From Halorhabdus tiamatea SARL4B (GTDB taxonomy: Archaea > Halobacteriota > Halobacteria > Halobacteriales > Haloarculaceae): 64,000 bases of DNA. Position numbers and translations under genes: made by a program. Below are positions 1-64,000 of this stretch, one piece after another; the stretch's first letter is position 1; each line of letters begins with the position of its first letter. The stretch is from the NCBI RefSeq assembly GCF_000470655.1, contig NC_021913.1:1-64000 (forward strand). Reading direction: 5' to 3'. The notes below the pieces were generated by a model. The model was not told the DNA's origin, searched no databases, and was given only the letters and a program-made list of their open reading frames with translations.

Positions 1-263
1 TAACCCGATCACGAGGGAGCCAACCTCGCCCTCTAATATCGGTTAGTTTAGCTGGATTGAATGTCGATGACTGGAAAATTCGGACTTCACACGCTCCTGC
101 TCATGACCGAATTCTGAAATTCCCGGAAAACTTGGTATTCCAAAAACCGAACCGCGTTACAGCACAGGAATTTCCACAGGTCGGAGAGGACTAATTGAAT
201 TGTTTCCGGAAGCAACCCGGTCACGTTTTTAGTACTAGCCAGAAACCAGTCTATCACGCAAAG
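1..263. other. Non-coding leader with weak ORB-like inverted pair
   Basis: No convincing gene is seen here. TTTCCACAGG (171-180) and TGTTTCCGGA (201-210) lie in inverted orientation about 20 bp apart. Their cores resemble the TTTCC/GGAAA half of haloarchaeal origin recognition boxes, and they sit directly upstream of a decayed orc1 gene. This may be what is left of an origin, but no adjoining G-run is visible, so the reading is weak. Confidence 0.25.
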
Positions 264-1358
264 ATGATCCGCGATGCTCGCGTTCTCCGCGCCGGGTTCG
301 TCCCTCGAGAAGTGAGCATCGCGACGCCGAAGTCAACCACCTTTCTAGCGTTCTAGAGCCCATCACAAACGGGGAACCCGCCGACACGGCCATCGTCACT
401 GGACCCAGCGGCGCCGCAAGACGTGCATCTCGCAATTCGTCACGGAACGACTTCGGGAAGAGGTCCTCGACGTCGAAACCACCTACGTCAACTGCTGGCG
501 CAACTACACCCGATTTCGGACGCTCTACCAGATCCTCGAAGACCTCGGAGCGACCATCGACATCCACCGGCAGTCGACGCCCCACGACGAACTCGTCGAT
601 CGCCTCCAGCAACATGACGGCCCGCGAACCATCGCATCCTTGACGAGGTCGACCAGCTCGAAGACCCCAGCGTCATCTACGACCTCCACAGCCTCCCTCA
701 GTTCGCGATCATCTGTATCGCCAACAAGGAAGAGGAGCTGTTCAGCCGCGTCGACGACCGCCTCGTGAGCCGCCTGCGCTCCAGCGAACACGTCCGGATG
801 GACAAGTACCACGACGAGCAGCTGTACGACATTCTGAGTGCGCGGGCGAAGTGGGGACTCGATGAGGACGTCATCACTGACGACCAGCTCTACCGGATCG
901 CCGACGCGGCCGCCGGCGACGCTCGCCTCGCAATTGGCATCCTCCGAACGGCCGCCGGCAAGGCCGATCGCGAGAACCACGAACGAATCACCGACGACAT
1001 CCTCCTGGACGCCACCGAGGATGCTCGGGCCCAGATCAAGCAGAAGAGCCTCGACTCGCTCACGCCGCACCAGCGCGTCGTCTACGACGTCGTTCACGAG
1101 CACGGCCCGGTCGGGCCGAGCGAGATCTACGAGCACTATTCCGAGGACGTCGATGATCCGCGAACGAAGCGGACTGTACGGGCGTATCTGTCTAAGACGA
1201 CTCAATACAACCACCTCGAAGCAGACGGATCCAGCCGAGATCGGGAATACCAGCCATCGACCAGCCATCTCCCACACTCGCTGAGCAGGGTGATTATAGA
1301 GCTGATAGGTCGTGTTTTGTGGATCGGAAAATTGTACCCCAGTGATTTATTACTATAG
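264..1358 (+). pseudogene. Decayed Orc1/Cdc6 replication initiator with at least three frameshifts
   Basis: An Orc1/Cdc6 initiator (AAA+ ATPase that binds origins) can be read by hopping between frames. The start at 264 gives MIRDARVLRAGFVPRE; a shift near 312 moves to EHRDAEVNHLSSVLEPITNG. A one-base loss in the Walker A glycine codon (about 416) changes GPSGAGKT, and a shift near 634 leads into the Walker B motif ILDEVDQL (636 onward). From there the frame stays open through the sensor and winged-helix regions to 1358. The extreme C-terminus (after about 1280) no longer looks like the family. Neighbouring DNA has no intact partner copy. I am confident of the family and of the loss of function, because the nucleotide-binding loop itself is hit. 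Two intact orc1 genes near 45-49 kb presumably do the work of this replicon. Confidence 0.87.
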
Positions 1359-1376
1359 GAGCGATTATGTCCTACT

Positions 1377-1499
1377 ATGAGCGCAAAGGGCCAGCTCCGT
1401 CGGTTCGAGAACAGGGCACAGTTGCTGCGCCATATCTCTGAGGAGACCGGTACGGACATCGACACGCTTTGGGACGAGTACGAAGCCCAGGTCGAATAG
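1377..1499 (+). CDS. Small acidic protein, 40 residues
   Basis: A short frame runs from ATG 1377 to TAG 1497-1499. It is helical and charged (starts MSAKGQLRRFENRAQLLRHI, ends EYEAQVE). The TATA-like TTTATTACTATAG about 30 bp upstream suits a leaderless start. It ends 22 bases before the next gene and may be co-transcribed with it. I do not recognise a family; antitoxin-like small regulators look like this, but that is only a guess. An overlapping ATG at 1367 is in another frame and does not give this protein. Confidence 0.45.
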   Translation: MSAKGQLRRFENRAQLLRHISEETGTDIDTLWDEYEAQVE

Positions 1500-1521
1500 A
1501 GCCTTTTGTAGTTTTTGACGC

Positions 1522-2910
1522 GTGGGCGACAATACTGATCTCGACTTATCGTTCGCAATAGACGCAGAGACAGTCTCTCTGAGCCCTATCGGGGAATATC
1601 AGGTTCTCGATCTAGAAGGACCGGTAGTCATTGTTGGAGATGCGTCGTACCGCGTCGTTCCGGTCGGTGAAGAATCAGACCTGTCAGAAGATGTCCGGGA
1701 ACTTAGCGTCGACGAGATACGTGCTGCACTCAGCGAGCTCGCTGACAACGACGACTTTCAGTCAATCGTAGACAATTGCCCGACGAATACGCCGCTCGTC
1801 TACGACGACATCGATTATTTGACCCGCCATCTCCCCACAGCTTCGCTCCAGAAGTGCGGGGAGCTGAGTGAAAGCACCCCTTTCGAGAAGGAATTACTCC
1901 TCCAAGTTGCCTACGTAGAACGCCAAAACTCTCTCGTCGGGCACTCAGACAACGTCCTCGAGTATTATCTCGAACAGCGTGCTGAAATCGCTGAAAAACT
2001 CCGGTCTACCGACGAGATTGATAGCGACGTTGAGCGGTCATTCTTTTCGTATCTACTCCTTGCCTCGGCACTCATCGAAGAGTTGACGACAGAAACGGTC
2101 CTCAACGAGCTCTTTCGCGAGGAAGGTCGTCTCGACAGCATCACAGAGCACGTTCGAAGTATGGGGCATGCTAAGCGATTAGAGAAACTCTGTGATATCC
2201 AAATACTGACCGAGGGTGACCACGGATCACTTGTCGAGGTCAAAAAACGCAGAAACAACCTCGTCCACGACGCGCAGAAACGTGCAGGTCTTGACGAACT
2301 CGAATCGCGTCGTGAAGTCGCACAGATTCTCGAGAAAACTGATCGATGTGCGTCCGTGCTACTGACGATCTCAGGAAAGAACATCGAGTCAGTCATCGCT
2401 AAGCGTGGGTGTGATCCCTATATCGAACACGCTCAATCTGAGGCAGTAGCCGACACAATCACGACTTGGGAACAGGAGTATCCAGAGCGCCTGTCGAGAC
2501 TTCACGACTGTGAACAAGCGGCCCTTGAAAAGATTCGCTGGGATACCGAAGAGAGTGACCCCGGGAACAACATCACGGAAGGATTCACGTTTGAAGGATT
2601 TGATAACGAGGTGCTGTATGAGATACTGATGGAGTTCGTCGGTGATGCCTCAAAGGCGTTCCTTGACCGTATTGATGCCGATGCGAACGAGAGCAATCTC
2701 GACCGCTTCGATTTCGCTGTGATGGTGCTGCTCTGTGCTGGCCACAGTTACGGGGATATTGCCCGCTGGCTGGATACTGACGAAAAGTACGTCCAGCGGA
2801 AGGAGAACGTGATAGCCTGGAGAGCTTCGAAGTTCGAGAAGGGCTTGGTAGAGGAGATACCCCGCCCAGAGGACCCAACATGGCCATCTGACACAGAATC
2901 AGATGATTAG
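1522..2910 (+). CDS. HEPN-motif protein with C-terminal helix-turn-helix-like region
   Basis: A 462-residue soluble, mostly helical protein. Residues 244-249 read RNNLVH, matching the R-x4-H signature of HEPN domains, in which the Arg and His form the active site of many prokaryotic RNases (family knowledge). It lies in a helical stretch (about 130-290), as expected for a HEPN bundle. The C-terminal 60 residues contain HSYGDIARWLDTDEKYVQ, which looks like a helix-turn-helix. The N-terminus (1-75) is beta-rich and not recognised. No nucleotidyltransferase (MNT) antitoxin partner adjoins it, so a classical HEPN/MNT pair is not supported; the 40-residue gene just upstream is the only close neighbour. 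The start is GTG; no better start with a ribosome site is visible. An RNase toxin or RNA-sensing defence protein is plausible but inferred. Confidence 0.72.
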   Translation: MGDNTDLDLSFAIDAETVSLSPIGEYQVLDLEGPVVIVGDASYRVVPVGEESDLSEDVRELSVDEIRAALSELADNDDFQSIVDNCPTNTPLVYDDIDYLTRHLPTASLQKCGELSESTPFEKELLLQVAYVERQNSLVGHSDNVLEYYLEQRAEIAEKLRSTDEIDSDVERSFFSYLLLASALIEELTTETVLNELFREEGRLDSITEHVRSMGHAKRLEKLCDIQILTEGDHGSLVEVKKRRNNLVHDAQKRAGLDELESRREVAQILEKTDRCASVLLTISGKNIESVIAKRGCDPYIEHAQSEAVADTITTWEQEYPERLSRLHDCEQAALEKIRWDTEESDPGNNITEGFTFEGFDNEVLYEILMEFVGDASKAFLDRIDADANESNLDRFDFAVMVLLCAGHSYGDIARWLDTDEKYVQRKENVIAWRASKFEKGLVEEIPRPEDPTWPSDTESDD

Positions 2911-3110
2911 GATGGGTGATAGTCTGGTAACAGAGGGGACATCGTCGCAGAGTACGTGATGCTCTCTCAGCAGAAAGCACAATTGGATTGGACCGAGCGT
3001 GAGCATCTCGACAATCTCCTCATGGCAAAAGATACCATCAGGATCGAGAGTACTCGCTCGTCGATTCGGTAACTGCGTCGCCGATGCAGTGACCGTGACC
3101 CCGTCATCCG

Positions 3111-3797
3111 TCAGGAACTGAACTCGCCGAGACCCGATTGCTCGTGGTCCAGCGGCTCGATGACCTGGGGATCGTCGTTGCCGGGGTTGTTGACCCGCGT
3201 CGAGATTTCGTAGGCGTCCAGATCGTCTTTCGGGTACGGCTGGCACAGTTCCTTGCGGGTGTCCGAATCTGCGGCAAGCCAGTCCGATTCCGCGTCCCTC
3301 GGGAGGACGACCGGCATCCGGTCGTGGATTGAGTTCATCAGGTCGTTCGGCTCCGTCGTGAGAATCGTGACGCACGAGATCGTCTCGTCGTTGCCCTCCC
3401 AGACGTCCCAGAGCCCGGCCATCGCGAATGCGGGGTCGTCTTCCCGGTAAATCCGATAGGGCTGTTTCGACCCGCCGTTCGGCGATTTCCACTCGTAGAA
3501 TCCTGACGAGGGGACGAGGCAGGGACGTGATTCCCACGCCTGCTCGAAGACGCGTTTCTCGTCGGCAGTCTCGGAGCGAGCGTTGATGATGCCCTCCTCG
3601 GGTTCATCCGCCCAGAACGGAATCAGCCCCCAGTGGTAGGCGTCGATCTCGTCTTGAGCCTCGTTCGTCATGATGTGGAGGTCGTCGCCAGGCGCGATGT
3701 TGTATCAGGGTGTGTACCCGCCGTCAACGACGACATCGGCATCGAAGCGGGCCTCGAGGTCTGCTTGATCGATAAAGAGCGAGTTTCGGCCACACAT
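3111..3797 (-). pseudogene. SRAP-domain (HMCES/YedK-like) protein with one nonsense codon
   Basis: SRAP proteins crosslink to abasic sites in single-stranded DNA through Cys2. From ATG 3797 the frame begins MCGRNSLF, which supplies the catalytic Cys2. It continues to TGA at codon 31 (3707-3705), where the family normally has Arg before YNIAPG. After this codon the same frame runs on without another fault: YNIAPGDD, then WGLIPFW, INARSET, CLVPSSGFYEWK and HDRMPVVL, all SRAP hallmarks. The change is the single transition CGA to TGA. Restarting at the internal ATG 3671 would make a 186-residue protein lacking Cys2, hence probably inactive. It could be a true mutation or a sequencing error. Downstream, 2899-3110 on the same strand keeps an open frame without a start (HEEIVEMLTLGPIQLCFLLR), perhaps a gene remnant. 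Confidence 0.85.
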
Positions 3798-4005
3798 ACT
3801 GAAGAATTTGAAGTGAAGCATCTTCAACGTGGTCGTGAAGAAACCTGAATGCTGGCGTGTGAGTCTTAAGCATTATTCGCCACTGTGGGTCGAGTTTATT
3901 GGTTAACGCAGTCAGTACAACCATCACATAAAATCACAATACGACGATGTGACACAGATCAAGGCAAGGTACCACGACACGTAACCGTTAGACGAAAGCA
4001 CATCT

Positions 4006-5076
4006 TCACGATGACTCGTCCTGTAGAACTTCTCGAACTACGTCCTTGTATTCATCGTCAGGGGTGTCGACGAAGTACTTCATTACGCCGAGGACCATCT
4101 TTTGACTGATTACGCCGCCCCAGTTCGATAACAAATAGAGAGTGAACGGAACAGTGATAATAATCCCCTCACCGCCGATTACGTTGGCGTTGGACAAGCT
4201 GGCGAAGACAGCAAAGATACAGAGAAGTAATTCCATCGGCATCTTCGGAAGTGTCCGGGTGACATTCTTCCGTAAACCGAATCGAGTGTGAAGCAGCAGA
4301 AACGAATAGTAAACACCGGTAACTAAGAGAATCAGACCGAGCGTCTCAATCGCTTCAATCGTAGTTAACGCCTCAACTAAGGCCGTGAAAACCAGCAGGA
4401 GAGCGACCGATACTAACACATGAAACCCGACAACGAAGATATGCCCAGCGTCCCGCTGTTTCTTAATCTTCTGATAAAGTTGATCGCGTTCTCTTGACGT
4501 GATTTCGCCTTTACGAGTCTTACGTATCAACCGTCTCGTTTCATCAATATCAAGAGAGTTCTTTATGTCTGTCTCATAGTTTCCTTTCTGTGTTTGCTGC
4601 TCTAGAAATATTCCCGTATCAGCGATCAAACCTGTCGGGCTGTCCTCCCCGGCCTTCTCCTTGTACGTTTCCTGACGCTGTGCATCATCACGAAACACTC
4701 TGTAGTTGAACACGGCAAACAGCATGACTGCAAAAATCGCTGACCCTACTAGAACAAGATACTGATTAAACTCAGTTCCAATGCCTTGCACCATGTTGTT
4801 GAGAGTCCTAAATCCGAGATGGGATGGAATTGCTACAGCTACGACGAACATCCCTGTTCCAGTCCACCTTGCGACGGTCGAGTCCGACAGATCCTCGTCG
4901 GAGACCACGAGATGATATCTAACGAAAAGAGACCCGAATAAGAAGGTGAAGACAATACCGTCGACAAGTACCGGATTGGCGAAGAAGACGTTGTAGAGTC
5001 CGTAAACTGCGGTAAAGAAGAACACCTCGTACCCTATCCGCTCTTTCGCAGATAGTTTTGATCTGCCACCACTCAT
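4006..5076 (-). CDS. Polytopic membrane protein, unknown function
   Basis: A 356-residue integral membrane protein. I see about eight hydrophobic segments: four between residues 15 and 125, and four between 218 and 330. A long, charged, presumably cytoplasmic loop (about 126-215) contains many K, R and E residues (RRLIRKTRKGEITSRERDQL). No enzyme signature is visible. It points the same way as the 5.3-12.3 kb operon and lies 225 bases beyond that operon's last stop. It might be a membrane-anchoring accessory of that system, but the gap makes co-transcription unproven. The start ATG 5076 follows a basic, serine-rich cytoplasmic N-terminus. Confidence 0.75.
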   Translation of the reverse strand: MSGGRSKLSAKERIGYEVFFFTAVYGLYNVFFANPVLVDGIVFTFLFGSLFVRYHLVVSDEDLSDSTVARWTGTGMFVVAVAIPSHLGFRTLNNMVQGIGTEFNQYLVLVGSAIFAVMLFAVFNYRVFRDDAQRQETYKEKAGEDSPTGLIADTGIFLEQQTQKGNYETDIKNSLDIDETRRLIRKTRKGEITSRERDQLYQKIKKQRDAGHIFVVGFHVLVSVALLLVFTALVEALTTIEAIETLGLILLVTGVYYSFLLLHTRFGLRKNVTRTLPKMPMELLLCIFAVFASLSNANVIGGEGIIITVPFTLYLLSNWGGVISQKMVLGVMKYFVDTPDDEYKDVVREVLQDESS

Positions 5077-5301
5077 TACGATAGGTGAAAACTTCAGGCA
5101 TCAAGGATGTACTGGTTACTTCCTTAGAATACCATGGATAATGACAGACGATACGCCTAAATATTCGACAAACATCATTTCACTATCTACGACCACACAA
5201 GATCAGTAAATTTGTTTATGAACTCCTCTGAGAGGATAGCTTGAAATCGTAAATAGTGAATGTGAGATTGTCGTTCGTGGAACAGCAATCGTTCGTAAGG
5301 C

Positions 5302-6198
5302 CTACTCCCAGACTTCCTCGTATTGGCCAACTTTGAGGAAGTATTCGTCGTCGTCAACGACTGGTCGGGGAACGAGACCATCGTCGAAGTCACGGAGGTG
5401 GCCGATGTGGATTGGGAGGTGGCCGTCTGCGGGGTCGTCTGACTGGCTTGTGGCAACGAGTCGGCGGTTGACGAGGCGGAGTGTACTTGTATTGTCGTTG
5501 GTTTCGGCGCGTTGTTTCCAGGAGGAGATCGCTTGTTGAACTTCGCTGCGTTTGGCTTGTGTGACGTCGTTGTGTGGGACGTTGATCCAGATGTGACCGT
5601 GTTCAGTGACATAGAGCCGGCCGGGATTCGGGCGGTACTCGTCGTACGCGGCTATGAGTTCGGAGTGGTCGAAAATTGAGGTGAATCGATAGTCACGCCA
5701 TTTCCAGATGAGTTGATCATCGTGGCTGACTGCCCACCGTTCGCCGTGTTTGAACGGGAAGCCCTGCCAGATTGCGATCCCGTTTTCCGGTGGGTCTGGA
5801 TCAGTATCGACGGAGCCGAAATCGAGTGCGCCATTGAGTTTGCCAAGATAGGCCGGGATCCAGCCGGTGGAAACGGGGGCCTGATCGATGTTCGCGTAGT
5901 TGTCGGCTTTGACTTTCGTTAGGACTTCTCCCTGGGCGGTGACGCGGAAACTCCCGTATCCATCTTCTTTCCCGGCTGTGTTCATAGCGGTCCAGAGGTC
6001 ACTGGGCGGATCCGCGTGGATGGAGAGATCGCGTTGTTCCCATTTCAGAACAACGTCGTCGCCAAAGTCGTCGTCGCTGACGAGGCTGTATTGTGAACCA
6101 CGGTACGCGGACGGCCACGGTTGGCCCGGTGCGACTGAGACGGCTTGATCCTCGCTAATCGGTACCTTTGTCGGGGTTTGTTCGAATGTAAGTGTCAT
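5302..6198 (-). CDS. Two-repeat WPS-module protein A, fourth gene of the SNF2/zinc-array operon
   Basis: A 298-residue acidic protein without transmembrane segments. It has two copies of a module that also occurs twice in the divergently encoded protein at 12433-13281. The first copy runs WPSAYRG (28-34), GSFRVTAQGEVLTKV (82-96) and IPAYLGKL (114-121). The second is more worn: WQGFPF (144-149), LYVTEHGHIWINV (about 195-207), LPIHIGHL (251-258). I know no name for this module; the beta-strand and aromatic pattern suggests a small beta-rich fold. Its ATG overlaps the stop of the Mrr-like gene by four bases, so the two are probably translationally coupled. Specificity subunit, adaptor or immunity protein are all possible; none is shown by the sequence. 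Confidence 0.8.
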   Translation of the reverse strand: MTLTFEQTPTKVPISEDQAVSVAPGQPWPSAYRGSQYSLVSDDDFGDDVVLKWEQRDLSIHADPPSDLWTAMNTAGKEDGYGSFRVTAQGEVLTKVKADNYANIDQAPVSTGWIPAYLGKLNGALDFGSVDTDPDPPENGIAIWQGFPFKHGERWAVSHDDQLIWKWRDYRFTSIFDHSELIAAYDEYRPNPGRLYVTEHGHIWINVPHNDVTQAKRSEVQQAISSWKQRAETNDNTSTLRLVNRRLVATSQSDDPADGHLPIHIGHLRDFDDGLVPRPVVDDDEYFLKVGQYEEVWE

Positions 6199-7217
6199 TC
6201 TGAGTCCTCCGTGAGATTAGCTGCAAAGCGATCGAATGCGTCGACATCACCGTCTTCATCTGGATCCGCGTACAAAACGCCATGCTCGCCGTGTTCTTCT
6301 GGGGCAGTATCTAGTGCTGATTCAGTACTGTCTTCGGTCGTCGAGTCAGACTCCGACGATTGGTTGTTTTGGGACGTATTTGACCCGGTCGGCTCGGCGG
6401 AAGTTTCGTGGGTGAATTCTCGGTTCCGTGTACTCACTGCTGGTTCGATAGTCGGTGGCTGCCGATCCAGTGGGTCGATCTCCTGAAGGGTAGACGGGAG
6501 TGGTGGAAGGTCGTTGAGGATGTCGTCGTATTCCTCCTGGGTTAGGTCATGTTGTTCAACGATTGTGCCGAGAACATCGTGGGAGAGTTGAACGTCAGTA
6601 AACCACTGGTCGAGTGTCGGTTGCTCGATAAGTGTGATCTCTTTGGTCTCTGCTACTTCGTGAGCGTCATCGGTGAACGATGAGTTGGAAACGATCACAG
6701 TCGATGAGGCACCGCGACCCGTCGCCGGAGTGGTGTTCCCCTCAGCGACGGTGTGCACGATGTCACTGCCGCGGGTGGTCCCCGAGTCGGTGGGCGCAGT
6801 TTTGATAGCGACGGTCGTGTGCTGGCGGTTCCAAAAGAGATCCACGTCGGCGTCGTCAACGGCTTCTGGTGTCTGGAAGCTTCCCTCATAGCGGGAGAGA
6901 GTGGCTCCAAGGATCCGGGCGAAATCATGAGCGTTCAGATATGCCATGTCTGCGGCAGACACAATCCGTGACGGCGAGGTTCGTAGTGGGCCCGTGTCGG
7001 TAGTAGACGACGCTGTCTCAGTGTTGTCGGGGAGTTGATCGCGAGCGTTTTTGACGAGAGTTGTGACCCGGTCACGGGGCGCGTCGAGTTCGTGCGTTGC
7101 GAGGACATCCACGATTAGCTCGGTTGTAATCGCATCGTATTCGATTGCGCGTCGAATGGACTCGGTGATCGATCCTGGTTGATACCACTGAGGCTGTGAC
7201 TGTTGCTGTTGACTCAT
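6195..7217 (-). CDS. Mrr-like restriction-endonuclease-fold protein
   Basis: A 340-residue protein. Residues about 105-210 look like an Mrr-type PD-(D/E)XK domain: DFARILGATLSRYEG, then DDADVDLFW, then TTVAIKTAP, then ASSTVIVSNSSFTDDA and WFTD. Mrr enzymes cleave (often modified) DNA. The acidic residue of DVDLFW and the Lys of AIK are placed like the family catalytic D and K. The position that is usually E or Q (E/Q-x-K) is Ala, so activity is uncertain. An N-terminal helical region (1-75) may be a winged helix. The long tail (about 250-340) is Ser/Thr/Glu/Asp-rich and probably disordered. It overlaps by four bases at both ends with its operon neighbours (zinc-array protein upstream, WPS protein A downstream), so it is very likely the effector or DNA-binding part of one system. 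Confidence 0.75.
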   Translation of the reverse strand: MSQQQQSQPQWYQPGSITESIRRAIEYDAITTELIVDVLATHELDAPRDRVTTLVKNARDQLPDNTETASSTTDTGPLRTSPSRIVSAADMAYLNAHDFARILGATLSRYEGSFQTPEAVDDADVDLFWNRQHTTVAIKTAPTDSGTTRGSDIVHTVAEGNTTPATGRGASSTVIVSNSSFTDDAHEVAETKEITLIEQPTLDQWFTDVQLSHDVLGTIVEQHDLTQEEYDDILNDLPPLPSTLQEIDPLDRQPPTIEPAVSTRNREFTHETSAEPTGSNTSQNNQSSESDSTTEDSTESALDTAPEEHGEHGVLYADPDEDGDVDAFDRFAANLTEDSE

Positions 7218-10200
7218 TTGAACACCCCGCGGAGTCGATCGATGAAACCGACTTTTCGCCGATGCACGACCTCATTAGTCGCTCGATTGACGACGACGAT
7301 CTGGTTAGCTTTGAGCAGGTGTTTCCCATACACGATGAGATACGCGCGGTTCGATGCGCCGCGAACCGATCGGAACTCGTCTACGAGATCGTCCGGAATG
7401 GAGTGAGTCGTCTCTCCGATCGAGGCGCATGTCTCGCAGCGGCCGTCCTCTATTAAGCGCGGCGCGTAGCGCTGCTCACAGAGTTCGCAGGTCTCGGCGT
7501 GCTTCTCACAGATAGGTTGCTGGCTGATTGGGGCTGTGATAGTGTGTTTGTCACAGAGTTGCTCGTCGCCGACAATGCACCTGTTGAGGTGCTCTGGGCA
7601 CCGCTTTGCAGGCGGCTCCTCCGGTTTGCTAGCGCAGTGTGCACAGTAATCCAGGTGGCGCTCGCAGAACAGCTCGCCGTCTTCTGCACAGGGGACTGCG
7701 TGGTCGCTACACCGGGGTTCGCCACATGCAGCACAGGTGATCTGGTCGCCTTCACAGACTGGTTCGCCGCAGGCTGTACACGCCTCGGTATGGCTGGCAG
7801 CGAACGGCTGGTCGCAATCAGTACAGTGAACGGCGTCTGCTTCACAGATGAGGTCATCGCAGCCGGCGCAATCAAGGAGATGGTCAGCACAGAAGGCTTC
7901 CCCGCAGTCGTAGCACTGAGCGATATGGTCGGGGCAATAACCAGAGGCGTTACAGACGGTGCATTTCGTGATGTCATCCGGACAGGTGACGGAACCGCAG
8001 TCGCCACATTGGCTTGCATGTGATGGGCAGACCGCGTTGCCACAGGTGTCACAAGTCAGGGCGTCTGTATCACAGTACGGTTGTTCGCAGTGTGCGCATT
8101 CAACGATATCGTCAACACAGAACGTTTCCCCACAGTGTGTACAGTCGCGGGCGTGGTCGGGGCAGACCGTTGTGTCGCAGGCGGTACAGTCGTTCCGGTG
8201 GGTCGAGCATATTGGGTCGTCGCAGTGATCGCAGGCGTCGAGATGGATTGGACAGTAGTCGTCCCCGCAGTGCAGGCACTCGGTTGCATGCGTGATGCAG
8301 CGAGTGTCTCCGCATTCGGCACAGGTTGTTGAGTGTGACGAGCAGTGTTGCTCTCCGCATTCGCTGCACGTAGTACTGTGGTCGTCACACGTCCAGTTGT
8401 GGCACTCTGCGCAGTTCGTGAGATCGTCGTAGCAGAACTGCTCACCGCAGTCTACACACGTGGTGGTGTGGTTGGTGCAGAATTGGTCGCCGCAGTCTGC
8501 GCAAGTCTCGACGTGAGCTGGACAGACGATGTCGCCGCAGTCGGTACATTCGGTGGCGTGATCTGAGCCGATTGTGTCATTACAGATGTCGCAGACAACC
8601 GTGTGGTCCGTACAGTGACACCCGTCGCAGTGCGCGCATTCGGCGGCGTGGTCAGTACAGACGGTGTCGCGACACGTCTCACAGGTTTTCGTATGGGTAT
8701 CGCAGACAGGATTCTCGCCGATCGCACAGAGAGAAGTGTGGTCGGCGCAAGCGTCGCTGCCGCACACATGGCACGATTGGACGTTGTCGGACGTGTGATA
8801 GCCATCACAGTGCGAGCAGTAGCTGGCGTGGTCCGGACAAAGATCACCCCCGATATTGATTGCTGGGACGCGGTCGGTGGTGCAAAACCCGCCGTCACAA
8901 ACCGCACACTGTCCTAAGTGGTCATCACAGGTAGGTCCAGCACAGGCGTCGCAGTCACTTACGTGGTCAGGGCAGTGGAGGGCACTGTCGTCGGTGCAGG
9001 CGGTGAGATGATCGTCACAGTGGAATCGATCACAGGTTTCACACTGACCACCACAGAGCGAGCACACCGGCTCGTCGTCGGTCGAGCATTGTTTTCGGTG
9101 GGCTGCACAGACGCTGCGGCCACAGGTGCTGCATGATGTATGACAGTCAGGACATTCCACAGTACCACAGTACTCGCAGGCGGGAAACGCGTCAGCGGTC
9201 TCTCCACAAACGAGCACACCACAGCCATCACATTCCTTTCGACACTCTTGGCAGATTACATGCCCGTCGTCACAGACAACCGGTGAGCCTGCGTCTTCGA
9301 AAGATCGCCCGCAGTCCGAACAGGTGAACGAGCCGAAAGTATTGTTCGCTGGCGTATATTCAATAGTAGTTTCGCCAATACGGTCTCCATCTCGGACTTT
9401 GACCGACAGCTCGCCGACATCGTAGGTAATAATCGTCGTGCCGACAGCAACAACATCGATATCGACGGCGTGTCGCGCTTGCGTTTTCGAGATCTGCTCT
9501 TGTTCTTCTGTGCGGAGTGTCTCTTTCCGCTCGGCAACCGTAGGTTTGAGGTCCTCAAGCTCTCGTTCGGCGTCGCGTTTGTTCGAGAGATACTCCTTGC
9601 GGGTCTTTTCGTATTGAGCGCTGCGGGCTTTCCGCTTCCACTTCCGGATTTTCTGACGTTGTGCCTCAAGTTCCGCGTCAAGCTCTTGGCGTCGTTGCTC
9701 ATAGAGTTCCTGAATTTCTGCTTCGCGCTCGCTAGCTGCCGTGCTGGCTTCCGTTCCGAGTTCCTCAGTGTCCGGCTGGATCCGCTCTTTTAGCGCCTCA
9801 ACCGCCTTGTTGTAGAGCTGTTCGGCTCGATCCACCGAGAGATCAACCGGGTCGTGTTGCTCTGAGTCAGCGTCTGTAGCGAGTGTGTCGAAGTGCGCGA
9901 CGAATCGGTCAGTGAGATCTGGAAGTCGTACTCCGCTGTCGATATCGAATGTGATGGTCTCAAATCGTTCCCGATGGTAAGATTGAACGCAATCCATCTG
10001 GACGTGGTAGTGGAACGCGGCTGCGTTCTCTCTCTCGCCGGCGTTGAAACCGTCAGTAGTGATTTCGGTGTCAAGTCTGTCGAATACCGGTGGGGTGTGC
10101 ATCTGGAGGTTCGAAGGCCCGAGATGTACGTATCCGACATGGTCACCGTCCCGGGCTGTTTCTAGGAGAGAGTTAAAGAATGTCGTGCCGGGTCGAACGA

Positions 10201-10501
10201 CGATATCGCCGGCTCCGGGATCCATGTCCTCGGTGTCGAAAACGAGAGTTGTCTTCGGTTGCGTTGTCGATGGGGTCTTGTCTTCGATACCGGCCGCGAT
10301 CGCGTCCAGGGTGTCGTTGCCCGTCTCTCCGGATTGGTTGGTGCTGTTACTCGTAGAGACAGTGGAGAGGCTGGGCGGGAGCGTTGCTTCCCAGCGGTCT
10401 GACGTGGATCGGTCCACAGAGCCACCGTTGGATTCGATGACTGCTTCGGTGAGTCGTTTGATGCTCACGCGATTCAGGACACTCGTGTCGATTGAGTTCA
10501 C
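7214..10501 (-). CDS. Giant zinc-knuckle array protein (about 35 Cys/His repeats)
   Basis: A 1095-residue protein. Residues 1-235 form a globular region, including VVRPGTTFFNSLLETARDG, which resembles the accessory region after the helicase core in HepA/RapA-like ATPases. About 235-345 is a charged coiled coil (RQELDAELEAQRQKIRKWKR). Residues 393-1025 are a nearly unbroken array of about 35 units of 15 residues, of the form C-x2-C-x4-C-x2-H/D-x3, for example CTDCGDIVCPAHVET. Each unit can supply zinc ligands; some positions are Asp instead of His. A 70-residue tail rich in basic and hydrophobic residues (YLIVYGKHLLKANQIVVVN) ends the protein. Both gene ends overlap neighbours by four bases. 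The array is probably a rigid zinc scaffold binding DNA, RNA or protein. Nothing named that I know has this architecture. Confidence 0.85.
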   Translation of the reverse strand: MNSIDTSVLNRVSIKRLTEAVIESNGGSVDRSTSDRWEATLPPSLSTVSTSNSTNQSGETGNDTLDAIAAGIEDKTPSTTQPKTTLVFDTEDMDPGAGDIVVRPGTTFFNSLLETARDGDHVGYVHLGPSNLQMHTPPVFDRLDTEITTDGFNAGERENAAAFHYHVQMDCVQSYHRERFETITFDIDSGVRLPDLTDRFVAHFDTLATDADSEQHDPVDLSVDRAEQLYNKAVEALKERIQPDTEELGTEASTAASEREAEIQELYEQRRQELDAELEAQRQKIRKWKRKARSAQYEKTRKEYLSNKRDAERELEDLKPTVAERKETLRTEEQEQISKTQARHAVDIDVVAVGTTIITYDVGELSVKVRDGDRIGETTIEYTPANNTFGSFTCSDCGRSFEDAGSPVVCDDGHVICQECRKECDGCGVLVCGETADAFPACEYCGTVECPDCHTSCSTCGRSVCAAHRKQCSTDDEPVCSLCGGQCETCDRFHCDDHLTACTDDSALHCPDHVSDCDACAGPTCDDHLGQCAVCDGGFCTTDRVPAINIGGDLCPDHASYCSHCDGYHTSDNVQSCHVCGSDACADHTSLCAIGENPVCDTHTKTCETCRDTVCTDHAAECAHCDGCHCTDHTVVCDICNDTIGSDHATECTDCGDIVCPAHVETCADCGDQFCTNHTTTCVDCGEQFCYDDLTNCAECHNWTCDDHSTTCSECGEQHCSSHSTTCAECGDTRCITHATECLHCGDDYCPIHLDACDHCDDPICSTHRNDCTACDTTVCPDHARDCTHCGETFCVDDIVECAHCEQPYCDTDALTCDTCGNAVCPSHASQCGDCGSVTCPDDITKCTVCNASGYCPDHIAQCYDCGEAFCADHLLDCAGCDDLICEADAVHCTDCDQPFAASHTEACTACGEPVCEGDQITCAACGEPRCSDHAVPCAEDGELFCERHLDYCAHCASKPEEPPAKRCPEHLNRCIVGDEQLCDKHTITAPISQQPICEKHAETCELCEQRYAPRLIEDGRCETCASIGETTHSIPDDLVDEFRSVRGASNRAYLIVYGKHLLKANQIVVVNRATNEVVHRRKVGFIDRLRGVFK

Positions 10502-12267
10502 GAGTCGTCACCGAACTCGAAGCTATCGAAGACGCCCTTGTTGAATTCGCTCATTTTCTCGGCGGCTTCCTTGTTCTCTTCGAGGTCAACAGCCATTTCC
10601 TCGAAGTTATTCTCCAGTTCCACACGGCTGTCAGCCGTGCGAACCCGTTCGAAGACTTCCCGTTCGAAGTCTGCCCCGGATTTCTCCATCCGGGAGAGGA
10701 TCTCACGTAGCCCACCGATCGACTGTGTGAAGAGATTGATTTTCCCGTATAGTTTCTCCAGTACGTGTTCCTCGACTGTATCGGCTAATGCGAGATTGAA
10801 CACGTGGACATCACGTTCTTGCCCGATCCGATCGATTCGGCCGATCCGTTGTTCGACCTTCATCGGATTCCAGGGGAGATCGTAGTTCACCATCACATTA
10901 CAGAACTGCATGTTCCGCCCTTCGCTGATCGAGTCAGTAGCTACCAGGACACCACCCTCAGCTTCGAAGTCTGCGACGATCGCTTCCTTCTCGGTACTCG
11001 AACAGTCGCCGTTTACGACGTGGACTGGTTGGTCGAGTTTCCGGACGCTTTCGGCGACTTCTTTCTGGGTTTCCCGAAATTGTGTGAACACGACAACGCG
11101 CGTAGTGTCGAGTTGGTCGTGAATCGTCGTGACGATCTCACGAAGCCGCTGCTGTTTGGTGGTATCTGAGATTTCGCTGGCAGCTTCTTTGATCTCATGT
11201 AAATGGTCTCGTTCACGGTTCGAGACGGTTGTCGATCCCTCTCCGTCGAGCCACTTATTGACTGTTCCCAGCACCGCACTTGGGCTGCTCACGACCTCCT
11301 TTTGGAGGAGTAAAAGCACGAGATGTTTCGCGTCCTCGCTGGAATAATTGGATCGGACGTAGTTAGTGACAGTGTCGTAGAGCTCTTCTTCGGCGGTTGT
11401 CGGCTCAAACGTGTTCGTTCGGACATCTCGGTTCGTGAAGTCGATATCAGTCTCCTCACGCCGGTTGCGAATCATCACACGGTCGAGCTTCCGTTGGAGG
11501 GCATCGGCATTCTTGATCTGGGTGTCATCTCCGTCTGCGACGTACCGGTCTTCAAATTCGGTGGATGTCCCGAGCAAGCCTGGGCGGATGAGATTCGTGA
11601 TGTTGTAGAGGTCTGTAATATCGTTTTGGATGGGAGTTGCGGTGGCAAAGAATGCTTCCTCGTATTCGATTTGTTCGATAAGAGAGTACCGCTTAGTGTC
11701 CTCATTGCGGACGTAGTGGGCTTCGTCAAGGACGAGAGCGTCCCAGCGACGGCTTAAAACCTCTTCTTTGTATCGGCTGCTTTTCGCGGTGTCCACACTG
11801 GCGACGATTCTATCGTGAGCGTCGAACCCCTGGAATTCGTCGTCATAGTTACAGACGAAGTCAAGTCCGAATTTGTCGTCGAGTTCCTGTTGCCACTGTG
11901 GTGCGAGTTGTGCGGGTGTGAGGACGAGGAAGGAGTCTCGGGTATCTCGTAAGTCGAGTTCTTTGAGCACCATTCCGATTTCGATGGTTTTCCCGAGCCC
12001 AACTTCGTCGGCGAACAGCAGCCCACGTCCCATGTTTGTGATTGCCCGGTGAGCGGCTGAGAGCTGGTGGTCGAGGAGTTTGACCTTATCCTTGACTTCC
12101 TCTAAGGCGAGTAGTTCCTGTTCGCTTTGTGTGGCACCAAATCTGTGGGCTTGGAGTGTTTGAATATGGGATGTAGCGCTAGTCTCTGTGAAAGATTCGA
12201 GAGAGGGGGGATCGTCAATAGACCAGTTTATTGTAGGTTGAGATTCGCCTTGTCCCCTTGTTGCCAT
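10498..12267 (-). CDS. SNF2-family DNA-dependent ATPase (HepA/RapA-like)
   Basis: A 589-residue SF2 translocase. The Walker A motif is DEVGLGKT (about residue 86), motif Ia is LVLTPAQLAPQWQQEL, and motif II is DEAH within VLDEAHYVRNED (about 177). Motif III is ATATPIQND. The C-terminal RecA domain has VVVFTQFRETQ, VATDSISEGRNMQ, NYDLPWNP and the SNF2 motif VI QRIGRIDRIGQ. SNF2 enzymes translocate on duplex DNA and remodel protein-DNA complexes. The protein stops soon after the core, and the domain that often follows may be carried instead by the next protein. It is the first gene of the four-gene operon. Start ATG 12267 lies about 165 bases from the divergent gene, leaving a shared promoter region. 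DISARM, Zorya and other defence systems use helicases of this kind, but none of their other genes is present. Confidence 0.92.
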   Translation of the reverse strand: MATRGQGESQPTINWSIDDPPSLESFTETSATSHIQTLQAHRFGATQSEQELLALEEVKDKVKLLDHQLSAAHRAITNMGRGLLFADEVGLGKTIEIGMVLKELDLRDTRDSFLVLTPAQLAPQWQQELDDKFGLDFVCNYDDEFQGFDAHDRIVASVDTAKSSRYKEEVLSRRWDALVLDEAHYVRNEDTKRYSLIEQIEYEEAFFATATPIQNDITDLYNITNLIRPGLLGTSTEFEDRYVADGDDTQIKNADALQRKLDRVMIRNRREETDIDFTNRDVRTNTFEPTTAEEELYDTVTNYVRSNYSSEDAKHLVLLLLQKEVVSSPSAVLGTVNKWLDGEGSTTVSNRERDHLHEIKEAASEISDTTKQQRLREIVTTIHDQLDTTRVVVFTQFRETQKEVAESVRKLDQPVHVVNGDCSSTEKEAIVADFEAEGGVLVATDSISEGRNMQFCNVMVNYDLPWNPMKVEQRIGRIDRIGQERDVHVFNLALADTVEEHVLEKLYGKINLFTQSIGGLREILSRMEKSGADFEREVFERVRTADSRVELENNFEEMAVDLEENKEAAEKMSEFNKGVFDSFEFGDDS

Positions 12268-12432
12268 GTTACTAACCTGTGTGTTTCATCCAAGTTATAA
12301 TCAGCGGTTCAATACCCTCTACCAATTCTTCCTGTAAATGATTGTAAAATGTAATTTTAAGAGGACGTATGTCCCAACACACTCTTAAGTCTACTTTCGG
12401 TATCGAAGAGTTACGACAACTGTGGTTTCCAA
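12268..12432. promoter_or_regulatory. Divergent promoter region between the two helicase operons
   Basis: An AT-rich 165-bp spacer separates the leftward SNF2 operon and the rightward WPS-B/SF2 helicase operon. AT-rich blocks AATTTTAAG near 12353 and TCTTAAG near 12384 are TATA-like candidates for either direction. Having one regulatory spacer for both operons supports co-expression. I cannot assign start points exactly. Confidence 0.5.
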
Positions 12433-13281
12433 ATGAACCCTTCGCCCAACCCTGGAGACGAATGGCCGAGTTACTATCGGGGCTATCGCCTCCAAACAAA
12501 CCCGAGCGGCGACGTATGGTGGCAAGTCTATAACGGGACTGAACGTCTCTACGTCGAACCGACACCCGACGAGCTCGTCGAGGATCTCCTCTCGCTGAAA
12601 CGACTCGGCGGTCGAATCAGAATCACCGAAGATAATGCTGTCATCACTCGCGTCGAAGATGGCGATGAGTATGAACAGATCTATGTCGGGGACATCTCGC
12701 TCTCAGGTAAACTCGTCCCGGAAGAGGAGACTGAATTCAGTGTGGACATCCAGCCTGACGGACTCTCTTCAGGAGACCTCTGGCCTAGCGTTTACGATGG
12801 CGCGAAGTTCTCGTTTAGTGAAGATAGTGCCTGGTGGCACCATCCGCAGACGCACAAACGCCATCCAGTCAATACGGAACTACCGAACGACGTCCTGACG
12901 AGGCTTCAGCGACTCAAGCCGACTGGTGGATCTTTCAGAGTGACACCGTGGAATGACGTCATAACATTAGTGGAAGATCCCCCGAATCCAGAAGCGACCA
13001 AAGAGCAGCTCCATGAACTCCCACGCGTGATAAAGAATATTATCATACTCAGACGAGAGCGTGGCGTCGAACGCCTTCCGGTCTACGTTGGATCACTCGA
13101 TACGGTTCCGATTGAGGTGAATGAGCCACGTTCGCTCACCGATTCATTGTCTGCGGAAGAACGCGCAGAGCTGAATTCGTGGTCCGGTTCGCTTGGACCG
13201 ACCAAGGACATTGACCCAAGCGAACATCGATTCGACAGCACGACGGAGACGAAGCCAAGGGACGATCCAGAGGACTGGTGA
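12433..13281 (+). CDS. Two-repeat WPS-module protein B
   Basis: A 282-residue acidic soluble protein. Two clear copies of the same module are present. Copy one: WPSYYRG (11-17), paired Trp at 29-30, GGRIRITEDNAVITRV (59-74), IYVGDISL (83-90). Copy two: WPSVYDG (117-123), paired Trp at 134-135, GGSFRVTPWNDVITLV (165-180), LPVYVGSLD (214-222). The same order of blocks occurs in the last gene of the divergent operon, so the two are related despite different partners. Six bases separate it from the SF2 helicase gene, indicating an operon. A disordered acidic tail follows residue 235. The function is unknown; because each operon pairs one WPS protein with one helicase, an adaptor role is a reasonable guess. 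Confidence 0.82.
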   Translation: MNPSPNPGDEWPSYYRGYRLQTNPSGDVWWQVYNGTERLYVEPTPDELVEDLLSLKRLGGRIRITEDNAVITRVEDGDEYEQIYVGDISLSGKLVPEEETEFSVDIQPDGLSSGDLWPSVYDGAKFSFSEDSAWWHHPQTHKRHPVNTELPNDVLTRLQRLKPTGGSFRVTPWNDVITLVEDPPNPEATKEQLHELPRVIKNIIILRRERGVERLPVYVGSLDTVPIEVNEPRSLTDSLSAEERAELNSWSGSLGPTKDIDPSEHRFDSTTETKPRDDPEDW

Positions 13282-13287
13282 CCTCGT

Positions 13288-16224
13288 GTGGCCCGACGCT
13301 TTCCACCACCACTATTCGGCGTCGAACGAACGAAGGTTCGTAGTGAAACGTTCGTCGAACTTGCCATTGACTCAGACGGAGAGTTGTCAAAATCGCAGTT
13401 CGTCGAACAGGCCCGGGAACAACTACAGAAACCCAACGACGGAGGTTGTTACTCAGCAGCGTATATGCAGCGTATCGTCTCGACGTATGTCCAACTGGGT
13501 ATCCTCCGTCAACAAGCAGACGGCACGATTACCGTCTGGCAGTTCGGTCGTGATTGGCACAACGGCGGAATTGACTTCGAGACGTTCCTCTGGTATGCGA
13601 TCAAGCGCGCCTGGGTGATCGAGGGTGGTTTTCCCGAAGGAATCGACGGACTGCGGGCAATCCATCGTATTCTGGTGTACAGTGACCGCCCACTCGATAG
13701 TGGCGAGATTGAACAGCGACTTGTGAACGAGTACGATTACGAATTCAACGACCAGAAGAGTCGCGGATTCCCGACGCTGCTCACAAACCTTGGGGCAGCA
13801 CGGAAAACGGACGACGGGTATGTGGCGACAGATCCGACAGACCGATGGCGAGACAGGTTCCGGAATGCCGACCTACTCCCGACATTCGAACGGTGGCTCA
13901 AACAAGAAGGTGCACACATTGAACCACCCTCCAACACGGTAAAGCGAGACCTGGCGAAGTACTACATTTACCGGGAGTCTGGTGGCCATGGCCGACACCG
14001 ACAACTCTTTGATACGTTCCGACGGGACTACCTCAAGACGACGGCCTACGAGAACGATGTCTCACAGCCGACGATCCGGCGCGCTGAGAAATATATTGAA
14101 GCCGAAAATAAACGCGGGCAACTACGAGATCAGATCTGCGAACAGTTCCCGTCGTTCACAGGTGATAGTTTAGCTGGTCTATCAACGAGCGTTCTCGAGC
14201 GGATCGCGAGTGCAGATGACGAAGCGGACGCATACCGAATCAAATCCTCGGCTGGGGCTGGGTTGTCGCGTGCCGACTTCGAACGCTGGGCCGGGATGGA
14301 CGGAACCACCTATTCGTTCCCAACCGATTTCGAGCTGTACGACTGGCAACAGGAAGCGGCCCAGCAGTGGTTCGATCCTCCAAAGGGAACTGAAAGCCGT
14401 GAACCCGAGCAAGGGATTGCGAGAGTGGTCACTGGGGCCGGAAAAACGGTAATGGCGCTTGAAGTGATCCGTCGGTGGCTTGACGAACATCCCAAGGGTG
14501 TTGTGACGATTCTCGTCCCGACGAAGGTACTCATGCGCCAGTGGTTAGAGGAACTCGTCGAGAAACTCAACGTCCCGGCCGATGATGTCGGTTGGGCCGG
14601 CAGTGGCCATAAAGACCGGTTTGAGGACGACTTTCGGGTTTTGGTCAGCATCGTCAATTCTGCCGTGAAGGACGACTTTCTCAGGGACACGCTCGCCGTC
14701 GCCAACGCAGAAAATCATCTCTTGGTGGCTGACGAATGTCACCGATACTCAGGGGAAACCTTCTCGAATGTCTTCGAATATCCGCGAACAGCGTCACTCG
14801 GCCTTTCAGCGACGCCGCTCTCCGATCCTGGTGATGAAGAACGGTCAGAGAGCGACGAATTACTCTTGTCCGAACTTGGGGAGATCTATTACGAACTGTC
14901 CTATGATGAAGGGATTTCTCGAAACCTAATCCCGGAATTCAAGGTACGGTACGTTGGATTCGAGCTAACCGACGCAGAGCGGACGACCTATAATAGGCTG
15001 AGTGAGAACGTCAGCGATGCGGTCTCTGACATCGAAACGAGATACGGAAACCAGATTTACGACCTGAATGGGAACTTTGCACACAAACTACAGACGATCG
15101 CTGACTCGATCGATGGTCCAACGCCAGCAATCTCGGACTTCTTCCGGTATACGCAGGAACGACGAGAATTGGTGGCTGACGCAATTGGCCGACAGGCAAT
15201 TTCGCTGTCGCTGCTCAGACAGACCGTGACTGAGTCGAAGAAAGCGATCGTCTTCCAGGAGCGAATCAAACAACTCGAACGCATGGTGGCGTCAGCAGAG
15301 TTACGTGGCAAGAATTATCGAACCGGTGACGTCGCCACAGAATACGGAGACCGCCAACAGCTCTACGAACAATATCCTGGTCTAAAAAAGGCTGACCAAG
15401 CGTTAGAGGATTTGTTCTTCGACCCGAGCTATCGGCCAGTAATGTACCACTCCGGTCACCGGAGAAACGCTTGGAACGATTTCGCAGTGGACTGGTTCGA
15501 TGACGATGGCTTTGCTAACGTCATGCTCAGCGTTAAAGCACTCATTGAAGGGGTGGACGTGCCGAGTGCTGACGTCGGCATCGTTCGTGTATCGTCAGGC
15601 AGTGTCCGACAACGAATTCAGACACTCGGCCGCGTACTTCGCACCGGAGGCGACCCTTCTAATACATCAGAGCTATTCGTGCTGTATGCGCGAAATACGG
15701 TCGATGAGAAGATATTCAGGGACTACGACTGGGACAAGCAGCTCTCGACTGCGGACGTCACACACCTGACGTGGGATCCAGCAGGTGACTGGGAGGCCGG
15801 CGATTGGGACCCAGAGACACCGTTCTGGAAGTGCGTACGGAAGGCGACTGAAGAGGAACTCCCCGACCCAAATACGCAGCGACCAGTCCCAGATACCGCC
15901 GACCTCTCAGTAGGGGGATCGTATCCTGGTCCGCGAGACGGCTATCGGTTCAGTGTTGACGCTGACGGCCAACCATTTGAAAAATCCGCTGACGGCCGGC
16001 GCTATATCCGCCACGAGACAGTTGAAGACATCGCATCGATAGTCTACGAGCGGAAAGGGGGCGGGACCGTGATCGTGAACGACGCAAACCACGCGTTGAT
16101 GATGGAAGACGGGAAAGCAGTCTTCCTCGGCGTCATCAATCCGAACGAATTCGAATACACCAGTGCCGATGCTGATTCAGTGCTAGGAACCGTTGATGAT
16201 ACGGAACTTGACGAGCTACTATGA
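13288..16224 (+). CDS. Large SF2 helicase (DEAD/DEAH, ResIII-like) with extended N-terminus
   Basis: A 978-residue protein. The N-terminal 340 residues contain winged-helix-like stretches (for example FPTLLTNLGAARKTDDGYVATDPTDRW) and no nuclease motif that I can see. The helicase core begins near 355: a Q-like motif YDWQQEAAQQWF, Walker A VVTGAGKT (about 380), Ia LVPTKVLMRQWLEEL, II as DECH in VADECHRYSG (about 480), III LSATPL, then VMLSVKALIEGVDVPSAD and motif VI QRIQTLGRVLRTGG. This resembles the XPB/ResIII group, which unwinds or translocates on DNA. The C-terminal 150 residues (YIRHETVEDIASIVYERKGG) are not recognised. The GTG start lies six bases after the WPS-B stop. Restriction-type and defence helicases share this core. 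Confidence 0.9.
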   Translation: MARRFPPPLFGVERTKVRSETFVELAIDSDGELSKSQFVEQAREQLQKPNDGGCYSAAYMQRIVSTYVQLGILRQQADGTITVWQFGRDWHNGGIDFETFLWYAIKRAWVIEGGFPEGIDGLRAIHRILVYSDRPLDSGEIEQRLVNEYDYEFNDQKSRGFPTLLTNLGAARKTDDGYVATDPTDRWRDRFRNADLLPTFERWLKQEGAHIEPPSNTVKRDLAKYYIYRESGGHGRHRQLFDTFRRDYLKTTAYENDVSQPTIRRAEKYIEAENKRGQLRDQICEQFPSFTGDSLAGLSTSVLERIASADDEADAYRIKSSAGAGLSRADFERWAGMDGTTYSFPTDFELYDWQQEAAQQWFDPPKGTESREPEQGIARVVTGAGKTVMALEVIRRWLDEHPKGVVTILVPTKVLMRQWLEELVEKLNVPADDVGWAGSGHKDRFEDDFRVLVSIVNSAVKDDFLRDTLAVANAENHLLVADECHRYSGETFSNVFEYPRTASLGLSATPLSDPGDEERSESDELLLSELGEIYYELSYDEGISRNLIPEFKVRYVGFELTDAERTTYNRLSENVSDAVSDIETRYGNQIYDLNGNFAHKLQTIADSIDGPTPAISDFFRYTQERRELVADAIGRQAISLSLLRQTVTESKKAIVFQERIKQLERMVASAELRGKNYRTGDVATEYGDRQQLYEQYPGLKKADQALEDLFFDPSYRPVMYHSGHRRNAWNDFAVDWFDDDGFANVMLSVKALIEGVDVPSADVGIVRVSSGSVRQRIQTLGRVLRTGGDPSNTSELFVLYARNTVDEKIFRDYDWDKQLSTADVTHLTWDPAGDWEAGDWDPETPFWKCVRKATEEELPDPNTQRPVPDTADLSVGGSYPGPRDGYRFSVDADGQPFEKSADGRRYIRHETVEDIASIVYERKGGGTVIVNDANHALMMEDGKAVFLGVINPNEFEYTSADADSVLGTVDDTELDELL

Positions 16225-16376
16225 GGAAGACACTATCGCTGCTTCAATTTGTGTCAAATCCGATCACAGCACCACCTTCAACCTGAACCTCTCCATCAAG
16301 TCGTGCCAGCCCCGTGTGGATGGGCGACGACCGCCAACGAGTTGAGCGTGATTTTGAACGCTGCTCTCTTCCCCTC

Positions 16377-16408
16377 ATTATAAACAAGTGGAGCAGCCAC
16401 TTTAGGAG
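16377..16408 (+). promoter_or_regulatory. TATA box for the VWA gene, leaderless start
   Basis: ATTATAAAC centred near 16382 lies about 27 bases before ATG 16409. This is the spacing at which haloarchaeal transcripts start at the initiation codon itself. It indicates that the VWA gene has its own promoter rather than depending on the helicase operon. Confidence 0.6.
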
Positions 16409-18700
16409 ATGGTAAGTACTACCTCCGATATCACTCACGGTCAATACCTTTCGGAAATCAATGTTTCTATACTGGGCCGTACTGACTCACCACCCGGCGT
16501 TGCGCTGTTTGAAGTCGAAGACAGCGAAGGAAATCAATTCGTCGTGGCAGGAGTTGATGACCGAGTGAACACATTAGCGAACGAGGGCACATATCGCATT
16601 GAAAACGGACTTGGCATTGACCCTGACTTCAACGCTCGAACAGCTTTCCCGAATCAGTTTGAGAAAGCCTCATCCCATGACTGCCCTGAATGTGGCTCGG
16701 ATTTGACCTTCGAACCCGGAGTCGAATCGCCTCCAACAACGGTCCGTGAAGCACTCAGCCAGCAAGGATGGGAAGACTCACATCTCGTGATTACCGAGGA
16801 GGCAGAACTACATCGTCTCTCGGACAGGGACGATTGGCGACCACGAGGGTCAAATCGGGGTCCGCACACTCCTCAGCACCAATATCGATGTACTGAGTGT
16901 TCACTATCAATCCCCGAAGGCGAATTAGAGCGATACATCGAGCAGGGCGGTAGACCACTCGAAGAACACGTCAACGAGACGGCCGTTATGGAGTCGCCTG
17001 CGGCCGACGCGTCAGAATCGATTGGGATGGCTACTGGTGGGGCGAAAGACGTTGATAACTTCCGAGACAATATCTCTGAGGGATATCTTCCTGGCGAAGA
17101 GGCGCTTACGACGGAGGGGCTGTTTTACGACTACTACTTCGACACGGGCGATAACCGGGATAGCAAAGACAGTCTCTTCTATCCATCGTACAGCACGGCA
17201 GTAACCAGTCATCCCCTCACAGATCGAACCGAACACTACCTGACTGTCGGCCTCAATTCAACTATCGGCGTCGAAGAGTTCGAACGCCGCCAGCTCAACC
17301 TCGTCGCCGTTCTCGACGTCTCTGGATCGATGGGGAGCCAGTTCGATCAGTACTACTACGACAGATCCGGGCAACGGCGATCAGTAGACGCTCCCTCGAG
17401 TGAGACCAAGATGGCTGCTGCGACAGAATCTCTGGCTGCTCTCACCACACACCTTGAGGCAGACGACCGGCTTGGAGTCGTCCTCTACAACTCACAGGAC
17501 CACGTCGCCAAACCGGTCTCTCTCGTCGGAGAGACAGATATGGACGCTATCCGTGGTCACATTCGGGATGTGACGGCAGGCGGTGGAACGAATATGAGTG
17601 CCGGCCTCGAAACCGCTATTGATCTTCTCAGTGAGTACGAAGATTCTGATGCGGCGCAAGTTGAAAATCGAATCGTATTCTTGACGGATATGATGCCGAA
17701 TACTGGTGCCACCGGGCAGAACACTATCACTGCGACGGTTGAGGAGGCAGCCGCGCGCGGTATTCACACGACGTTCGTCGGTATGGGACTCGACGAAAAC
17801 CCCGATCTGGCAGAATCGCTGTCGAAGATCCGAGGTGCAAATCATTACTTCGTCCACTCTGCAACGGAGTTCGAGCAGCGACTTGACGACGAATTCGAGT
17901 ACATGGTCACACCGCTGGTGTTCGACCTCCAGCTGGAACTGGACGGGGATGTCGGTATTGACGCCATCTACGGAAGTCCCAACGCCGATCGATCGGCTGG
18001 TAAAATCATGTCCGTCTCAACGTTGTTTCCGTCGCCGACAACCGACGGCGAAACCCGGGGCGGAGTCATATTGTTGCGTCTCGACGGTGCCCCATCCAGG
18101 TCAATGGATCTCGTTGCGAGTTGGGAAGAAATCGACGGCACTATCGAATCCGATCGAGTTCAAGTCTCTGCCGATATTGAGTCGCCGGAGTACTTCGAGA
18201 CAAGTGGCATCAGAAAAGCAGTGTGTCTCGCCCGATATGCCAGTACGCTTCAAAACTGGCTCACCGCTGTATGCGGTGAAGACGACTGGAAGCCGATGAA
18301 CAGTCCACGAAGCGGGCAGTGGGAACGGGACTCTGAACAACTTCGTATCACAGAGCAATATCGAGAGCAGTTCCGTACGATTCAAACATACATCGACGAA
18401 ACAGCAAGCGCCATCGATAGCGAACTTCGGCAGGAAGCTGCGCTACTTGAGACTCTCATCGAGTATCAGGATCCACAGCCCGAACATGACCTATCTGATC
18501 AAGCGCTAGACCGCCTCGCTGATCTTGTCGAGTTAGCACCGACATCAAATGGTGAATTAGCTGAGGCCTGGGGAGTGAAGACTGGTTCTGAAATCCATGC
18601 ATACCTCGAATCCGAACTTGCGAGATACTATCAACGCGACGAGGACCATATGCTTCAACCGACAGACGAGGCCAGGAAACTAGTCACAACAGGATTGTAG
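16409..18700 (+). CDS. VWA-domain protein with zinc ribbon and winged-helix tail
   Basis: A 763-residue protein without a signal peptide, so probably cytoplasmic. Residues 10-75 look like a small beta-barrel (YLSEINVSILGR, TYRIENGLGI). A four-Cys zinc ribbon is split between CPECGSDL (about 92) and CTECSLSI (about 163). A von Willebrand A domain spans about 295-490, with the MIDAS motif DVSGSMGS starting at residue 303, then GGGTNMSAGL and FLTDMMPNTG. These ligands are intact, so divalent-metal-dependent protein binding is expected. The last 65 residues (LAPTSNGELAEAWGVKTGSEI) resemble a winged helix. VWA proteins often work with AAA+ or helicase partners; here three large helicase genes lie beside it. 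Membership of the island is inferred from location. Confidence 0.85.
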   Translation: MVSTTSDITHGQYLSEINVSILGRTDSPPGVALFEVEDSEGNQFVVAGVDDRVNTLANEGTYRIENGLGIDPDFNARTAFPNQFEKASSHDCPECGSDLTFEPGVESPPTTVREALSQQGWEDSHLVITEEAELHRLSDRDDWRPRGSNRGPHTPQHQYRCTECSLSIPEGELERYIEQGGRPLEEHVNETAVMESPAADASESIGMATGGAKDVDNFRDNISEGYLPGEEALTTEGLFYDYYFDTGDNRDSKDSLFYPSYSTAVTSHPLTDRTEHYLTVGLNSTIGVEEFERRQLNLVAVLDVSGSMGSQFDQYYYDRSGQRRSVDAPSSETKMAAATESLAALTTHLEADDRLGVVLYNSQDHVAKPVSLVGETDMDAIRGHIRDVTAGGGTNMSAGLETAIDLLSEYEDSDAAQVENRIVFLTDMMPNTGATGQNTITATVEEAAARGIHTTFVGMGLDENPDLAESLSKIRGANHYFVHSATEFEQRLDDEFEYMVTPLVFDLQLELDGDVGIDAIYGSPNADRSAGKIMSVSTLFPSPTTDGETRGGVILLRLDGAPSRSMDLVASWEEIDGTIESDRVQVSADIESPEYFETSGIRKAVCLARYASTLQNWLTAVCGEDDWKPMNSPRSGQWERDSEQLRITEQYREQFRTIQTYIDETASAIDSELRQEAALLETLIEYQDPQPEHDLSDQALDRLADLVELAPTSNGELAEAWGVKTGSEIHAYLESELARYYQRDEDHMLQPTDEARKLVTTGL

Positions 18701-18890
18701 CGTCCCCTCCTAATTGTGTTGGCGAGGTCTCGCTGACGTCTCTCTAGCCAGGTGTATTCGATTTGAGTTGGTCAGTGGCCAAGGCAGGTTACATTTCACC
18801 CCCTTGCAGACTATACTAATACAACCGACAGTATATCCCGCAGTACAATCTTAATCTTCAGTAATCTATGGCCGCTTCCTTCGGGAAAGA

Positions 18891-21800
18891 TCAATCCAGG
18901 GTCTGAGGTTCAATATCGCTTGTCGGTACGTCCGGCGGCTCAATTTGTTGGATGATTGTATCTGATTTTATTTCTAGTTGTGGGTTACCCTCATAATTAG
19001 AAGCATATATGCCTTGGAACTCATAGTACTGCATCTGGTCGAGAAGTTTCTGGCCGCCATCTGCCCACGTGATAAACCGTACTGCGCCTGTCGGGTCTTC
19101 CAATACACCACTTTGACGCATCGTGGGGTGCGAGTTTGCCTTTAATTTTCGCGCTTTCGCTGTTATACTTGTCCGAGTCTCCTCGCCTCGCATCTCCGCA
19201 ATTGAGTTTCCATTCCAAGCTGATTCCAGATGGGGCCTGATCTCAGTGATGAATCGAGATTCTTTCCCAGAGCGTGTGATAATGTCGAGTGTTCCGGAAC
19301 TTCGAGTCATAGAAACGTAAAATAAGCGTCGTTCTTCGGCAAGAGAATCAACTGACATGGGTTGAACTGGAGCAAGTAGATTGGTACTATGATCAACAGC
19401 AGGGAATCCTAGGTCCCCTTCTACTGCATGGACAAGAATGACGTGGCGCGCTTCCCGGCCCTTTGCTTTGTGAATCGTGTTAATAGATATATTTTCCGAT
19501 ACTTTATTCGGAATATAACCATGATTATCCAGCGATCGAAGTCCCTCTCTGATTATATCGAGATATGAACCGGCCTCGTACCGGCAGAGAATCATAATGT
19601 CTTCCGGTGAAGCCCCCTTCTCTAAGTATGATTCAACGAGTTCTCGAACGTAATCACGGAGCTGATACTCATATCCAATATAGTCCGACCCATCAAGTTC
19701 GTGCAGCAGTGGGGTGGTATCAACCCCTGAGTTCGAATTCACGCGTTTGTCTATCTGTTGGTCATTTATTTCGATGAGATCGTTTCCAGCAGTGACGACC
19801 GTTTCTGGGCACCGGTAATTTTCTTTCAGGCGTGTTCGAGTGACATCACCGAAGGTTTCTTCGAACTCAACGAATCTGTTCACGTCTGCACCTCTAAATG
19901 AGAAAATACTTTGCCAATCATCACCGACACAGAAGAGTCGAGCGCTATCAGGACCAGTCATCCGATCGATTAACGCAAGTTGGTTATCGGCGAGGTCTTG
20001 AAACTCATCGACCAACACATGGTCGAACCGGTGATCGTCTTCTATTAGATCAGTATCAAGTGCGTTGAGTCCCCCATTAACCATGTCCGTGTAGTCGATC
20101 TGACCCGTGGCGTCAAGGTGGTCTTCATACCGTTCTAACAGCGCGACTCCAGCTTCCCCAAAAGCATGTCTGCGAGAAGAAAGGTGGTCAATCGATGTGC
20201 GAATGTCCGCGGCCTCTAATCGAAACGTCTTTGCGAGATCGATAAATTGCTTCAGTTCTTGTTTGATACGCTTCTGTTCGTATCGATCGAACGTTGCTTC
20301 GACGAGTTCGGTATATGAAAGACGGTCTAACAAAACCCCGTGTGATTCAAGTCGTGCGCGCAAAATCACTTCGAGACGGTCCTGGGTATGTTCGAATTCA
20401 TGCGTTTCAATAAGCGTCTGTTCATCATTCTGTGTAAATTGCTGCCGCTTCCATCTCGCTGACTCGCGATACTCAGCCGAAGTTTGACTGAACCAAGGGG
20501 CCACCTCTCCTCGTTCATCGACACCCCAATGTTCGATATAAATATTGTATTCTGGGAGATAAAAGTCTGGTCTGTATACTTCATGATGTTCATCCGATTC
20601 AACCCATGAAGCACGATCCTCGTACCGATACTTGATCTGATGTCGAAACAAGAAGTTCGCAATCCGACGTTCTGCAACCGATTTTACAGTCTCGTTGTCC
20701 AATGTTTTGTATCGCTGCTTTCGCTTGGCCTCATAGTACGCCTCCTTCTCGGCGAATTCACTTTCCACGGCCTCATCGTCATTTCGAACAGTTAGATACC
20801 GTTCAAAATGCGTGACGAAGTCATCCGGTACCGGATCTAAATTCCCCGTCAAAGCGTCATCAACGAAGTTATCGAAATCAGTTCCATCAAACACCGCTGG
20901 CATCGTTTCTTTGGTCTCTTCTAAGATCTCATATCCATATCCATGGACAGTGCTTACTGCTACATTCGTAATGTCGAAATGCTCGCCAAGCCGTTCTTTC
21001 ATCTCGTCAGCAGCATCCTTGCCAAAGGTCAATAAGAGGATTCGGTTAGGATCGACACCGAGTTCTTGTACGAGATATTGGACACGCGTCGTTAACGTCA
21101 ATGTTTTACCGGTTCCTGCTGCGGCAATCACCTGATTATATGTGTCATTTCGAATGACAGCCCGCCGCTGGTCCTCATCAAGTACAAAATTATTTGATCC
21201 GATCTCACTAAACAAGGTGTCGCAAGCAACTGATTGGTTTTCAACAAAGGCCCGATTGTATTGCTGGCGGGAATCAAGCAGCTGTCGATACCAAGAAATG
21301 CTTTCTCGAAGCCTTTCAAACCGTTTTTGCAGTGTGGGCGACCCGATACCGCTGTCAGTTCTCTCAGCAAGAAACAGGTCTTTGTCGATGGGGTCGCCTA
21401 TCTCTTGAAGTTCTCCCTCGACAGAGTTAAGATCAGCTTGATATTCCGCATGGGTGTGAGTTGGAAGATAGCGGTTGTACTCAGCTCGGTTGTTGCTATC
21501 CTGATTCGGGGATGGCAGGACAGTGTCTGTCGCATCGGCAAACTCAGATACAGCCGACTCAACCATCGCAAGTCGATTCTGAGTGAGAACACCATATATA
21601 GCTTTGAGAACTGCACGATACTCTGAGCGAATCATACTCGGCTTCGTCTGGGAGCTAAGTCGCTCAACGGAATTTATCGCAGCCTCTGTATCCTCGATAG
21701 TAACCTCGTGACTGAGTGAGCTCTCTACTACTTCTGTGATGAGGGACAGACAAAGGAGTTGACCCCGCAATTCTTCAACTAAAAGTTCACATTTCTTTGA

Positions 21801-23504
21801 CTTCTTCATCGAGGGATTCTCAATCGGCAAGAATGATACCGATTCAATCGCCGTTCGATCATCCCTTAGTGAGGAAAACAGACGCGCTGCTTCGTCAGTA
21901 TCAAGATGATTACGAAGTTCGTGGTAATCAAGTTGGGATTCAAAGAGTGAAGAGATAATCTGAAGTTCCCTTTCAACCTGATCGGTAGTTTCACAAATCG
22001 CATCGAGCCCACGCTGTTGTGCCTCAGATCGAACTTCATCAATCACATCTTGAGTTGATGTCCAGATTTCTTCGAGACTATGACGAAGATCATCAGGTTC
22101 CACTGCCAAAACCGCCTCAGCAGTGTTGCCGGAGCGATTTTCACAGTATTCCGGAATGATTATTTTAGATCTACATATGTCTGAGGTGGTACGGTGGGAA
22201 ACGTATCGTGGGACATTTGAAGAGACGGTCCCGCAAGCAGGACAAACAATAGTAGACTCGCTGTCAAGAACTCCAACTGAGGGGCCATTCCAGCCGTTGA
22301 GCACGTTATCAATTACCTGGTTTCGTGAGCCAAATTGTTCTGTAAGGATGGTCTCAAATAGTTGATTTTCTCCATTCACAATAAGTGTAAGTGCATCTGC
22401 AAGGAGATCTTCTCGTTGACGTAGCCATGTCTCACGTAATTTCTTGCTTAAAACGTTTTCTCGACGAGTTCGAAACGCAGCTCTGATTCGACTCCCGGTA
22501 TCGAACACTTTTTCAAGTTGATCTAACTGCTCTTCTACTGCCTGTACCCCTTTGACAACCTCCGATGTCGATATCAAAGAACAGTTGACATGACGTATCC
22601 AAGAGTATTGTGATTTGATTTCGCTATGGCGGCTTTTGAGGGCATCAAATCTATCAGCCGAGGGTTCGCCATGTGATCGAACGTACGTCTCCGTAGCTGT
22701 CCGGACAGGTTCAATGGCGGCAGAAGCTCTTTTTGTTATTGAGCCCACTTCAGCTGTATACTCCTGTTCAATCTTGTCACAAAGGCTTTCAGCCGCCTCA
22801 TACTCTGGTGAATCGCCTGGAAGCTCACCCATCTGTGCTGTTAACTCATCTCGGTGATTTTCAAGTTTGAGTAGAAACTGCTGGATATCAACGGGATCGG
22901 CATCTGAATGGCCATGCTTAAGCAGCGACTCTGTTTTGTCAATACTCTGAGTGATATCCAGGGCGTGCCCTCCCGTTTGCTGAGTAGATCCTGCTTTCAG
23001 GTTTTCTTCAGAGTCTGTCGGCACCTCATTACTTATGGACGCGTCTAAATTGCGCGGAGGGAGATTAAGCCGTTCGTCGTAAATCCGGTCGGCAATTTCA
23101 CGTAATTTGTCCGAGATTGATTTGATAGAGCTCTCGTTTGTAGAAGGATTGTCACCACTTGATTCTATGAGTTTATCATATTCTCTCCGGGCATCATACA
23201 ACGCTTTTTCTGCTCGCTCAATCTCTACATATGCTTCCTCCTTCTTTCCTTCATCCCGTCGTTGCCGCGCAACGTCTAACCTATCATGAGATGTCTGGAG
23301 AAATTGACTAATCTCATTAGGAACGGGGTCCGCATCCTCCCTGGAATCGACAAGATCAGTGGCTTCGTCAGCATCTGTGGGAGATTTTACATCTGTATCA
23401 CTAGGTGAATTAGATTCGCTGTCTTTCCGAATAGCTTGATACGTTGAGAATGCCCCCCACCCCAGTGAGATGCTGATGATCCCGCCAATAGCTATTTCTA
23501 TCAT
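18891..23504 (-). CDS. Membrane-anchored UvrD/Rep-family helicase with inserted PD-(D/E)XK-like domain
   Basis: A 1537-residue protein. Residues 2-22 form one transmembrane helix (IEIAIGGIISISLGWGAF). About 60-400 is charged coiled coil. A zinc-finger-like CPACGTVSS...HRTTSDIC lies near 420. The SF1A core starts near 785 with AAAGTGKT, followed by LLLTFGKDAADEM. An insertion near 975-1050 carries YRPDFYLPEYNIYIEHWGVD, resembling the D and E positions of a PD-(D/E)XK nuclease; such insertions are known in HelD/UvrD relatives. Motif II is LVDEFQDLADNQ (about 1160), motif III DDWQSIFSFRGAD, and motif VI YVSMTRSSGTL. It is convergent with the VWA gene. The anchor plus coiled coil places the helicase at the membrane, where incoming DNA could be met. 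Defence is inferred, not shown. Confidence 0.88.
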   Translation of the reverse strand: MIEIAIGGIISISLGWGAFSTYQAIRKDSESNSPSDTDVKSPTDADEATDLVDSREDADPVPNEISQFLQTSHDRLDVARQRRDEGKKEEAYVEIERAEKALYDARREYDKLIESSGDNPSTNESSIKSISDKLREIADRIYDERLNLPPRNLDASISNEVPTDSEENLKAGSTQQTGGHALDITQSIDKTESLLKHGHSDADPVDIQQFLLKLENHRDELTAQMGELPGDSPEYEAAESLCDKIEQEYTAEVGSITKRASAAIEPVRTATETYVRSHGEPSADRFDALKSRHSEIKSQYSWIRHVNCSLISTSEVVKGVQAVEEQLDQLEKVFDTGSRIRAAFRTRRENVLSKKLRETWLRQREDLLADALTLIVNGENQLFETILTEQFGSRNQVIDNVLNGWNGPSVGVLDSESTIVCPACGTVSSNVPRYVSHRTTSDICRSKIIIPEYCENRSGNTAEAVLAVEPDDLRHSLEEIWTSTQDVIDEVRSEAQQRGLDAICETTDQVERELQIISSLFESQLDYHELRNHLDTDEAARLFSSLRDDRTAIESVSFLPIENPSMKKSKKCELLVEELRGQLLCLSLITEVVESSLSHEVTIEDTEAAINSVERLSSQTKPSMIRSEYRAVLKAIYGVLTQNRLAMVESAVSEFADATDTVLPSPNQDSNNRAEYNRYLPTHTHAEYQADLNSVEGELQEIGDPIDKDLFLAERTDSGIGSPTLQKRFERLRESISWYRQLLDSRQQYNRAFVENQSVACDTLFSEIGSNNFVLDEDQRRAVIRNDTYNQVIAAAGTGKTLTLTTRVQYLVQELGVDPNRILLLTFGKDAADEMKERLGEHFDITNVAVSTVHGYGYEILEETKETMPAVFDGTDFDNFVDDALTGNLDPVPDDFVTHFERYLTVRNDDEAVESEFAEKEAYYEAKRKQRYKTLDNETVKSVAERRIANFLFRHQIKYRYEDRASWVESDEHHEVYRPDFYLPEYNIYIEHWGVDERGEVAPWFSQTSAEYRESARWKRQQFTQNDEQTLIETHEFEHTQDRLEVILRARLESHGVLLDRLSYTELVEATFDRYEQKRIKQELKQFIDLAKTFRLEAADIRTSIDHLSSRRHAFGEAGVALLERYEDHLDATGQIDYTDMVNGGLNALDTDLIEDDHRFDHVLVDEFQDLADNQLALIDRMTGPDSARLFCVGDDWQSIFSFRGADVNRFVEFEETFGDVTRTRLKENYRCPETVVTAGNDLIEINDQQIDKRVNSNSGVDTTPLLHELDGSDYIGYEYQLRDYVRELVESYLEKGASPEDIMILCRYEAGSYLDIIREGLRSLDNHGYIPNKVSENISINTIHKAKGREARHVILVHAVEGDLGFPAVDHSTNLLAPVQPMSVDSLAEERRLFYVSMTRSSGTLDIITRSGKESRFITEIRPHLESAWNGNSIAEMRGEETRTSITAKARKLKANSHPTMRQSGVLEDPTGAVRFITWADGGQKLLDQMQYYEFQGIYASNYEGNPQLEIKSDTIIQQIEPPDVPTSDIEPQTLD

Positions 23505-23830
23505 ATATCAATAATGTTAGAGTAGATTGCATATTCAACGATAGATAACCGCTCACGAAGTAAGTTTTCTAAATCACTGTGGAATTGAAACCGAAAGAAG
23601 TTCATATAATAATTATTTGTCGCTTCTCCGATAAAGTCTCCGGTGGTATCAAGATCATTACTTACAATACTCTACCTCAAATTAACCCAGGTTGTGTTTC
23701 CAATAGGGTCGAATTGACATCCTCGCCATACCAGATTGATCTGTAAGAAGTTTCGTTGATTGACCGTCCAGCCAGAACAAGCACGATCCCGTGATCTTTA
23801 GGTAGAGAATAGTGATAGTTAGTACCTAGT
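23505..23830. other. Gene-free spacer
   Basis: The 326 bases between the UvrD-type gene and the ADP-ribosylglycohydrolase gene are AT-rich next to the helicase start. They contain TATA-like stretches for both divergent genes, such as ATAATAATTATT near 23608. I see no small gene, repeat or RNA structure. Confidence 0.5.
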
Positions 23831-24757
23831 ATGGTTTCGAATGATACTGCAGAAGGAGTTCTCCTCGGGTTAGCTTCCGGTGACGCACTTGGCCGCCCGG
23901 GCGAATTCAAGAGCGCTGAACAGATCGCTTCCCAGCATGGCGAGGTGACGGATATGTTAGCGGACGGATCACATGGCAAACCAGCGGGGACAGTCACGGA
24001 CGATACGGAGATGGCGCTGTGTATCGCACGGAGTCTCGTCGAAAACGGGCGCTTCAACGGACAAGACATCGCGGACCGATTTCTGGAGTGGTTCGAAACT
24101 GATCCCTTCGACATCGGCTTGATGACGGCCGACGCGCTCCGAGAATACAGCCACGGAACGGACTGGCGCTCAGCCGGCCAGGAAGTCTGGCAACATCGAT
24201 CTGAAGGCTCGAACGCCGGGAACGGGAGCGTCATGCGGTGTGCCCCACACGCAATCGCGTTCGCCGACGAACCAGACACGCTACAGCGAGTAAGCAAGCA
24301 ATCCTCGGCGATCACTCACTATGACCCGCGATGTCGATACGGATGCGTTATTCTGAACCAGACGATCGCCGGATACCTCCGCGGCGAGGACGATCCACTT
24401 ACCAACGCATTGGCTCAAGTCGAAGGTGACGCACCGGGCGAACTCGTCGAAACACTTCGACTAGTTCCGGACCTGATCGACGAAAGCGACCTCGAAACGA
24501 CCGGCTACGTCGTGCACACACTCCAGACGGCGCTCCACGATGCGCTGACAGCTGATTCAGCCGAGGAAGCAATCGTCTCAGCCGTAAATCGTGGTGGAGA
24601 TACAGACACGATTGGCGCCGTCACAGGGGCCGTTGCCGGTGCTCGATTCGGAAAGGAATCGCTGCCCGACCGGTGGCTTGAACAGCTCGAGTATCACGAG
24701 GACCTCTCCTTACTCGCGCGAACGCTTGCGTCAACAAATATAGACGCATCGGCCTGA
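23831..24757 (+). CDS. ADP-ribosylglycohydrolase family protein (DraG-like)
   Basis: A 308-residue protein covering the whole family length. Family enzymes remove ADP-ribose from arginine or related acceptors using a two-metal centre. The metal-binding signatures are visible: GLASGDALGRPGEF near the start, VTDDTEMAL (about 55-63), and GGDTDTIGAVTGAVAGARFG (about 257-276). GNGSVMRCAPHAIAF (about 134) is the conserved middle block. It could reverse an endogenous modification or counter an ADP-ribosylating toxin. No ADP-ribosyltransferase partner is seen nearby. It is followed at nine bases by the YdjM-like gene in the same direction. Confidence 0.9.
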   Translation: MVSNDTAEGVLLGLASGDALGRPGEFKSAEQIASQHGEVTDMLADGSHGKPAGTVTDDTEMALCIARSLVENGRFNGQDIADRFLEWFETDPFDIGLMTADALREYSHGTDWRSAGQEVWQHRSEGSNAGNGSVMRCAPHAIAFADEPDTLQRVSKQSSAITHYDPRCRYGCVILNQTIAGYLRGEDDPLTNALAQVEGDAPGELVETLRLVPDLIDESDLETTGYVVHTLQTALHDALTADSAEEAIVSAVNRGGDTDTIGAVTGAVAGARFGKESLPDRWLEQLEYHEDLSLLARTLASTNIDASA

Positions 24758-24766
24758 TCAGCAACT

Positions 24767-25267
24767 ATGTACCAGAAGGGGCACATCGGGGCGGCATTGT
24801 TCGTCTATGCACCAGTCGGGTTCGTGACGTTCGTTGTCGGTTTCAAAGGTATCGCCGTGCTCGGAGCCGTCGGTGCCGGCGCGCTTGCCATGATTCCAGA
24901 TTACGATCAGAAGATCCCGGGGATCAGCCATCGCGGGATCACGCACACAGTTTGGTTCGCAGCACTCGTGGGAATCGTCCTCGGAATTGCTGGGATTCTG
25001 GTTGGTTTCGGGAGTGAAGGATTGATTGCGGGGATCGGACTGGGCGTATTCGGGACAATTGTCGGCACCGGAACGATTCTCTCGCACATTGCAGCGGATG
25101 CCCTCACACCGATGGGAGTCGAACCATTCGCGCCGATTCGTGACGATCACTACACCTACGACGTGGCTCGAGCGTCGAACCCGCTCGCAAATTATGGACT
25201 ACTGGCTATGGGCGTCGTCGCGACCGGACTCGCGTTAGCCGCAGGAAACGCCCTGTCTGGGGTCTAA
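24767..25267 (+). CDS. YdjM-like (DUF457) membrane metal-dependent hydrolase-like protein
   Basis: A 166-residue protein with about four transmembrane segments. The conserved polar residues of the family are present: GHIG near the start, MIPDYDQKIP (about 42-51), HRGITHT (about 54-60), and HIAADALTPMGVEPF (about 109-123). This His/Asp pattern defines the YdjM/DUF457 group, proposed to be membrane-bound metal-dependent hydrolases. The E. coli member is SOS-regulated; the physiological substrate is unknown. It lies nine bases after the DraG-like gene and probably shares its transcript. The start ATG 24767 is followed directly by the first membrane segment. Confidence 0.85.
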   Translation: MYQKGHIGAALFVYAPVGFVTFVVGFKGIAVLGAVGAGALAMIPDYDQKIPGISHRGITHTVWFAALVGIVLGIAGILVGFGSEGLIAGIGLGVFGTIVGTGTILSHIAADALTPMGVEPFAPIRDDHYTYDVARASNPLANYGLLAMGVVATGLALAAGNALSGV

Positions 25268-25458
25268 CGATATCACATAGAAAACAGGAAATCCGGAAGT
25301 TCCCCCCAATACCCCCTTCGAACCGCTCGACGAGTTCTAGGACGATGTGACATTCATCGAGTCAAGAGCGTTTGAATACGAGTGTATTCTTCACGGAGGT
25401 TATCAACAGTACGACCAGCACCAATGCTGCTAGCGTCGGTATTTTGAATGATCGGCGT

Positions 25459-25532
25459 CTGGTGTGCAACATCGTTCCTTGACATCCTCCCCGCGCTGAA
25501 GGGCGAGGATTCCCGCGTTGGGATATTGTGGT
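25459..25532 (-). ncRNA. Right end and guide RNA (omega RNA) region of the TnpB element
   Basis: Reading leftward from the tnpB stop, the DNA forms the stem CCTCGCCC-TTCA-GCGCGGGG and then GAGGATGTCAA, ending at 25479. This is the typical right end of haloarchaeal IS200/IS605-type elements. TnpB uses an RNA from this end as scaffold, with the bases just beyond the element as guide (established for the family). The expected guide begins GGAACGATGTTGCACACCAG (25478 to 25459). RNA boundaries are inferred. Confidence 0.6.
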
Positions 25533-26813
25533 TTACGACGTGACCTGTTCTTGAGGCGCGAATGCGCCAGTTTCCTTGTCAAACAGGAACGTCGATGGCT
25601 GTGCCAACCAGCCGTTACTCCTATTCACCGAGAGATTCGGTGAACTCGGAGATACTTTCTGTCGAATGTTCTCGGCCCCGTTCACATCAGTGTTCGCTAC
25701 CGTCCCGCAGTCGTCGCACACGTACAATCCGCGTTCAACACGGTTCGCGTCACGTGTGCGACCACAACACGAACACGACTTCGACGTATCCCGCTCGGAT
25801 ACCGTCTCAACGGAGATGCCTTCGATCTCGGCTTTGTATTCGAGCAGGTCGGTGAAGCGGTCGAACGCCCACGAGTGCAGGTCGAGGTTGCCGTGGGTGC
25901 CCCAGTCTTTCGCCTCGCCGTTCTCCTCGTCCTCACGGATGCCGGAGAGGTCGCCCACCACGATGGTTCCGACTTCCTCCTCGACACATCGCTGAACGAT
26001 GTGTTTCGAGAGTGCGTGGAAGTAGTGGGTGCGTCGTCGAGACTTCTTGTGGTTCAGCCGCGTGGCCTGCTCGGAGTTCGAGTCGTCACACCGGGCAATC
26101 CGCTTGCTGAAGTAGTAGTCGTCCTGCTTCAGACAGTTGAACGGGTACAGCTCGGCGTGGCCGTCCTCGTAGGCGAGCGCGGCAAAGTTGTTGATGCCGA
26201 GGTCGATGCCGACTGTCTTTTCACCGGGCGATTCGGCCACTTCGATTTCGACTTTGCAGACGAATTGCAGCTCCCACTCATCCCCTGTCCAAACGGCCCG
26301 AACCTGTTGAACGCTCTCGACGGATGAGAGGTCAACATCGGGGCGAGTCTGGTATTCACAGAGGATGAAGTCCGACCAGTACTCTTTGAGGTTCGACCCT
26401 TTTGAGAGTCGGACGCGGTCGTATTTGGTGTCGAGTTTGAAGCCGGCGGCTTTGAACGTGACTGTGCTTCGCGGATGTTCGTCGCCGTGTTTGCGGTAGC
26501 CGGGCGGATTCGCGGTCGTGTCTCCGTTGCGCCGTTTACCGTACCAGCCGTTGAACGCCTCAGCGAGTTCTTGGAGGACTCGCTGACTTGACTGAGAATG
26601 CAGGTCATCGTAGCGTTCGTGACTCTTGAGGTAGGCGGTGAGCTCTGTGTGACTGGGAATGTGGCCGATCTCAGACCACACGCGGCCACACGTCCACCGT
26701 CCGACGTTCCAGAGTTTCGAGGCGGCGAACCCGAGCGAATCAAGGTCGTCAGACACCCGTGACTGGTTCCTGATGGAAGCAGTGTAGGTGCGGGTGACGA
26801 CCTGTTTCGCCAT
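25533..26813 (-). CDS. tnpB: TnpB (OrfB) RNA-guided endonuclease of a TnpA-less IS200/IS605-type element
   Basis: A 426-residue TnpB. The RuvC-I Asp is D204 in GIDLGINNF, the zinc finger is CSCCG...CDDCG (348-370), and the RuvC-III Asp is D376 in NTDVNGAENI. The RuvC-II block reads IVVGDLSGIRED (about 284-295). Gly287 stands where many TnpBs have the catalytic Glu (vvEDL), so the acidic residue may be E294 shifted downstream or may be missing. No tnpA (Y1 transposase) is adjacent, so the element is of the IS1341 type and could move only in trans. Homologues cut DNA under RNA guidance and help the element persist. An IS630 lies immediately to the right, apparently inserted in the hairpin upstream of this gene. 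Confidence 0.88.
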   Translation of the reverse strand: MAKQVVTRTYTASIRNQSRVSDDLDSLGFAASKLWNVGRWTCGRVWSEIGHIPSHTELTAYLKSHERYDDLHSQSSQRVLQELAEAFNGWYGKRRNGDTTANPPGYRKHGDEHPRSTVTFKAAGFKLDTKYDRVRLSKGSNLKEYWSDFILCEYQTRPDVDLSSVESVQQVRAVWTGDEWELQFVCKVEIEVAESPGEKTVGIDLGINNFAALAYEDGHAELYPFNCLKQDDYYFSKRIARCDDSNSEQATRLNHKKSRRRTHYFHALSKHIVQRCVEEEVGTIVVGDLSGIREDEENGEAKDWGTHGNLDLHSWAFDRFTDLLEYKAEIEGISVETVSERDTSKSCSCCGRTRDANRVERGLYVCDDCGTVANTDVNGAENIRQKVSPSSPNLSVNRSNGWLAQPSTFLFDKETGAFAPQEQVTS

Positions 26814-26926
26814 ACGTAACCTATGTAGGCAGACCTACTTGAAGGTCTGGATTACGCAGCGTGGAATATCCCGCCGTGCTATCGTCATGGTTTGTGTCGT
26901 CGTCTGTCGGATTCATCCCCGCCCTG

Positions 26927-28084
26927 TAGTGGTTCACAGAAGATTTAGGTGTACTCTGAGTTGGTAGGGTAATGACGGGACGAGAGAAAGAGATCGTCCG
27001 TCACCTCAGTGAGGACGATCTCGACCGCTTGCTCACCCAGACAGATGACGAGAAGGTGAGCAAGCGGCTCACCTTCATCAAACGGCTGTACAAGGGTGCA
27101 ACACTCGAAGACGCAGCCGACGATGTCGGGATGTCCCAATCAACCGGCAGTCGCTGGGCCAGACTCTGGAACAAGGGTGGGCTCGGACTTCTCACACCGA
27201 GCTTCGGGGGCGGTCGGCCCCCGAAGCTCGACGAGGAACAACGAGAGCGTCTCTTAGACCTGCTCGAAGAGGGCGAACCCTGGAAGAAACAGGAGATACA
27301 GCACCTCATCAACGAAGAGTTCGATGTCGAGTTCCATCCGAATTATCTGCCCCGACTTCTCGATGATCTCGGCCTCTCGTACGCGATTCCGCGTACGGAG
27401 AGGCCGGACCGACCAGAGAACGCCGACGAAATCCTCGACGAACGCGTTGCCGACGCGTTCGCCGAGGATGATGCAGACGAGCCACACAATAAACAGCCAG
27501 AAGACGATAGTGACGAAGAATGGACGCTCGACGATGATGTGCGAACGGATGGCGGAACGACGGTTGGTTTCTTCGACGTTTCGCACCCGCAGCCGTGGGA
27601 CAATTCTCAGCGCCTCTACACAGTGACCGAGCCGACGATCACCCGGCCGCTGGTGAAAATCGACACACCAGCGGCCGGGTTCTATGCACTCAACGGTGAA
27701 AGCCTCCTTCAGTTCCCACCGAATCAGGAGAAAGAAGAGATCTGTGCGTGTCTCGAAGCGATCCGCGAGCAGAATCCGGGCGAGCGGATTCTGCTCGTCT
27801 TGGACAACTTCTCGTCACATATCTGTACGCACACGCGCAAGCGAGCCCATGAGATTGGGATTGACCTCGTCTTTCTCCCAGTGGGCTCACCACATCTCAA
27901 CCCAATCGAGCCCGTCTGGAAGAGTCTCAAATGGGAATCGTCGCCCCTGATCGTGGAGGGCGCGGCTGAATACCGCGCCCTCCTCGATGAGATCTTCACG
28001 GCATTGACCGACCAGCTGAGTTTCGCAGGCTCTTGGATCGAAAATCACCTCGACGGATTCATTCAGAAGTTGCGTTAGTCACTA
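26927..28084. mobile_element. IS630-family insertion sequence, apparently inserted in a hairpin loop
   Basis: The element holds one transposase gene. Outside it the left flank reads CCCCGCCCTGTA and the right flank TAAAGGGCGGGG. Joining the flanks with a single TA (26927-26928, 28083-28084) rebuilds a GC hairpin typical of haloarchaeal IS200/IS605 borders. IS630 elements duplicate TA, so this fits insertion in the hairpin loop. Alternatively, CCCCGCCCT-TAGTG is simply the element's own terminal inverted repeat (14 of 15 bases match). Confidence 0.6.
26972..28078 (+). CDS. IS630-family transposase
   Basis: A 368-residue transposase. The N-terminal half has two helix-turn-helix-like segments: ATLEDAADDVGMSQSTGSRW (about 46-65), and a winged-helix block with GRPPKLDEEQ. 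An acidic linker (about 155-195) follows. The DDE catalytic triad is D in GFFDVSHPQPW (about 207), D in LVLDNFSSH (about 286) and E in SPHLNPIEPVWKSLKW (about 321), the order and spacing of IS630/Tc1. The frame is intact, so the element may be active. Its stop lies four bases inside the end of the convergent CBS-protein gene. Confidence 0.92.
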   Translation: MTGREKEIVRHLSEDDLDRLLTQTDDEKVSKRLTFIKRLYKGATLEDAADDVGMSQSTGSRWARLWNKGGLGLLTPSFGGGRPPKLDEEQRERLLDLLEEGEPWKKQEIQHLINEEFDVEFHPNYLPRLLDDLGLSYAIPRTERPDRPENADEILDERVADAFAEDDADEPHNKQPEDDSDEEWTLDDDVRTDGGTTVGFFDVSHPQPWDNSQRLYTVTEPTITRPLVKIDTPAAGFYALNGESLLQFPPNQEKEEICACLEAIREQNPGERILLVLDNFSSHICTHTRKRAHEIGIDLVFLPVGSPHLNPIEPVWKSLKWESSPLIVEGAAEYRALLDEIFTALTDQLSFAGSWIENHLDGFIQKLR

Positions 28085-28761
28085 AAGGGCGGGGCTTTCT
28101 CCTTGACTTTCCGTAATTCGACAATGTCATCAAGTCGGCTCGATGCTTGATGGTCAGCGTCGAACCCGAGCGAATTCCAACAATCCTCAACCGAGCTGAT
28201 AACCGTGACGAGGGTCGAAAACTGCGCGTAATGGATCGGGTCTAACGCAACCCCAGCTGCTTTAGCGTTGCTGTGGCGGTCCTTAATATCGTCAAGGGCA
28301 GGGCTTACTTCTGGGAGATCTCGCCAGTCGGGAGCGTATGTGAGAATATGATCCCGGAATTTGCGTTCGAGATGGGAGAGATCAGTGTACAACTGGCGAT
28401 AGACTGGATCAGTATTGAGATCAGCACGCGTCAAAACGCCGGTCACTTGATTTCGATCTGCGAGATAGTAAAACGGCCGCTCGGTGAGCGCTTCGAGGAC
28501 AGTCATGAGCGACGCGTCGTTTGCGATGACGATATCGAGATGAATACGACTGAGGGCATCTCCCAATGATTCGGTTTCTGTCTCGCTGAGCATCTCTGGG
28601 GTCACATAGCCGACGGGCTGACCATTTTCATAGATTGGAGTGGAATCGTAGTCCTGCTCATGGAGCCATGTCAATACATCGTCCGGTGAATCTTCGATAG
28701 TTCGGTGGTCGGGATTTGGCGTGGCGAGTTCACCTGCCGTGCAACCAGTTGTGGATGCCAT
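28075..28761 (-). CDS. CBS-domain protein whose 3' end is set by the IS630 border
   Basis: A 228-residue protein. Residues about 1-110 form a pair of CBS-like motifs: ASTTGCTAGELATPNP, LHEQDYDSTPIYENGQPVGY, then LEALTERPFYYLADRNQVTG. CBS pairs usually bind adenine nucleotides and act as sensors. The rest is helical and unrecognised. The final residues EKAPPFSD are encoded by the right flank and end of the IS630 element. Without the insertion the frame would read a few different codons and stop in the rebuilt hairpin, so only the tail is changed. A divergent small gene starts 78 bases upstream. Confidence 0.8.
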   Translation of the reverse strand: MASTTGCTAGELATPNPDHRTIEDSPDDVLTWLHEQDYDSTPIYENGQPVGYVTPEMLSETETESLGDALSRIHLDIVIANDASLMTVLEALTERPFYYLADRNQVTGVLTRADLNTDPVYRQLYTDLSHLERKFRDHILTYAPDWRDLPEVSPALDDIKDRHSNAKAAGVALDPIHYAQFSTLVTVISSVEDCWNSLGFDADHQASSRLDDIVELRKVKEKAPPFSD

Positions 28762-28839
28762 CTCCGGTGGCGTTCGTATGCCTATGGGAAATACTACGGG
28801 AAAGATTTATTATCTATGGGCATTAGAATCCCATCTGTA

Positions 28840-29223
28840 ATGCCTCACACGGATATCGAGGGGCTTCCCGAAACGCCGTCGAACTTGTATACCACTCACG
28901 AGAGTATCTCATACAGTACGGCGAAGAAGATTCTCGGTCACGAAGCGATCGACACAGCGTCGACCGCGACGGGGGCCGAAGCGAATTACTGGTACACGGA
29001 AACCACAGACGATGCAGTCCTGGCTGTGCATCCAGAGAGTTGGGGAGGATCGAAACTCCTCGCTAGGATGACGGTGGAGGCCATCCAACTAAATGCAGTG
29101 CCAGAGGGTATCTTAGAGGAACTCAACGAAAGCACCGACATCGACCTCGACGAATACTCACTACTCGTGTTCGGGCGGCCATCGGCGACACCGAATCACG
29201 CTATTCAGGAGTACCTCTCGTAG
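28840..29223 (+). CDS. Conserved-looking small acidic protein, function unknown
   Basis: A 127-residue soluble protein starting MPHTDIEGLPETPSNLYTTH. I chose ATG 28840 because a TATA box (GATTTATTAT, about 28803-28812) lies about 30 bases upstream, placing transcription start at this codon. The earlier in-frame ATG 28816 falls too close to the TATA box. The codon usage is normal for the window and the frame is intact. I do not recognise a domain. It is divergent from the CBS gene. Confidence 0.65.
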   Translation: MPHTDIEGLPETPSNLYTTHESISYSTAKKILGHEAIDTASTATGAEANYWYTETTDDAVLAVHPESWGGSKLLARMTVEAIQLNAVPEGILEELNESTDIDLDEYSLLVFGRPSATPNHAIQEYLS

Positions 29224-29299
29224 TGACTGCTTCGACATTACTCGTCGTGGGCTTCTGCGAACGTCGTTAGGTACATCTGACTTACGTCGCCTGGACAGA

Positions 29300-29716
29300 C
29301 CATTTGCATTAGAAGACTGCGAGCGTCGCACGTGAGGCGACCAGATGCTCGAGACCGCGACCGAGCTCGACGTGATTCGCGATGCGGACATCGACGGCGC
29401 GTACGAGCGAGAGGGCCACAAGACTCGGGTTGCGAACGTCCAGTCGCTGCCGTATCACCATCAGGTGCTGTACGCATTGATTCACAATGCAGGTGCGTGT
29501 ATGGGCCAGGCGTTGCACGACGCTACGACGCTGTGGCCAAGTGTATGTACCAAGATATCTCGTAGATACCCATCGGGCAGCAGGCACGTCGGAAGAAGCT
29601 CACCAAACTCGAGGACTACGATCTAATCAAGATCGAGGGTAAGACGAGTGATCGGCGATATCGGGTGCTCGATGCGGCGGTCGAGCCGCCGATCGAGATA
29701 CCGACTGTCGTGTGAG
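29300..29716 (+). pseudogene. C-terminal fragment of an Orc1/Cdc6 gene, frameshifted
   Basis: Pieces of the C-terminal half of an Orc1 initiator: MLETATELDVIRDADID and VANVQSLPYHHQVLYAL from 29345, then in another frame YDAVAKCMYQDIS, a stop codon near 29566, and ARRKKLTKLEDYDLIKIEG, the wing of the winged helix, to the TGA at 29714-29716. At least one frameshift (near 29518) and one stop disrupt it, and the ATPase half is absent. A related fragment lies at 34696, so two separate decayed copies are present. Confidence 0.75.
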
Positions 29717-29727
29717 AATTCAACCGC

Positions 29728-30255
29728 CTATTTAGTGGAGAATTTTGATCGGAAGTCGTCATTAAATCCATCGTCGAATGATACCTTAAATTTAACCGAG
29801 ATATCATCCTGCTCCTCATCGACTGACTTGGGTGGTGCTGCCTCATAAGATACGAACGGTGACTCGCTCAGCGGAGAGGTCGACGGCGTGATGACGTCCT
29901 TAGGTGGATCTGGCATTTCGAAGGGTTGGAATCGTCCAGTTACAACGTCATCAACGTGGTTCACGACGGGATCTGGAAGGGGATCCGCGATAGGATCGGG
30001 AACGCCATTTGTAATATCTACGTCGAACCCATCTTCGAATCCAGCCCGACGAATGGCGTCATCATGAGCTTGCGCTGCCGCAATTCGTTCATGTTCTCTC
30101 CATCCCAGTTCTTTCCGGATTGCGCGCTGCTCACGGGGGCCTGCGCTAAATGCCTCTGGTAAATTTAATGCCCGCCCCAATTCAGGCTCAGGCATTTGAC
30201 CGAGCTGTTGTTGAAGCTCGTGCTCGGGTAGCGTATCAAGATCAGGGACGTGCAT
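29728..30255 (-). CDS. Acidic, proline-rich protein of unknown function
   Basis: A 175-residue protein. The N-terminal half is helical (LPEHELQQQLGQMPEPELGRAL, EQRAIRKELGWREHERIAAAQ). The C-terminal half is rich in Asp and Pro (GVPDPIADPLPDPVV) and looks disordered. No membrane segment or cysteine pair is present. It lies three bases downstream of a zinc-ribbon gene on the same strand, so the two are probably an operon. I do not recognise a family. The composition could suit a virus- or plasmid-derived structural or adaptor protein. Confidence 0.6.
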   Translation of the reverse strand: MHVPDLDTLPEHELQQQLGQMPEPELGRALNLPEAFSAGPREQRAIRKELGWREHERIAAAQAHDDAIRRAGFEDGFDVDITNGVPDPIADPLPDPVVNHVDDVVTGRFQPFEMPDPPKDVITPSTSPLSESPFVSYEAAPPKSVDEEQDDISVKFKVSFDDGFNDDFRSKFSTK

Positions 30256-30258
30256 AGG

Positions 30259-30438
30259 TCAGTTTCTGGTATAGGACGTCGCAAAGGTGTGTCCGCAGTT
30301 CTTGCAACTAGTCGTAGAGGTTCCGTTACCCTGACAATGCTTTGACTTTTTCTTCACATCGTAGAGTTTCGCATCGCGAGGGAGGCTTGCGTTCGCTTCT
30401 TCACCACAGTACGGGCAGGCAACATTTACGACGGCCAT
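30259..30438 (-). CDS. Small zinc-ribbon protein
   Basis: A 59-residue protein from ATG 30438: MAVVNVACPYCGEE, then CKNCGHTFAT near the end. Two C-x2-C pairs about 35 residues apart define a zinc ribbon, with a basic hairpin between. The longer frame from 30498 is rejected because a TATA-like ACATATTTTTG lies inside it, about 25 bases before 30438, favouring a leaderless start here. It is probably co-transcribed with the 175-residue gene that follows. A nucleic-acid-binding role is likely but unproven. Confidence 0.65.
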   Translation of the reverse strand: MAVVNVACPYCGEEANASLPRDAKLYDVKKKSKHCQGNGTSTTSCKNCGHTFATSYTRN

Positions 30439-30579
30439 ATGGTTTACTCTGGGTGGTTTGACAAAAATATGTTGCCACGGAAAGTTCGATTTAGGCATGT
30501 GTGATTACCCAGTCAGACTTCGGAATTGCAAGCCGCTCTTAAGCTCTCACTCCCCGTCAGCCTGCACCGTGTGCCCACG

Positions 30580-30807
30580 ATGCGAACGCCGACAGGTGAC
30601 GAAGTAGAGATCAAGCACGTCAAAGAGCTCGCGAACGGCGGCGCACGCTTCGACATCACCGCCGACGATGGTCGGAAGTGGCGCGTCGACATCACGCGGA
30701 CGGGAAGCATCGATCTTGTCACGACCTGGCGTGACGGCGTCCTGGAAGATCTCGACGAGCCGGACTGGATGACCGACGTGATCGCCCGGCTCCAGCGGGC
30801 GGCGTGA
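30580..30807 (+). CDS. Small basic/acidic protein, 75 residues
   Basis: It starts MRTPTGDEVEIKHVKELANG and contains three predicted beta strands (ARFDITADDGRKWRVDITRT) followed by a helix (DWMTDVIARLQRAA). It is the first of a run of short same-direction genes (30.58-31.47 kb), often four-base overlapped, as in plasmid or virus cassettes. GTG 30571 is an alternative start. No family is recognised. Confidence 0.55.
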   Translation: MRTPTGDEVEIKHVKELANGGARFDITADDGRKWRVDITRTGSIDLVTTWRDGVLEDLDEPDWMTDVIARLQRAA

Positions 30808-30812
30808 TCACG

Positions 30813-30893
30813 ATGTCAGCAAGGTGGGACCAACTCATGGAATTACACAGAGACCAACAGATTCCGGAATCCTCGACGCAGCACAAACGATGA
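30813..30893 (+). CDS. Possible 26-residue micro-protein
   Basis: ATG 30813 to TGA 30893 reads MSARWDQLMELHRDQQ and on. Its stop overlaps the ATG of the next reading frame (ATGA), the arrangement used by neighbouring genes here. That is the main reason to list it; length alone gives little support. Confidence 0.3.
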   Translation: MSARWDQLMELHRDQQIPESSTQHKR

Positions 30894-31075
30894 CCCACGT
30901 GAACGATCTACGAGAACGATTCGTTGGACGGCGATTCTAGGACACGCAGGAAGACGAAGCCTTCACCGTCGTCGGCATCACGGGCCCGCCTGCTCTTGCC
31001 CTCCTCCAGTACGACGACGGCGTCGGATGGGATGAGGGTGCAACGCACTTCACCGTCGACGAGGAGGTCGCCTGA
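30890..31075 (+). pseudogene. 61-residue gene with an internal amber codon
   Basis: From ATG 30890 the frame reads MTHVNDLRERFVGRRF and meets TAG at 30938-30940 (codon 17). It then stays open in the same frame with sensible, acidic halophile-like sequence (DTQEDEAFTVVGITGPPALA, ending FTVDEEVA) to TGA at 31073-31075. Three bases later the next gene starts, so the spacing fits one former gene. The function is unknown. Confidence 0.5.
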
Positions 31076-31078
31076 CAG

Positions 31079-31468
31079 GTGGCGCTCGACGAACACGGAC
31101 TGGACGCTGAGCGGTACCGGCCGCTTGGACCCGGGCCGCGTATCGACCAGATTTGCGAGCCGGAGAGCCACGAGTGGTTCCCGTGGCCGGATGACCTCTG
31201 GCAGGAGCTCCTGTCCGGCGATCACCGGAAACAGATCCCTGGCCATCCGCGTGAATTCTACGAGCGAATCGTGCGGTGCAAACGGTGCGGACTATCCGGG
31301 AACGTCGCCGGTACGTTCGGCGATTACGGGGTGAGAGGCCATCACCAAGTGACGTGGTTCTGCCACGAGTGCGGCGAGATCTATCCGGGATACGAACTCC
31401 GCTACGTCGGCGATCCCCCGCATTGTGCTGAATGCGCAACTGAACACGAGGCGCAGGAGAACGCGTGA
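31079..31468 (+). CDS. Zinc-finger protein, 129 residues
   Basis: The GTG start at 31079 follows the previous stop by three bases. Three Cys pairs are visible: CKRCGLSGN (about 68), CHECGEIYPGYE (about 95) and CAECATEHE (about 119). The N-terminal half has the motif SHEWFPWPDDLWQEL. The Cys spacing suggests a zinc ribbon plus one extra pair. It ends the small-gene run. Immediately after its stop comes a scar resembling the right end of a TnpB element. The role is unknown; nucleic-acid binding is likely. Confidence 0.65.
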   Translation: MALDEHGLDAERYRPLGPGPRIDQICEPESHEWFPWPDDLWQELLSGDHRKQIPGHPREFYERIVRCKRCGLSGNVAGTFGDYGVRGHHQVTWFCHECGEIYPGYELRYVGDPPHCAECATEHEAQENA

Positions 31469-31510
31469 CATCCTCCGCGCACAAACGGTGCGTTCCCGGG
31501 ATGGGAATAC
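31467..31510 (-). repeat. Solo TnpB-type right-end scar
   Basis: Reading leftward, the sequence ends GCGCGGAGGATGTCACGC, matching the right end of the TnpB element at 25.48 kb (GCGCGGGGAGGATGTCAA). No tnpB adjoins it, so this is a remnant or a miniature derivative. Confidence 0.45.
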
Positions 31511-31729
31511 CGGCTACGTTTCGCTGTTATTGGCAGAGGATTCCGATTCGTGGAACGCCGAGAGAGTAATTTGCGAGTGTTTCTCGCTCGTCTCACGCTG
31601 GGTCGCGGTGCTGTCGTCGGGATGTCAGCTCGCGACCACCATGTTCGACCGCTATTCAAACAGAAATAATTCAGTATACGATAGATATATGTCGCTACAA
31701 GCGGTAACCTCCAGTAAGAGGGTTCACGG

Positions 31730-32299
31730 ATGGATATCACCGACATCCCCGACGACGCGTACGCTGGCGACGAATCGCCGCCCGACCACAGTGACCTCGA
31801 ATCACCCGAGTCACTACTCACGGGCGGCCCCATTCGGGAGCGCCTCCTCGACAGTATCACTGGACTCCGAAGCCCAACGAAGGTCTCTGCCATCGCCGAT
31901 CTCGCAGACTGTGATACTGAGACAGCGCGCGACTACCTCGAATGGTTCACCGAGATGGGGATGGTCCACCGGCACGACGGTCGCCCCGTTCGCTACGAGC
32001 GTAATGACGCGTACTTCCAGTGGCGACGCATCGACCGCATCCGCGACGAATACACCGACCAGGAGATCGTCGAAACGCTCTCAGACACTCTCGACCAGAT
32101 CGAAGACTACAGAGCTCGATTCGATGCAGACGGCCCCAACGATGTCTCGCTGGTGAAAGCTAGTCGAGACATGCCAACCGAAGACGCATGGGAGGCACTC
32201 TCCGAGTGGGAAACGCTCGAACGGAGAGCGACGCTCCTCGACGCAGCGCGACGCGATGACTTCGCAGCCAGTAGCAAATCCGGCCCGATCGATGCCTGA
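31730..32299 (+). CDS. Winged-helix DNA-binding protein, partner of a TumE-like protein
   Basis: A 189-residue protein. Residues about 32-95 form a winged helix (IRERLLDSITGLRSPTKVSA, then DTETARDYLEWFTEMGMVHR, then a wing around GRPVRYERND). A helical dimerisation region follows. The stop overlaps the start of the TumE-like gene by eight bases. In haloarchaea, HTH genes of this sort are coupled to TumE/DUF6516 proteins as presumed toxin-antitoxin pairs, with the HTH protein acting as antitoxin and autoregulator. AT-rich CAGTATACGATAGATATATG at 31672-31691 probably includes the TATA box. Confidence 0.75.
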   Translation: MDITDIPDDAYAGDESPPDHSDLESPESLLTGGPIRERLLDSITGLRSPTKVSAIADLADCDTETARDYLEWFTEMGMVHRHDGRPVRYERNDAYFQWRRIDRIRDEYTDQEIVETLSDTLDQIEDYRARFDADGPNDVSLVKASRDMPTEDAWEALSEWETLERRATLLDAARRDDFAASSKSGPIDA

Positions 32300-32729
32300 C
32301 AATTCAGCTGACCCGCCCAGTACGGGTCCCATCGATGCTGAGATCCTCGACCGGACTGCCGCACATCTCGACCGAAGCGCTCGCTTCGACGAGGTCCACG
32401 CACGCCCTGCGTATGCGCCGAACGCTGTCGTTGCCGACTACGATCTGGGATACTTCCCGGCTGGAGTTACGCGTGCGTACCTTCGGATTCGCTGGTTCGA
32501 GACTGACGACTTCAGCATCCACTACGCCGAGCAATACCAGACGGGGAATTCGTGGGAATGCCGCTGGGACCGCCACCCCAACGATCACAACACCCGCTCG
32601 CATTTCCACCCGCCCCCGGATGCACCGACACCGGGCGAGGACGAAGACTATCCAAACGATTGGCGAGATGTACTTGCCACTGTTCTCGATCGACTCGACG
32701 AACGGATAGAGGCGTTCTGGACCGAATGA
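32292..32729 (+). CDS. TumE/DUF6516-like presumed toxin
   Basis: A 145-residue protein with the family hallmarks: ADYDLGYFPAGVTRAYLRIR, then WFETDDFSIHYAEQY, then WECRWDRHPNDHNTRSHFHP and FPPAP-like prolines, ending DWRDVLATVLDRLDERIEAF. The His/Asp/Arg-rich core is intact. TumE-family proteins are annotated as toxins of type II systems; the biochemical target is not firmly known. Its start lies inside the end of the winged-helix gene, which suggests translational coupling. A second, disrupted TumE-like gene is found at 41 kb. Confidence 0.7.
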   Translation: MPDNSADPPSTGPIDAEILDRTAAHLDRSARFDEVHARPAYAPNAVVADYDLGYFPAGVTRAYLRIRWFETDDFSIHYAEQYQTGNSWECRWDRHPNDHNTRSHFHPPPDAPTPGEDEDYPNDWRDVLATVLDRLDERIEAFWTE

Positions 32730-32802
32730 CCGATGTGAGGTGTGATCGGTGTGAAGAATTCCCAATAGTATAAACGCAGTCTATATTCGAAGATGGGGCA
32801 TA

Positions 32803-33099
32803 TCACGTCGAATCTGATCCGTCCTCATCCGTGGGCAGTCGCTGTGACAGGCTATCGAAGCGGCGCTGGGCCCGCTCTGAGCGCGTCTCTGTTTGGTCTA
32901 CCTCGTAGGCGAACTCCTGAGTCTCGCCGTCGACGAGAGTGACTGTCAGCACTGCATCAACGTGTCGGCCAGCCTCGGGCAATTCCTCGCCGTCCAAGAC
33001 GAGTTCGTCGACGGTCTCACCGTCGGCTTCGAGCAGCAGTACGGCCAGCTCTCCCTCGAAGCGATCGACGACCGCGGTATAGGTGCCATCACTCACCAT
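32803..33099 (-). CDS. DUF3006 family protein
   Basis: A 98-residue protein with the DUF3006 pattern: YTAVVDRFEGELAVLLLEAD and ELVLDGEELPEAGRHVDAVL, a small beta-barrel of unknown function. Its ATG shares one base with the stop of the upstream metallo-beta-lactamase gene (TGATG). DUF3006 genes commonly accompany extracellular ComEC-like metallo-beta-lactamase genes, as here. No signal peptide is seen, so it is cytoplasmic. Confidence 0.85.
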   Translation of the reverse strand: MVSDGTYTAVVDRFEGELAVLLLEADGETVDELVLDGEELPEAGRHVDAVLTVTLVDGETQEFAYEVDQTETRSERAQRRFDSLSQRLPTDEDGSDST

Positions 33100-34592
33100 C
33101 AGTATCCCTCCTCGAGGACGAGGTCGCCAGTGTCTTCGCGGACGATCACCGTATCACCGGCGTTGTTCCAGATCGGACTCCCGGAGCCCCAGTAGAGATC
33201 CGTCGCGGTGTCACTGGCACTGCCGGTATGGAGCGTCACCTCGGCACCTGGGTCGAGCGTGAATCCACTGGGGAACGTATAGGTGTGTTCGGCTTCGTCG
33301 GCGACCGTCCAGCCGCTGAGATCGAGCGCGTCGTCGCCCGTGTTTGCGAAGACGATATACTCGTCGTTGAGATTGTCTCGCTCGGTGCCTGCCGCGTCTT
33401 CGTGGATTTCGGCGACTGCGAGCGTCCCTCCTTCGGTGGGTGTCTCGGTCGCGGTCTCTGTCGGTGTCTCAGTGATGGTCTCCGTCGGCGTCGTGCCGCC
33501 ATCGGTGGCGACTGGCGTCGGTGTGCCGGCGACCGGGACGATCGTACGGTTCTGGAGTGTGTCGGTGCTCCCAGGCTCGATCGAGTTGCCGTCGCGAATA
33601 TCGAGCGGTGCCGTCGGGGCGTCGGCCTGCGTGGCAACGGTGATCGCCGAGCCGTTGCTCGTCACCCGGATCGTGCCGTGAGTGGCCGTCCAGTAGGTCT
33701 GGACCGACCGCTCGGCGAGGCGCTGGAGGACGGCCTCGTCGGGGTGGCCGTACTGAGAGTCGTAGGCGCTGGAGATGACTGCGATTTTCGGAGCGGTAGT
33801 GTCGAGAAAGGCATCTCCCGTACTGGATTGACTACCGTGATGGCCAGCACTCAGCACGGTCACGTTGAGCGCGTCGCCGTACTCGGTGCGGAGGTATTCT
33901 TCGGCAGCTGTCTCGCCATCACCAGGAATCAGTATGCTCGAGTTGCCGAAGCCGAGTCGCATGACGAGGCTGTTCTCGTTGCGGTCGTCGTTGGCGATGA
34001 AGTCCTCGGGCGGGGCGAGAATCTGTGCGTCGACGTTTGCGAGTGGGATCGCGTCACCGGCGCGGGTCTGGTAGAGGGTGATGTCGTGGGTTTCGATCGC
34101 GTCGAGGTAACGTTCGTAGGTGTTCGACGTCGAGGTGATGCCAGGATCGTAGACTGCGCCGACGCCTTGGCCCTCGGTCTCGAAGTACTCGATGACGGCC
34201 GCGTGGCCGCCGATGTGGTCAGCGTCGGCGTGAGAGGTAACGAGGTAATCGAGGCGGTCGATCTCGAGTTGACGGAGGTACTCGAGAACGATCTCGCCAT
34301 CGTCGCGCCAGTCACCCGTATCGATGAGCATCGTCTCGCCGGTCGGCCCGACGACGAGTGTGCTCGCGCCCTGGCCGATATTGAGAAAGTGGACCGAAAG
34401 CGTGCCGTTGGTGGTCGTGGCCGGTGTCTCAGTGAGGGTGGTCGTTGGGGTGTCCGAAGTGGCGGCGTCCGTGAACGTCGTCGTCCCTTCGATCGTGTCC
34501 GTCGGCGTAGCGTCACCAGTCGTCTCACTGCAGCCGGCCAGCGCCAGTAGGACCGCAACGACGATGACCACGAGGAGACGGCGTCTGTTCAT
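33099..34592 (-). CDS. Secreted lipoprotein with ComEC/Rec2-like metallo-beta-lactamase and lamin-tail domains
   Basis: 497 residues. The N-terminus MNRRRLLVVIVVAVLLALAGC is a lipoprotein signal with the lipobox LAGC, so the mature protein sits on the outer face of the membrane. A Thr-rich linker follows. The metallo-beta-lactamase domain (about 65-320) resembles the ComEC C-terminal hydrolase: HFLNIGQGASTLV, LIDTGDW, the metal motif TSHADADHIGG, LSAGHHGS and SHxG-like loops. A second Thr/Glu/Pro linker precedes a lamin-tail domain (about 400-497): VAEIHEDAAGTERDNLNDEY, LDLSGWTV, FPSGFTLDPGAEVTL. Such proteins are thought to act on extracellular nucleic acids. I start at ATG 34592 because the longer frame puts 54 residues before the signal peptide. 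Confidence 0.9.
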   Translation of the reverse strand: MNRRRLLVVIVVAVLLALAGCSETTGDATPTDTIEGTTTFTDAATSDTPTTTLTETPATTTNGTLSVHFLNIGQGASTLVVGPTGETMLIDTGDWRDDGEIVLEYLRQLEIDRLDYLVTSHADADHIGGHAAVIEYFETEGQGVGAVYDPGITSTSNTYERYLDAIETHDITLYQTRAGDAIPLANVDAQILAPPEDFIANDDRNENSLVMRLGFGNSSILIPGDGETAAEEYLRTEYGDALNVTVLSAGHHGSQSSTGDAFLDTTAPKIAVISSAYDSQYGHPDEAVLQRLAERSVQTYWTATHGTIRVTSNGSAITVATQADAPTAPLDIRDGNSIEPGSTDTLQNRTIVPVAGTPTPVATDGGTTPTETITETPTETATETPTEGGTLAVAEIHEDAAGTERDNLNDEYIVFANTGDDALDLSGWTVADEAEHTYTFPSGFTLDPGAEVTLHTGSASDTATDLYWGSGSPIWNNAGDTVIVREDTGDLVLEEGY

Positions 34593-34695
34593 AATTCCAT
34601 AGACGGCAGACAGCCAGAAAGGTGTGCCGGCCGGGGAATTGGGCTCGATTGCGTACGGTTCGTCGATCCCGGTACCGTACGCATGTGGTCCCGTG

Positions 34696-34890
34696 ATGCT
34701 CGAGGCTGCGACCGAACTCGTGACTGAGCGCGGCCACACCGTTGTTCGCGACACGGACGTCGACGACGCCTACGGTCGGGCCCGGCACAAGAGTCGGATC
34801 GGAAACGTCCAATCGCTACCGTATCACCAGCAGGTGCGGTATGCGTTGCTGGAGCGGCTGATCGAGGACGCTCAGAAGATCCACCAGCAA
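34696..34890 (+). pseudogene. Fragment of an Orc1/Cdc6 gene
   Basis: A short piece homologous to the fragment at 29.3 kb: MLEAATELVTERGHTVVRDT, then VDDAYGRARHKSRIGNVQSL and PYHQQVRYALLERLIED. This is the region between the AAA+ lid and the winged helix. Both ends are missing, and it drifts into unrelated sequence after about 34870. Confidence 0.7.
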
Positions 34891-34991
34891 CGACCGATAC
34901 TCCAAGAGACGCTCGCTACCGCTACGCAACCAAGGTGTGAGGCTTAGCGAAAGGCGAATGGTAGACGCTCTAGACTCCAGCGGACAGTACG

Positions 34992-35186
34992 TCACGGTGG
35001 CCCACTCCACTCGTCGTTGATCTGCTGCAGAGCCTCGCTGGGGTCAAGCCCCTGCTCGGCCGCGATCGCCTCGGCGATCTCGTACGCGCGCTCTTCGCGA
35101 GGAGTCTCCAAGTCCCGGGGATTCCCGGCGAAACGGATCAATGCCTCGACGACGAGCAGCCAGTCCTGCGGGTGCAAATCAGGCAT
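34992..35186 (-). CDS. Small helical acidic protein, 64 residues
   Basis: It begins MPDLHPQDWLLVVEALIRFAG and includes EERAYEIAEAIAAEQGLDPS and EALQQINDEWSGP. Two or three helices are predicted. The start ATG 35186 has no in-frame competitor. It is plausible as a real gene because of codon use and amino-acid composition; the family is unknown. Confidence 0.55.
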   Translation of the reverse strand: MPDLHPQDWLLVVEALIRFAGNPRDLETPREERAYEIAEAIAAEQGLDPSEALQQINDEWSGPP

Positions 35187-35381
35187 GGCACGGGCTGGCT
35201 GCGCTCCAGTACAAAAAGGTACGATTAAACGTCACATGGGATTTCGGAGTCTCGTACAACCTCCCGACCGTAAACAACTGGCCCCATCGGAACCGTCTCA
35301 GAAGAGCGCTAAACTAAATTCGCCGCATACTATCAGGATTGCCAATAGTTTTGATTATTTTATTTAATCATCCTATAATAA
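35187..35381. other. AT-rich spacer with inverted repeat
   Basis: GATTATT near 35352 and AATAATC near 35375 can pair around an AT-rich loop. This lies just past the end of the interrupted gene to the right and could be its transcription end. No gene is seen. Confidence 0.35.
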
Positions 35382-35628
35382 TCAGCCCCGGCGTTCAAGC
35401 GATCCGTAGAGCTCCGCGTTCTGAATATGGGTACAGAACTGTGCGCAGAGACGGCAGCAGTCTGCGGCATCGGTGAACGTCCGGACACTGGCGTCCCAGC
35501 GTGTATGCACAGCACCGAGCATCGCACTGCGAACAGAGGGCTCGGTCGCGACCATGATTCGTCGCGTGCGTTCGGGTGGAGTTGCCTCAGCGGCGGGCCC
35601 CTCCATATCAGCGGTCGAGAAAAGATCT

Positions 35629-37074
35629 GGTCGTGTCGCAAAGCGGTCTAGAGTTTGCCTCTGGTACTCTCAATTGAGAGGTCACAGCTCATTGCTGTTT
35701 TGGTCGATCGCTGGAGCAGTTCATCAAGGAACGCCTGGTAGTGCTCTGGATCAGCGTACTTCACCAGCCGAAGCTGGAGTATCGCCTCTAATCCCTCCGT
35801 TGTCCAGCGCATCCACTGGTTCTTGCATCGCTTGCTGACTTCGCCCATCAGCCGTTCGACGGGGTTCGAGGTCCACGGCACCTCGAACCCCTCGACAGCC
35901 TGCTCGGCAAACGTCACGATCGACGGCACCCACCGCCGAAGATACCCCGCAGCCTTCTCTGACCCGTACTGATCCAACTGCCACGCTGTCTTCTCGATAC
36001 GCTCGGTCGTTCGCGCGATCCGCTCGCGGATCGCCGCGAACTCCTCTTCCGGCCGGTGCTTGGCGACCGAATTCTTCAGATGGAACACCTCGTCGATCAC
36101 CTCCGAGACGATCTCGTTTCGTCGATCCAAGGAGAACACGCCGTCGTCCCAGAGGTTGTAGTCCAGTGTTCGGCCGACGTGGACGAGATCAAGTTGGTGA
36201 TTGCGATTTTCGTCGGTAAAGGCCGTGACCATACCCTCCTCAGCGTCACTGACGACCGTCGCGTCGTCAGTGACTGCGTCGATGTCGTCGAGGTCGGCGG
36301 CTGTCTCGTCCCAGTCAGCGTTGACCGAGAGATCCAGCAGGGAGCGGGACTCCTCGGCAGTATCTTTGCCGAGCGTGGCTTGGACGGAGTGGTACGAGCG
36401 GTCGTCGTCTTGACTGTGACACTTCGTGGCGTCAGGAATAACCGCATCAGCGTCTGTGTCAGCGACACAGTCTGGAAGGAACTGTTTGAGCTTGCTGCCG
36501 TATTCTCTGGCGCGGCGGTTGATCGTGGTCGGCGACGGCATCTCCGAGAGGATGCCGTCGCCGTGGTCAGCGGCGTCACGATAGCTGAGCGAGGTAGCGA
36601 GATCGACGCTCTTGGCCGCAATGTCCTGCTGATAACGGTTTTCTCCGTCGAAGCTAAGAACATCTTCGACGGGGCGGAAGTAGCTGGGTTCGTCGTGGTC
36701 AGCGGCGGTATCTTCGACGTAGTGAAGGTCGAATTCGTGCTCACCGGCGGTTGTGACGGCCGTGCGGGTATCGGTACCGGCGCGTTGGTAGCGCTGGTCA
36801 CCGTTGCCGTGGGCGTGTTTTTCACCACAGAGCGCCTCGACGCGAGCCGCGTCGAGGCTCTCGACGAGTCCTTCGAGAAGAACTGATTCGATGTTCTGAT
36901 CGGTGATGAACTCGGCAAGCGTGGCCAGCGGTATCGTTTTGTCGTCGTCGATGCTAACGGTCAACCGCACGTCGATTGTGGCGTGCATGGGGCACCTCTC
37001 GGAGTGGACACCAGAGGCGTCCCCTTCCTCAGGGGAGTCAGTTACTGAACTCTAGAGGACTTTGCGACACGACC
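35629..37074 (-). mobile_element. ISH6-like insertion sequence, copy 1
   Basis: A 1446-bp element with terminal inverted repeats beginning GGTCGTGTCGCAAAG at both ends, and an 8-bp target duplication AAAGATCT on each side (35621-35628 and 37075-37082). Length and duplication size fit ISH6. It is inverted relative to copy 2, which appears identical. Confidence 0.88.
35648..36988 (-). CDS. ISH6-like transposase, copy 1
   Basis: A 446-residue transposase that fills its element. It begins MHATIDVRLTVSIDDDKTIP. Candidate DDE residues are D in AVIPDATKCHS (about 190), D in ATVVSDAEEGM (about 250) and E in SNPVERLMGEVSKRCKN (about 380). The zinc-like C/H residues CGEKHAHGNGDQRYQRAG near 55 are conserved in both copies. 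The frame is intact and identical to copy 2, so recent transposition is likely. Confidence 0.88.
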   Translation of the reverse strand: MHATIDVRLTVSIDDDKTIPLATLAEFITDQNIESVLLEGLVESLDAARVEALCGEKHAHGNGDQRYQRAGTDTRTAVTTAGEHEFDLHYVEDTAADHDEPSYFRPVEDVLSFDGENRYQQDIAAKSVDLATSLSYRDAADHGDGILSEMPSPTTINRRAREYGSKLKQFLPDCVADTDADAVIPDATKCHSQDDDRSYHSVQATLGKDTAEESRSLLDLSVNADWDETAADLDDIDAVTDDATVVSDAEEGMVTAFTDENRNHQLDLVHVGRTLDYNLWDDGVFSLDRRNEIVSEVIDEVFHLKNSVAKHRPEEEFAAIRERIARTTERIEKTAWQLDQYGSEKAAGYLRRWVPSIVTFAEQAVEGFEVPWTSNPVERLMGEVSKRCKNQWMRWTTEGLEAILQLRLVKYADPEHYQAFLDELLQRSTKTAMSCDLSIESTRGKL

Positions 37075-37428
37075 AAAGATCTTCAAGGACGCTCCCGATC
37101 TCGATCCCGACACCGAGGTTATCACCGACCTGTGGGGCGATGAAGATTGTCGCATTGCTTGCCTGTGCAAAGGCGATACTCTGGGTGGCTGCATCCATTT
37201 CGTCAAGCGGGATCCCGACGTCAATCGCAAGAAAGGCGTTGAACTCGCGCTCGCGTAGGCAATCCCGTGTTTCTTCAAGAAGACGAAAGACCTCGTCTTC
37301 GGAGTAGTCGCCACTCTCCCCGTCCCACGTCGCGAACGACGGTGCGTCGGTCTCGACATCCGCGTCCGCCGGTAACAGTGTGTCAACATCGAACGTCCGG
37401 TACGGCCCCATCACGTAGACGAGAAATT

Positions 37429-38874
37429 GGTCGTGTCGCAAAGTCCTCTAGAGTTCAGTAACTGACTCCCCTGAGGAAGGGGACGCCTCTGGTGTCCACT
37501 CCGAGAGGTGCCCCATGCACGCCACAATCGACGTGCGGTTGACCGTTAGCATCGACGACGACAAAACGATACCGCTGGCCACGCTTGCCGAGTTCATCAC
37601 CGATCAGAACATCGAATCAGTTCTTCTCGAAGGACTCGTCGAGAGCCTCGACGCGGCTCGCGTCGAGGCGCTCTGTGGTGAAAAACACGCCCACGGCAAC
37701 GGTGACCAGCGCTACCAACGCGCCGGTACCGATACCCGCACGGCCGTCACAACCGCCGGTGAGCACGAATTCGACCTTCACTACGTCGAAGATACCGCCG
37801 CTGACCACGACGAACCCAGCTACTTCCGCCCCGTCGAAGATGTTCTTAGCTTCGACGGAGAAAACCGTTATCAGCAGGACATTGCGGCCAAGAGCGTCGA
37901 TCTCGCTACCTCGCTCAGCTATCGTGACGCCGCTGACCACGGCGACGGCATCCTCTCGGAGATGCCGTCGCCGACCACGATCAACCGCCGCGCCAGAGAA
38001 TACGGCAGCAAGCTCAAACAGTTCCTTCCAGACTGTGTCGCTGACACAGACGCTGATGCGGTTATTCCTGACGCCACGAAGTGTCACAGTCAAGACGACG
38101 ACCGCTCGTACCACTCCGTCCAAGCCACGCTCGGCAAAGATACTGCCGAGGAGTCCCGCTCCCTGCTGGATCTCTCGGTCAACGCTGACTGGGACGAGAC
38201 AGCCGCCGACCTCGACGACATCGACGCAGTCACTGACGACGCGACGGTCGTCAGTGACGCTGAGGAGGGTATGGTCACGGCCTTTACCGACGAAAATCGC
38301 AATCACCAACTTGATCTCGTCCACGTCGGCCGAACACTGGACTACAACCTCTGGGACGACGGCGTGTTCTCCTTGGATCGACGAAACGAGATCGTCTCGG
38401 AGGTGATCGACGAGGTGTTCCATCTGAAGAATTCGGTCGCCAAGCACCGGCCGGAAGAGGAGTTCGCGGCGATCCGCGAGCGGATCGCGCGAACGACCGA
38501 GCGTATCGAGAAGACAGCGTGGCAGTTGGATCAGTACGGGTCAGAGAAGGCTGCGGGGTATCTTCGGCGGTGGGTGCCGTCGATCGTGACGTTTGCCGAG
38601 CAGGCTGTCGAGGGGTTCGAGGTGCCGTGGACCTCGAACCCCGTCGAACGGCTGATGGGCGAAGTCAGCAAGCGATGCAAGAACCAGTGGATGCGCTGGA
38701 CAACGGAGGGATTAGAGGCGATACTCCAGCTTCGGCTGGTGAAGTACGCTGATCCAGAGCACTACCAGGCGTTCCTTGATGAACTGCTCCAGCGATCGAC
38801 CAAAACAGCAATGAGCTGTGACCTCTCAATTGAGAGTACCAGAGGCAAACTCTAGACCGCTTTGCGACACGACC
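37429..38874 (+). mobile_element. ISH6-like insertion sequence, copy 2
   Basis: The same 1446-bp element in opposite orientation, with terminal GGTCGTGTCGCAAAG repeats and an 8-bp target duplication GAGAAATT (37421-37428 and 38875-38882). It sits 354 bp from copy 1 in the same host gene. Because each copy has its own perfect duplication, these are two independent insertions rather than one composite. Confidence 0.88.
37515..38855 (+). CDS. ISH6-like transposase, copy 2
   Basis: Its 446 residues are identical to the copy 1 transposase. The start ATG 37515 lies 86 bases inside the element's left end, and the stop is 19 bases before its right end. Both copies are complete and presumably functional. 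Confidence 0.88.
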   Translation: MHATIDVRLTVSIDDDKTIPLATLAEFITDQNIESVLLEGLVESLDAARVEALCGEKHAHGNGDQRYQRAGTDTRTAVTTAGEHEFDLHYVEDTAADHDEPSYFRPVEDVLSFDGENRYQQDIAAKSVDLATSLSYRDAADHGDGILSEMPSPTTINRRAREYGSKLKQFLPDCVADTDADAVIPDATKCHSQDDDRSYHSVQATLGKDTAEESRSLLDLSVNADWDETAADLDDIDAVTDDATVVSDAEEGMVTAFTDENRNHQLDLVHVGRTLDYNLWDDGVFSLDRRNEIVSEVIDEVFHLKNSVAKHRPEEEFAAIRERIARTTERIEKTAWQLDQYGSEKAAGYLRRWVPSIVTFAEQAVEGFEVPWTSNPVERLMGEVSKRCKNQWMRWTTEGLEAILQLRLVKYADPEHYQAFLDELLQRSTKTAMSCDLSIESTRGKL

Positions 38875-39068
38875 GAGAAATTGCTCTCGTCGGACCGGGT
38901 CGAGTGCAGCCGAGTCATCCACAACACGGGGGAGATTTTCGATGATCCGCTGCCGCATGCAGGTCACGCTTCAACGTACAGTTATATAAATACCGGCGTT
39001 CTCAAGAATATTCTAGTCGAGAAAGACTAAGTACGTGGTGGGCTAGTATTCGAGTGAGGAAGTTCCAG

Positions 39069-39461
39069 ATGTCCGAAACCGATCGTCAGTCGACTGGGGA
39101 CGTTCGCCGGCCCGAGCCACCGCTGCCGAAAGACAGCGGGCTGACGCTCGAAGAATACCTCGCGATGCAGCAGGCTATCGGTCATTCGACGCGGTTTCGG
39201 ATCCTGCGCACGCTCGTCGCCAACGACGAACTGAGTGCAGCTGATCTCAAAGCTGCGGTTGACGTCGAATCCCACAATTTCCATTACCATCTGGACGAAC
39301 TCGTTGACGTCGGCCTCGTCGACAAGCGTCAGCGACGGACTGCTGACAGCCAGGGATTCTACACGTACTATCGGCCGACAGCGATGGGCCGCGGCATCCT
39401 CGAGCACGGCGTCGAAGAACTCATGCGCCGTGAACGTGAGTTCAACGACGTGTATGCATAA
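39069..39461 (+). CDS. ArsR-type winged-helix regulator
   Basis: A 130-residue regulator. A disordered acidic start (to about 28) is followed by a canonical winged helix: MQQAIGHSTRFRILRTLVAN, LSAADLKAAVDVESHNFHYH, LDELVDVGLVDKRQRR and a wing ending GFYTYYRPTAMGRGIL. HYHLDEL is the recognition-helix region seen in many haloarchaeal ArsR/HTH_20 proteins. It is isolated between the IS-disrupted gene and the VapBC module, so no target is suggested. A TATA-like TTATATAAATAC lies at 38983-38994, too far upstream to be certain. Confidence 0.8.
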   Translation: MSETDRQSTGDVRRPEPPLPKDSGLTLEEYLAMQQAIGHSTRFRILRTLVANDELSAADLKAAVDVESHNFHYHLDELVDVGLVDKRQRRTADSQGFYTYYRPTAMGRGILEHGVEELMRREREFNDVYA

Positions 39462-39645
39462 GATGATCACCATGTGACCGAGCCAGACTCTGTTACACAT
39501 CGAACACGGGGAGAAGTTCTATCTCATCTGGCCGTGGGTGGCTTCGAGGGAGTGAATGCGATCAGCGAGTGAGGCCGATACCGGCAGACTCGTTCTCGTG
39601 AACGTGGTGGGATTGCGGTGGGAAAACTGGGTGTAGAACCACCGA

Positions 39646-40068
39646 CTACGCGGACCCGTCTCGGAACCGCTCTACTGGGACATCGGAGACTTCGTCGTAG
39701 TCGTCGTCCCCGCCGACCAACAGTGTCCCCCCGACGTGCTCGGCCGTCGCCAGAGCGAACGAATCCCCAAGCGCAGGGTTGTACTGCAGGACGTACTCGG
39801 ACGCCGCCACCCACGCATCGCTGACGGTCACGGTCTCGATACCGAGATCCGTGAGCCAGTCGAGATATTCGTCGGCCGTGTCCCGGTCGTACTTCCGGGC
39901 GATCGTATACCGGAACTCGGAGAGGTTCACGTAGCTCGCGTAGCCGATAGTCTCTCCGAGGGCGACCGCATCGAGATACTCTTCGACCACATCGCTCCCG
40001 GGTTCCGCATCAGCATGTGCGATGAGCGGCTCGGCGTCGAAGACAACACGGTCAGGGATCACCGACAT
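39646..40068 (-). CDS. vapC: PIN-domain toxin of the VapC family
   Basis: A 140-residue PIN-fold ribonuclease. The acidic pocket is present: D11 in VVFDAEPLIAH, E50 in VNLSEFRYTIARK, D in ALGDSFALATAEH (about 101) and the D run in VGGDDDYDEV. VapC toxins cleave tRNA or rRNA, and are held inactive by VapB. The gene follows its antitoxin by two bases. The length is normal for the family. Confidence 0.88.
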   Translation of the reverse strand: MSVIPDRVVFDAEPLIAHADAEPGSDVVEEYLDAVALGETIGYASYVNLSEFRYTIARKYDRDTADEYLDWLTDLGIETVTVSDAWVAASEYVLQYNPALGDSFALATAEHVGGTLLVGGDDDYDEVSDVPVERFRDGSA

Positions 40069-40070
40069 TA

Positions 40071-40373
40071 CTACTCCCCGGTCGCGAACTCCGACTCACG
40101 GTCGTCACGGTCCTGCTCGCGTTTATCGCGAAGGATCGCAGTGGCGGGCTCGTCGGTCGTAGCCTCACTGTGGGCGGCGAAACCTCGCATCTCGCTCGGT
40201 GAGCGGACCTGTTCGACGATCACTGCTCCCTCGTCGGTCTCGCGGAAGAGGACTTTCCCCGGTGCCTCGATCCCGAGTTTCTCACGAAACCGCTTGGGAA
40301 TCGTCGCCTGGCCGTGCTTCGTCACCGCGACCACCTCCTTCTCAGATTCGTTCGACTGTTCTGATGTACTCAT
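40071..40373 (-). CDS. vapB: AbrB-type antitoxin of the VapB family
   Basis: A 100-residue antitoxin. The N-terminal SpoVT/AbrB swapped-hairpin domain reads VVAVTKHGQATIPKRFREKL, then GIEAPGKVLFRETDEGAVIV. The C-terminal 45 residues are charged and would wrap around VapC (MRGFAAHSEATTDE, ILRDKREQDRDD). It is the first gene of the pair, as usual, and probably represses its own promoter. A TATA-like stretch lies about 30 bases upstream (GCTTATCC read leftward). Confidence 0.88.
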   Translation of the reverse strand: MSTSEQSNESEKEVVAVTKHGQATIPKRFREKLGIEAPGKVLFRETDEGAVIVEQVRSPSEMRGFAAHSEATTDEPATAILRDKREQDRDDRESEFATGE

Positions 40374-40516
40374 TGTTCATAGTTTCTCTATATTCATGGA
40401 TAAGCGTTTCCCCGTGACTGTAGACGGCAACACTACTCCGATTTCGGCCGTCAAGCAGAGTCACAGGTAGCGAAACGACGGACGGAACGACGACAACGGT
40501 CGTCGATCCTCCAGGA

Positions 40517-40975
40517 TCACGGCGATCCAGTAGCTGTATCGCCAGCCGCTGGACCGAACGAGAGATTGATGACGAGTTCGTTGAACCAGACGATTGGTTG
40601 TTTACTCTGGCCGTCCTCCTCGAAGAAGATGATGCCCAGCTGGGCGAGCCGACTGAGTTCCTCGTGGACGTTCTTCACGTCCCGATCGACAATGCGTGCA
40701 GTCTCGTTGATGCTGGTTGGCCCTTCCTGGCGGATGGCCTCGATGAGATCAAGAACGCGGGGGGTCAGCGTTGCCATCAGCTCGTCGTAGCTCGTAAACG
40801 AGAGCGTCGGCGTGGACTCCACCGCGTCATCTTCTTCGAGTCCCTCGATCCCATCGGTGACGTCGTCGTGGAACTCGTCGGTCGACTTCACAGTCACGGC
40901 GAGGGTCGATTCGGCTCGAAGCTGTTCGCGCTCCAGTGGATGCAGCGGCGGCGTGGATTCGGTCATGGGGATCAC
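40517..40975 (-). CDS. Winged-helix protein, presumed antitoxin of a TumE-like pair
   Basis: A 152-residue protein. Residues about 70-125 are a winged helix: LTPRVLDLIEAIRQEGPTSI, NETARIVDRDVKNVHEELSR, LAQLGIIFFEEDGQSKQP. This is the HVO_A0114-like regulator type found beside TumE-like genes in haloarchaea. It lies 15 bases downstream of such a gene, which is disrupted. If that partner is dead the antitoxin would be orphaned. The C-terminal FNELVINLSFGP tail is typical of the group. Confidence 0.75.
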   Translation of the reverse strand: MIPMTESTPPLHPLEREQLRAESTLAVTVKSTDEFHDDVTDGIEGLEEDDAVESTPTLSFTSYDELMATLTPRVLDLIEAIRQEGPTSINETARIVDRDVKNVHEELSRLAQLGIIFFEEDGQSKQPIVWFNELVINLSFGPAAGDTATGSP

Positions 40976-40990
40976 CGTGGTGTACTGGCC

Positions 40991-41384
40991 TCACTCGACG
41001 TCGAACTCGGTCTTCGGGATCTCGCTCCAGAACCGTTCCCAGAGTTCGACCATCCCGGGGAACGTGATGATTTCCGGGTCGGAATCCGGTGCGACGTGCA
41101 GTTCGTGTCCTGTCGTGTCTTCGTGGGAGTTGTCGTCTCGAAACGGCAGCGCCGTTTCGACGAGTCGTCGAAAATCTTCGATTTTCGAGATACCGACGAA
41201 TCGTCCCATCGGCGAGCGTGCGGGGTGGATCCGGCTCGGTCGCGCCGTAGTGGAGCTTGTAGGCCCACCCAGATGAGTACGCGTCACGATCTGTCCGCGT
41301 GCAGAACACGCGGATGACGGTCCCATCGGGGTACTTCCTCGCGTCGCTTACGCCATCCAGGTCGTCGTCGGTCGGTACGGCCAT
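40991..41384 (-). pseudogene. TumE-like gene interrupted by a 55-bp palindromic insertion
   Basis: From ATG 41384 the frame reads MAVPTDDDLDGVSDARKYPD, GWAYKLHYGATEPD and LADGTIRRY, then hits the insertion at 41190-41136. After it, in a different frame, come DNSHEDTTGHELHVAP and ITFPGMVELWERFWSEIP to the stop. The total is 394 bases; minus 55 it is 339, exactly 113 codons. Removing the insert gives TIRRYDNSHEDTTGHE, the pattern expected in TumE-like proteins (RYDNxHxxxxGHE). It would thus be a 112-residue protein and is otherwise undamaged. Confidence 0.8.
41136..41190. mobile_element. 55-bp double-hairpin mini-element
   Basis: Perfect terminal inverted repeats TCTCGAAA and TTTCGAGA bound two adjacent hairpins: CGAAACGGC-AGC-GCCGTTTCG (41139-41159) and TCGAAAATC-TTC-GATTTTCGA (41168-41188). 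No coding capacity exists. Its edges are defined by the host reading frame. It looks like a REP- or MITE-like unit; no source element was found in the window. Confidence 0.65.
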
Positions 41385-41627
41385 CCTCAACCATTGGTAC
41401 GCAGACCAACGGCATGAGAGTGTTGGTCAACAGACCACTTCCAAGGCACGTTGGCGAGGCCTGCAGCAGCTCACGCGCGATGGTGATTGGCGGATCACTC
41501 GCAGGTACAGTGGCCCCCGCATGCGGTATGGCGCAAGAGCCGGTCGGACACAGCACCGTGCATGGTAAGCGCAGACACTTTATAGGAATTCGAAACTTCT
41601 AAACTGGGTTTCGCCGAGTACCACACT

Positions 41628-41969
41628 ATGGCGGGTTTCCTCGGATTTATCCTGGTACTTTGGGTGGTGTTGGGGATCGCGGTGGGGATCGACGCGAGTA
41701 TCAACAGCTCTCAGAGTGGGTTTCTCTGGGGACTGGCCGTCTTCATCGGCGGCATCTTCGGCGTGTTGATCTACGTCCTGGTCGGGCGGGACAAGCCGGG
41801 TCGTGAGACATCGACCCGGCGGACGAACCAGCCCAGAAGTGCCGGCACAGCTGGACAGGGAGACGTCAGCCACGTGTGCAAGTCCTGTGGAGAGACGTAT
41901 CGGACGACCCCGTCGACGGAGATCGATACGTGCCGGAGTTGTGGCGGGATCCACGTCGAGCGCGTCTGA
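41628..41969 (+). CDS. Small membrane protein with C-terminal zinc ribbon
   Basis: A 113-residue protein. Two transmembrane helices occupy about 4-24 (FLGFILVLWVVLGIAVGI) and 32-52 (GFLWGLAVFIGGIFGVLIYV). A basic linker (55-75) follows, then a zinc ribbon with CKSCGETY (about 85) and CRSCGGIH (about 103). The cytoplasmic ribbon on a membrane anchor is a common small-protein design in haloarchaea; the partner is unknown. The start ATG 41628 is well placed before the first helix. Confidence 0.75.
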   Translation: MAGFLGFILVLWVVLGIAVGIDASINSSQSGFLWGLAVFIGGIFGVLIYVLVGRDKPGRETSTRRTNQPRSAGTAGQGDVSHVCKSCGETYRTTPSTEIDTCRSCGGIHVERV

Positions 41970-42365
41970 CCAGTGGCGGTATAACTCGTGTTTCTGTTGG
42001 GCGGGTCCGCAACTGCCGACGAGTGTCTCATACCGCTAGTCGTAATGAAAGCCGGACCGGGAATGGTGGACCGCGAACGGAGTATACTCAAACAACGTCC
42101 GGTCCACTCAGAACCCTCAGGGGAGAGGGTGGGGGATGGAAGTCTTCCGGTCCATTTTCATGTCCCAGTAACAGCGGCAAGAATCTTGTGGCCGAATCGC
42201 ATGGCTGGACGGTGTCGACAAAGTACCTGCAGGCGGGTATCTCACAATGCGGAAACGGATCCGGAAGCCTATCGAACCGCCAGGCGTGACGGTGATCGAC
42301 TTGACATCCGGAAACCCGGAAACGACACACCGAGCCCTAAGGGACGCCCAGACGCCCACCAACGT
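41970..42365. other. Gene-free 396-bp stretch
   Basis: No convincing gene, IS border or repeat is seen. It includes a G/A-rich segment (CAGGGGAGAGGGTGGGGGAT near 42118), and frames across it lack family features. It may hold promoters for the three-gene operon that follows. Confidence 0.4.
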
Positions 42366-42590
42366 ATGGGTCCCTACCCCGCTACGACCTTCGAGTTTCC
42401 GACCGTAGAGTGCCCCGGCTGTGGCGGCCGGCAGTACAATCCCGACCGGGATTTCTGCCTGTGGTGTCTCCACGAGGAGGGCGAACGCATCCGACAGCAC
42501 GTCGACGAGCACCTGTCCCGGTCCGCGATCTACGGGCTTCAGACGCCATCGAAACCACCGACGCCCGGCCAGAGGAGTGGTCGGCGATGA
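42366..42590 (+). CDS. Small zinc-finger protein
   Basis: A 74-residue protein with CPGCGGRQYNPDRDFCLWCL near residues 17-36, a compact C-x2-C/C-x2-C knuckle, followed by a helix (HEEGERIRQHVDEHLSRS). Its stop overlaps the next ATG (ATGA, 42587-42590), making it the first gene of a three-gene coupled operon ending in an exonuclease-like gene. The function is unknown. Confidence 0.65.
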   Translation: MGPYPATTFEFPTVECPGCGGRQYNPDRDFCLWCLHEEGERIRQHVDEHLSRSAIYGLQTPSKPPTPGQRSGRR

Positions 42591-42676
42591 GTAACGACAC
42601 ACTTGAAGAGGCCTACGACGGCGTCGACGAAGCCTACGTCCTGCTCGCCGAAGGTGATACTGGAGGAGTGGAATGA
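42587..42676 (+). CDS. 29-residue acidic micro-protein in an overlapping operon
   Basis: The frame reads MSNDTLEEAYDGVDEAYVLL and ends in GGVE. Four-base ATGA overlaps join it to the genes on both sides, which is strong positional support despite its length. It is an acidic helix, possibly a partner or regulator of the exonuclease-like protein. Confidence 0.55.
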   Translation: MSNDTLEEAYDGVDEAYVLLAEGDTGGVE

Positions 42677-43317
42677 CGGAGTTGACGACGATTGCCTTCG
42701 ATATCGAAACAACAGGGTTTCAGGCCGGTGATGAACTCACAGTAGTTGGGTTCGATTCGGCGGTATCGTCGCGAGTATTTCTCCATACCGAAACAACGCC
42801 AGAAGCAGGCCTCGCAGATCGGCTCAACGACACCCTCCAGACACCGGTACAGCTCTCACTCCACGACAGTGAACAAGAACTCCTGAACGAACTAGCGACG
42901 TTCGTCACGTCGACACTCACCCAACGAGATGCAAAGCTCGTCGCATACAACGGTGAGCGGTGGAACGGAGGATTCGACCTCCCGTTCCTTCGCACACGGC
43001 TCTGTACGCACGGGCTCGAGTGGCCGTTTGGCACGTTGCCATACGTCGACGTGATGGATGTCTTCGAGACACGCTTCAATACGAGTGAAGACACACTGAG
43101 TGGCGTCTACGAGGAACTGATCGGCGCCGGATTGAACGACCTGGATCCATTCACCGACAGTAGCGAGGCAGTCACCGCATGGGAGGAGGGAGCCTACGAG
43201 CCACTCATCATCCACAATGTCGCGGATATTCGACGGACTCGAGCGTTGATGGAGCTTGCAGAACGGTATTGTTCAAAGTCGGATTTCTCTATGAAGTCGC
43301 TAGAGCCTATCGCCTGA
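42673..43317 (+). CDS. RNase H-fold 3'-5' exonuclease-like protein (DEDD family)
   Basis: A 214-residue protein. Exo I is FDIETTGF (D9 and E11), Exo II is around YNGERWNGGFDLPFLR (about 95-110, with the Asp in GGFDLP), and a final acidic motif is HNVADIRRT (about 177-185). These follow the DnaQ/PolB-exonuclease order. Family enzymes degrade single-stranded DNA or RNA from the 3' end. It is the last gene of the ATGA-coupled trio with a zinc knuckle and a micro-protein, so these may act together on nucleic acid. No polymerase domain is present. Confidence 0.75.
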   Translation: MTELTTIAFDIETTGFQAGDELTVVGFDSAVSSRVFLHTETTPEAGLADRLNDTLQTPVQLSLHDSEQELLNELATFVTSTLTQRDAKLVAYNGERWNGGFDLPFLRTRLCTHGLEWPFGTLPYVDVMDVFETRFNTSEDTLSGVYEELIGAGLNDLDPFTDSSEAVTAWEEGAYEPLIIHNVADIRRTRALMELAERYCSKSDFSMKSLEPIA

Positions 43318-43411
43318 AGAACTCGCTTCTCAGTGAGGGTTCGTAAAGGAAAACACTCGGATTGGTTCCTAAGGTGGGCTACGACCTGCGTTGTGTGGTA
43401 TATACGAGTCC

Positions 43412-43450
43412 GTGTGATGACATCCTCCCCGCCGTGAACAGTACTTCAGA
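43412..43450 (-). repeat. Second solo TnpB-type right-end scar
   Basis: Reading leftward the sequence is CACGGCGGGGAGGATGTCAT, again the terminal part of haloarchaeal TnpB-element right ends (compare 25.48 and 31.47 kb). No transposon gene is attached. Confidence 0.45.
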
Positions 43451-43531
43451 ACGTCATTCTCTACAGCGTCTTCAGAGACATAGTTCCTCGCTAGCCGGAC
43501 TGATCGCAGATTCACTCATTTTCGCGTATTT

Positions 43532-43879
43532 CTACTCAAGAACTTGTACGCTAACGTCGTTCACCTCAAACAGTACCGATTCTTCTTTGTTTCCGCGATC
43601 GTATCGCCATTTCACCTCAACTGTCCAGCCTTTCGGAGTTCGTTTCGCTTTAACACTACCTGGGGTCTCGACATGGTCGGGCGGTGCGATAGAATGCTCT
43701 TCGGTGAGTATCTTGATGAGACACCCCTCCTCAATATCAGTGGTGAACCCCTCGGCCCAGTCCTCACCGAATTCAACGCGTACTCTCTGTACTCCAGTAA
43801 TTCCCCACTCGTCTCCTTGGCCACGGTCAACGCTCATAACGGATTTACGAAAGTGCCGGATTTGATTCTTACCCGTCAA
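43532..43879 (-). CDS. Small hypothetical protein, 115 residues
   Basis: A soluble, beta-rich protein. Recognisable stretches are VQRVRVEFGEDWAEGFTTDI, EEGCLIKILTEEHSIAPPDH and GWTVEVKWRYDRGNKEESVL. I do not know the family. The start is uncertain: Met15 (SVDRGQGDEWG region) would also fit. It borders the replication region but points away from it. Confidence 0.5.
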   Translation of the reverse strand: MTGKNQIRHFRKSVMSVDRGQGDEWGITGVQRVRVEFGEDWAEGFTTDIEEGCLIKILTEEHSIAPPDHVETPGSVKAKRTPKGWTVEVKWRYDRGNKEESVLFEVNDVSVQVLE

Positions 43880-44001
43880 GAGATACCATAGCAGAATAGG
43901 TTACTGGCATGGAATTTCCAGCAGTGCCATCAAACGCGTTTGTTGAAAACTCGAGAAAGTGCGGGTGTATAGTGGATTGCATCCGCCAACACCAAGCAAT
44001 G

Positions 44002-44041
44002 TTAACCAACAAATAGTCTCGATGTAGATTCTGTTGGTTAA
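44002..44041. repeat. TTAACCAACA inverted pair, copy 1
   Basis: TTAACCAACA (44002-44011) and TGTTGGTTAA (44032-44041) face each other 20 bases apart. The same design recurs three more times between 44.6 and 47.3 kb with 20-22 bases between arms, suggesting a dimeric binding site. Confidence 0.7.
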
Positions 44042-44087
44042 TCGTAATTCCGACAAAGGTGACCTACCACGTCCGTAGACGATGTGA

Positions 44088-44516
44088 AAGCTTCGGAACC
44101 GCTGGTTGTAAATCACTGTATCTTCTTATTACAGCACAGAGAGCCTATTTCAGGCATATTTTTGATTTGTATCCCACTCCACCGTTTCCGAAGCTTTTGA
44201 GGAGTGGAGGAACTCGAATAAGCACAAGACGAGGGCAGATGAATAGAGATCCCTCCAACCCACACACACCACCATTTCCTAAGCTTCATTGGAAAGAATA
44301 AGTCCAACCAAGACTACGGAAGGTGTATGAGTGGTGTATGATGTCTTGATCTCTTTTCTAGTCCCAATGCGGTTATAGTTAACATATCTAGTACTTAGTT
44401 TTTTCCAGATAGATCTTATTTAAAGAAATACCGGGTGCACCCCTCTCCACCGTTTCCGCTGCTCACCCACCCCTGTTTCCTAAGCTACCGAAGCCACACC
44501 ACTACTTCCTAAGCTT
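44088..44516. repeat. Six iteron-like CCACCGTTTCCGAAGCTT repeats
   Basis: Copies, some degenerate, are at 44088-44105 (inverted), 44179-44196, 44269-44286, 44447-44464, 44469-44487 and 44498-44516. The core is TTTCC-T/G-AAGCTT. They fill an otherwise gene-free 0.4 kb downstream of the first intact orc1. Regular short repeats next to initiator genes are usual for origins or partition sites; the binding protein is not known. Confidence 0.6.
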
Positions 44517-44655
44517 CCCACAGTCCAACTAATCGAAAATTTACAGGCGGAGCAAGCTGAGTGATTCGGTGCTTAGCCCGGGGCGATTCACGATCTCCAT
44601 CGAGAATTCCACCTGTGGCGTCGGTGGCTCATAGGCCATCCACGATCGGCTCTTA

Positions 44656-44696
44656 TTAACCAACAAAACAAGTGTCAGTTTAGGCTTGTTGGTTAA
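44656..44696. repeat. TTAACCAACA inverted pair, copy 2
   Basis: TTAACCAACA (44656-44665) and TGTTGGTTAA (44687-44696) face each other 21 bases apart, directly before the G-run repeat that ends at the orc1 stop. Confidence 0.7.
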
Positions 44697-44756
44697 CTGG
44701 ATATTCACCCGCTATCTTCTAAAAAGTACGAATCATAAACAACGATCAGCAACACA

Positions 44757-44805
44757 CCCCCCGATAGAGTGAAGAGAGTGACACGGGGGGAACTAGAGTG
44801 TAACC
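44757..44805 (+). repeat. G-run ORB-like repeat downstream of the first orc1
   Basis: The unit is a C-run, GATAGAGTGAAGAGAGTGAC, a G-run, then AACTAGAGTGTAA. The same order recurs at 46103-46150 on the other side of the gene. G-runs next to a conserved half site are typical of haloarchaeal origin recognition boxes. Confidence 0.65.
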
Positions 44806-44808
44806 AGC

Positions 44809-46068
44809 TTACGACCGGACAATGTCCACGATATCACCGACACGGCTGTCGTCTTCGAGGGTGTCAAGAATGGATTGTGGGTCAACATCACCAGCGAGTG
44901 AGTAGGTATTTGACATTCCCTGTCCCCGGCCGCGGCCATGACGATCTTTCGCCAAGATGTTCGAGTGAGCGAGGTCGTTGAGCTTCTCACGGAACGTATG
45001 CTGCTTCAATGTGTTTGTATCAATGTATCCACAGAGGTCAAGATACAACCGGTGAAGGTTGGTTGTCTCCCCGATTGAATCATTTAACTCAGCCGAAACG
45101 ACAGTCAGTAGCGCGATTTTGCGTTGTGTCGTTTCAGCACCGATTGTGTCGATCAGGGCTTCTTTCTCGATTTCTTCTTTCGCAGCGCGAACGTGACGCT
45201 CGGCAACAGTGCCGATACCTTCATCATCAGCAAGGTCGCAGGCGTAGGACAGTAACTCAATGGCTTGTCGAGCGTCGCCGGTTTCTTGAGCTGCCATCGA
45301 TGCAGCAAGTGGAATCGTCCCACCGTTGAGGACATCACTTTGGAGATGGGTGAAATCTTCGTGGCCATCTTCGAAGTAAGTATCACGAAGTGCCTGGACC
45401 GCACGGCGCGCAAGGATATTCTTGAGATGGTTAGAATTGTATGGGTTAAACGTAATCTCTCGCTGTCCGAGTGACGAGCGAACGTCAGCGTCGAGATTGT
45501 TCCGGAACTGCAAGTCGTTGGTAATACCGATGAGTCCGATTTTCACGGGATCTGGGTTCGCTCGCGAAAGTTCATACAGGACGTAATCGTCTTCGCCGAT
45601 AGCGTCGATCTCGTCGAGAATGATGATGACGGTCCCGCCAATAGTTTCGAGCTCGTCAAGCACCATCTCGAAAAGCTGTTTTCGCTGGTAGCCACTCGGT
45701 TCATCGACGCCCTGTCCCTTCCGGATCTCGCGAAGTTCCTTGACGAGTCGTGTGAGAACGTGATATGATTTGTCTGCTCCCTTGCACGGAATATGAACGA
45801 CTTCGAGTTGGTGATCGTTTTCGTCTGCCCACTCCTGGAGTTGATCAGCTTTCAACTGGACTCCTGCAGTCTTGCCTTGACCAGTCGGTCCATACACCAA
45901 GACGTCACGAGGCGAACCATCCATCGTCACAGGCCGCAGTGCCATATGTAATTTGTCGAGTTCGTCTTCCCGTTCGGGAAGTTCCGATGGCTTGTACTTC
46001 CCGACATCGGCCTCCAGAACGTCGACATCTTGGTAGATAGTATCCTCGTTCCCGAACCCTTGTGACAT
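44809..46068 (-). CDS. orc1: Orc1/Cdc6 origin-binding initiator, first intact copy
   Basis: A 419-residue initiator. The AAA+ core has Walker A GPTGQGKT (about 60), Walker B IIILDEIDAIG (about 150), sensor 1 IGITNDLQF and an arginine-containing VRSSLGQREI. The lid and winged-helix domain follow (about 280-419), with HTFREKLNDLAHSNILAKDR as recognition helix and wing. The protein binds origin boxes as ATP-bound monomers and loads MCM. G-run repeats lie on both sides of its gene, immediately after the stop and from 35 bases upstream of the start, so it probably recognises those and may regulate itself. It is divergent from the second orc1. Confidence 0.93.
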   Translation of the reverse strand: MSQGFGNEDTIYQDVDVLEADVGKYKPSELPEREDELDKLHMALRPVTMDGSPRDVLVYGPTGQGKTAGVQLKADQLQEWADENDHQLEVVHIPCKGADKSYHVLTRLVKELREIRKGQGVDEPSGYQRKQLFEMVLDELETIGGTVIIILDEIDAIGEDDYVLYELSRANPDPVKIGLIGITNDLQFRNNLDADVRSSLGQREITFNPYNSNHLKNILARRAVQALRDTYFEDGHEDFTHLQSDVLNGGTIPLAASMAAQETGDARQAIELLSYACDLADDEGIGTVAERHVRAAKEEIEKEALIDTIGAETTQRKIALLTVVSAELNDSIGETTNLHRLYLDLCGYIDTNTLKQHTFREKLNDLAHSNILAKDRHGRGRGQGMSNTYSLAGDVDPQSILDTLEDDSRVGDIVDIVRS

Positions 46069-46102
46069 CTTGGCTGGTGTAATGGTGTCATCACTAATAA
46101 AA

Positions 46103-46255
46103 CCCCCTAGTAGAGTGATGAGAGTGATACAGGGGGCGGAAGAGTGTAAGAGAGCACCGGGGGGACGGGGGGTATGAGAGTGTAAAATCTAACAATGGAA
46201 ATGGGGAATAGTTCGAAGTCAGCAGACCCCCACGGGGGGTATGAGAGTGTAAATA
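46103..46255 (+). repeat. G-run ORB-like cluster upstream of the first orc1
   Basis: Three repeats: 46103-46150 (a near match to the one at 44757), 46167-46187 (GGGGGGTATGAGAGTGTAAA) and 46233-46253 (the same). The shared core is a G-run followed by ATGAGAGTGTAA. They lie between orc1 and an AT-rich segment, the usual order in an archaeal origin. Confidence 0.7.
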
Positions 46256-46309
46256 GCCCACGAATACGCCAAACAAGTCTTGATAGTTCAGATCTACGGT
46301 TCAAGTGGA

Positions 46310-46500
46310 TTTTCCGTAGCCCTTTACGTATTTTATATATCTTTCGGTTGGTTCTAGTTAACTAGTACATAGTATGAAGGAAGAAACGGATTATAGAGCC
46401 CGTTATAGTTGAAGATCTACTAGAAGTAGATTTTGTTCTAATCTCACTATAGGATCTCGTAATCGTACCTTTATATGTAATTAACTCTTATTGTTTGGGT
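46310..46500. other. AT-rich candidate duplex-unwinding element
   Basis: About 190 bases strikingly poor in G and C for this genome (ACGTATTTTATATATCTTTC, TTTATATGTAATTAACTC). They are bounded on the left by three G-run repeats and on the right by an inverted one, as expected for an unwinding site of an archaeal origin. Confidence 0.6.
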
Positions 46501-46519
46501 TGGATTAAACTTGGTTGGA

Positions 46520-46550
46520 GTTTACACTCTTCCGACCCCCGGCCCCCCGT
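46520..46550 (-). repeat. G-run ORB-like repeat, inverted
   Basis: GTTTACACTCTTCCGACCCC followed by C-runs is the reverse complement of the G-run/GAGTGTAA box. It faces the cluster at 46.1-46.25 kb across the AT-rich stretch, giving inverted boxes around the unwinding site. Confidence 0.6.
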
Positions 46551-46724
46551 CCGGGTCGGAGAACCGACTATCATCGCCGTCTATCACTCCGGGGATCTAC
46601 AGTAACCCAGATGGAACACCTCCCAGAGTGTGAATAGTGGGAATTAGTCCGCCCATGCCAAACAACGATTCCACACAACAACCGTCAACGAGATATTAAT
46701 ACGTTCCCTGTTCACTATTGTGTT

Positions 46725-46910
46725 ATGAGGAGAATTGGGCTCCGACAATTGTCAATCACACTCCTTGGGATTGCCATGATCACCATCGGGATGCTAGGAA
46801 TCGGCGGCCATCTCTCGGCAGGACCACTCCTCATTGGAGCGATTTTGATCGGCACATCCCTCATTTCGTTTCATCTCGGACAGCGATTTTCTCACGGCCG
46901 CCAAGCGTGA
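46725..46910 (+). CDS. Small two-helix membrane protein inside the origin region
   Basis: 61 residues: MRRIGLRQLSITLLGIAMIT, then a second hydrophobic helix GPLLIGAILIGTSLISFHLG, with basic ends. A TATA-like ATATTAATACG about 35 bases upstream supports expression. Its place between two origin halves is unusual. Whether it matters for replication is unknown. Confidence 0.55.
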   Translation: MRRIGLRQLSITLLGIAMITIGMLGIGGHLSAGPLLIGAILIGTSLISFHLGQRFSHGRQA

Positions 46911-47037
46911 AGCTTGGCGGCGTAGCGAGCGACATGTTGGTGTTAATTTGGAACACTCGTTGAGAGTGTTGACTTATCTGAAAGAACTCCCCTCTGGCAG
47001 CGTCGATAACTCGTTGGACATCAGTGGTTATCTTATA

Positions 47038-47078
47038 TTAACCAACATAATGAGTGAATCCGGACTAGAGTTGGTTAA
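47038..47078. repeat. TTAACCAACA inverted pair, copy 3
   Basis: TTAACCAACA (47038-47047) faces AGTTGGTTAA (to 47078). One arm has a single change from the consensus; the arm spacing is about 21 bases. Confidence 0.65.
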
Positions 47079-47289
47079 GATGGTTAGACAATTCGGCGTT
47101 CCACTCACTTTCACTATTTGTGCCTTCTTCAGGGGAACTGCGTCGCGCACGGTAGCACAGGGGATTTTTGAGTGACCTCGGCCTCTGGTGACCGGAGCTG
47201 GTGTGCTGAAACGATCGGGCGAAGTTTCGTCTTGAACCCGCTAAGACCCGAATTCAGGAGTTACCTCCATTTGCGGCCACTGACGATTA

Positions 47290-47331
47290 TTAACCAACAC
47301 AAAGCGTTTATCACGGGCAAATGTTGGTTAA
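47290..47331. repeat. TTAACCAACA inverted pair, copy 4
   Basis: TTAACCAACA (47290-47299) faces TGTTGGTTAA (47322-47331). This pair lies 60 bases before the first box of the second orc1 family. Confidence 0.7.
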
Positions 47332-47390
47332 ACTCGAAACCGTAAAACACGAGGACGGCACAGTACAGCGGTTCCAGGGCAAAATATGGG

Positions 47391-48059
47391 TACACCTCTC
47401 TATCGAAGTGTTCCAACAGAGAGTGCGGGACGATAAATTGGCAAGCCATATCCAAAATCAAGGAGAGATCAAGCAAAACTACCCCGAAAAAACAGACACA
47501 CCTCTATCGATGTGTTCAGACCAGGCTAATACAATGGCACAAGAAATGTTGAACAGACTGAAGCAGAGTGATCAAACGAGAATACGAGAGATATCAAGCA
47601 ATAGAAGAGCTGTAGATACAAGATAGCAAGATTATGAAGGGATATTCCGATTGGATACAAAGAATTGGAAATAGAAGACAAACAAACATATCGAACACAT
47701 CGATAGAGGTGTGTGTGAGTGTCTCTTCTAGTAAGCTAGAAGAAGAATGAAGAGAAGAATCCAACCTAGTCACATTCATACCTCACAGAAATCAGGTGCA
47801 GACTCTCTAACTAATTGATTCAACTAATAGAAGTCTCGCTATTACCTCTTTAGCTTTCGTTTCCTTGTTTTGAAGCACCCCACACCGGTAGCCACGAACA
47901 CTTCGATAGAGGGGTGTGTGTCTCACCCCCTTCTTTCTGAATCTCTTCCCGAAACATCTCGTTGTCCCCCTTCGGAAATCTACCGTAAAACTATCTTAGA
48001 CTGCTCTAATCCTAAGTATCATCAACTGAATCGCTAAATCACACATCGATACAGGTGGG
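47391..48059. repeat. ORB-like cluster of the second orc1
   Basis: Five boxes share ACACCTCTATCGATGTGTTC: 47391-47414 and 47495-47517 (forward), 47693-47717, 47896-47920 and 48039-48059 (reverse). Forward and reverse boxes face each other across an AT-rich tract (about 47560-47880), another candidate unwinding site. The last box overlaps the promoter of the second orc1, suggesting autoregulation. Confidence 0.75.
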
Positions 48060-48093
48060 AAGATTTTTAGTCCCTGCTTGTGTTGGCGCCCAC

Positions 48094-49554
48094 ATGGATA
48101 CTTACGAATCCGACGGTTCCAGCACTGATCAGGAATCATCGGAGACGGAGACCTCAACGCATGCGGACCTTTCAACGGAACCTCCTGACACGGACCCGAA
48201 CGCGGCATCTACCGATAGTTCGCCGTTTGGAGAGTCACTCAATACAAAACAAGTGTCGGGTTCGCAGTCGATCGAGGACATGCTTCTAGAGTTCGACGTA
48301 CAAGACGCGCTCATCCGTGATCGGTCACTCCTTGATCCGAACTATGTCGTTGATGAGGACCGCATCGTCGGTCGCGATGAACAACTCCAAAAAGTCACAA
48401 AGATGCTTCGCGTCGCGCTTGGGGACAATCGGCCCCCGAATCTCTTCCTCTACGGCCCTTCCGGGACTGGAAAGTCGCTCATCACGAAGGCTGTCTGCAA
48501 GAACATCAGTCGGCTCTGTAGTTCCCGGGATATCGAGTTCGGCACGATCGAAGTCAACTGCCAGGACCTCGATACGCTCGGCGTCGCAGTCTACGAACTC
48601 GCTCAACAAGCCGCGACTGAGGCCGGTGTTGACGTCGAAGTCCCAAAACACGGTGTGGCGACCAAGGAGAAATGGGACGAACTCTACCGCATCGTCAACG
48701 AAAACTTCGATTCCGTCGTCTTCGTCCTCGACGAACTGGACATGCTCGTCGGTCGCCGTGATAAGCAGGACCCTGCGTTTTCCCGACTGCTCTACCAACT
48801 GTCGCGGGCTGGAGCCGACGACGATATCACTGCGCACATCTCCGTGGTTGCCATCTCGAACGACACGAAGATGATGGAATCTGTTGGCAGTCGTGCGCTG
48901 AGCTCATTCACGCCCGAGGACGTTCACTTCGACGATTACGACGCGAACCAACTCCAAGCGATCCTTCGCCGCCGCCAAGACGCCTTCCACGACGGCGTCG
49001 TCGGGGAGGAAGTCATTCCACTGGCAGCGGCGTTCGCCGCCCAGACGCACGGTGACGCACGGAAAGGGATCGACTTGATGCGCGTCGCTGGTGAACTTGC
49101 CGAACGTGAAGGCGACGAGCGCGTTCGCGAACAACACGTTCGGGAAGCCCAGGACAAAGTCGAGAAGAACCGCGTCCTTGAGGTCGTTCGCGGCATCACC
49201 ACACAGAAGAAACTCTGCCTGTACGCGACGGCGGCTGTCGCTGTCGAGACGAATGACGGGACGGCCCGAAGTACGACTGGCTATCGGGTGTATCAGTACC
49301 TGACTGACTCGATCGAGGCGGACCAATATCAACAGGAGTCGTACGTGAACAAGATGAAGGAGTTGACGACGTATTCTCTCGTGGACTTCGAGCGACGGAG
49401 TCATGGCCCCAGCTCCGGGATGTTCCTTGAGTTCAAGTTCGGCGAACGGCCGGAAACCATCTTGGAGACTCTACGTGAGGACTCCCGTCTTGAGAGGGTC
49501 TCGGAGAGTGAGGTCACCTCGGTGGTACGAGCCCAGACGCGAAACGAAACTTGA
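48094..49554 (+). CDS. orc1: Orc1/Cdc6 origin-binding initiator, second intact copy
   Basis: A 486-residue initiator from ATG 48094. A 60-residue acidic disordered leader (TDQESSETETSTHADLSTEP) is followed by the AAA+ core: Walker A YGPSGTGKSL (about 128), Walker B VVFVLDELDML (about 220) and sensor 1 VAISNDTKMM. A lid and a winged helix end in RLERVSESEVTSVVR. The GTG at 48055 is rejected as start because it lies within an ORB-like box. Five boxes of one family lie upstream and one downstream (49590), so this protein very probably recognises them. It is only distantly similar to the first orc1, consistent with two separate origin specificities. Confidence 0.93.
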   Translation: MDTYESDGSSTDQESSETETSTHADLSTEPPDTDPNAASTDSSPFGESLNTKQVSGSQSIEDMLLEFDVQDALIRDRSLLDPNYVVDEDRIVGRDEQLQKVTKMLRVALGDNRPPNLFLYGPSGTGKSLITKAVCKNISRLCSSRDIEFGTIEVNCQDLDTLGVAVYELAQQAATEAGVDVEVPKHGVATKEKWDELYRIVNENFDSVVFVLDELDMLVGRRDKQDPAFSRLLYQLSRAGADDDITAHISVVAISNDTKMMESVGSRALSSFTPEDVHFDDYDANQLQAILRRRQDAFHDGVVGEEVIPLAAAFAAQTHGDARKGIDLMRVAGELAEREGDERVREQHVREAQDKVEKNRVLEVVRGITTQKKLCLYATAAVAVETNDGTARSTTGYRVYQYLTDSIEADQYQQESYVNKMKELTTYSLVDFERRSHGPSSGMFLEFKFGERPETILETLREDSRLERVSESEVTSVVRAQTRNET

Positions 49555-49589
49555 CTAGGCCTCAATTGCTTTCGATCGAGAACGCTGGG

Positions 49590-49610
49590 GACACCCCTCT
49601 ATCGATGTGT
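49590..49610 (+). repeat. ORB-like box downstream of the second orc1
   Basis: GACACCCCTCTATCGATGTG lies 35 bases after the orc1 stop and matches the five boxes upstream of the same gene. The gene is thus bracketed by its own boxes. Confidence 0.65.
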
Positions 49611-49715
49611 ATCTGAGAGGTGTTTGCATGGATTGCCGTCGTAGTCGGTTTCACCTCTAGTAATGTTCTGCCACCGTTCACTATCAGTTTGCTTGTTATA
49701 GACTGAACAGGCGCA

Positions 49716-49760
49716 ATACCACGGCCTTCAGGCCGTGGATACGCGCCGTCACGCAGTGAT
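49716..49760. repeat. Hairpin resembling an IS200/IS605 border
   Basis: CCACGGCC-TTCA-GGCCGTGG is a perfect 8-bp stem with a four-base loop, followed by ATACGCGCCGTC. Such hairpins mark ends of haloarchaeal IS200/IS605-type elements. No transposase is attached, so it is either a remnant or a terminator of orc1 transcription. Confidence 0.4.
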
Positions 49761-49830
49761 ACATTCCACCACCCCCGACAAGGCCGGATATTCCACCGTT
49801 TTCAACCCAAACGTTTACAATTGAATCGAG

Positions 49831-51435
49831 GTATGTGTTTAGCCCGAACTGATTTCGATGCTGTCTCATAGGAGGCGCATAAGTTGGGCTGTATGAACTG
49901 GCAGCAGAGGTTCGTGATGATCCTCAGGGATGGGCTCCGTCGTGGAGCCCATCCCGTTGCCTCTGCTGTCTGTACTGGAAGGTGGGATCTTTGAACAGAG
50001 ATAATCTCACCAAAGAGGAGTTGTTCTCCCGGTTTTTACAACTTGAACAACGAGTCGAAGAGGTTGAACAAGAGAACGCACAGCTTCGAGAGAAGTTACA
50101 AGAGAAAGACGAGCGGATCGAAGAACTCGAAACACGTCTTCGCAAATACGAGAATCCGCACACTCCACCCAGCAAGCGACGGTCGGGGACCGACGAGTCC
50201 CCGACCTCGCAAGATGACGAAGACGACGATCTCCGAACTGACGGTGGCACTCCCGGTCGGAAAGACGGTCACGATCCGGAGTGGCGTTCTACAGCTGATC
50301 CCGACGAAGAAATCGAAGTCACCTGTGACCGTTGTCCCGAGTGTGGCGACCACTTCGACGAGTCGGTGGGCGTCAGCCCCCGACTCGTCGAGGAGATCCC
50401 TGATCCGCAGCCCCCAGAGATCACCCGGTACAACCGCCACTACTACCAGTGCGATTCCTGTGGAACAGAGACAGTTGCGGCTCACCCCGACTGCCCCGAT
50501 GAGGGGCAGTTCGGGGTGAACGTCATCGCTCAATCAGCTCTGTCACGGTACGATCACCGCCTTCCTTACCGGAAGATCGCTGATCGCTTCGAGCAACTAC
50601 ACGGACTCGAACTCTCGGGTGCATCCGCGTGGCACGCGACCGAGCGCGCTGCACGCGCCGGTCGCTGTGAGTACGAGCAGATCCGTCAAGAGATTCTGGA
50701 TGCTGACGTGGTTCACATCGACGAGACAGGCATCAAACGCGACGGTGAACAGGCATGGATTTGGACGTTTCAGACCGTCCAACATACGTTGTACGCGGTC
50801 AGGGAGAGTCGTGGAAGTGATGTTCCCGCGGAAGTCCTCGGCGAGGACTTCGCGGGAACGGTGGTCTGTGACGGGTGGACGGCGTACCCAGCTTTCAGCA
50901 GCAACCTCCAGCGGTGCTGGGCGCACATTCTTCGAGAGGCTGAAGACGCCGCGGAAAAGCAGGCGGAAGGTGAACCGATCTACCAGGCTCTCAGACAGGT
51001 ATACGTCGCTCTCCAGGCCCGGCTGGAGAGCGACCCAAGTCCTCGTGAGAGAGCAAACCTCCAGCGTGTGGCGCGAAGAGAGCTTGAATCGCTGATTGAC
51101 CGGTCAGTACCCGACGGACCAGTGGCAACACTGCTCGGGAAGATCGAAGGAGGTCTCGACCACTGGCTCACCTTCGTCGGTGAGCCAGCGGTCTCTCCGA
51201 CAAACAATGCCGCAGAGAACGCGCTTCGGGAGCCAGTAGTTCTCCGGAAAATCATCGGAACGCTCCGTAATGAACGAGGAATGTTCGTTCACGAGACGGT
51301 CTTGTCCCTGCTGGCGACGTGGCGCCAGCAGGGACGCAATCCATACGAAGAGCTTCGTCGAGTCGTCAGCAACAATGAAATGATCTCACGGGCTCACGCT
51401 GTGCCGGCTGTCGAGACCTCGGGGTAAACACGTAC
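49831..51435 (+). mobile_element. IS66-family insertion sequence, copy A, without matching target duplication
   Basis: A 1605-bp element with ends GTATGTGTTTAGCCCGA and, inverted, GTACGTGTTTACCCCGA. The 8 bases outside are GAATCGAG on the left and GATTCGGC on the right, which do not match. Copy B (59.4 kb) is the same length and has a perfect duplication. The mismatch implies that DNA next to copy A was lost or rearranged after insertion. Confidence 0.85.
49982..51427 (+). CDS. IS66-family transposase (ISH10-like), copy A
   Basis: A 481-residue transposase. It begins with a leucine-zipper-like coiled coil (about 10-55: EELFSRFLQLEQRVEEVEQE). A zinc motif has CDRCPECGDHFDE (about 118) and CDSCGTET (about 155). 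The DDE residues are D in VVHIDETGIKRDG (about 245), D in VVCDGWTAYPAF (about 298) and E in NNAAENALREPVVLRK (about 425). No separate tnpA or tnpB accessory gene is present in the element, as usual for archaeal IS66 forms. It is identical in sequence to copy B. The GTG 49982 start could instead be TTG 49991. Confidence 0.9.
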   Translation: MGSLNRDNLTKEELFSRFLQLEQRVEEVEQENAQLREKLQEKDERIEELETRLRKYENPHTPPSKRRSGTDESPTSQDDEDDDLRTDGGTPGRKDGHDPEWRSTADPDEEIEVTCDRCPECGDHFDESVGVSPRLVEEIPDPQPPEITRYNRHYYQCDSCGTETVAAHPDCPDEGQFGVNVIAQSALSRYDHRLPYRKIADRFEQLHGLELSGASAWHATERAARAGRCEYEQIRQEILDADVVHIDETGIKRDGEQAWIWTFQTVQHTLYAVRESRGSDVPAEVLGEDFAGTVVCDGWTAYPAFSSNLQRCWAHILREAEDAAEKQAEGEPIYQALRQVYVALQARLESDPSPRERANLQRVARRELESLIDRSVPDGPVATLLGKIEGGLDHWLTFVGEPAVSPTNNAAENALREPVVLRKIIGTLRNERGMFVHETVLSLLATWRQQGRNPYEELRRVVSNNEMISRAHAVPAVETSG

Positions 51436-52071
51436 GATTCGGCGACCACGTCGCTTCTGGGAGCGTCGATTAGCACAGTCATCGCGACCCTGTTCGGCTT
51501 GCCGCTGGCGTACTGGCTCGCACGCACCGACGGGGCTGTAACGAAGATAGTTCTCGCAGTCGTGATCCTCCCGTTGGTGCTCCCCCCGACGGTCGGCGGA
51601 ATCGTCTTGCTCACTGTCTTCGGCCCCAGCTCGCCGCTCGGTGAAGCCGCGATTGCTGCCGGGTTTCCACTCACACGGTCGCTCGCCGGGGTGGTACTGG
51701 CCCAGACATTCGTCGCGTCGCCGTTCGTGGTCGTCACCGCGAAAGCGGCATTCGAGAGCGTCGACCAGACGCTCGAATACGCCTCTCGCTCGCTCGGAAA
51801 GAGTCGATGGACGACCGCTCGCCATGTGACACTGCCCCTTGCTGGCCCGGGGATTCTCGCCGGCGTGACACTTGCCTTCGCACGAGCGATCGGTGAATTC
51901 GGTGCGACGATGATGCTGGCGTACTATCCCCGGACGATGCCGGTCCAGATCTGGGTCGCCTTTATCGAACTCGGCCTGGACAACGCCTACCCAGTAGCGA
52001 TATTACTGGTACTGATCGCCGCCACGGCACTGGTAGTTCTCAACACCGTCGCCTCGAACCCATGGGAATGA
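51436..52071 (+). pseudogene. 5'-truncated molybdate/tungstate ABC transporter permease
   Basis: The permease frame enters directly from the IS66 border and reads LLGASISTVIATLFGLPLAY, then the EAA-like loop AFESVDQTLEYASRSLGKSR (about residue 120) and SAR-like FARAIGEFGATMMLAYYP. It has about five membrane helices and belongs to the CysTW/ModB group, which imports oxyanions. The first membrane segment and N-terminus are missing, removed at the IS66 edge. It overlaps the start of the ATPase gene by ten bases, so the two were one operon. With no substrate-binding protein in view, transport is probably lost. Confidence 0.8.
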
Positions 52072-53123
52072 CACTCGAACTCTCTCGACTGCGCAAAGCC
52101 TACGGCCAGTTCGACTTCGGCCCGGTAGACCTGACAGTTGAGAACGAAGTGCTTACTGTCTTGGGACCGTCCGGCAGCGGAAAGACGACGTTACTCTCGC
52201 TGATTGCCGGTATCATCAGCCCCGATTCGGGATCGATTCAGGTCGATGGCCGAGAACTGGTCGGCCGACCGCTCGAAGATCGACGTGTGGGGATGGTTTT
52301 CCAAGAAGGAGCGCTCTTCCCACACATGACCACTCGTGAAAACATCACGTACGCGGCCACAGCTAGCCATCGCGTCGACGAACTCGCGACGCTTCTCGAA
52401 TTAGAGGACGTACTCGATAGAACCCCTCCGACCCTCTCCGGTGGAGAACGACAACGGGTGGCCCTCGCGCGAACGCTGGCGACCGATCCGGACATGCTCC
52501 TCCTCGATGAGCCGTTGTCGAGTCTCGACGCACCGATCCGGAAACGGCTTCGAGACGAACTGCACAGCCTGTTCGAATCGCTTGACATCCCGATTCTGTA
52601 CGTCACGCATGACCAGCGGGAGGCGACGGCACTAGGTGATCGAATCGCCATCGTTCGAGACGGTGCCCTCGAACAAGTGGGCACGCCGTCGGCGGTGCTT
52701 ACCCGACCGACGAGTCGATTCGTCGCCCGCTTTACCGGAAACGAGAACCTCTTTGAAGGGATAGTGACTGACCGGACGGCAGACGGCGCAACGGTCCAAC
52801 TTGGTGATCTCCAGTACCAAACGACGGTGTCGGATATTCAGACGTCGACAGTAACCGTCTGTATTCATCCATCGCGGATGGAGATCGAATCGCCCTCCAC
52901 TGCCAACGGTGACCGAACGGCAAATACGGTCACGGGAACGGTTACCCGTTGGTTGAATGAGGGGAGCAAGTACCGGATCGATATTGAGATTGAAGCGGAA
53001 CCGATCACTCTCACGGCGAACGTTCGCCCACCGACCTTCGAGCGACTATCGCTTGAGAATGGCTCCGAAGTCCACGTACTGATCCCCCAAGAGTCGATAC
53101 ATCTGATCCCGGACCGTGAATAG
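52062..53123 (+). CDS. ABC transporter ATPase of the molybdate/tungstate type
   Basis: A 353-residue ATPase. Walker A is GPSGSGKTT (about 35), the Q-loop is VGMVFQEGALFPHMT, the signature is LSGGERQRVALARTLA (about 128), and Walker B is MLLLDEPLSSLD, followed by the switch VTHDQREA. A C-terminal TOBE-like region follows (about 235-345). Proteins of this type power uptake of molybdate, tungstate or sulfate. Here the permease is truncated by IS66 and its operon promoter lies beyond the cut, so expression may depend on the IS. A MOSC-domain gene 3.3 kb away fits a molybdenum context. Confidence 0.88.
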   Translation: MGMTLELSRLRKAYGQFDFGPVDLTVENEVLTVLGPSGSGKTTLLSLIAGIISPDSGSIQVDGRELVGRPLEDRRVGMVFQEGALFPHMTTRENITYAATASHRVDELATLLELEDVLDRTPPTLSGGERQRVALARTLATDPDMLLLDEPLSSLDAPIRKRLRDELHSLFESLDIPILYVTHDQREATALGDRIAIVRDGALEQVGTPSAVLTRPTSRFVARFTGNENLFEGIVTDRTADGATVQLGDLQYQTTVSDIQTSTVTVCIHPSRMEIESPSTANGDRTANTVTGTVTRWLNEGSKYRIDIEIEAEPITLTANVRPPTFERLSLENGSEVHVLIPQESIHLIPDRE

Positions 53124-53179
53124 TTCCGAGCCGAATACTCACTGATTGTCGTCTGTTCGAGCATCGATACGATCAGACC

Positions 53180-53400
53180 ATGTGCATTGAGAAAACCGGT
53201 CTCAACTACTGTACTGGAGACGTTCGAACGACTCTCTCCGGGCGAGAGAGAGTCGTCCTAGTCAACGATCACGATCCGAGACCGTTCTATCACCAGTTCG
53301 ATGCTGAAGAGGGCAAGGAGTTCTCCTGGGAATACCAGCATCAAGTGGAAGAGGAGTTCAGAGTACGCATTGGGAATCCGCAGTCGAGGAGTCGGAGTGC
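53180..53400 (+). pseudogene. DUF2249 remnant
   Basis: RVVLVNDHDPRPFYHQFDAE and FSWEYQHQVEEEFRVRIGN match the second half of DUF2249 domains. The first half is unrecognisable, and the frame then runs into low-complexity, arginine/serine-rich sequence. An intact DUF2249 gene occurs at 56145. I take this as a decayed paralogue. Confidence 0.55.
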
Positions 53401-53510
53401 TCGGCGTCGACAGATTTCGACGCCGCGTTCTGAGTCGCGTCAGTCCTCCGCTCCCGAATACGAATCTATTCGCCCGAACTCGGATACAGGGCGCCCGACA
53501 CCGCACTTGT

Positions 53511-53690
53511 ATGCAGCTATTCGCGACGGTCCTTTCCTGGCTAGCCGTGATTTCCACGGTGATCGCCGGGACTGTCGGTCTCGTCATCGCCGCGCCCGAG
53601 GTCGCGATTCTCTGGGCGATAGTGGGGTTCTTCGTGGGGAAGATCGTCCAGAGTACGATCTGGACAGTCGCTGGGGACACCCGGCAGTGA
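53511..53690 (+). CDS. Small two-helix membrane protein
   Basis: 59 residues: MQLFATVLSWLAVISTVIAG and VAILWAIVGFFVGKIVQSTI form two membrane helices. It lies between a DUF2249 remnant and the convergent oxidase-like gene. It may be a genuine small subunit or leftover sequence. Confidence 0.45.
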   Translation: MQLFATVLSWLAVISTVIAGTVGLVIAAPEVAILWAIVGFFVGKIVQSTIWTVAGDTRQ

Positions 53691-53704
53691 ACCTGTCATT
53701 TCCT

Positions 53705-55069
53705 TCAGGACTCTTCTGACGGGGTGTCTCCCGTCGCTGTGAGTTGTCGCGGACTGAACGATCCAAAGAGAACCTGGTCAAACGTGTACGGGCTGTGCCG
53801 ATGGATGACAAGGAACATATTAGATCCGAAGACAAGGATACCCAGTCCGATCAACGTACCGCCGAGTATGTCGCCGTACGGTACGACCCCACTGAGATCG
53901 GAGCCGACCAGTACCGCCGTCCCACTGACAAGCAGGACGCCGTCGGCTGTCGCAAGACGATCGTCGTAAAGGTCGTCGATCATCGGCACGTCTTCGATCC
54001 CCAGGAGGTCGCTGTACCGGTGGACCCAGATGATGAACGGGATGATGTGATAGAGCGTCCCGAGGACGACGAACCCGATGGCACCGACGGTCAGGAGGTG
54101 AGCGGTACCACTCGCACCGAGCAGTGTCGCGTAATCGGTTGGATCGGCCAGCCACGCAGGGAGGGTCAGGACGGCCCAGGCCGACAGCATCGGGACGACG
54201 ACCGTGTACCGGGTGTGCATCGGCGTCCAGTCGATCTGCATCTCGTAGAGTCGCCGGATCAGAATGACACTGAACGACAGCGCTGCGAGGACGACCAGTC
54301 CGCCGCCGATCCGGGCGACGCTCGCGACATCGAAGAGCCGTCCGCCGGCGAGGAAGGCGACGCCGATCGGGTGGCCCCACTCCTCGAGGGGCTTGAGGGT
54401 GTGATCGACGCCGTGGAGGTCGGTCTGGGTGAACATCGTCCCCAGCTGGTAGAGCGCCCCATAGACGGTCGTCAGAACGGCCCCGAAGACGGCGATGGTC
54501 GCGTGGGCTCCCAGGACGCCCTGGTGGGTGATCGCCACGTCAGCGAACAGCGGATGAGTGAGATCAGTCGCTAGCAGGACACCCAGCGTCGTCAGGACGA
54601 GGAAGAAGCCAAGAGCCAGCAGGAAGTGGCGTTCGGTGACGTCGTAGCTTTCGATCGTGGCCATCGTCCGCGCGATGTTGTAGACGAACGCCCAGAAGCC
54701 GGCGAACATGAGTCCGCCGAACAGCGGGAGCAGAGCCAGCGCGGAGAACAGCAGCGATCCCACGAAGCCGACCAGCCCCACGACGACGAGAACGAGTTGG
54801 AGGCTGGCCAGTCGCCGGGAATGGAGCACGACGCCGGACCAGACGGGGACAAACTGCGTCATGGCGCCCATGATCGTCACGCAGATCCAGCCCGCCAGCA
54901 GCAAGTGGACGTGTGCGAGGTTCGCCAACCCAGGGACAGTTCCCTCAATCGCACCGAGGCCGACGAGCGCACCTGCGAGCAGAAGGGCGAGCGCGATCAC
55001 GAAGTGACGAAGCGGCACAGTCATCGGTGGTTGCTGGTCCGTCTCGATCGATCCCGGAATCGCGGCCAT
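53705..55069 (-). CDS. Haem-copper-oxidase-subunit-I-like membrane protein
   Basis: 454 residues with about 12 membrane helices. Conserved histidines sit in helices as in cbb3/NorB-type subunits: NLAHVHLLLAGWICVTIMGA (about 50-70), HQGVLGAHATIAVFG (about 183), and LYHIIPFIIWVHRYS (about 345-360). Subunit-I-like proteins of this sort occur near denitrification genes in haloarchaea. The full set of copper-B ligands is not evident, so it may be a haem protein or chaperone rather than an oxidase. I start at ATG 55069; an 80-residue upstream extension lacks membrane segments and looks spurious. It is convergent with the small membrane gene and divergent from the 197-residue gene. Confidence 0.8.
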   Translation of the reverse strand: MAAIPGSIETDQQPPMTVPLRHFVIALALLLAGALVGLGAIEGTVPGLANLAHVHLLLAGWICVTIMGAMTQFVPVWSGVVLHSRRLASLQLVLVVVGLVGFVGSLLFSALALLPLFGGLMFAGFWAFVYNIARTMATIESYDVTERHFLLALGFFLVLTTLGVLLATDLTHPLFADVAITHQGVLGAHATIAVFGAVLTTVYGALYQLGTMFTQTDLHGVDHTLKPLEEWGHPIGVAFLAGGRLFDVASVARIGGGLVVLAALSFSVILIRRLYEMQIDWTPMHTRYTVVVPMLSAWAVLTLPAWLADPTDYATLLGASGTAHLLTVGAIGFVVLGTLYHIIPFIIWVHRYSDLLGIEDVPMIDDLYDDRLATADGVLLVSGTAVLVGSDLSGVVPYGDILGGTLIGLGILVFGSNMFLVIHRHSPYTFDQVLFGSFSPRQLTATGDTPSEES

Positions 55070-55224
55070 GGTTTCGGTACGGGAAGAACCCTTTTCGGCA
55101 TGCGTACGAATACATTCGGAGTGGGGGGAGTGATACCGCTTACAAGCTGGATTCCGGCAAAAGATGGGTTGATGCGAATATATCCGGGAACACGCGTAAC
55201 CGACTATCAGACCTAGAGCGGCAC

Positions 55225-55818
55225 ATGGCAGGCTTTCCGTCCCCGTTCGGCAACGACGACAGCGATCTCTTCGACGACTACGACGCGTTTGAACCCGACA
55301 CCATTCCACAGCCAGGCCATTTTCTGGAGGATCAGAACGTCCTCACGGGCGAGGAGCACGTCGCATTCCACCAGGTAACCAAGGAAATTTTCGAGGAACG
55401 GAAGGTCTACGACATGACCTTCAACTACAACCTTGCGCGGCTCAATCTTGACACCCGCCACACGAACGCCGGCTACCGGTACGCTGAGGAAGTCGAGAAT
55501 CTCTCGGTCCTGCGCGCGGAGTTCACGCCGACCACGCCGTTCTGCCCCCAGACTCACACGCTGACGATCGGATCCTTCCGCGCGTGGAACGGCCTCGCCG
55601 ACCGCCACGACTACGAACTCGTCCGCGTTCGGGCCGCCGACATGCACCACCAGAGCGAGGCGATCAACGACCAACTCAAAGAGATCGAGGAGAAGTACGT
55701 TGAGACCGGCGATCCGACGGTCGAAGCGACGGAGAGCAGGGACGTCGGCTCGAATCCCATGGAACGGTCGATGCGTGAGGAAGGCGTCAGCCGAGGCTCA
55801 CCGAAATCACCGTTCTAA
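55225..55818 (+). CDS. Conserved-looking acidic soluble protein, 197 residues
   Basis: It starts MAGFPSPFGNDDSDLFDDYD. A central block has FNYNLARLNLDTRHTNAGYR, VLRAEFTPTTPFCPQTHTLT and IGSFRAWNGLADRHDYELVR. The single Cys in FCPQTHT could bind metal or a cofactor. A C-terminal helix and disordered tail follow. It is divergent from the oxidase-like gene, with 155 bases between them, so the two may be co-regulated. I do not know its family; a role in iron-sulfur or respiratory assembly is only suggested by location. Confidence 0.65.
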   Translation: MAGFPSPFGNDDSDLFDDYDAFEPDTIPQPGHFLEDQNVLTGEEHVAFHQVTKEIFEERKVYDMTFNYNLARLNLDTRHTNAGYRYAEEVENLSVLRAEFTPTTPFCPQTHTLTIGSFRAWNGLADRHDYELVRVRAADMHHQSEAINDQLKEIEEKYVETGDPTVEATESRDVGSNPMERSMREEGVSRGSPKSPF

Positions 55819-56144
55819 CGTACCGCGCCGTCCATCGCCATAGCCGAAGGACTCCGGAATTTACGCAAAACGCTGGAACATGTTCGACACGCTGTTTTGA
55901 GCGTACAGGGATGGCAAATGAGACAGCATTGGACAAGTTGAGCAACCATCGTATTAGGAATCCTCAGTAATGGGCGTATTCGCATAACACACCGGAGAGC
56001 ACGACTCTGTGATGACGGCTATCGAAAGCACACTCTAGGAGGCGTTTATTAGAACGCAGGAACCAAACTCAATAATCTGCGAGACTGTGAATCATGATCG
56101 ATCGAACAAGAGGTTTCCGCTAGTGTCGATATTTTTAGGCGTCG
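55819..56144. other. Gene-free spacer
   Basis: 326 bases between convergent genes. I see no coding sequence, repeat or RNA structure with confidence. Confidence 0.45.
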
Positions 56145-56378
56145 CTACTTTTTGGGGAGCGTCGCGAGGAACTCGCCGTCGCCACGGCGTTCAACTTCAT
56201 ATCTGTCGGCGTCGAACGACTCGACTTCCGCCTGGAACTCGTAGAATAGTGGCTTGGGTTCGTGGTCGTTGACGATCTGTAGGGCCTCGCCGCTCTCTAG
56301 GTTCTCGAAGGCGTCGTGAATCTTCGGATGCCGTTCCGGCGGCGGGACATCCCTGAGGTCCAGTGTTGTGGTTGGCAT
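56145..56378 (-). CDS. DUF2249 domain protein
   Basis: 77 residues spanning the whole domain: TTLDLRDVPPPERHPKIHDA, FENLESGEALQIVNDHEPKP, LFYEFQAEVESFDADRYEVE. The VNDHEPKPLFYE block is the family signature. DUF2249 proteins adopt a TusA/SirA-like fold and in haloarchaea cluster with anaerobic-respiration genes. It lacks a TusA-type catalytic Cys. The MOSC gene is on the same strand 71 bases upstream and may share a transcript. Confidence 0.82.
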   Translation of the reverse strand: MPTTTLDLRDVPPPERHPKIHDAFENLESGEALQIVNDHEPKPLFYEFQAEVESFDADRYEVERRGDGEFLATLPKK

Positions 56379-56448
56379 ACACTCCGACTCGGATATGCGT
56401 CCGTGAAGAACTTCTCCCGAATATGTTTCTCCGGATCCTGACGAGAAG

Positions 56449-57225
56449 TTACTCGACGAGGTCGACAGAATTGCCCACCGCGATTTCGGTACCCCGGTCC
56501 GATTCGGGGATAGACGCGATGAGCATCAGGGTGTAATAGTGCTCGAAGGCGTCCTCCGTGGCCCACTTCGGGAACGTCTCCTTGCGCATCTCGATGAAAC
56601 GCTCGCGGAACTCCGGCGTCGGTTCACCCGTGTCCGGATCGCGTTCGGGGACGACACAGCGTCCGCAGGGCGTCTCCCCTTCGAAGCGGACGCCGTCTAC
56701 CTCGAACGCCGGGGCACCCTCACCCACGAACCGATCCTCCCAGAACGCGGGTACGCCCGAGATCTCGACGTTCGCTCGCAAACGACGACGCGCGCTCTCG
56801 ACAGACATCCCCTCGAACCACGACGCAACCCCCTCTAAAGTCGCCGTACTGACGATTGATGGACCCATATCCCGGCGATCGACGAAGCCCAGCGAGTCGT
56901 CGCGTCGCAACTGCACGTCTTCTCCGAAGAACTCGCTGAACCACGTCTCTGCCCGTCGACGGTCCGCATTCTTGTCGAGGGCGAACGCTGAGCCGTCGCC
57001 GTCCGGTCGCTCGACTGTCAACGTGCTGTCTTCCGGATCGAAGTCAGTCGAGAGTCCGTGGACGCGAGCGGTCCGCTTGCCGTTGAGGACGTCGCCGTCG
57101 ACGTCGAAGAGGGCGAACTGCCGATCGTGTTCGAGCGTGCCGCCGTCGAGAACGCGTGCGCTCGTGACGTCAATCCCGTCGAGACCTTTCAGCGGGTACA
57201 CCCGAATCCGGTCGATCGTAGCCAT
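56449..57225 (-). CDS. MOSC-domain protein with N-terminal MOSC barrel
   Basis: 258 residues. The N-terminal barrel (about 1-110) reads TIDRIRVYPLKGLDGIDVTS, LDGGTLEHDRQFALFDVDG. The C-terminal MOSC domain has RRRLRANVEISGVPAFWED, the conserved Cys in FEGETPCGRCVVPERDPDTG (about 190-207), and a final ESDRGTEIAVGNSVDL. MOSC proteins bind the molybdenum cofactor or transfer sulfur (moaB/mARC-like). The C-G-R-C pair is intact. Near the molybdate-type transporter it supports a molybdenum-related role for the cluster. Confidence 0.9.
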   Translation of the reverse strand: MATIDRIRVYPLKGLDGIDVTSARVLDGGTLEHDRQFALFDVDGDVLNGKRTARVHGLSTDFDPEDSTLTVERPDGDGSAFALDKNADRRRAETWFSEFFGEDVQLRRDDSLGFVDRRDMGPSIVSTATLEGVASWFEGMSVESARRRLRANVEISGVPAFWEDRFVGEGAPAFEVDGVRFEGETPCGRCVVPERDPDTGEPTPEFRERFIEMRKETFPKWATEDAFEHYYTLMLIASIPESDRGTEIAVGNSVDLVE

Positions 57226-57430
57226 GGATATAGTCGGTCCTATGCATTCAGAAACCCTTCGACAGTGCCCTCAAAGCGACTGGACCTCGACAGAGCGGAC
57301 TCCTCGGGACCAGACTGTTCAGTCCCGCGAGTGAACCCGTACGTCGAATGCTGAATCGCCGCACCAGCCAGGAAACGTGCACCTCGGGAGCGGAGTTGTT
57401 TGCCACCGTCTGGTGCGGTGTTTCAACGTT

Positions 57431-57760
57431 TCACTCTGCCAGGTCGTCGATCCAGGTTAGCGCGGCCATCCCCTTCGGAAAGCCGACCGTCGGGATCGCG
57501 AGCAGTGCCACGTGCCGGAGCGTCTCGGGGTCGATGTCCTCTTCGAGTCCGCGTCGAACGTGCGAGTGAACAGCGCCCTCGGATTGGGAACCAACCGCAA
57601 GGGCGAGTTTGACTAACCGCTTTGTCTCGCCGTCGATCTCGCCCGCCCCTGAACACGCCTTCCCGAGATCGGCATAGGCGTCCCAGATTTCGGGATAGTT
57701 TTCGGCCAGTCCGCCGGCCGCTGCCGGAAGGTCGTTTGGAGAGTCGATTTCGTCCGCCAT
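57431..57760 (-). CDS. Carboxymuconolactone decarboxylase/AhpD-like protein without the CxxC pair
   Basis: 109 residues, all helical. The AhpD core motif region reads VKLALAVGSQSEGAVHSHVR (about 47-66) and ALLAIPTVGFPKGMAAL. In thiol-active relatives the segment is C-E-x-C followed by H. Here the Cys positions are Ser and Ala while the His remains, so peroxidase-reductase chemistry is unlikely. It may be of the decarboxylase or a structural type. It sits between the MOSC gene and an IS5. Confidence 0.78.
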   Translation of the reverse strand: MADEIDSPNDLPAAAGGLAENYPEIWDAYADLGKACSGAGEIDGETKRLVKLALAVGSQSEGAVHSHVRRGLEEDIDPETLRHVALLAIPTVGFPKGMAALTWIDDLAE

Positions 57761-58020
57761 GGCGATCCTTCAGACGGAGGGAGGTTAACTGTTGGGAGCA
57801 CCTATAGGGCGGTGCTCAGATACGGATTGAAGAGTGAGGGGAGGGGTTTTCGAAGTGTCTATGGCCGAAAACGCACGCTTCAGCGGTAGTATCGACCAGA
57901 TCGACTTAGATTTTGTGGAGCGCGAATCGACACCGTGATTTCTGATGAAGCTCAGTATTCAGCTGCATCTTGCTGGACTATCGCTTTCGAATACTGTTTT
58001 GATTCTTGAGGTATTTGCTC

Positions 58021-58939
58021 TGTTGAATAGATTCTGAACCATAGTTAGAGTGGCTCACAAAGCGATTCTATGTTCGTAATGGCGAACATCAGGACGATTT
58101 CCCGGAACTGTCGATACCAGCCAAGCGCTCGCACGGCATCGCCGAGCGAGCGCTTTGTTGTCGAGTAGGATGTTTCTGCCATCCAGCGCTGAGAGTAGCC
58201 TTTTGACCGGATGAGCGCGTTGTTCGCGGTTGCCATCAGCGACGAACCGCGATAGTGAACGAGATAGTCGAGATCCAGTGCAGTAATCTCGTATTCGGTG
58301 TGCCAGTCTTGGAACCCGTTATCGGCGGCGACAGTATGCAGATCGTCCGCGTTCCGGCGGACGATCTGCGGACCAGTCTTCGTATCATGCCTCCATTGGG
58401 CGTGACACTGCACATCGAGAACGGCAAGTGACTCCGTATCGGTTAGTGTCGTCACTTTCAGTGTCTGTACGTTACTTCCCGACCGCTGGCGGTAGTACGA
58501 CGAAGCTGAGCGGCGGTCGAAGAACGTGCTGTCAAGTGCTGCATGTCCAGACTGCGGGTGCTGCTGCGCTGAAACGCGCAGCAGCGCCCGCCACACCCAC
58601 ATTTTCAGCCGATCGAACGACTTGTAAATCGTGCTGTAGTCTGGGAGGTCGTCTCGATCTAAGTCGAGTACGTCACGAATCTCAGCCATGTATTCCAGCC
58701 GATTCGGCGTTTCGCGGTAGCTATGGTCTTCTTCGAGCCGAAAACAGTGCAGAACAACGTGCTTCCAGCGGGCGAACCCGCCGCTGGCGGGCTCGCCCGC
58801 GTGCTTCCCCAACGCTTGTTTGACTAGGTGCCGACACTGTTCAACGAAGTCGAGGATATCGACTTCCATGGACAGAATCGATTTCCTCGGCTTCGCCCTT
58901 TTACTCCGTGATATAAGCCGATTAGGTCGCTATTCAACA
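58021..58939 (-). mobile_element. IS5-family insertion sequence
   Basis: TGTTGAATAG starts the left end (58021) and its inverse CTATTCAACA closes the right end (58939). One transposase gene fills the element. No clear target duplication was found. Confidence 0.75.
58045..58869 (-). CDS. IS5-family transposase
   Basis: A 274-residue DDE transposase. The catalytic residues are D in HAALDSTFFDRRS (about 113), D in TVAADNGFQDW (about 184) and E in RWMAETSYSTTKRSLGDAVR (about 235). The EtSYSttKR block marks the IS5/ISH1 group. The frame is complete. Confidence 0.88.
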   Translation of the reverse strand: MEVDILDFVEQCRHLVKQALGKHAGEPASGGFARWKHVVLHCFRLEEDHSYRETPNRLEYMAEIRDVLDLDRDDLPDYSTIYKSFDRLKMWVWRALLRVSAQQHPQSGHAALDSTFFDRRSASSYYRQRSGSNVQTLKVTTLTDTESLAVLDVQCHAQWRHDTKTGPQIVRRNADDLHTVAADNGFQDWHTEYEITALDLDYLVHYRGSSLMATANNALIRSKGYSQRWMAETSYSTTKRSLGDAVRALGWYRQFREIVLMFAITNIESLCEPL

Positions 58940-59368
58940 CGGCAACATTTTGTACACTGGTAGGTCCCAGTCTGTTGGATTGCCTCTTCGTCCTCGCCCA
59001 TCGTCTCCACTCGTTGGTGTCACACTCGAAATTCATTTCGGTAAATATTGCGAGGTCTGCTGTAGGGGGAGTCGAACATCTCGATCAAGGTTCTGGATAG
59101 GTCGCCCGGCCCGATCGGCGAGCCATCACATTGATCTCAAAGTCGAATCCCTTTGCCAGCATGCGGTTTTATCACCTATCATGGTAAATTATGCCGATGA
59201 TGGACTCACGCCGATTAGCTTCCCTCCTCGCGATCGGTGGTACTGGACTTGTCGCACTCGCAGTGAGTCAGTTTCTGATCGGTGATCTATCCTCGGTCCC
59301 GCAGCTTCACATTTTAAGCAATCTTACCCTTACAGGGGGCGCTGGGATCGGTTTGCTTTACATCAGCT

Positions 59369-60973
59369 GTACGTGTTTACCCCGAGGTCTCGACAGCCGG
59401 CACAGCGTGAGCCCGTGAGATCATTTCATTGTTGCTGACGACTCGACGAAGCTCTTCGTATGGATTGCGTCCCTGCTGGCGCCACGTCGCCAGCAGGGAC
59501 AAGACCGTCTCGTGAACGAACATTCCTCGTTCATTACGGAGCGTTCCGATGATTTTCCGGAGAACTACTGGCTCCCGAAGCGCGTTCTCTGCGGCATTGT
59601 TTGTCGGAGAGACCGCTGGCTCACCGACGAAGGTGAGCCAGTGGTCGAGACCTCCTTCGATCTTCCCGAGCAGTGTTGCCACTGGTCCGTCGGGTACTGA
59701 CCGGTCAATCAGCGATTCAAGCTCTCTTCGCGCCACACGCTGGAGGTTTGCTCTCTCACGAGGACTTGGGTCGCTCTCCAGCCGGGCCTGGAGAGCGACG
59801 TATACCTGTCTGAGAGCCTGGTAGATCGGTTCACCTTCCGCCTGCTTTTCCGCGGCGTCTTCAGCCTCTCGAAGAATGTGCGCCCAGCACCGCTGGAGGT
59901 TGCTGCTGAAAGCTGGGTACGCCGTCCACCCGTCACAGACCACCGTTCCCGCGAAGTCCTCGCCGAGGACTTCCGCGGGAACATCACTTCCACGACTCTC
60001 CCTGACCGCGTACAACGTATGTTGGACGGTCTGAAACGTCCAAATCCATGCCTGTTCACCGTCGCGTTTGATGCCTGTCTCGTCGATGTGAACCACGTCA
60101 GCATCCAGAATCTCTTGACGGATCTGCTCGTACTCACAGCGACCGGCGCGTGCAGCGCGCTCGGTCGCGTGCCACGCGGATGCACCCGAGAGTTCGAGTC
60201 CGTGTAGTTGCTCGAAGCGATCAGCGATCTTCCGGTAAGGAAGGCGGTGATCGTACCGTGACAGAGCTGATTGAGCGATGACGTTCACCCCGAACTGCCC
60301 CTCATCGGGGCAGTCGGGGTGAGCCGCAACTGTCTCTGTTCCACAGGAATCGCACTGGTAGTAGTGGCGGTTGTACCGGGTGATCTCTGGGGGCTGCGGA
60401 TCAGGGATCTCCTCGACGAGTCGGGGGCTGACGCCCACCGACTCGTCGAAGTGGTCGCCACACTCGGGACAACGGTCACAGGTGACTTCGATTTCTTCGT
60501 CGGGATCAGCTGTAGAACGCCACTCCGGATCGTGACCGTCTTTCCGACCGGGAGTGCCACCGTCAGTTCGGAGATCGTCGTCTTCGTCATCTTGCGAGGT
60601 CGGGGACTCGTCGGTCCCCGACCGTCGCTTGCTGGGTGGAGTGTGCGGATTCTCGTATTTGCGAAGACGTGTTTCGAGTTCTTCGATCCGCTCGTCTTTC
60701 TCTTGTAACTTCTCTCGAAGCTGTGCGTTCTCTTGTTCAACCTCTTCGACTCGTTGTTCAAGTTGTAAAAACCGGGAGAACAACTCCTCTTTGGTGAGAT
60801 TATCTCTGTTCAAAGATCCCACCTTCCAGTACAGACAGCAGAGGCAACGGGATGGGCTCCACGACGGAGCCCATCCCTGAGGATCATCACGAACCTCTGC
60901 TGCCAGTTCATACAGCCCAACTTATGCGCCTCCTATGAGACAGCATCGAAATCAGTTCGGGCTAAACACATAC
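59369..60973 (-). mobile_element. IS66-family insertion sequence, copy B, with perfect target duplication
   Basis: A 1605-bp element, inverted relative to copy A. Ends GTACGTGTTTACCCCGA and GTATGTGTTTAGCCCGA. The 8-bp target duplication CATCAGCT lies at 59361-59368 and 60974-60981. It is a simple, recent insertion into a kinase-like gene. Confidence 0.9.
59377..60822 (-). CDS. IS66-family transposase (ISH10-like), copy B
   Basis: 481 residues, identical to copy A, with the same coiled-coil, zinc and DDE motifs. Both copies therefore arose recently from one source. Confidence 0.9.
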   Translation of the reverse strand: MGSLNRDNLTKEELFSRFLQLEQRVEEVEQENAQLREKLQEKDERIEELETRLRKYENPHTPPSKRRSGTDESPTSQDDEDDDLRTDGGTPGRKDGHDPEWRSTADPDEEIEVTCDRCPECGDHFDESVGVSPRLVEEIPDPQPPEITRYNRHYYQCDSCGTETVAAHPDCPDEGQFGVNVIAQSALSRYDHRLPYRKIADRFEQLHGLELSGASAWHATERAARAGRCEYEQIRQEILDADVVHIDETGIKRDGEQAWIWTFQTVQHTLYAVRESRGSDVPAEVLGEDFAGTVVCDGWTAYPAFSSNLQRCWAHILREAEDAAEKQAEGEPIYQALRQVYVALQARLESDPSPRERANLQRVARRELESLIDRSVPDGPVATLLGKIEGGLDHWLTFVGEPAVSPTNNAAENALREPVVLRKIIGTLRNERGMFVHETVLSLLATWRQQGRNPYEELRRVVSNNEMISRAHAVPAVETSG

Positions 60974-61891
60974 CATCAGCTATTGGCACTCCGCACGGTC
61001 ATTTAACCCAAAACGGAACCGCCGAATTCTCGCCTGGACGATCGGGGGTGCCTTCGTCCTCACGACGGAGTCGATCGTGACCCAACCACTCGTCCAAGAG
61101 ACCCTCACGAGATCGGAACTGAGACACCTCCTCCAAATCAATACCGGGTCCGGATTACTGTTCGGCGCGGTCGTGGGTTCGTTCGAAGCTCGTGCACTTA
61201 CCAGGGCGGCAGACGCGACTCGTGCCGAGACCAGACTCGAAGATTTTGAAACTGAACGACAGCGCTGGAACGAACTGAATACCGTCTTGCGGCACTACCT
61301 TCTTAACTCGGTTACAGTCATCGATACTCGACTCTCTGAACTTCGTCCCGGTGATTCACGAGACAAGCAATCACATCTGGATACGATCCGCGATCGTCTA
61401 GAGACGATTACCACGATCGGGACCCACGTTGACCATCTCGGCCCTTCGCTCGACGAAGAGGGGATTACGACCGTCGGCGATCTCCAAACGATGTTCGACC
61501 GAGCGACAGCACGCGCAGAGATCGATGTCTCCTGCACAATCGATGCGCCAGAAGAAAGTGAGACCGTCCGGGTCGGAGACCGGGCTGAACAAGAGCTTGC
61601 TCTTTTTCTTGAAGCACTGGCAACGATACTGGAGCCCGACGGGACGATCGCATGCTCGTGTACGTCAATATCCGATCAGGTGACGTGCCGGCTCACCGCG
61701 TCACCGGCAGCACTCCCTGAGGCGGTCGAAGCAGCGTTGTTCGAGCCCATCGAACGCAAGAGCGGGCTGAAGTTCTATCTGGCAGAAACAGCAATCGACG
61801 CGTACGCCAATGTACGGCTGGACCAGAACTGTGATGGGAAGGTTATTTTCGAGATCGACTTCGAAACGGTATCGACTGACGGTTCGTGACA

Positions 61892-62974
61892 TTAATCTTG
61901 ATCGTCAGCCAACGGGAGCTCAACCGTGACAACGGTACCCCGAGGCTCGTTTGCCTCGATCCAAATCTCGCCGTCGTACATATCGACCAACGTGCCAACT
62001 AATGCCAACCCTCCATCGCCAGTGTCTACGTCCGATTCAAACAGCGTCCGCCGACGATCATTCGGAATGCCTGGGCCATTGTCGCGGATGGTCAGCCAGA
62101 CAGCGTCGTCGGCGACCGTGATCGTGATTTCGACGTAGGGATCGTCGGCGTCGTTGTGCTCGACAGCGTTCTCTAGGAGATTATCAACCACTGACTGGAG
62201 TCCAGCGTTCGCGTAGACGAGTGCCGTCTCGGGGAGGTCTGTCCGGACGTCGATCGGGTGGGTTTCGTCTAGTCTGTCAGCCACTTCGGCCGTGATCGAC
62301 GTGAGATCGATCGGCTCGAAATCAGCCGTACCGACCAGTGTTTTAGTGATGGCCTCGGTCGTCTCGATGCGTTCGATCGCCTCGTCGGCCTTTTCGACGA
62401 CGAGGTGGGGACTCTCGATATCAGTATCGTCGATATCAAGCTGTGTGCGAAGAAGTTCACTCCGAGAAGCGATGACACTCAAGTCATTGCGGAGATCATG
62501 ACGAATGAGCTTGTTGACGAACCTCAACGCGTCAGTGACGGCCTCTGCCTGTTGAGCATCGACGCGGGCTTGCGCGTAATAGTAACTGGTAAGAAACCCT
62601 GCAAGCGCCCCAACCTCGATGGCCACGAGCAGTGGGAAGACCGGCTCGGTGACGGCTCGTGATTCGTACTGTCGGACAAGCACTGTCGCGAAAAACGCAC
62701 CGCCAATGACCACAGCGCCGATCAACGTCCGCCACCAGATCGTGTCCAATTCAGCCGATGGAAGGTCACTGTCTGCAAGCCAGTAGCCGGCGAAGATGAT
62801 ACCAAGCGCCGGCACTCCGTCTACAACGAGGGCAGCGACCGGACCAAATGACCCATCGAGTGCCCGTAGTTCGATGGCGTGATAGACGGAAGCGATGAAG
62901 AGCAGCACGACACCAAACCCGGCGATCAAGTGAGGGACCGGCAACCAGGCATCTGCTTGTTCCGAATGGACCAA
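61892..62974 (-). CDS. Membrane-bound sensor histidine kinase
   Basis: 360 residues. Four to five membrane helices fill residues 12-135 (LIAGFGVVLLFIASVYHAIE, ALGIIFAGYWLAD, LIGAVVIGGAFFATVLV, LVAIEVGALAGFLTSYYYA). The phospho-acceptor helix has LIRHDLRNDLSVIASRSELL (H about 159). The N box is VVDNLLENAVEHN (about 260), G1 is IRDNGPGIP (about 290), and the lid is DTGDGGLALVGTLVDMYDGE. All key residues are intact. No response regulator adjoins it; haloarchaeal kinases often have distant partners. Its stop lies two bases from that of the IS66-interrupted kinase-like gene. Confidence 0.9.
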   Translation of the reverse strand: MVHSEQADAWLPVPHLIAGFGVVLLFIASVYHAIELRALDGSFGPVAALVVDGVPALGIIFAGYWLADSDLPSAELDTIWWRTLIGAVVIGGAFFATVLVRQYESRAVTEPVFPLLVAIEVGALAGFLTSYYYAQARVDAQQAEAVTDALRFVNKLIRHDLRNDLSVIASRSELLRTQLDIDDTDIESPHLVVEKADEAIERIETTEAITKTLVGTADFEPIDLTSITAEVADRLDETHPIDVRTDLPETALVYANAGLQSVVDNLLENAVEHNDADDPYVEITITVADDAVWLTIRDNGPGIPNDRRRTLFESDVDTGDGGLALVGTLVDMYDGEIWIEANEPRGTVVTVELPLADDQD

Positions 62975-63110
62975 TGGGATCGTATGATTATGATATCTGC
63001 CCCGTAATAACTGGACTGCCCATTTTCTCAGTCTGTGAACCGTCGATTGTCAATGCAACCGAGCGGACTGTTATCTGATCCAGAAAGTACTCACAGGATT
63101 TACGTGCGGG

Positions 63111-63227
63111 GGACCCACACTCTCAAAACGGGTCGGTTTTTGCCGACCCAGGCGATACGCCTCGCCTCGCGTGTTGGGATTCAGTATCGTGGTTCCCCTG
63201 CCACGTTGAATCCCGAGGGGGCGGTCC
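63111..63227. ncRNA. Candidate structured RNA with three stem-loops inside an outer helix
   Basis: Three hairpins follow each other: GGGTCGG-TTTTTG-CCGACCC (63130-63149), AGGCG-ATA-CGCCT (63150-63162), and a two-part stem GGGATTCA...TGAATCCC enclosing CGTGG...CCACG (63176-63214). GGACC (63111-63115) can pair with GGTCC (63223-63227) to close the set. No credible gene overlaps. Strand, expression and family are unknown. Confidence 0.4.
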
Positions 63228-63665
63228 GACTCATCAATTGCTGACTTCAGGGTGACCCCCACCCTCGGACGCCCCCTCTCCCCCGTCTTCTGACACTAAC
63301 CATCGTAACATGACGTGACGAATTCCTGAAACCACCCCATAGCACTTACATTCCCCAAGCTTGTATTTGGTATTGGCTGGCTATCAAATGCTGGCCTGAA
63401 ATATTGGCGAGTCTCTTTACACAGGGAACTGCCCCTTCCCTGTCGAGAGACAAGAGGCACGGGACTGCGCTCCAGCGTGTTGCTCGCTCACTCCCACTGT
63501 CTGGATCCGTGTCAACACGCTTTCGACGACAGATCGATATCGGATCGATAATACGTCGTCACACAGCACTCCGGACGCTTTTCGACTCGATGGCCGAGCT
63601 GACCCACCGATCGCCTTCCTATCCGCTTCCGGCAACTCAATGCCGATCACGTAGTAACCCACTCG
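63228..63665. other. Gene-free stretch
   Basis: About 440 bases. Open frames cross it on both strands, but none shows a domain or a credible start. I see nothing firm; it may be decayed coding DNA. Confidence 0.35.
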
Positions 63666-64000
63666 TCAGTCTTGTTCTTCACGCGCTCGCTGGCGATTCG
63701 CCACCTTCTCGATCTCTTCGCGAAGAGCATCCAGCTCGTCTTCGAGACGAGCCTGCCGTTCGAGCAACTGTTCGATATCCGGTGTGATCACGTCAGATTG
63801 GCCGATCTCGATCGTCGCAAGGTGCTGCCCAGTCTGCACCCGCTCCGCGTCAGTGTTGTCGGCGAGGTGCTCCCGAAGATGAGCCGAAGCGCCTGGTGGC
63901 CCATGAACGAGTGAAATCCCCAGTGGATCAGCCTCGCGAGCGAACTCAAGCAAATCGTTCGCGGCGGCGTGGCCAGACATCCCACCAATCTCACGGACCC
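63666..64000 (-). CDS. C-terminal end of a beta-CASP metallo-beta-lactamase RNase-like protein (partial)
   Basis: Only the last 110 residues are in the window; the gene continues beyond 64000. VREIGGMSGHAAANDLLEFA contains the conserved GHA-type histidine of beta-CASP nucleases. ISLVHGPPGASAHLREHLAD carries the next His-containing motif (VHG), and GQHLATIEIGQ closes the fold. A C-terminal coiled coil (RQARLEDELDALREEIEKVA) extends it. Family members are RNA exo- or endonucleases acting with two zinc ions. The assignment rests on these C-terminal motifs only. Confidence 0.7.
   Translation of the reverse strand, partial: VREIGGMSGHAAANDLLEFAREADPLGISLVHGPPGASAHLREHLADNTDAERVQTGQHLATIEIGQSDVITPDIEQLLERQARLEDELDALREEIEKVANRQRAREEQD

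Follow-up and report, generated by a model that had tools for sequence, protein, structure and literature searches.

What does it mean for a single haloarchaeal megaplasmid to carry two unlike orc1 genes close together, each within its own family of repeats? The pair lies in the window analyzed here, the opening 64,000 bp of a replicon of Halorhabdus tiamatea SARL4B that measures 330,369 bp (C1); the other contig of the genome measures 2,815,791 bp. A sequence-only reading had taken the region for two autonomous initiator-origin cassettes placed back to back, possibly through the fusion of two replicons.

Two initiator genes and their box families

Both genes, designated orcA and orcB (Table 1), are full length, and both products are Orc1/Cdc6 proteins (Pfam; NCBIfam TIGR02928) with AAA+ and winged-helix domains. 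At 29% identity, OrcA and OrcB are as unlike as first described. The sequence-only reading was also right in its coordinates and in flanking each gene with a box family of its own, with an inverted set around an AT-rich stretch. Inverted ORB-like repeats adjoin orcA and orcB alike, enclosing an AT-rich core in each case, and a further box lies past the 3' end of each gene.

The A box comprises a G-run, 3 to 6 nt, and GAGTGTAA. Its five copies, all round orcA, are the sole A boxes on the entire replicon, and none arose in 200 shuffles of the region. AT content is 62 to 68% across 46250-46499. The B box reads CTCTATCGA[A/T]GTG and occurs six times in the window against 0.27 expected; on C1, B boxes are confined to the surroundings of orcB and of an inverted orcB copy (92.2-94.9 kb), plus one stray. 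AT-rich windows at origin B run on past the core to 47849. The classical ORB consensus has no convincing match in the region.

Table 1. Coordinates of the orc genes, candidate origins, palindromes, and neighboring features (window positions, which are also C1 positions, unless stated)
Feature	Position	Strand	Remarks
C palindrome	44002-44041		TTAACCAACA-N20-TGTTGGTTAA
Candidate origin D	44087-44517		D boxes 44087 (-), 44175, 44265, 44445 (degenerate), 44466, 44495 (+)
Truncated remnant of 107-aa 'MSYEPPTPP' protein gene	44541-44639	-	MAYEPPTPQVEFSMEIVN...
C palindrome	44656-44696		16 nt before pseudogene 44541-44639
A box beyond orcA 3' end	44756-44803	+	box 44785-44803; C-run/G-run inverted repeat, 79% identical to 46102-46149
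orcA	44809-46068	-	Orc1/Cdc6 initiator, 419 aa; Walker A GPTGQGKT; C-terminal winged helix
Candidate origin A, left half	46102-46252	+	three A boxes: 46132-46149, 46167-46185, 46234-46252
Candidate origin A, AT-rich core	46253-46521		269 bp between convergent A boxes
Candidate origin A, right half, inverted A box	46522-46540	-	
C palindrome	47038-47078		one half-site off by one base
Duplicated cassette B block	47282-49699	+	inverted copy at C1 92451-94867, 93.7% identical, 2.4 kb
C palindrome	47290-47331		at the outer end of cassette B; first B box 66 bp away; duplicate has it at 94818-94859
Candidate origin B, left half	47398-47514	+	B boxes 47398-47410, 47502-47514
Candidate origin B, AT-rich core	47515-47695		181 bp, 64% AT; length conserved in other plasmids
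Candidate origin B, right half	47696-48054	-	B boxes 47696-47708, 47899-47911, 48042-48054
orcB	48094-49554	+	Orc1/Cdc6 initiator, 486 aa
B box beyond orcB 3' end	49597-49609	+	single box
IS66-family transposase	49982-51427	+	cassette B homology stops at 49,699, about 280 bp before
Further C palindromes	C1 91729, 94818, 196144, 201215, 203934, 205538, 239908; chromosome 1758843		
107-aa 'MSYEPPTPP' protein genes	C1 91785-92108 (+), 200883-201200 (-); pNRC200 VNG_RS11815		

In other genomes, each box family is kept with the same Orc family. A boxes accompany the OrcA of genomes G268 (98% identical), G105 (85%), and G242, G178, and G221 (60 to 61%), as well as that of Natrinema gelatinilyticum and Halocatena salina (58 to 59%); the G191 OrcA locus has a single A box. 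Bar stray matches, they are absent from Halorussus caseinilyticus (58%) and from many OrcA relatives of 50 to 57% identity. A boxes are thus found in most of eight further loci at or above ~58% identity and in nearly none of the more distant ones. The OrcB comparison covers 30 loci: that of the window, and 29 in other haloarchaeal genomes. All 30 have B boxes, five to nine per locus with at most one mismatch, and none has an A box. In most of them, as in the window, convergent B boxes lie 181 to 182 bp apart.

B cassettes occur without A in most genomes. Among 40 complete plasmids listed, some twenty have an OrcB and no other detectable Orc (e.g., PL131, Natronomonas pharaonis), so that cassette B can serve as the sole Orc-type origin of a replicon. 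A plasmid whose only Orc is an A-box-bearing OrcA was looked for and not found, so the autonomy of cassette A is less certain than that of cassette B.

A third box set and a second cassette B

The D boxes at 44.09 to 44.52 kb, four long palindromes, and a second copy of cassette B had escaped the sequence-only reading. The D box, CCACC[A/G]TTTCC[G/T]AAGCT, occurs in 44 of 292 haloarchaeal genomes, and in the window D boxes surround an AT-rich stretch (44350-44449) downstream of orcA. In eleven other loci they flank another Orc family, whose members are 84 to 99% identical to that family's reference and ~36% identical to OrcA; the A and B loci of other genomes have none. No D-family orc gene is present on C1 or the chromosome: the best full-length match reaches 37%, and the Orc encoded at 1.409 Mb on the chromosome reaches 43% across a part of its length. 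Judged by its boxes, D is an orphan origin: its ORB set is that of a different Orc family, which has no gene in this genome. With no cognate orc adjoining it, D is an incomplete member of the origin family. The idea of two initiator-origin cassettes with separate box families is upheld by gene-box linkage in other genomes and by the B-only plasmids, but the number of box families rises from two to three.

Haloarchaeal origin families are defined by each Orc keeping its own ORB boxes (PMC3528665). As in the survey of Wu et al. (2012), each Orc here has its own ORB family, inverted ORBs enclose an AT-rich core, ORBs sometimes lie on both sides of the gene, and transposases or integrases are found near many origins (PMC3528665). 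In two genomes, that survey also noted a single orc gene with two dissimilar sets of ORBs nearby (PMC3528665). Here, in contrast, two orcs and three ORB families lie within 5.6 kb, and the D set is without an initiator genome-wide. Multi-origin haloarchaeal replicons are a known kind, of which the triple stack with its orphan array is a further variant.

Other Orc-like genes are also encoded on C1. OrcC (199347-200741), about 28% identical to the D-family Orc, lies near a PolB-like gene (196374-198521), and the cumulative GC skew peaks near it. As an origin locator, GC skew failed: it is weak, has no turning point at 44 to 49 kb, and reaches its cumulative extremes close to 189 kb and to both ends of the record, which counts against the pile-up of origins favored below. 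A truncated Orc-like gene (window 765-1358) retains just the lid region (Cdc6_lid, E = 4e-14) and the C-terminal part, and it stayed incomplete when the two ends of the record were joined.

The twin orcB (C1 92596-94056, minus strand) lies 43 kb away, and its product is 96% identical to the window OrcB. Across 487 codons the copies have 35 synonymous and 18 non-synonymous differences, which suggests constraint. The twin cassette adjoins an intact ParA gene (90524-91405) and a gene for a 107-aa protein. As the twin OrcB could act in trans on the window's origin B, and either OrcB on either copy, half B is probably not independent in the strict sense. The claim of autonomous cassettes thus holds in part: the B-only plasmids speak for it, and the near-identical OrcB that may act in trans speaks against it.

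One B box lies past the orcB 3' end in the window copy, compared with three in the twin, usually two to five in relatives, and eleven ORBs in oriC2D of Haloarcula hispanica; orcA has one A box there. The layout resembles that of H. hispanica oriC2-cdc6E, with ORBs upstream as the origin and others downstream of the initiator gene (PMC3936714), which in the window may form a titrating array. It differs from oriC2D in the count of downstream boxes for B and its twin. A replicon needs no more than one active origin-cdc6 pair, and boxes beyond the initiator gene have a negative effect (PMC3936714). If the oriC2 titration model (PMC3936714) applies, the window copy of B should be less restrained than its twin.

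Several repeated or unusual genes lie elsewhere in the window. An IS66-family transposase gene identical to that at 49982-51427 is found in opposite orientation at 59377-60822, with a near-identical copy at 157.2 to 158.8 kb of C1. A UPF0236-like gene, probably for a transposase, forms two near-identical inverted copies (35648-36988 and 37515-38855). A 1,095-aa protein with many Cys-rich, zinc-finger-like repeats is encoded on the minus strand at 7214-10501, adjoining an SNF2-type helicase gene.

A palindrome near the orc genes

The C palindrome, TTAACCAACA-N20-23-TGTTGGTTAA, has 12 copies in the genome. Eleven are on C1, where they crowd the orc regions at 44 to 47, 92 to 95, and 196 to 206 kb, and the family is present in both the A and B halves, a further point against two separate cassettes as first proposed. 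It occurs in 200 of 292 haloarchaeal genomes, compared with one for a reversed control. We examined 80 loci encoding the closest relatives found of the 107-aa protein, and the figures hold for that part of the family. The palindrome lies upstream of the gene in 78 of the loci (12 to 18 nt before the start codon in 77), its spacer is fixed at 21 bases in 74, and 66 have an orc gene no more than 3 kb away. The palindrome occurs in 160 of 161 genomes with a strong homologue, versus 40 of 131 others, a link partly built in because the palindrome precedes the gene. In 11 of the 30 OrcB loci, a palindrome lies at most 250 bp outside the outermost B box.

Pfam and PHROGs yielded no credible family for the 107-aa protein, and its structure model (mean pLDDT 77, pTM 0.40), in which helices precede a sheet of three strands, had no match among solved structures at E <= 0.001. 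At C1 91 kb the palindrome has a ParA gene next to it, but as a constant partner ParA was rejected, a relative being near in 3 of the 80 loci and within 1.5 kb in none. Literature searches on the palindrome half-sites returned unrelated papers only, and those on haloarchaeal ParA/ParB palindromes nothing relevant; no paper among those searched describes the C palindrome.

The C palindrome may be an operator or a centromere. Its distance from the start codon would fit an operator in a haloarchaeal promoter, and a centromere would agree with its clustering around origins. In the broad-host-range plasmid RK2, the KorB/ParB operators are copies of one palindrome, placed at several promoters of the plasmid and close to where it replicates. 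The C palindrome is reminiscent of this arrangement, but it is archaeal, and the likeness is an analogy of layout. We put forward only tentatively, and as rather unlikely, that the palindrome and the 107-aa protein form a plasmid-wide haloarchaeal maintenance system, with the palindromes as operators and perhaps a centromere set tied to orc origins. If true, they would link the separate origins in the stack into one control circuit.

How the stack may work and how it may have arisen

Close orc pairs (within about 7 kb) are not unique to this replicon: of 15 other genomes, roughly 4 or 5 contain at least one. In G105, A again lies beside B, but tail to tail, and orcB is split by an insertion sequence (a transposase-like gene), indicating that paired origins need not both work. 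In N. gelatinilyticum, H. salina, and G242, OrcA is head to head with Orcs of mutually different families (34 to 41% identical among the three), so that the A cassette adjoins different Orc families in different genomes. Such pairing might reflect a joint origin, with OrcA and OrcB acting together on both cores. A second orc within about 6 kb is indeed found at 5 of 9 A-box loci (four head to head) versus 2 of 23 box-less relatives, with a Fisher p of about 0.01 in a post hoc comparison. We nevertheless regard joint action as very improbable: the partners come from different families, no box common to both was found, and B cassettes do without A in most genomes.

The suggestion that two replicons fused, an A-type plasmid with a B-type plasmid, bringing their origins back to back, is in our view unlikely. 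In N. gelatinilyticum, H. salina, and Halorubrum lacusprofundi, OrcA- and OrcB-type genes do occupy separate plasmids or lie a long way from each other on a single one, and several C palindromes, normally origin-linked, crowd the region. Against this, the fuller B backbone is that of the twin, with its ParA and 107-aa genes, and only the cassette-sized 2.4-kb block is common to both loci; the tail-to-tail order in G105 and the changing neighbors of A also count against one fusion, and the unrelated origin remnant D would need explaining too. For A in G268 as for the B duplicate, the blocks shared with the window are mainly cassette-sized. Small common blocks, changing partners, and changing orientations favor cassette capture over a single fusion.

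A stronger contender, to which we give somewhat less than an even chance, is that only A or B fires and the other is a dormant or decaying spare. Origin D is already a relic, the paired orcB of G105 is disrupted, the window cassette B has fewer downstream boxes than its twin and lies near an insertion sequence, and dormant origins are known in Haloferax mediterranei (PMC4595724). Decay is harder to reconcile with two full-length genes retaining ATPase and winged-helix domains, with intact A and B box sets of conserved spacing, and with the constraint suggested by the codon differences between the OrcB copies.

We favor, with a probability of about 0.72, the view that the region is a pile-up of orc-linked origins on a megaplasmid, with cassettes A and B complete and D reduced to its boxes, which arose by cassette capture or duplication. 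A and B would then be complete replicator-initiator units arranged head to head. Each Orc would bind the boxes of its own family to either side of its AT-rich core, melt the core, and load MCM. Titration of the initiator by the box past the 3' end of each gene would hold firing back, as shown for oriC2 of H. hispanica. OrcA would serve origin A only. Each copy of origin B could be served by OrcB from the window locus and by that from the twin (92.6-94.1 kb). Having lost its initiator, origin D would stay silent unless a D-type plasmid entered the cell. The stack would have grown as small origin cassettes were captured and duplicated again and again with the help of insertion sequences.

On this pile-up reading, the stack preserves stages of origin turnover at one site, namely a duplicated cassette B, a full cassette A, and the orphan array D. 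The locus offers a test of origin specificity for two unlike Orcs 2 kb apart and, through the naturally occurring B copies with either one or three boxes beyond the gene, a test of titration. Most haloarchaeal genomes sampled contain the palindrome-protein module, which is relevant to the little understood coordination or segregation of large haloarchaeal plasmids, and the megaplasmid shows how such replicons may gain spare replication starts.
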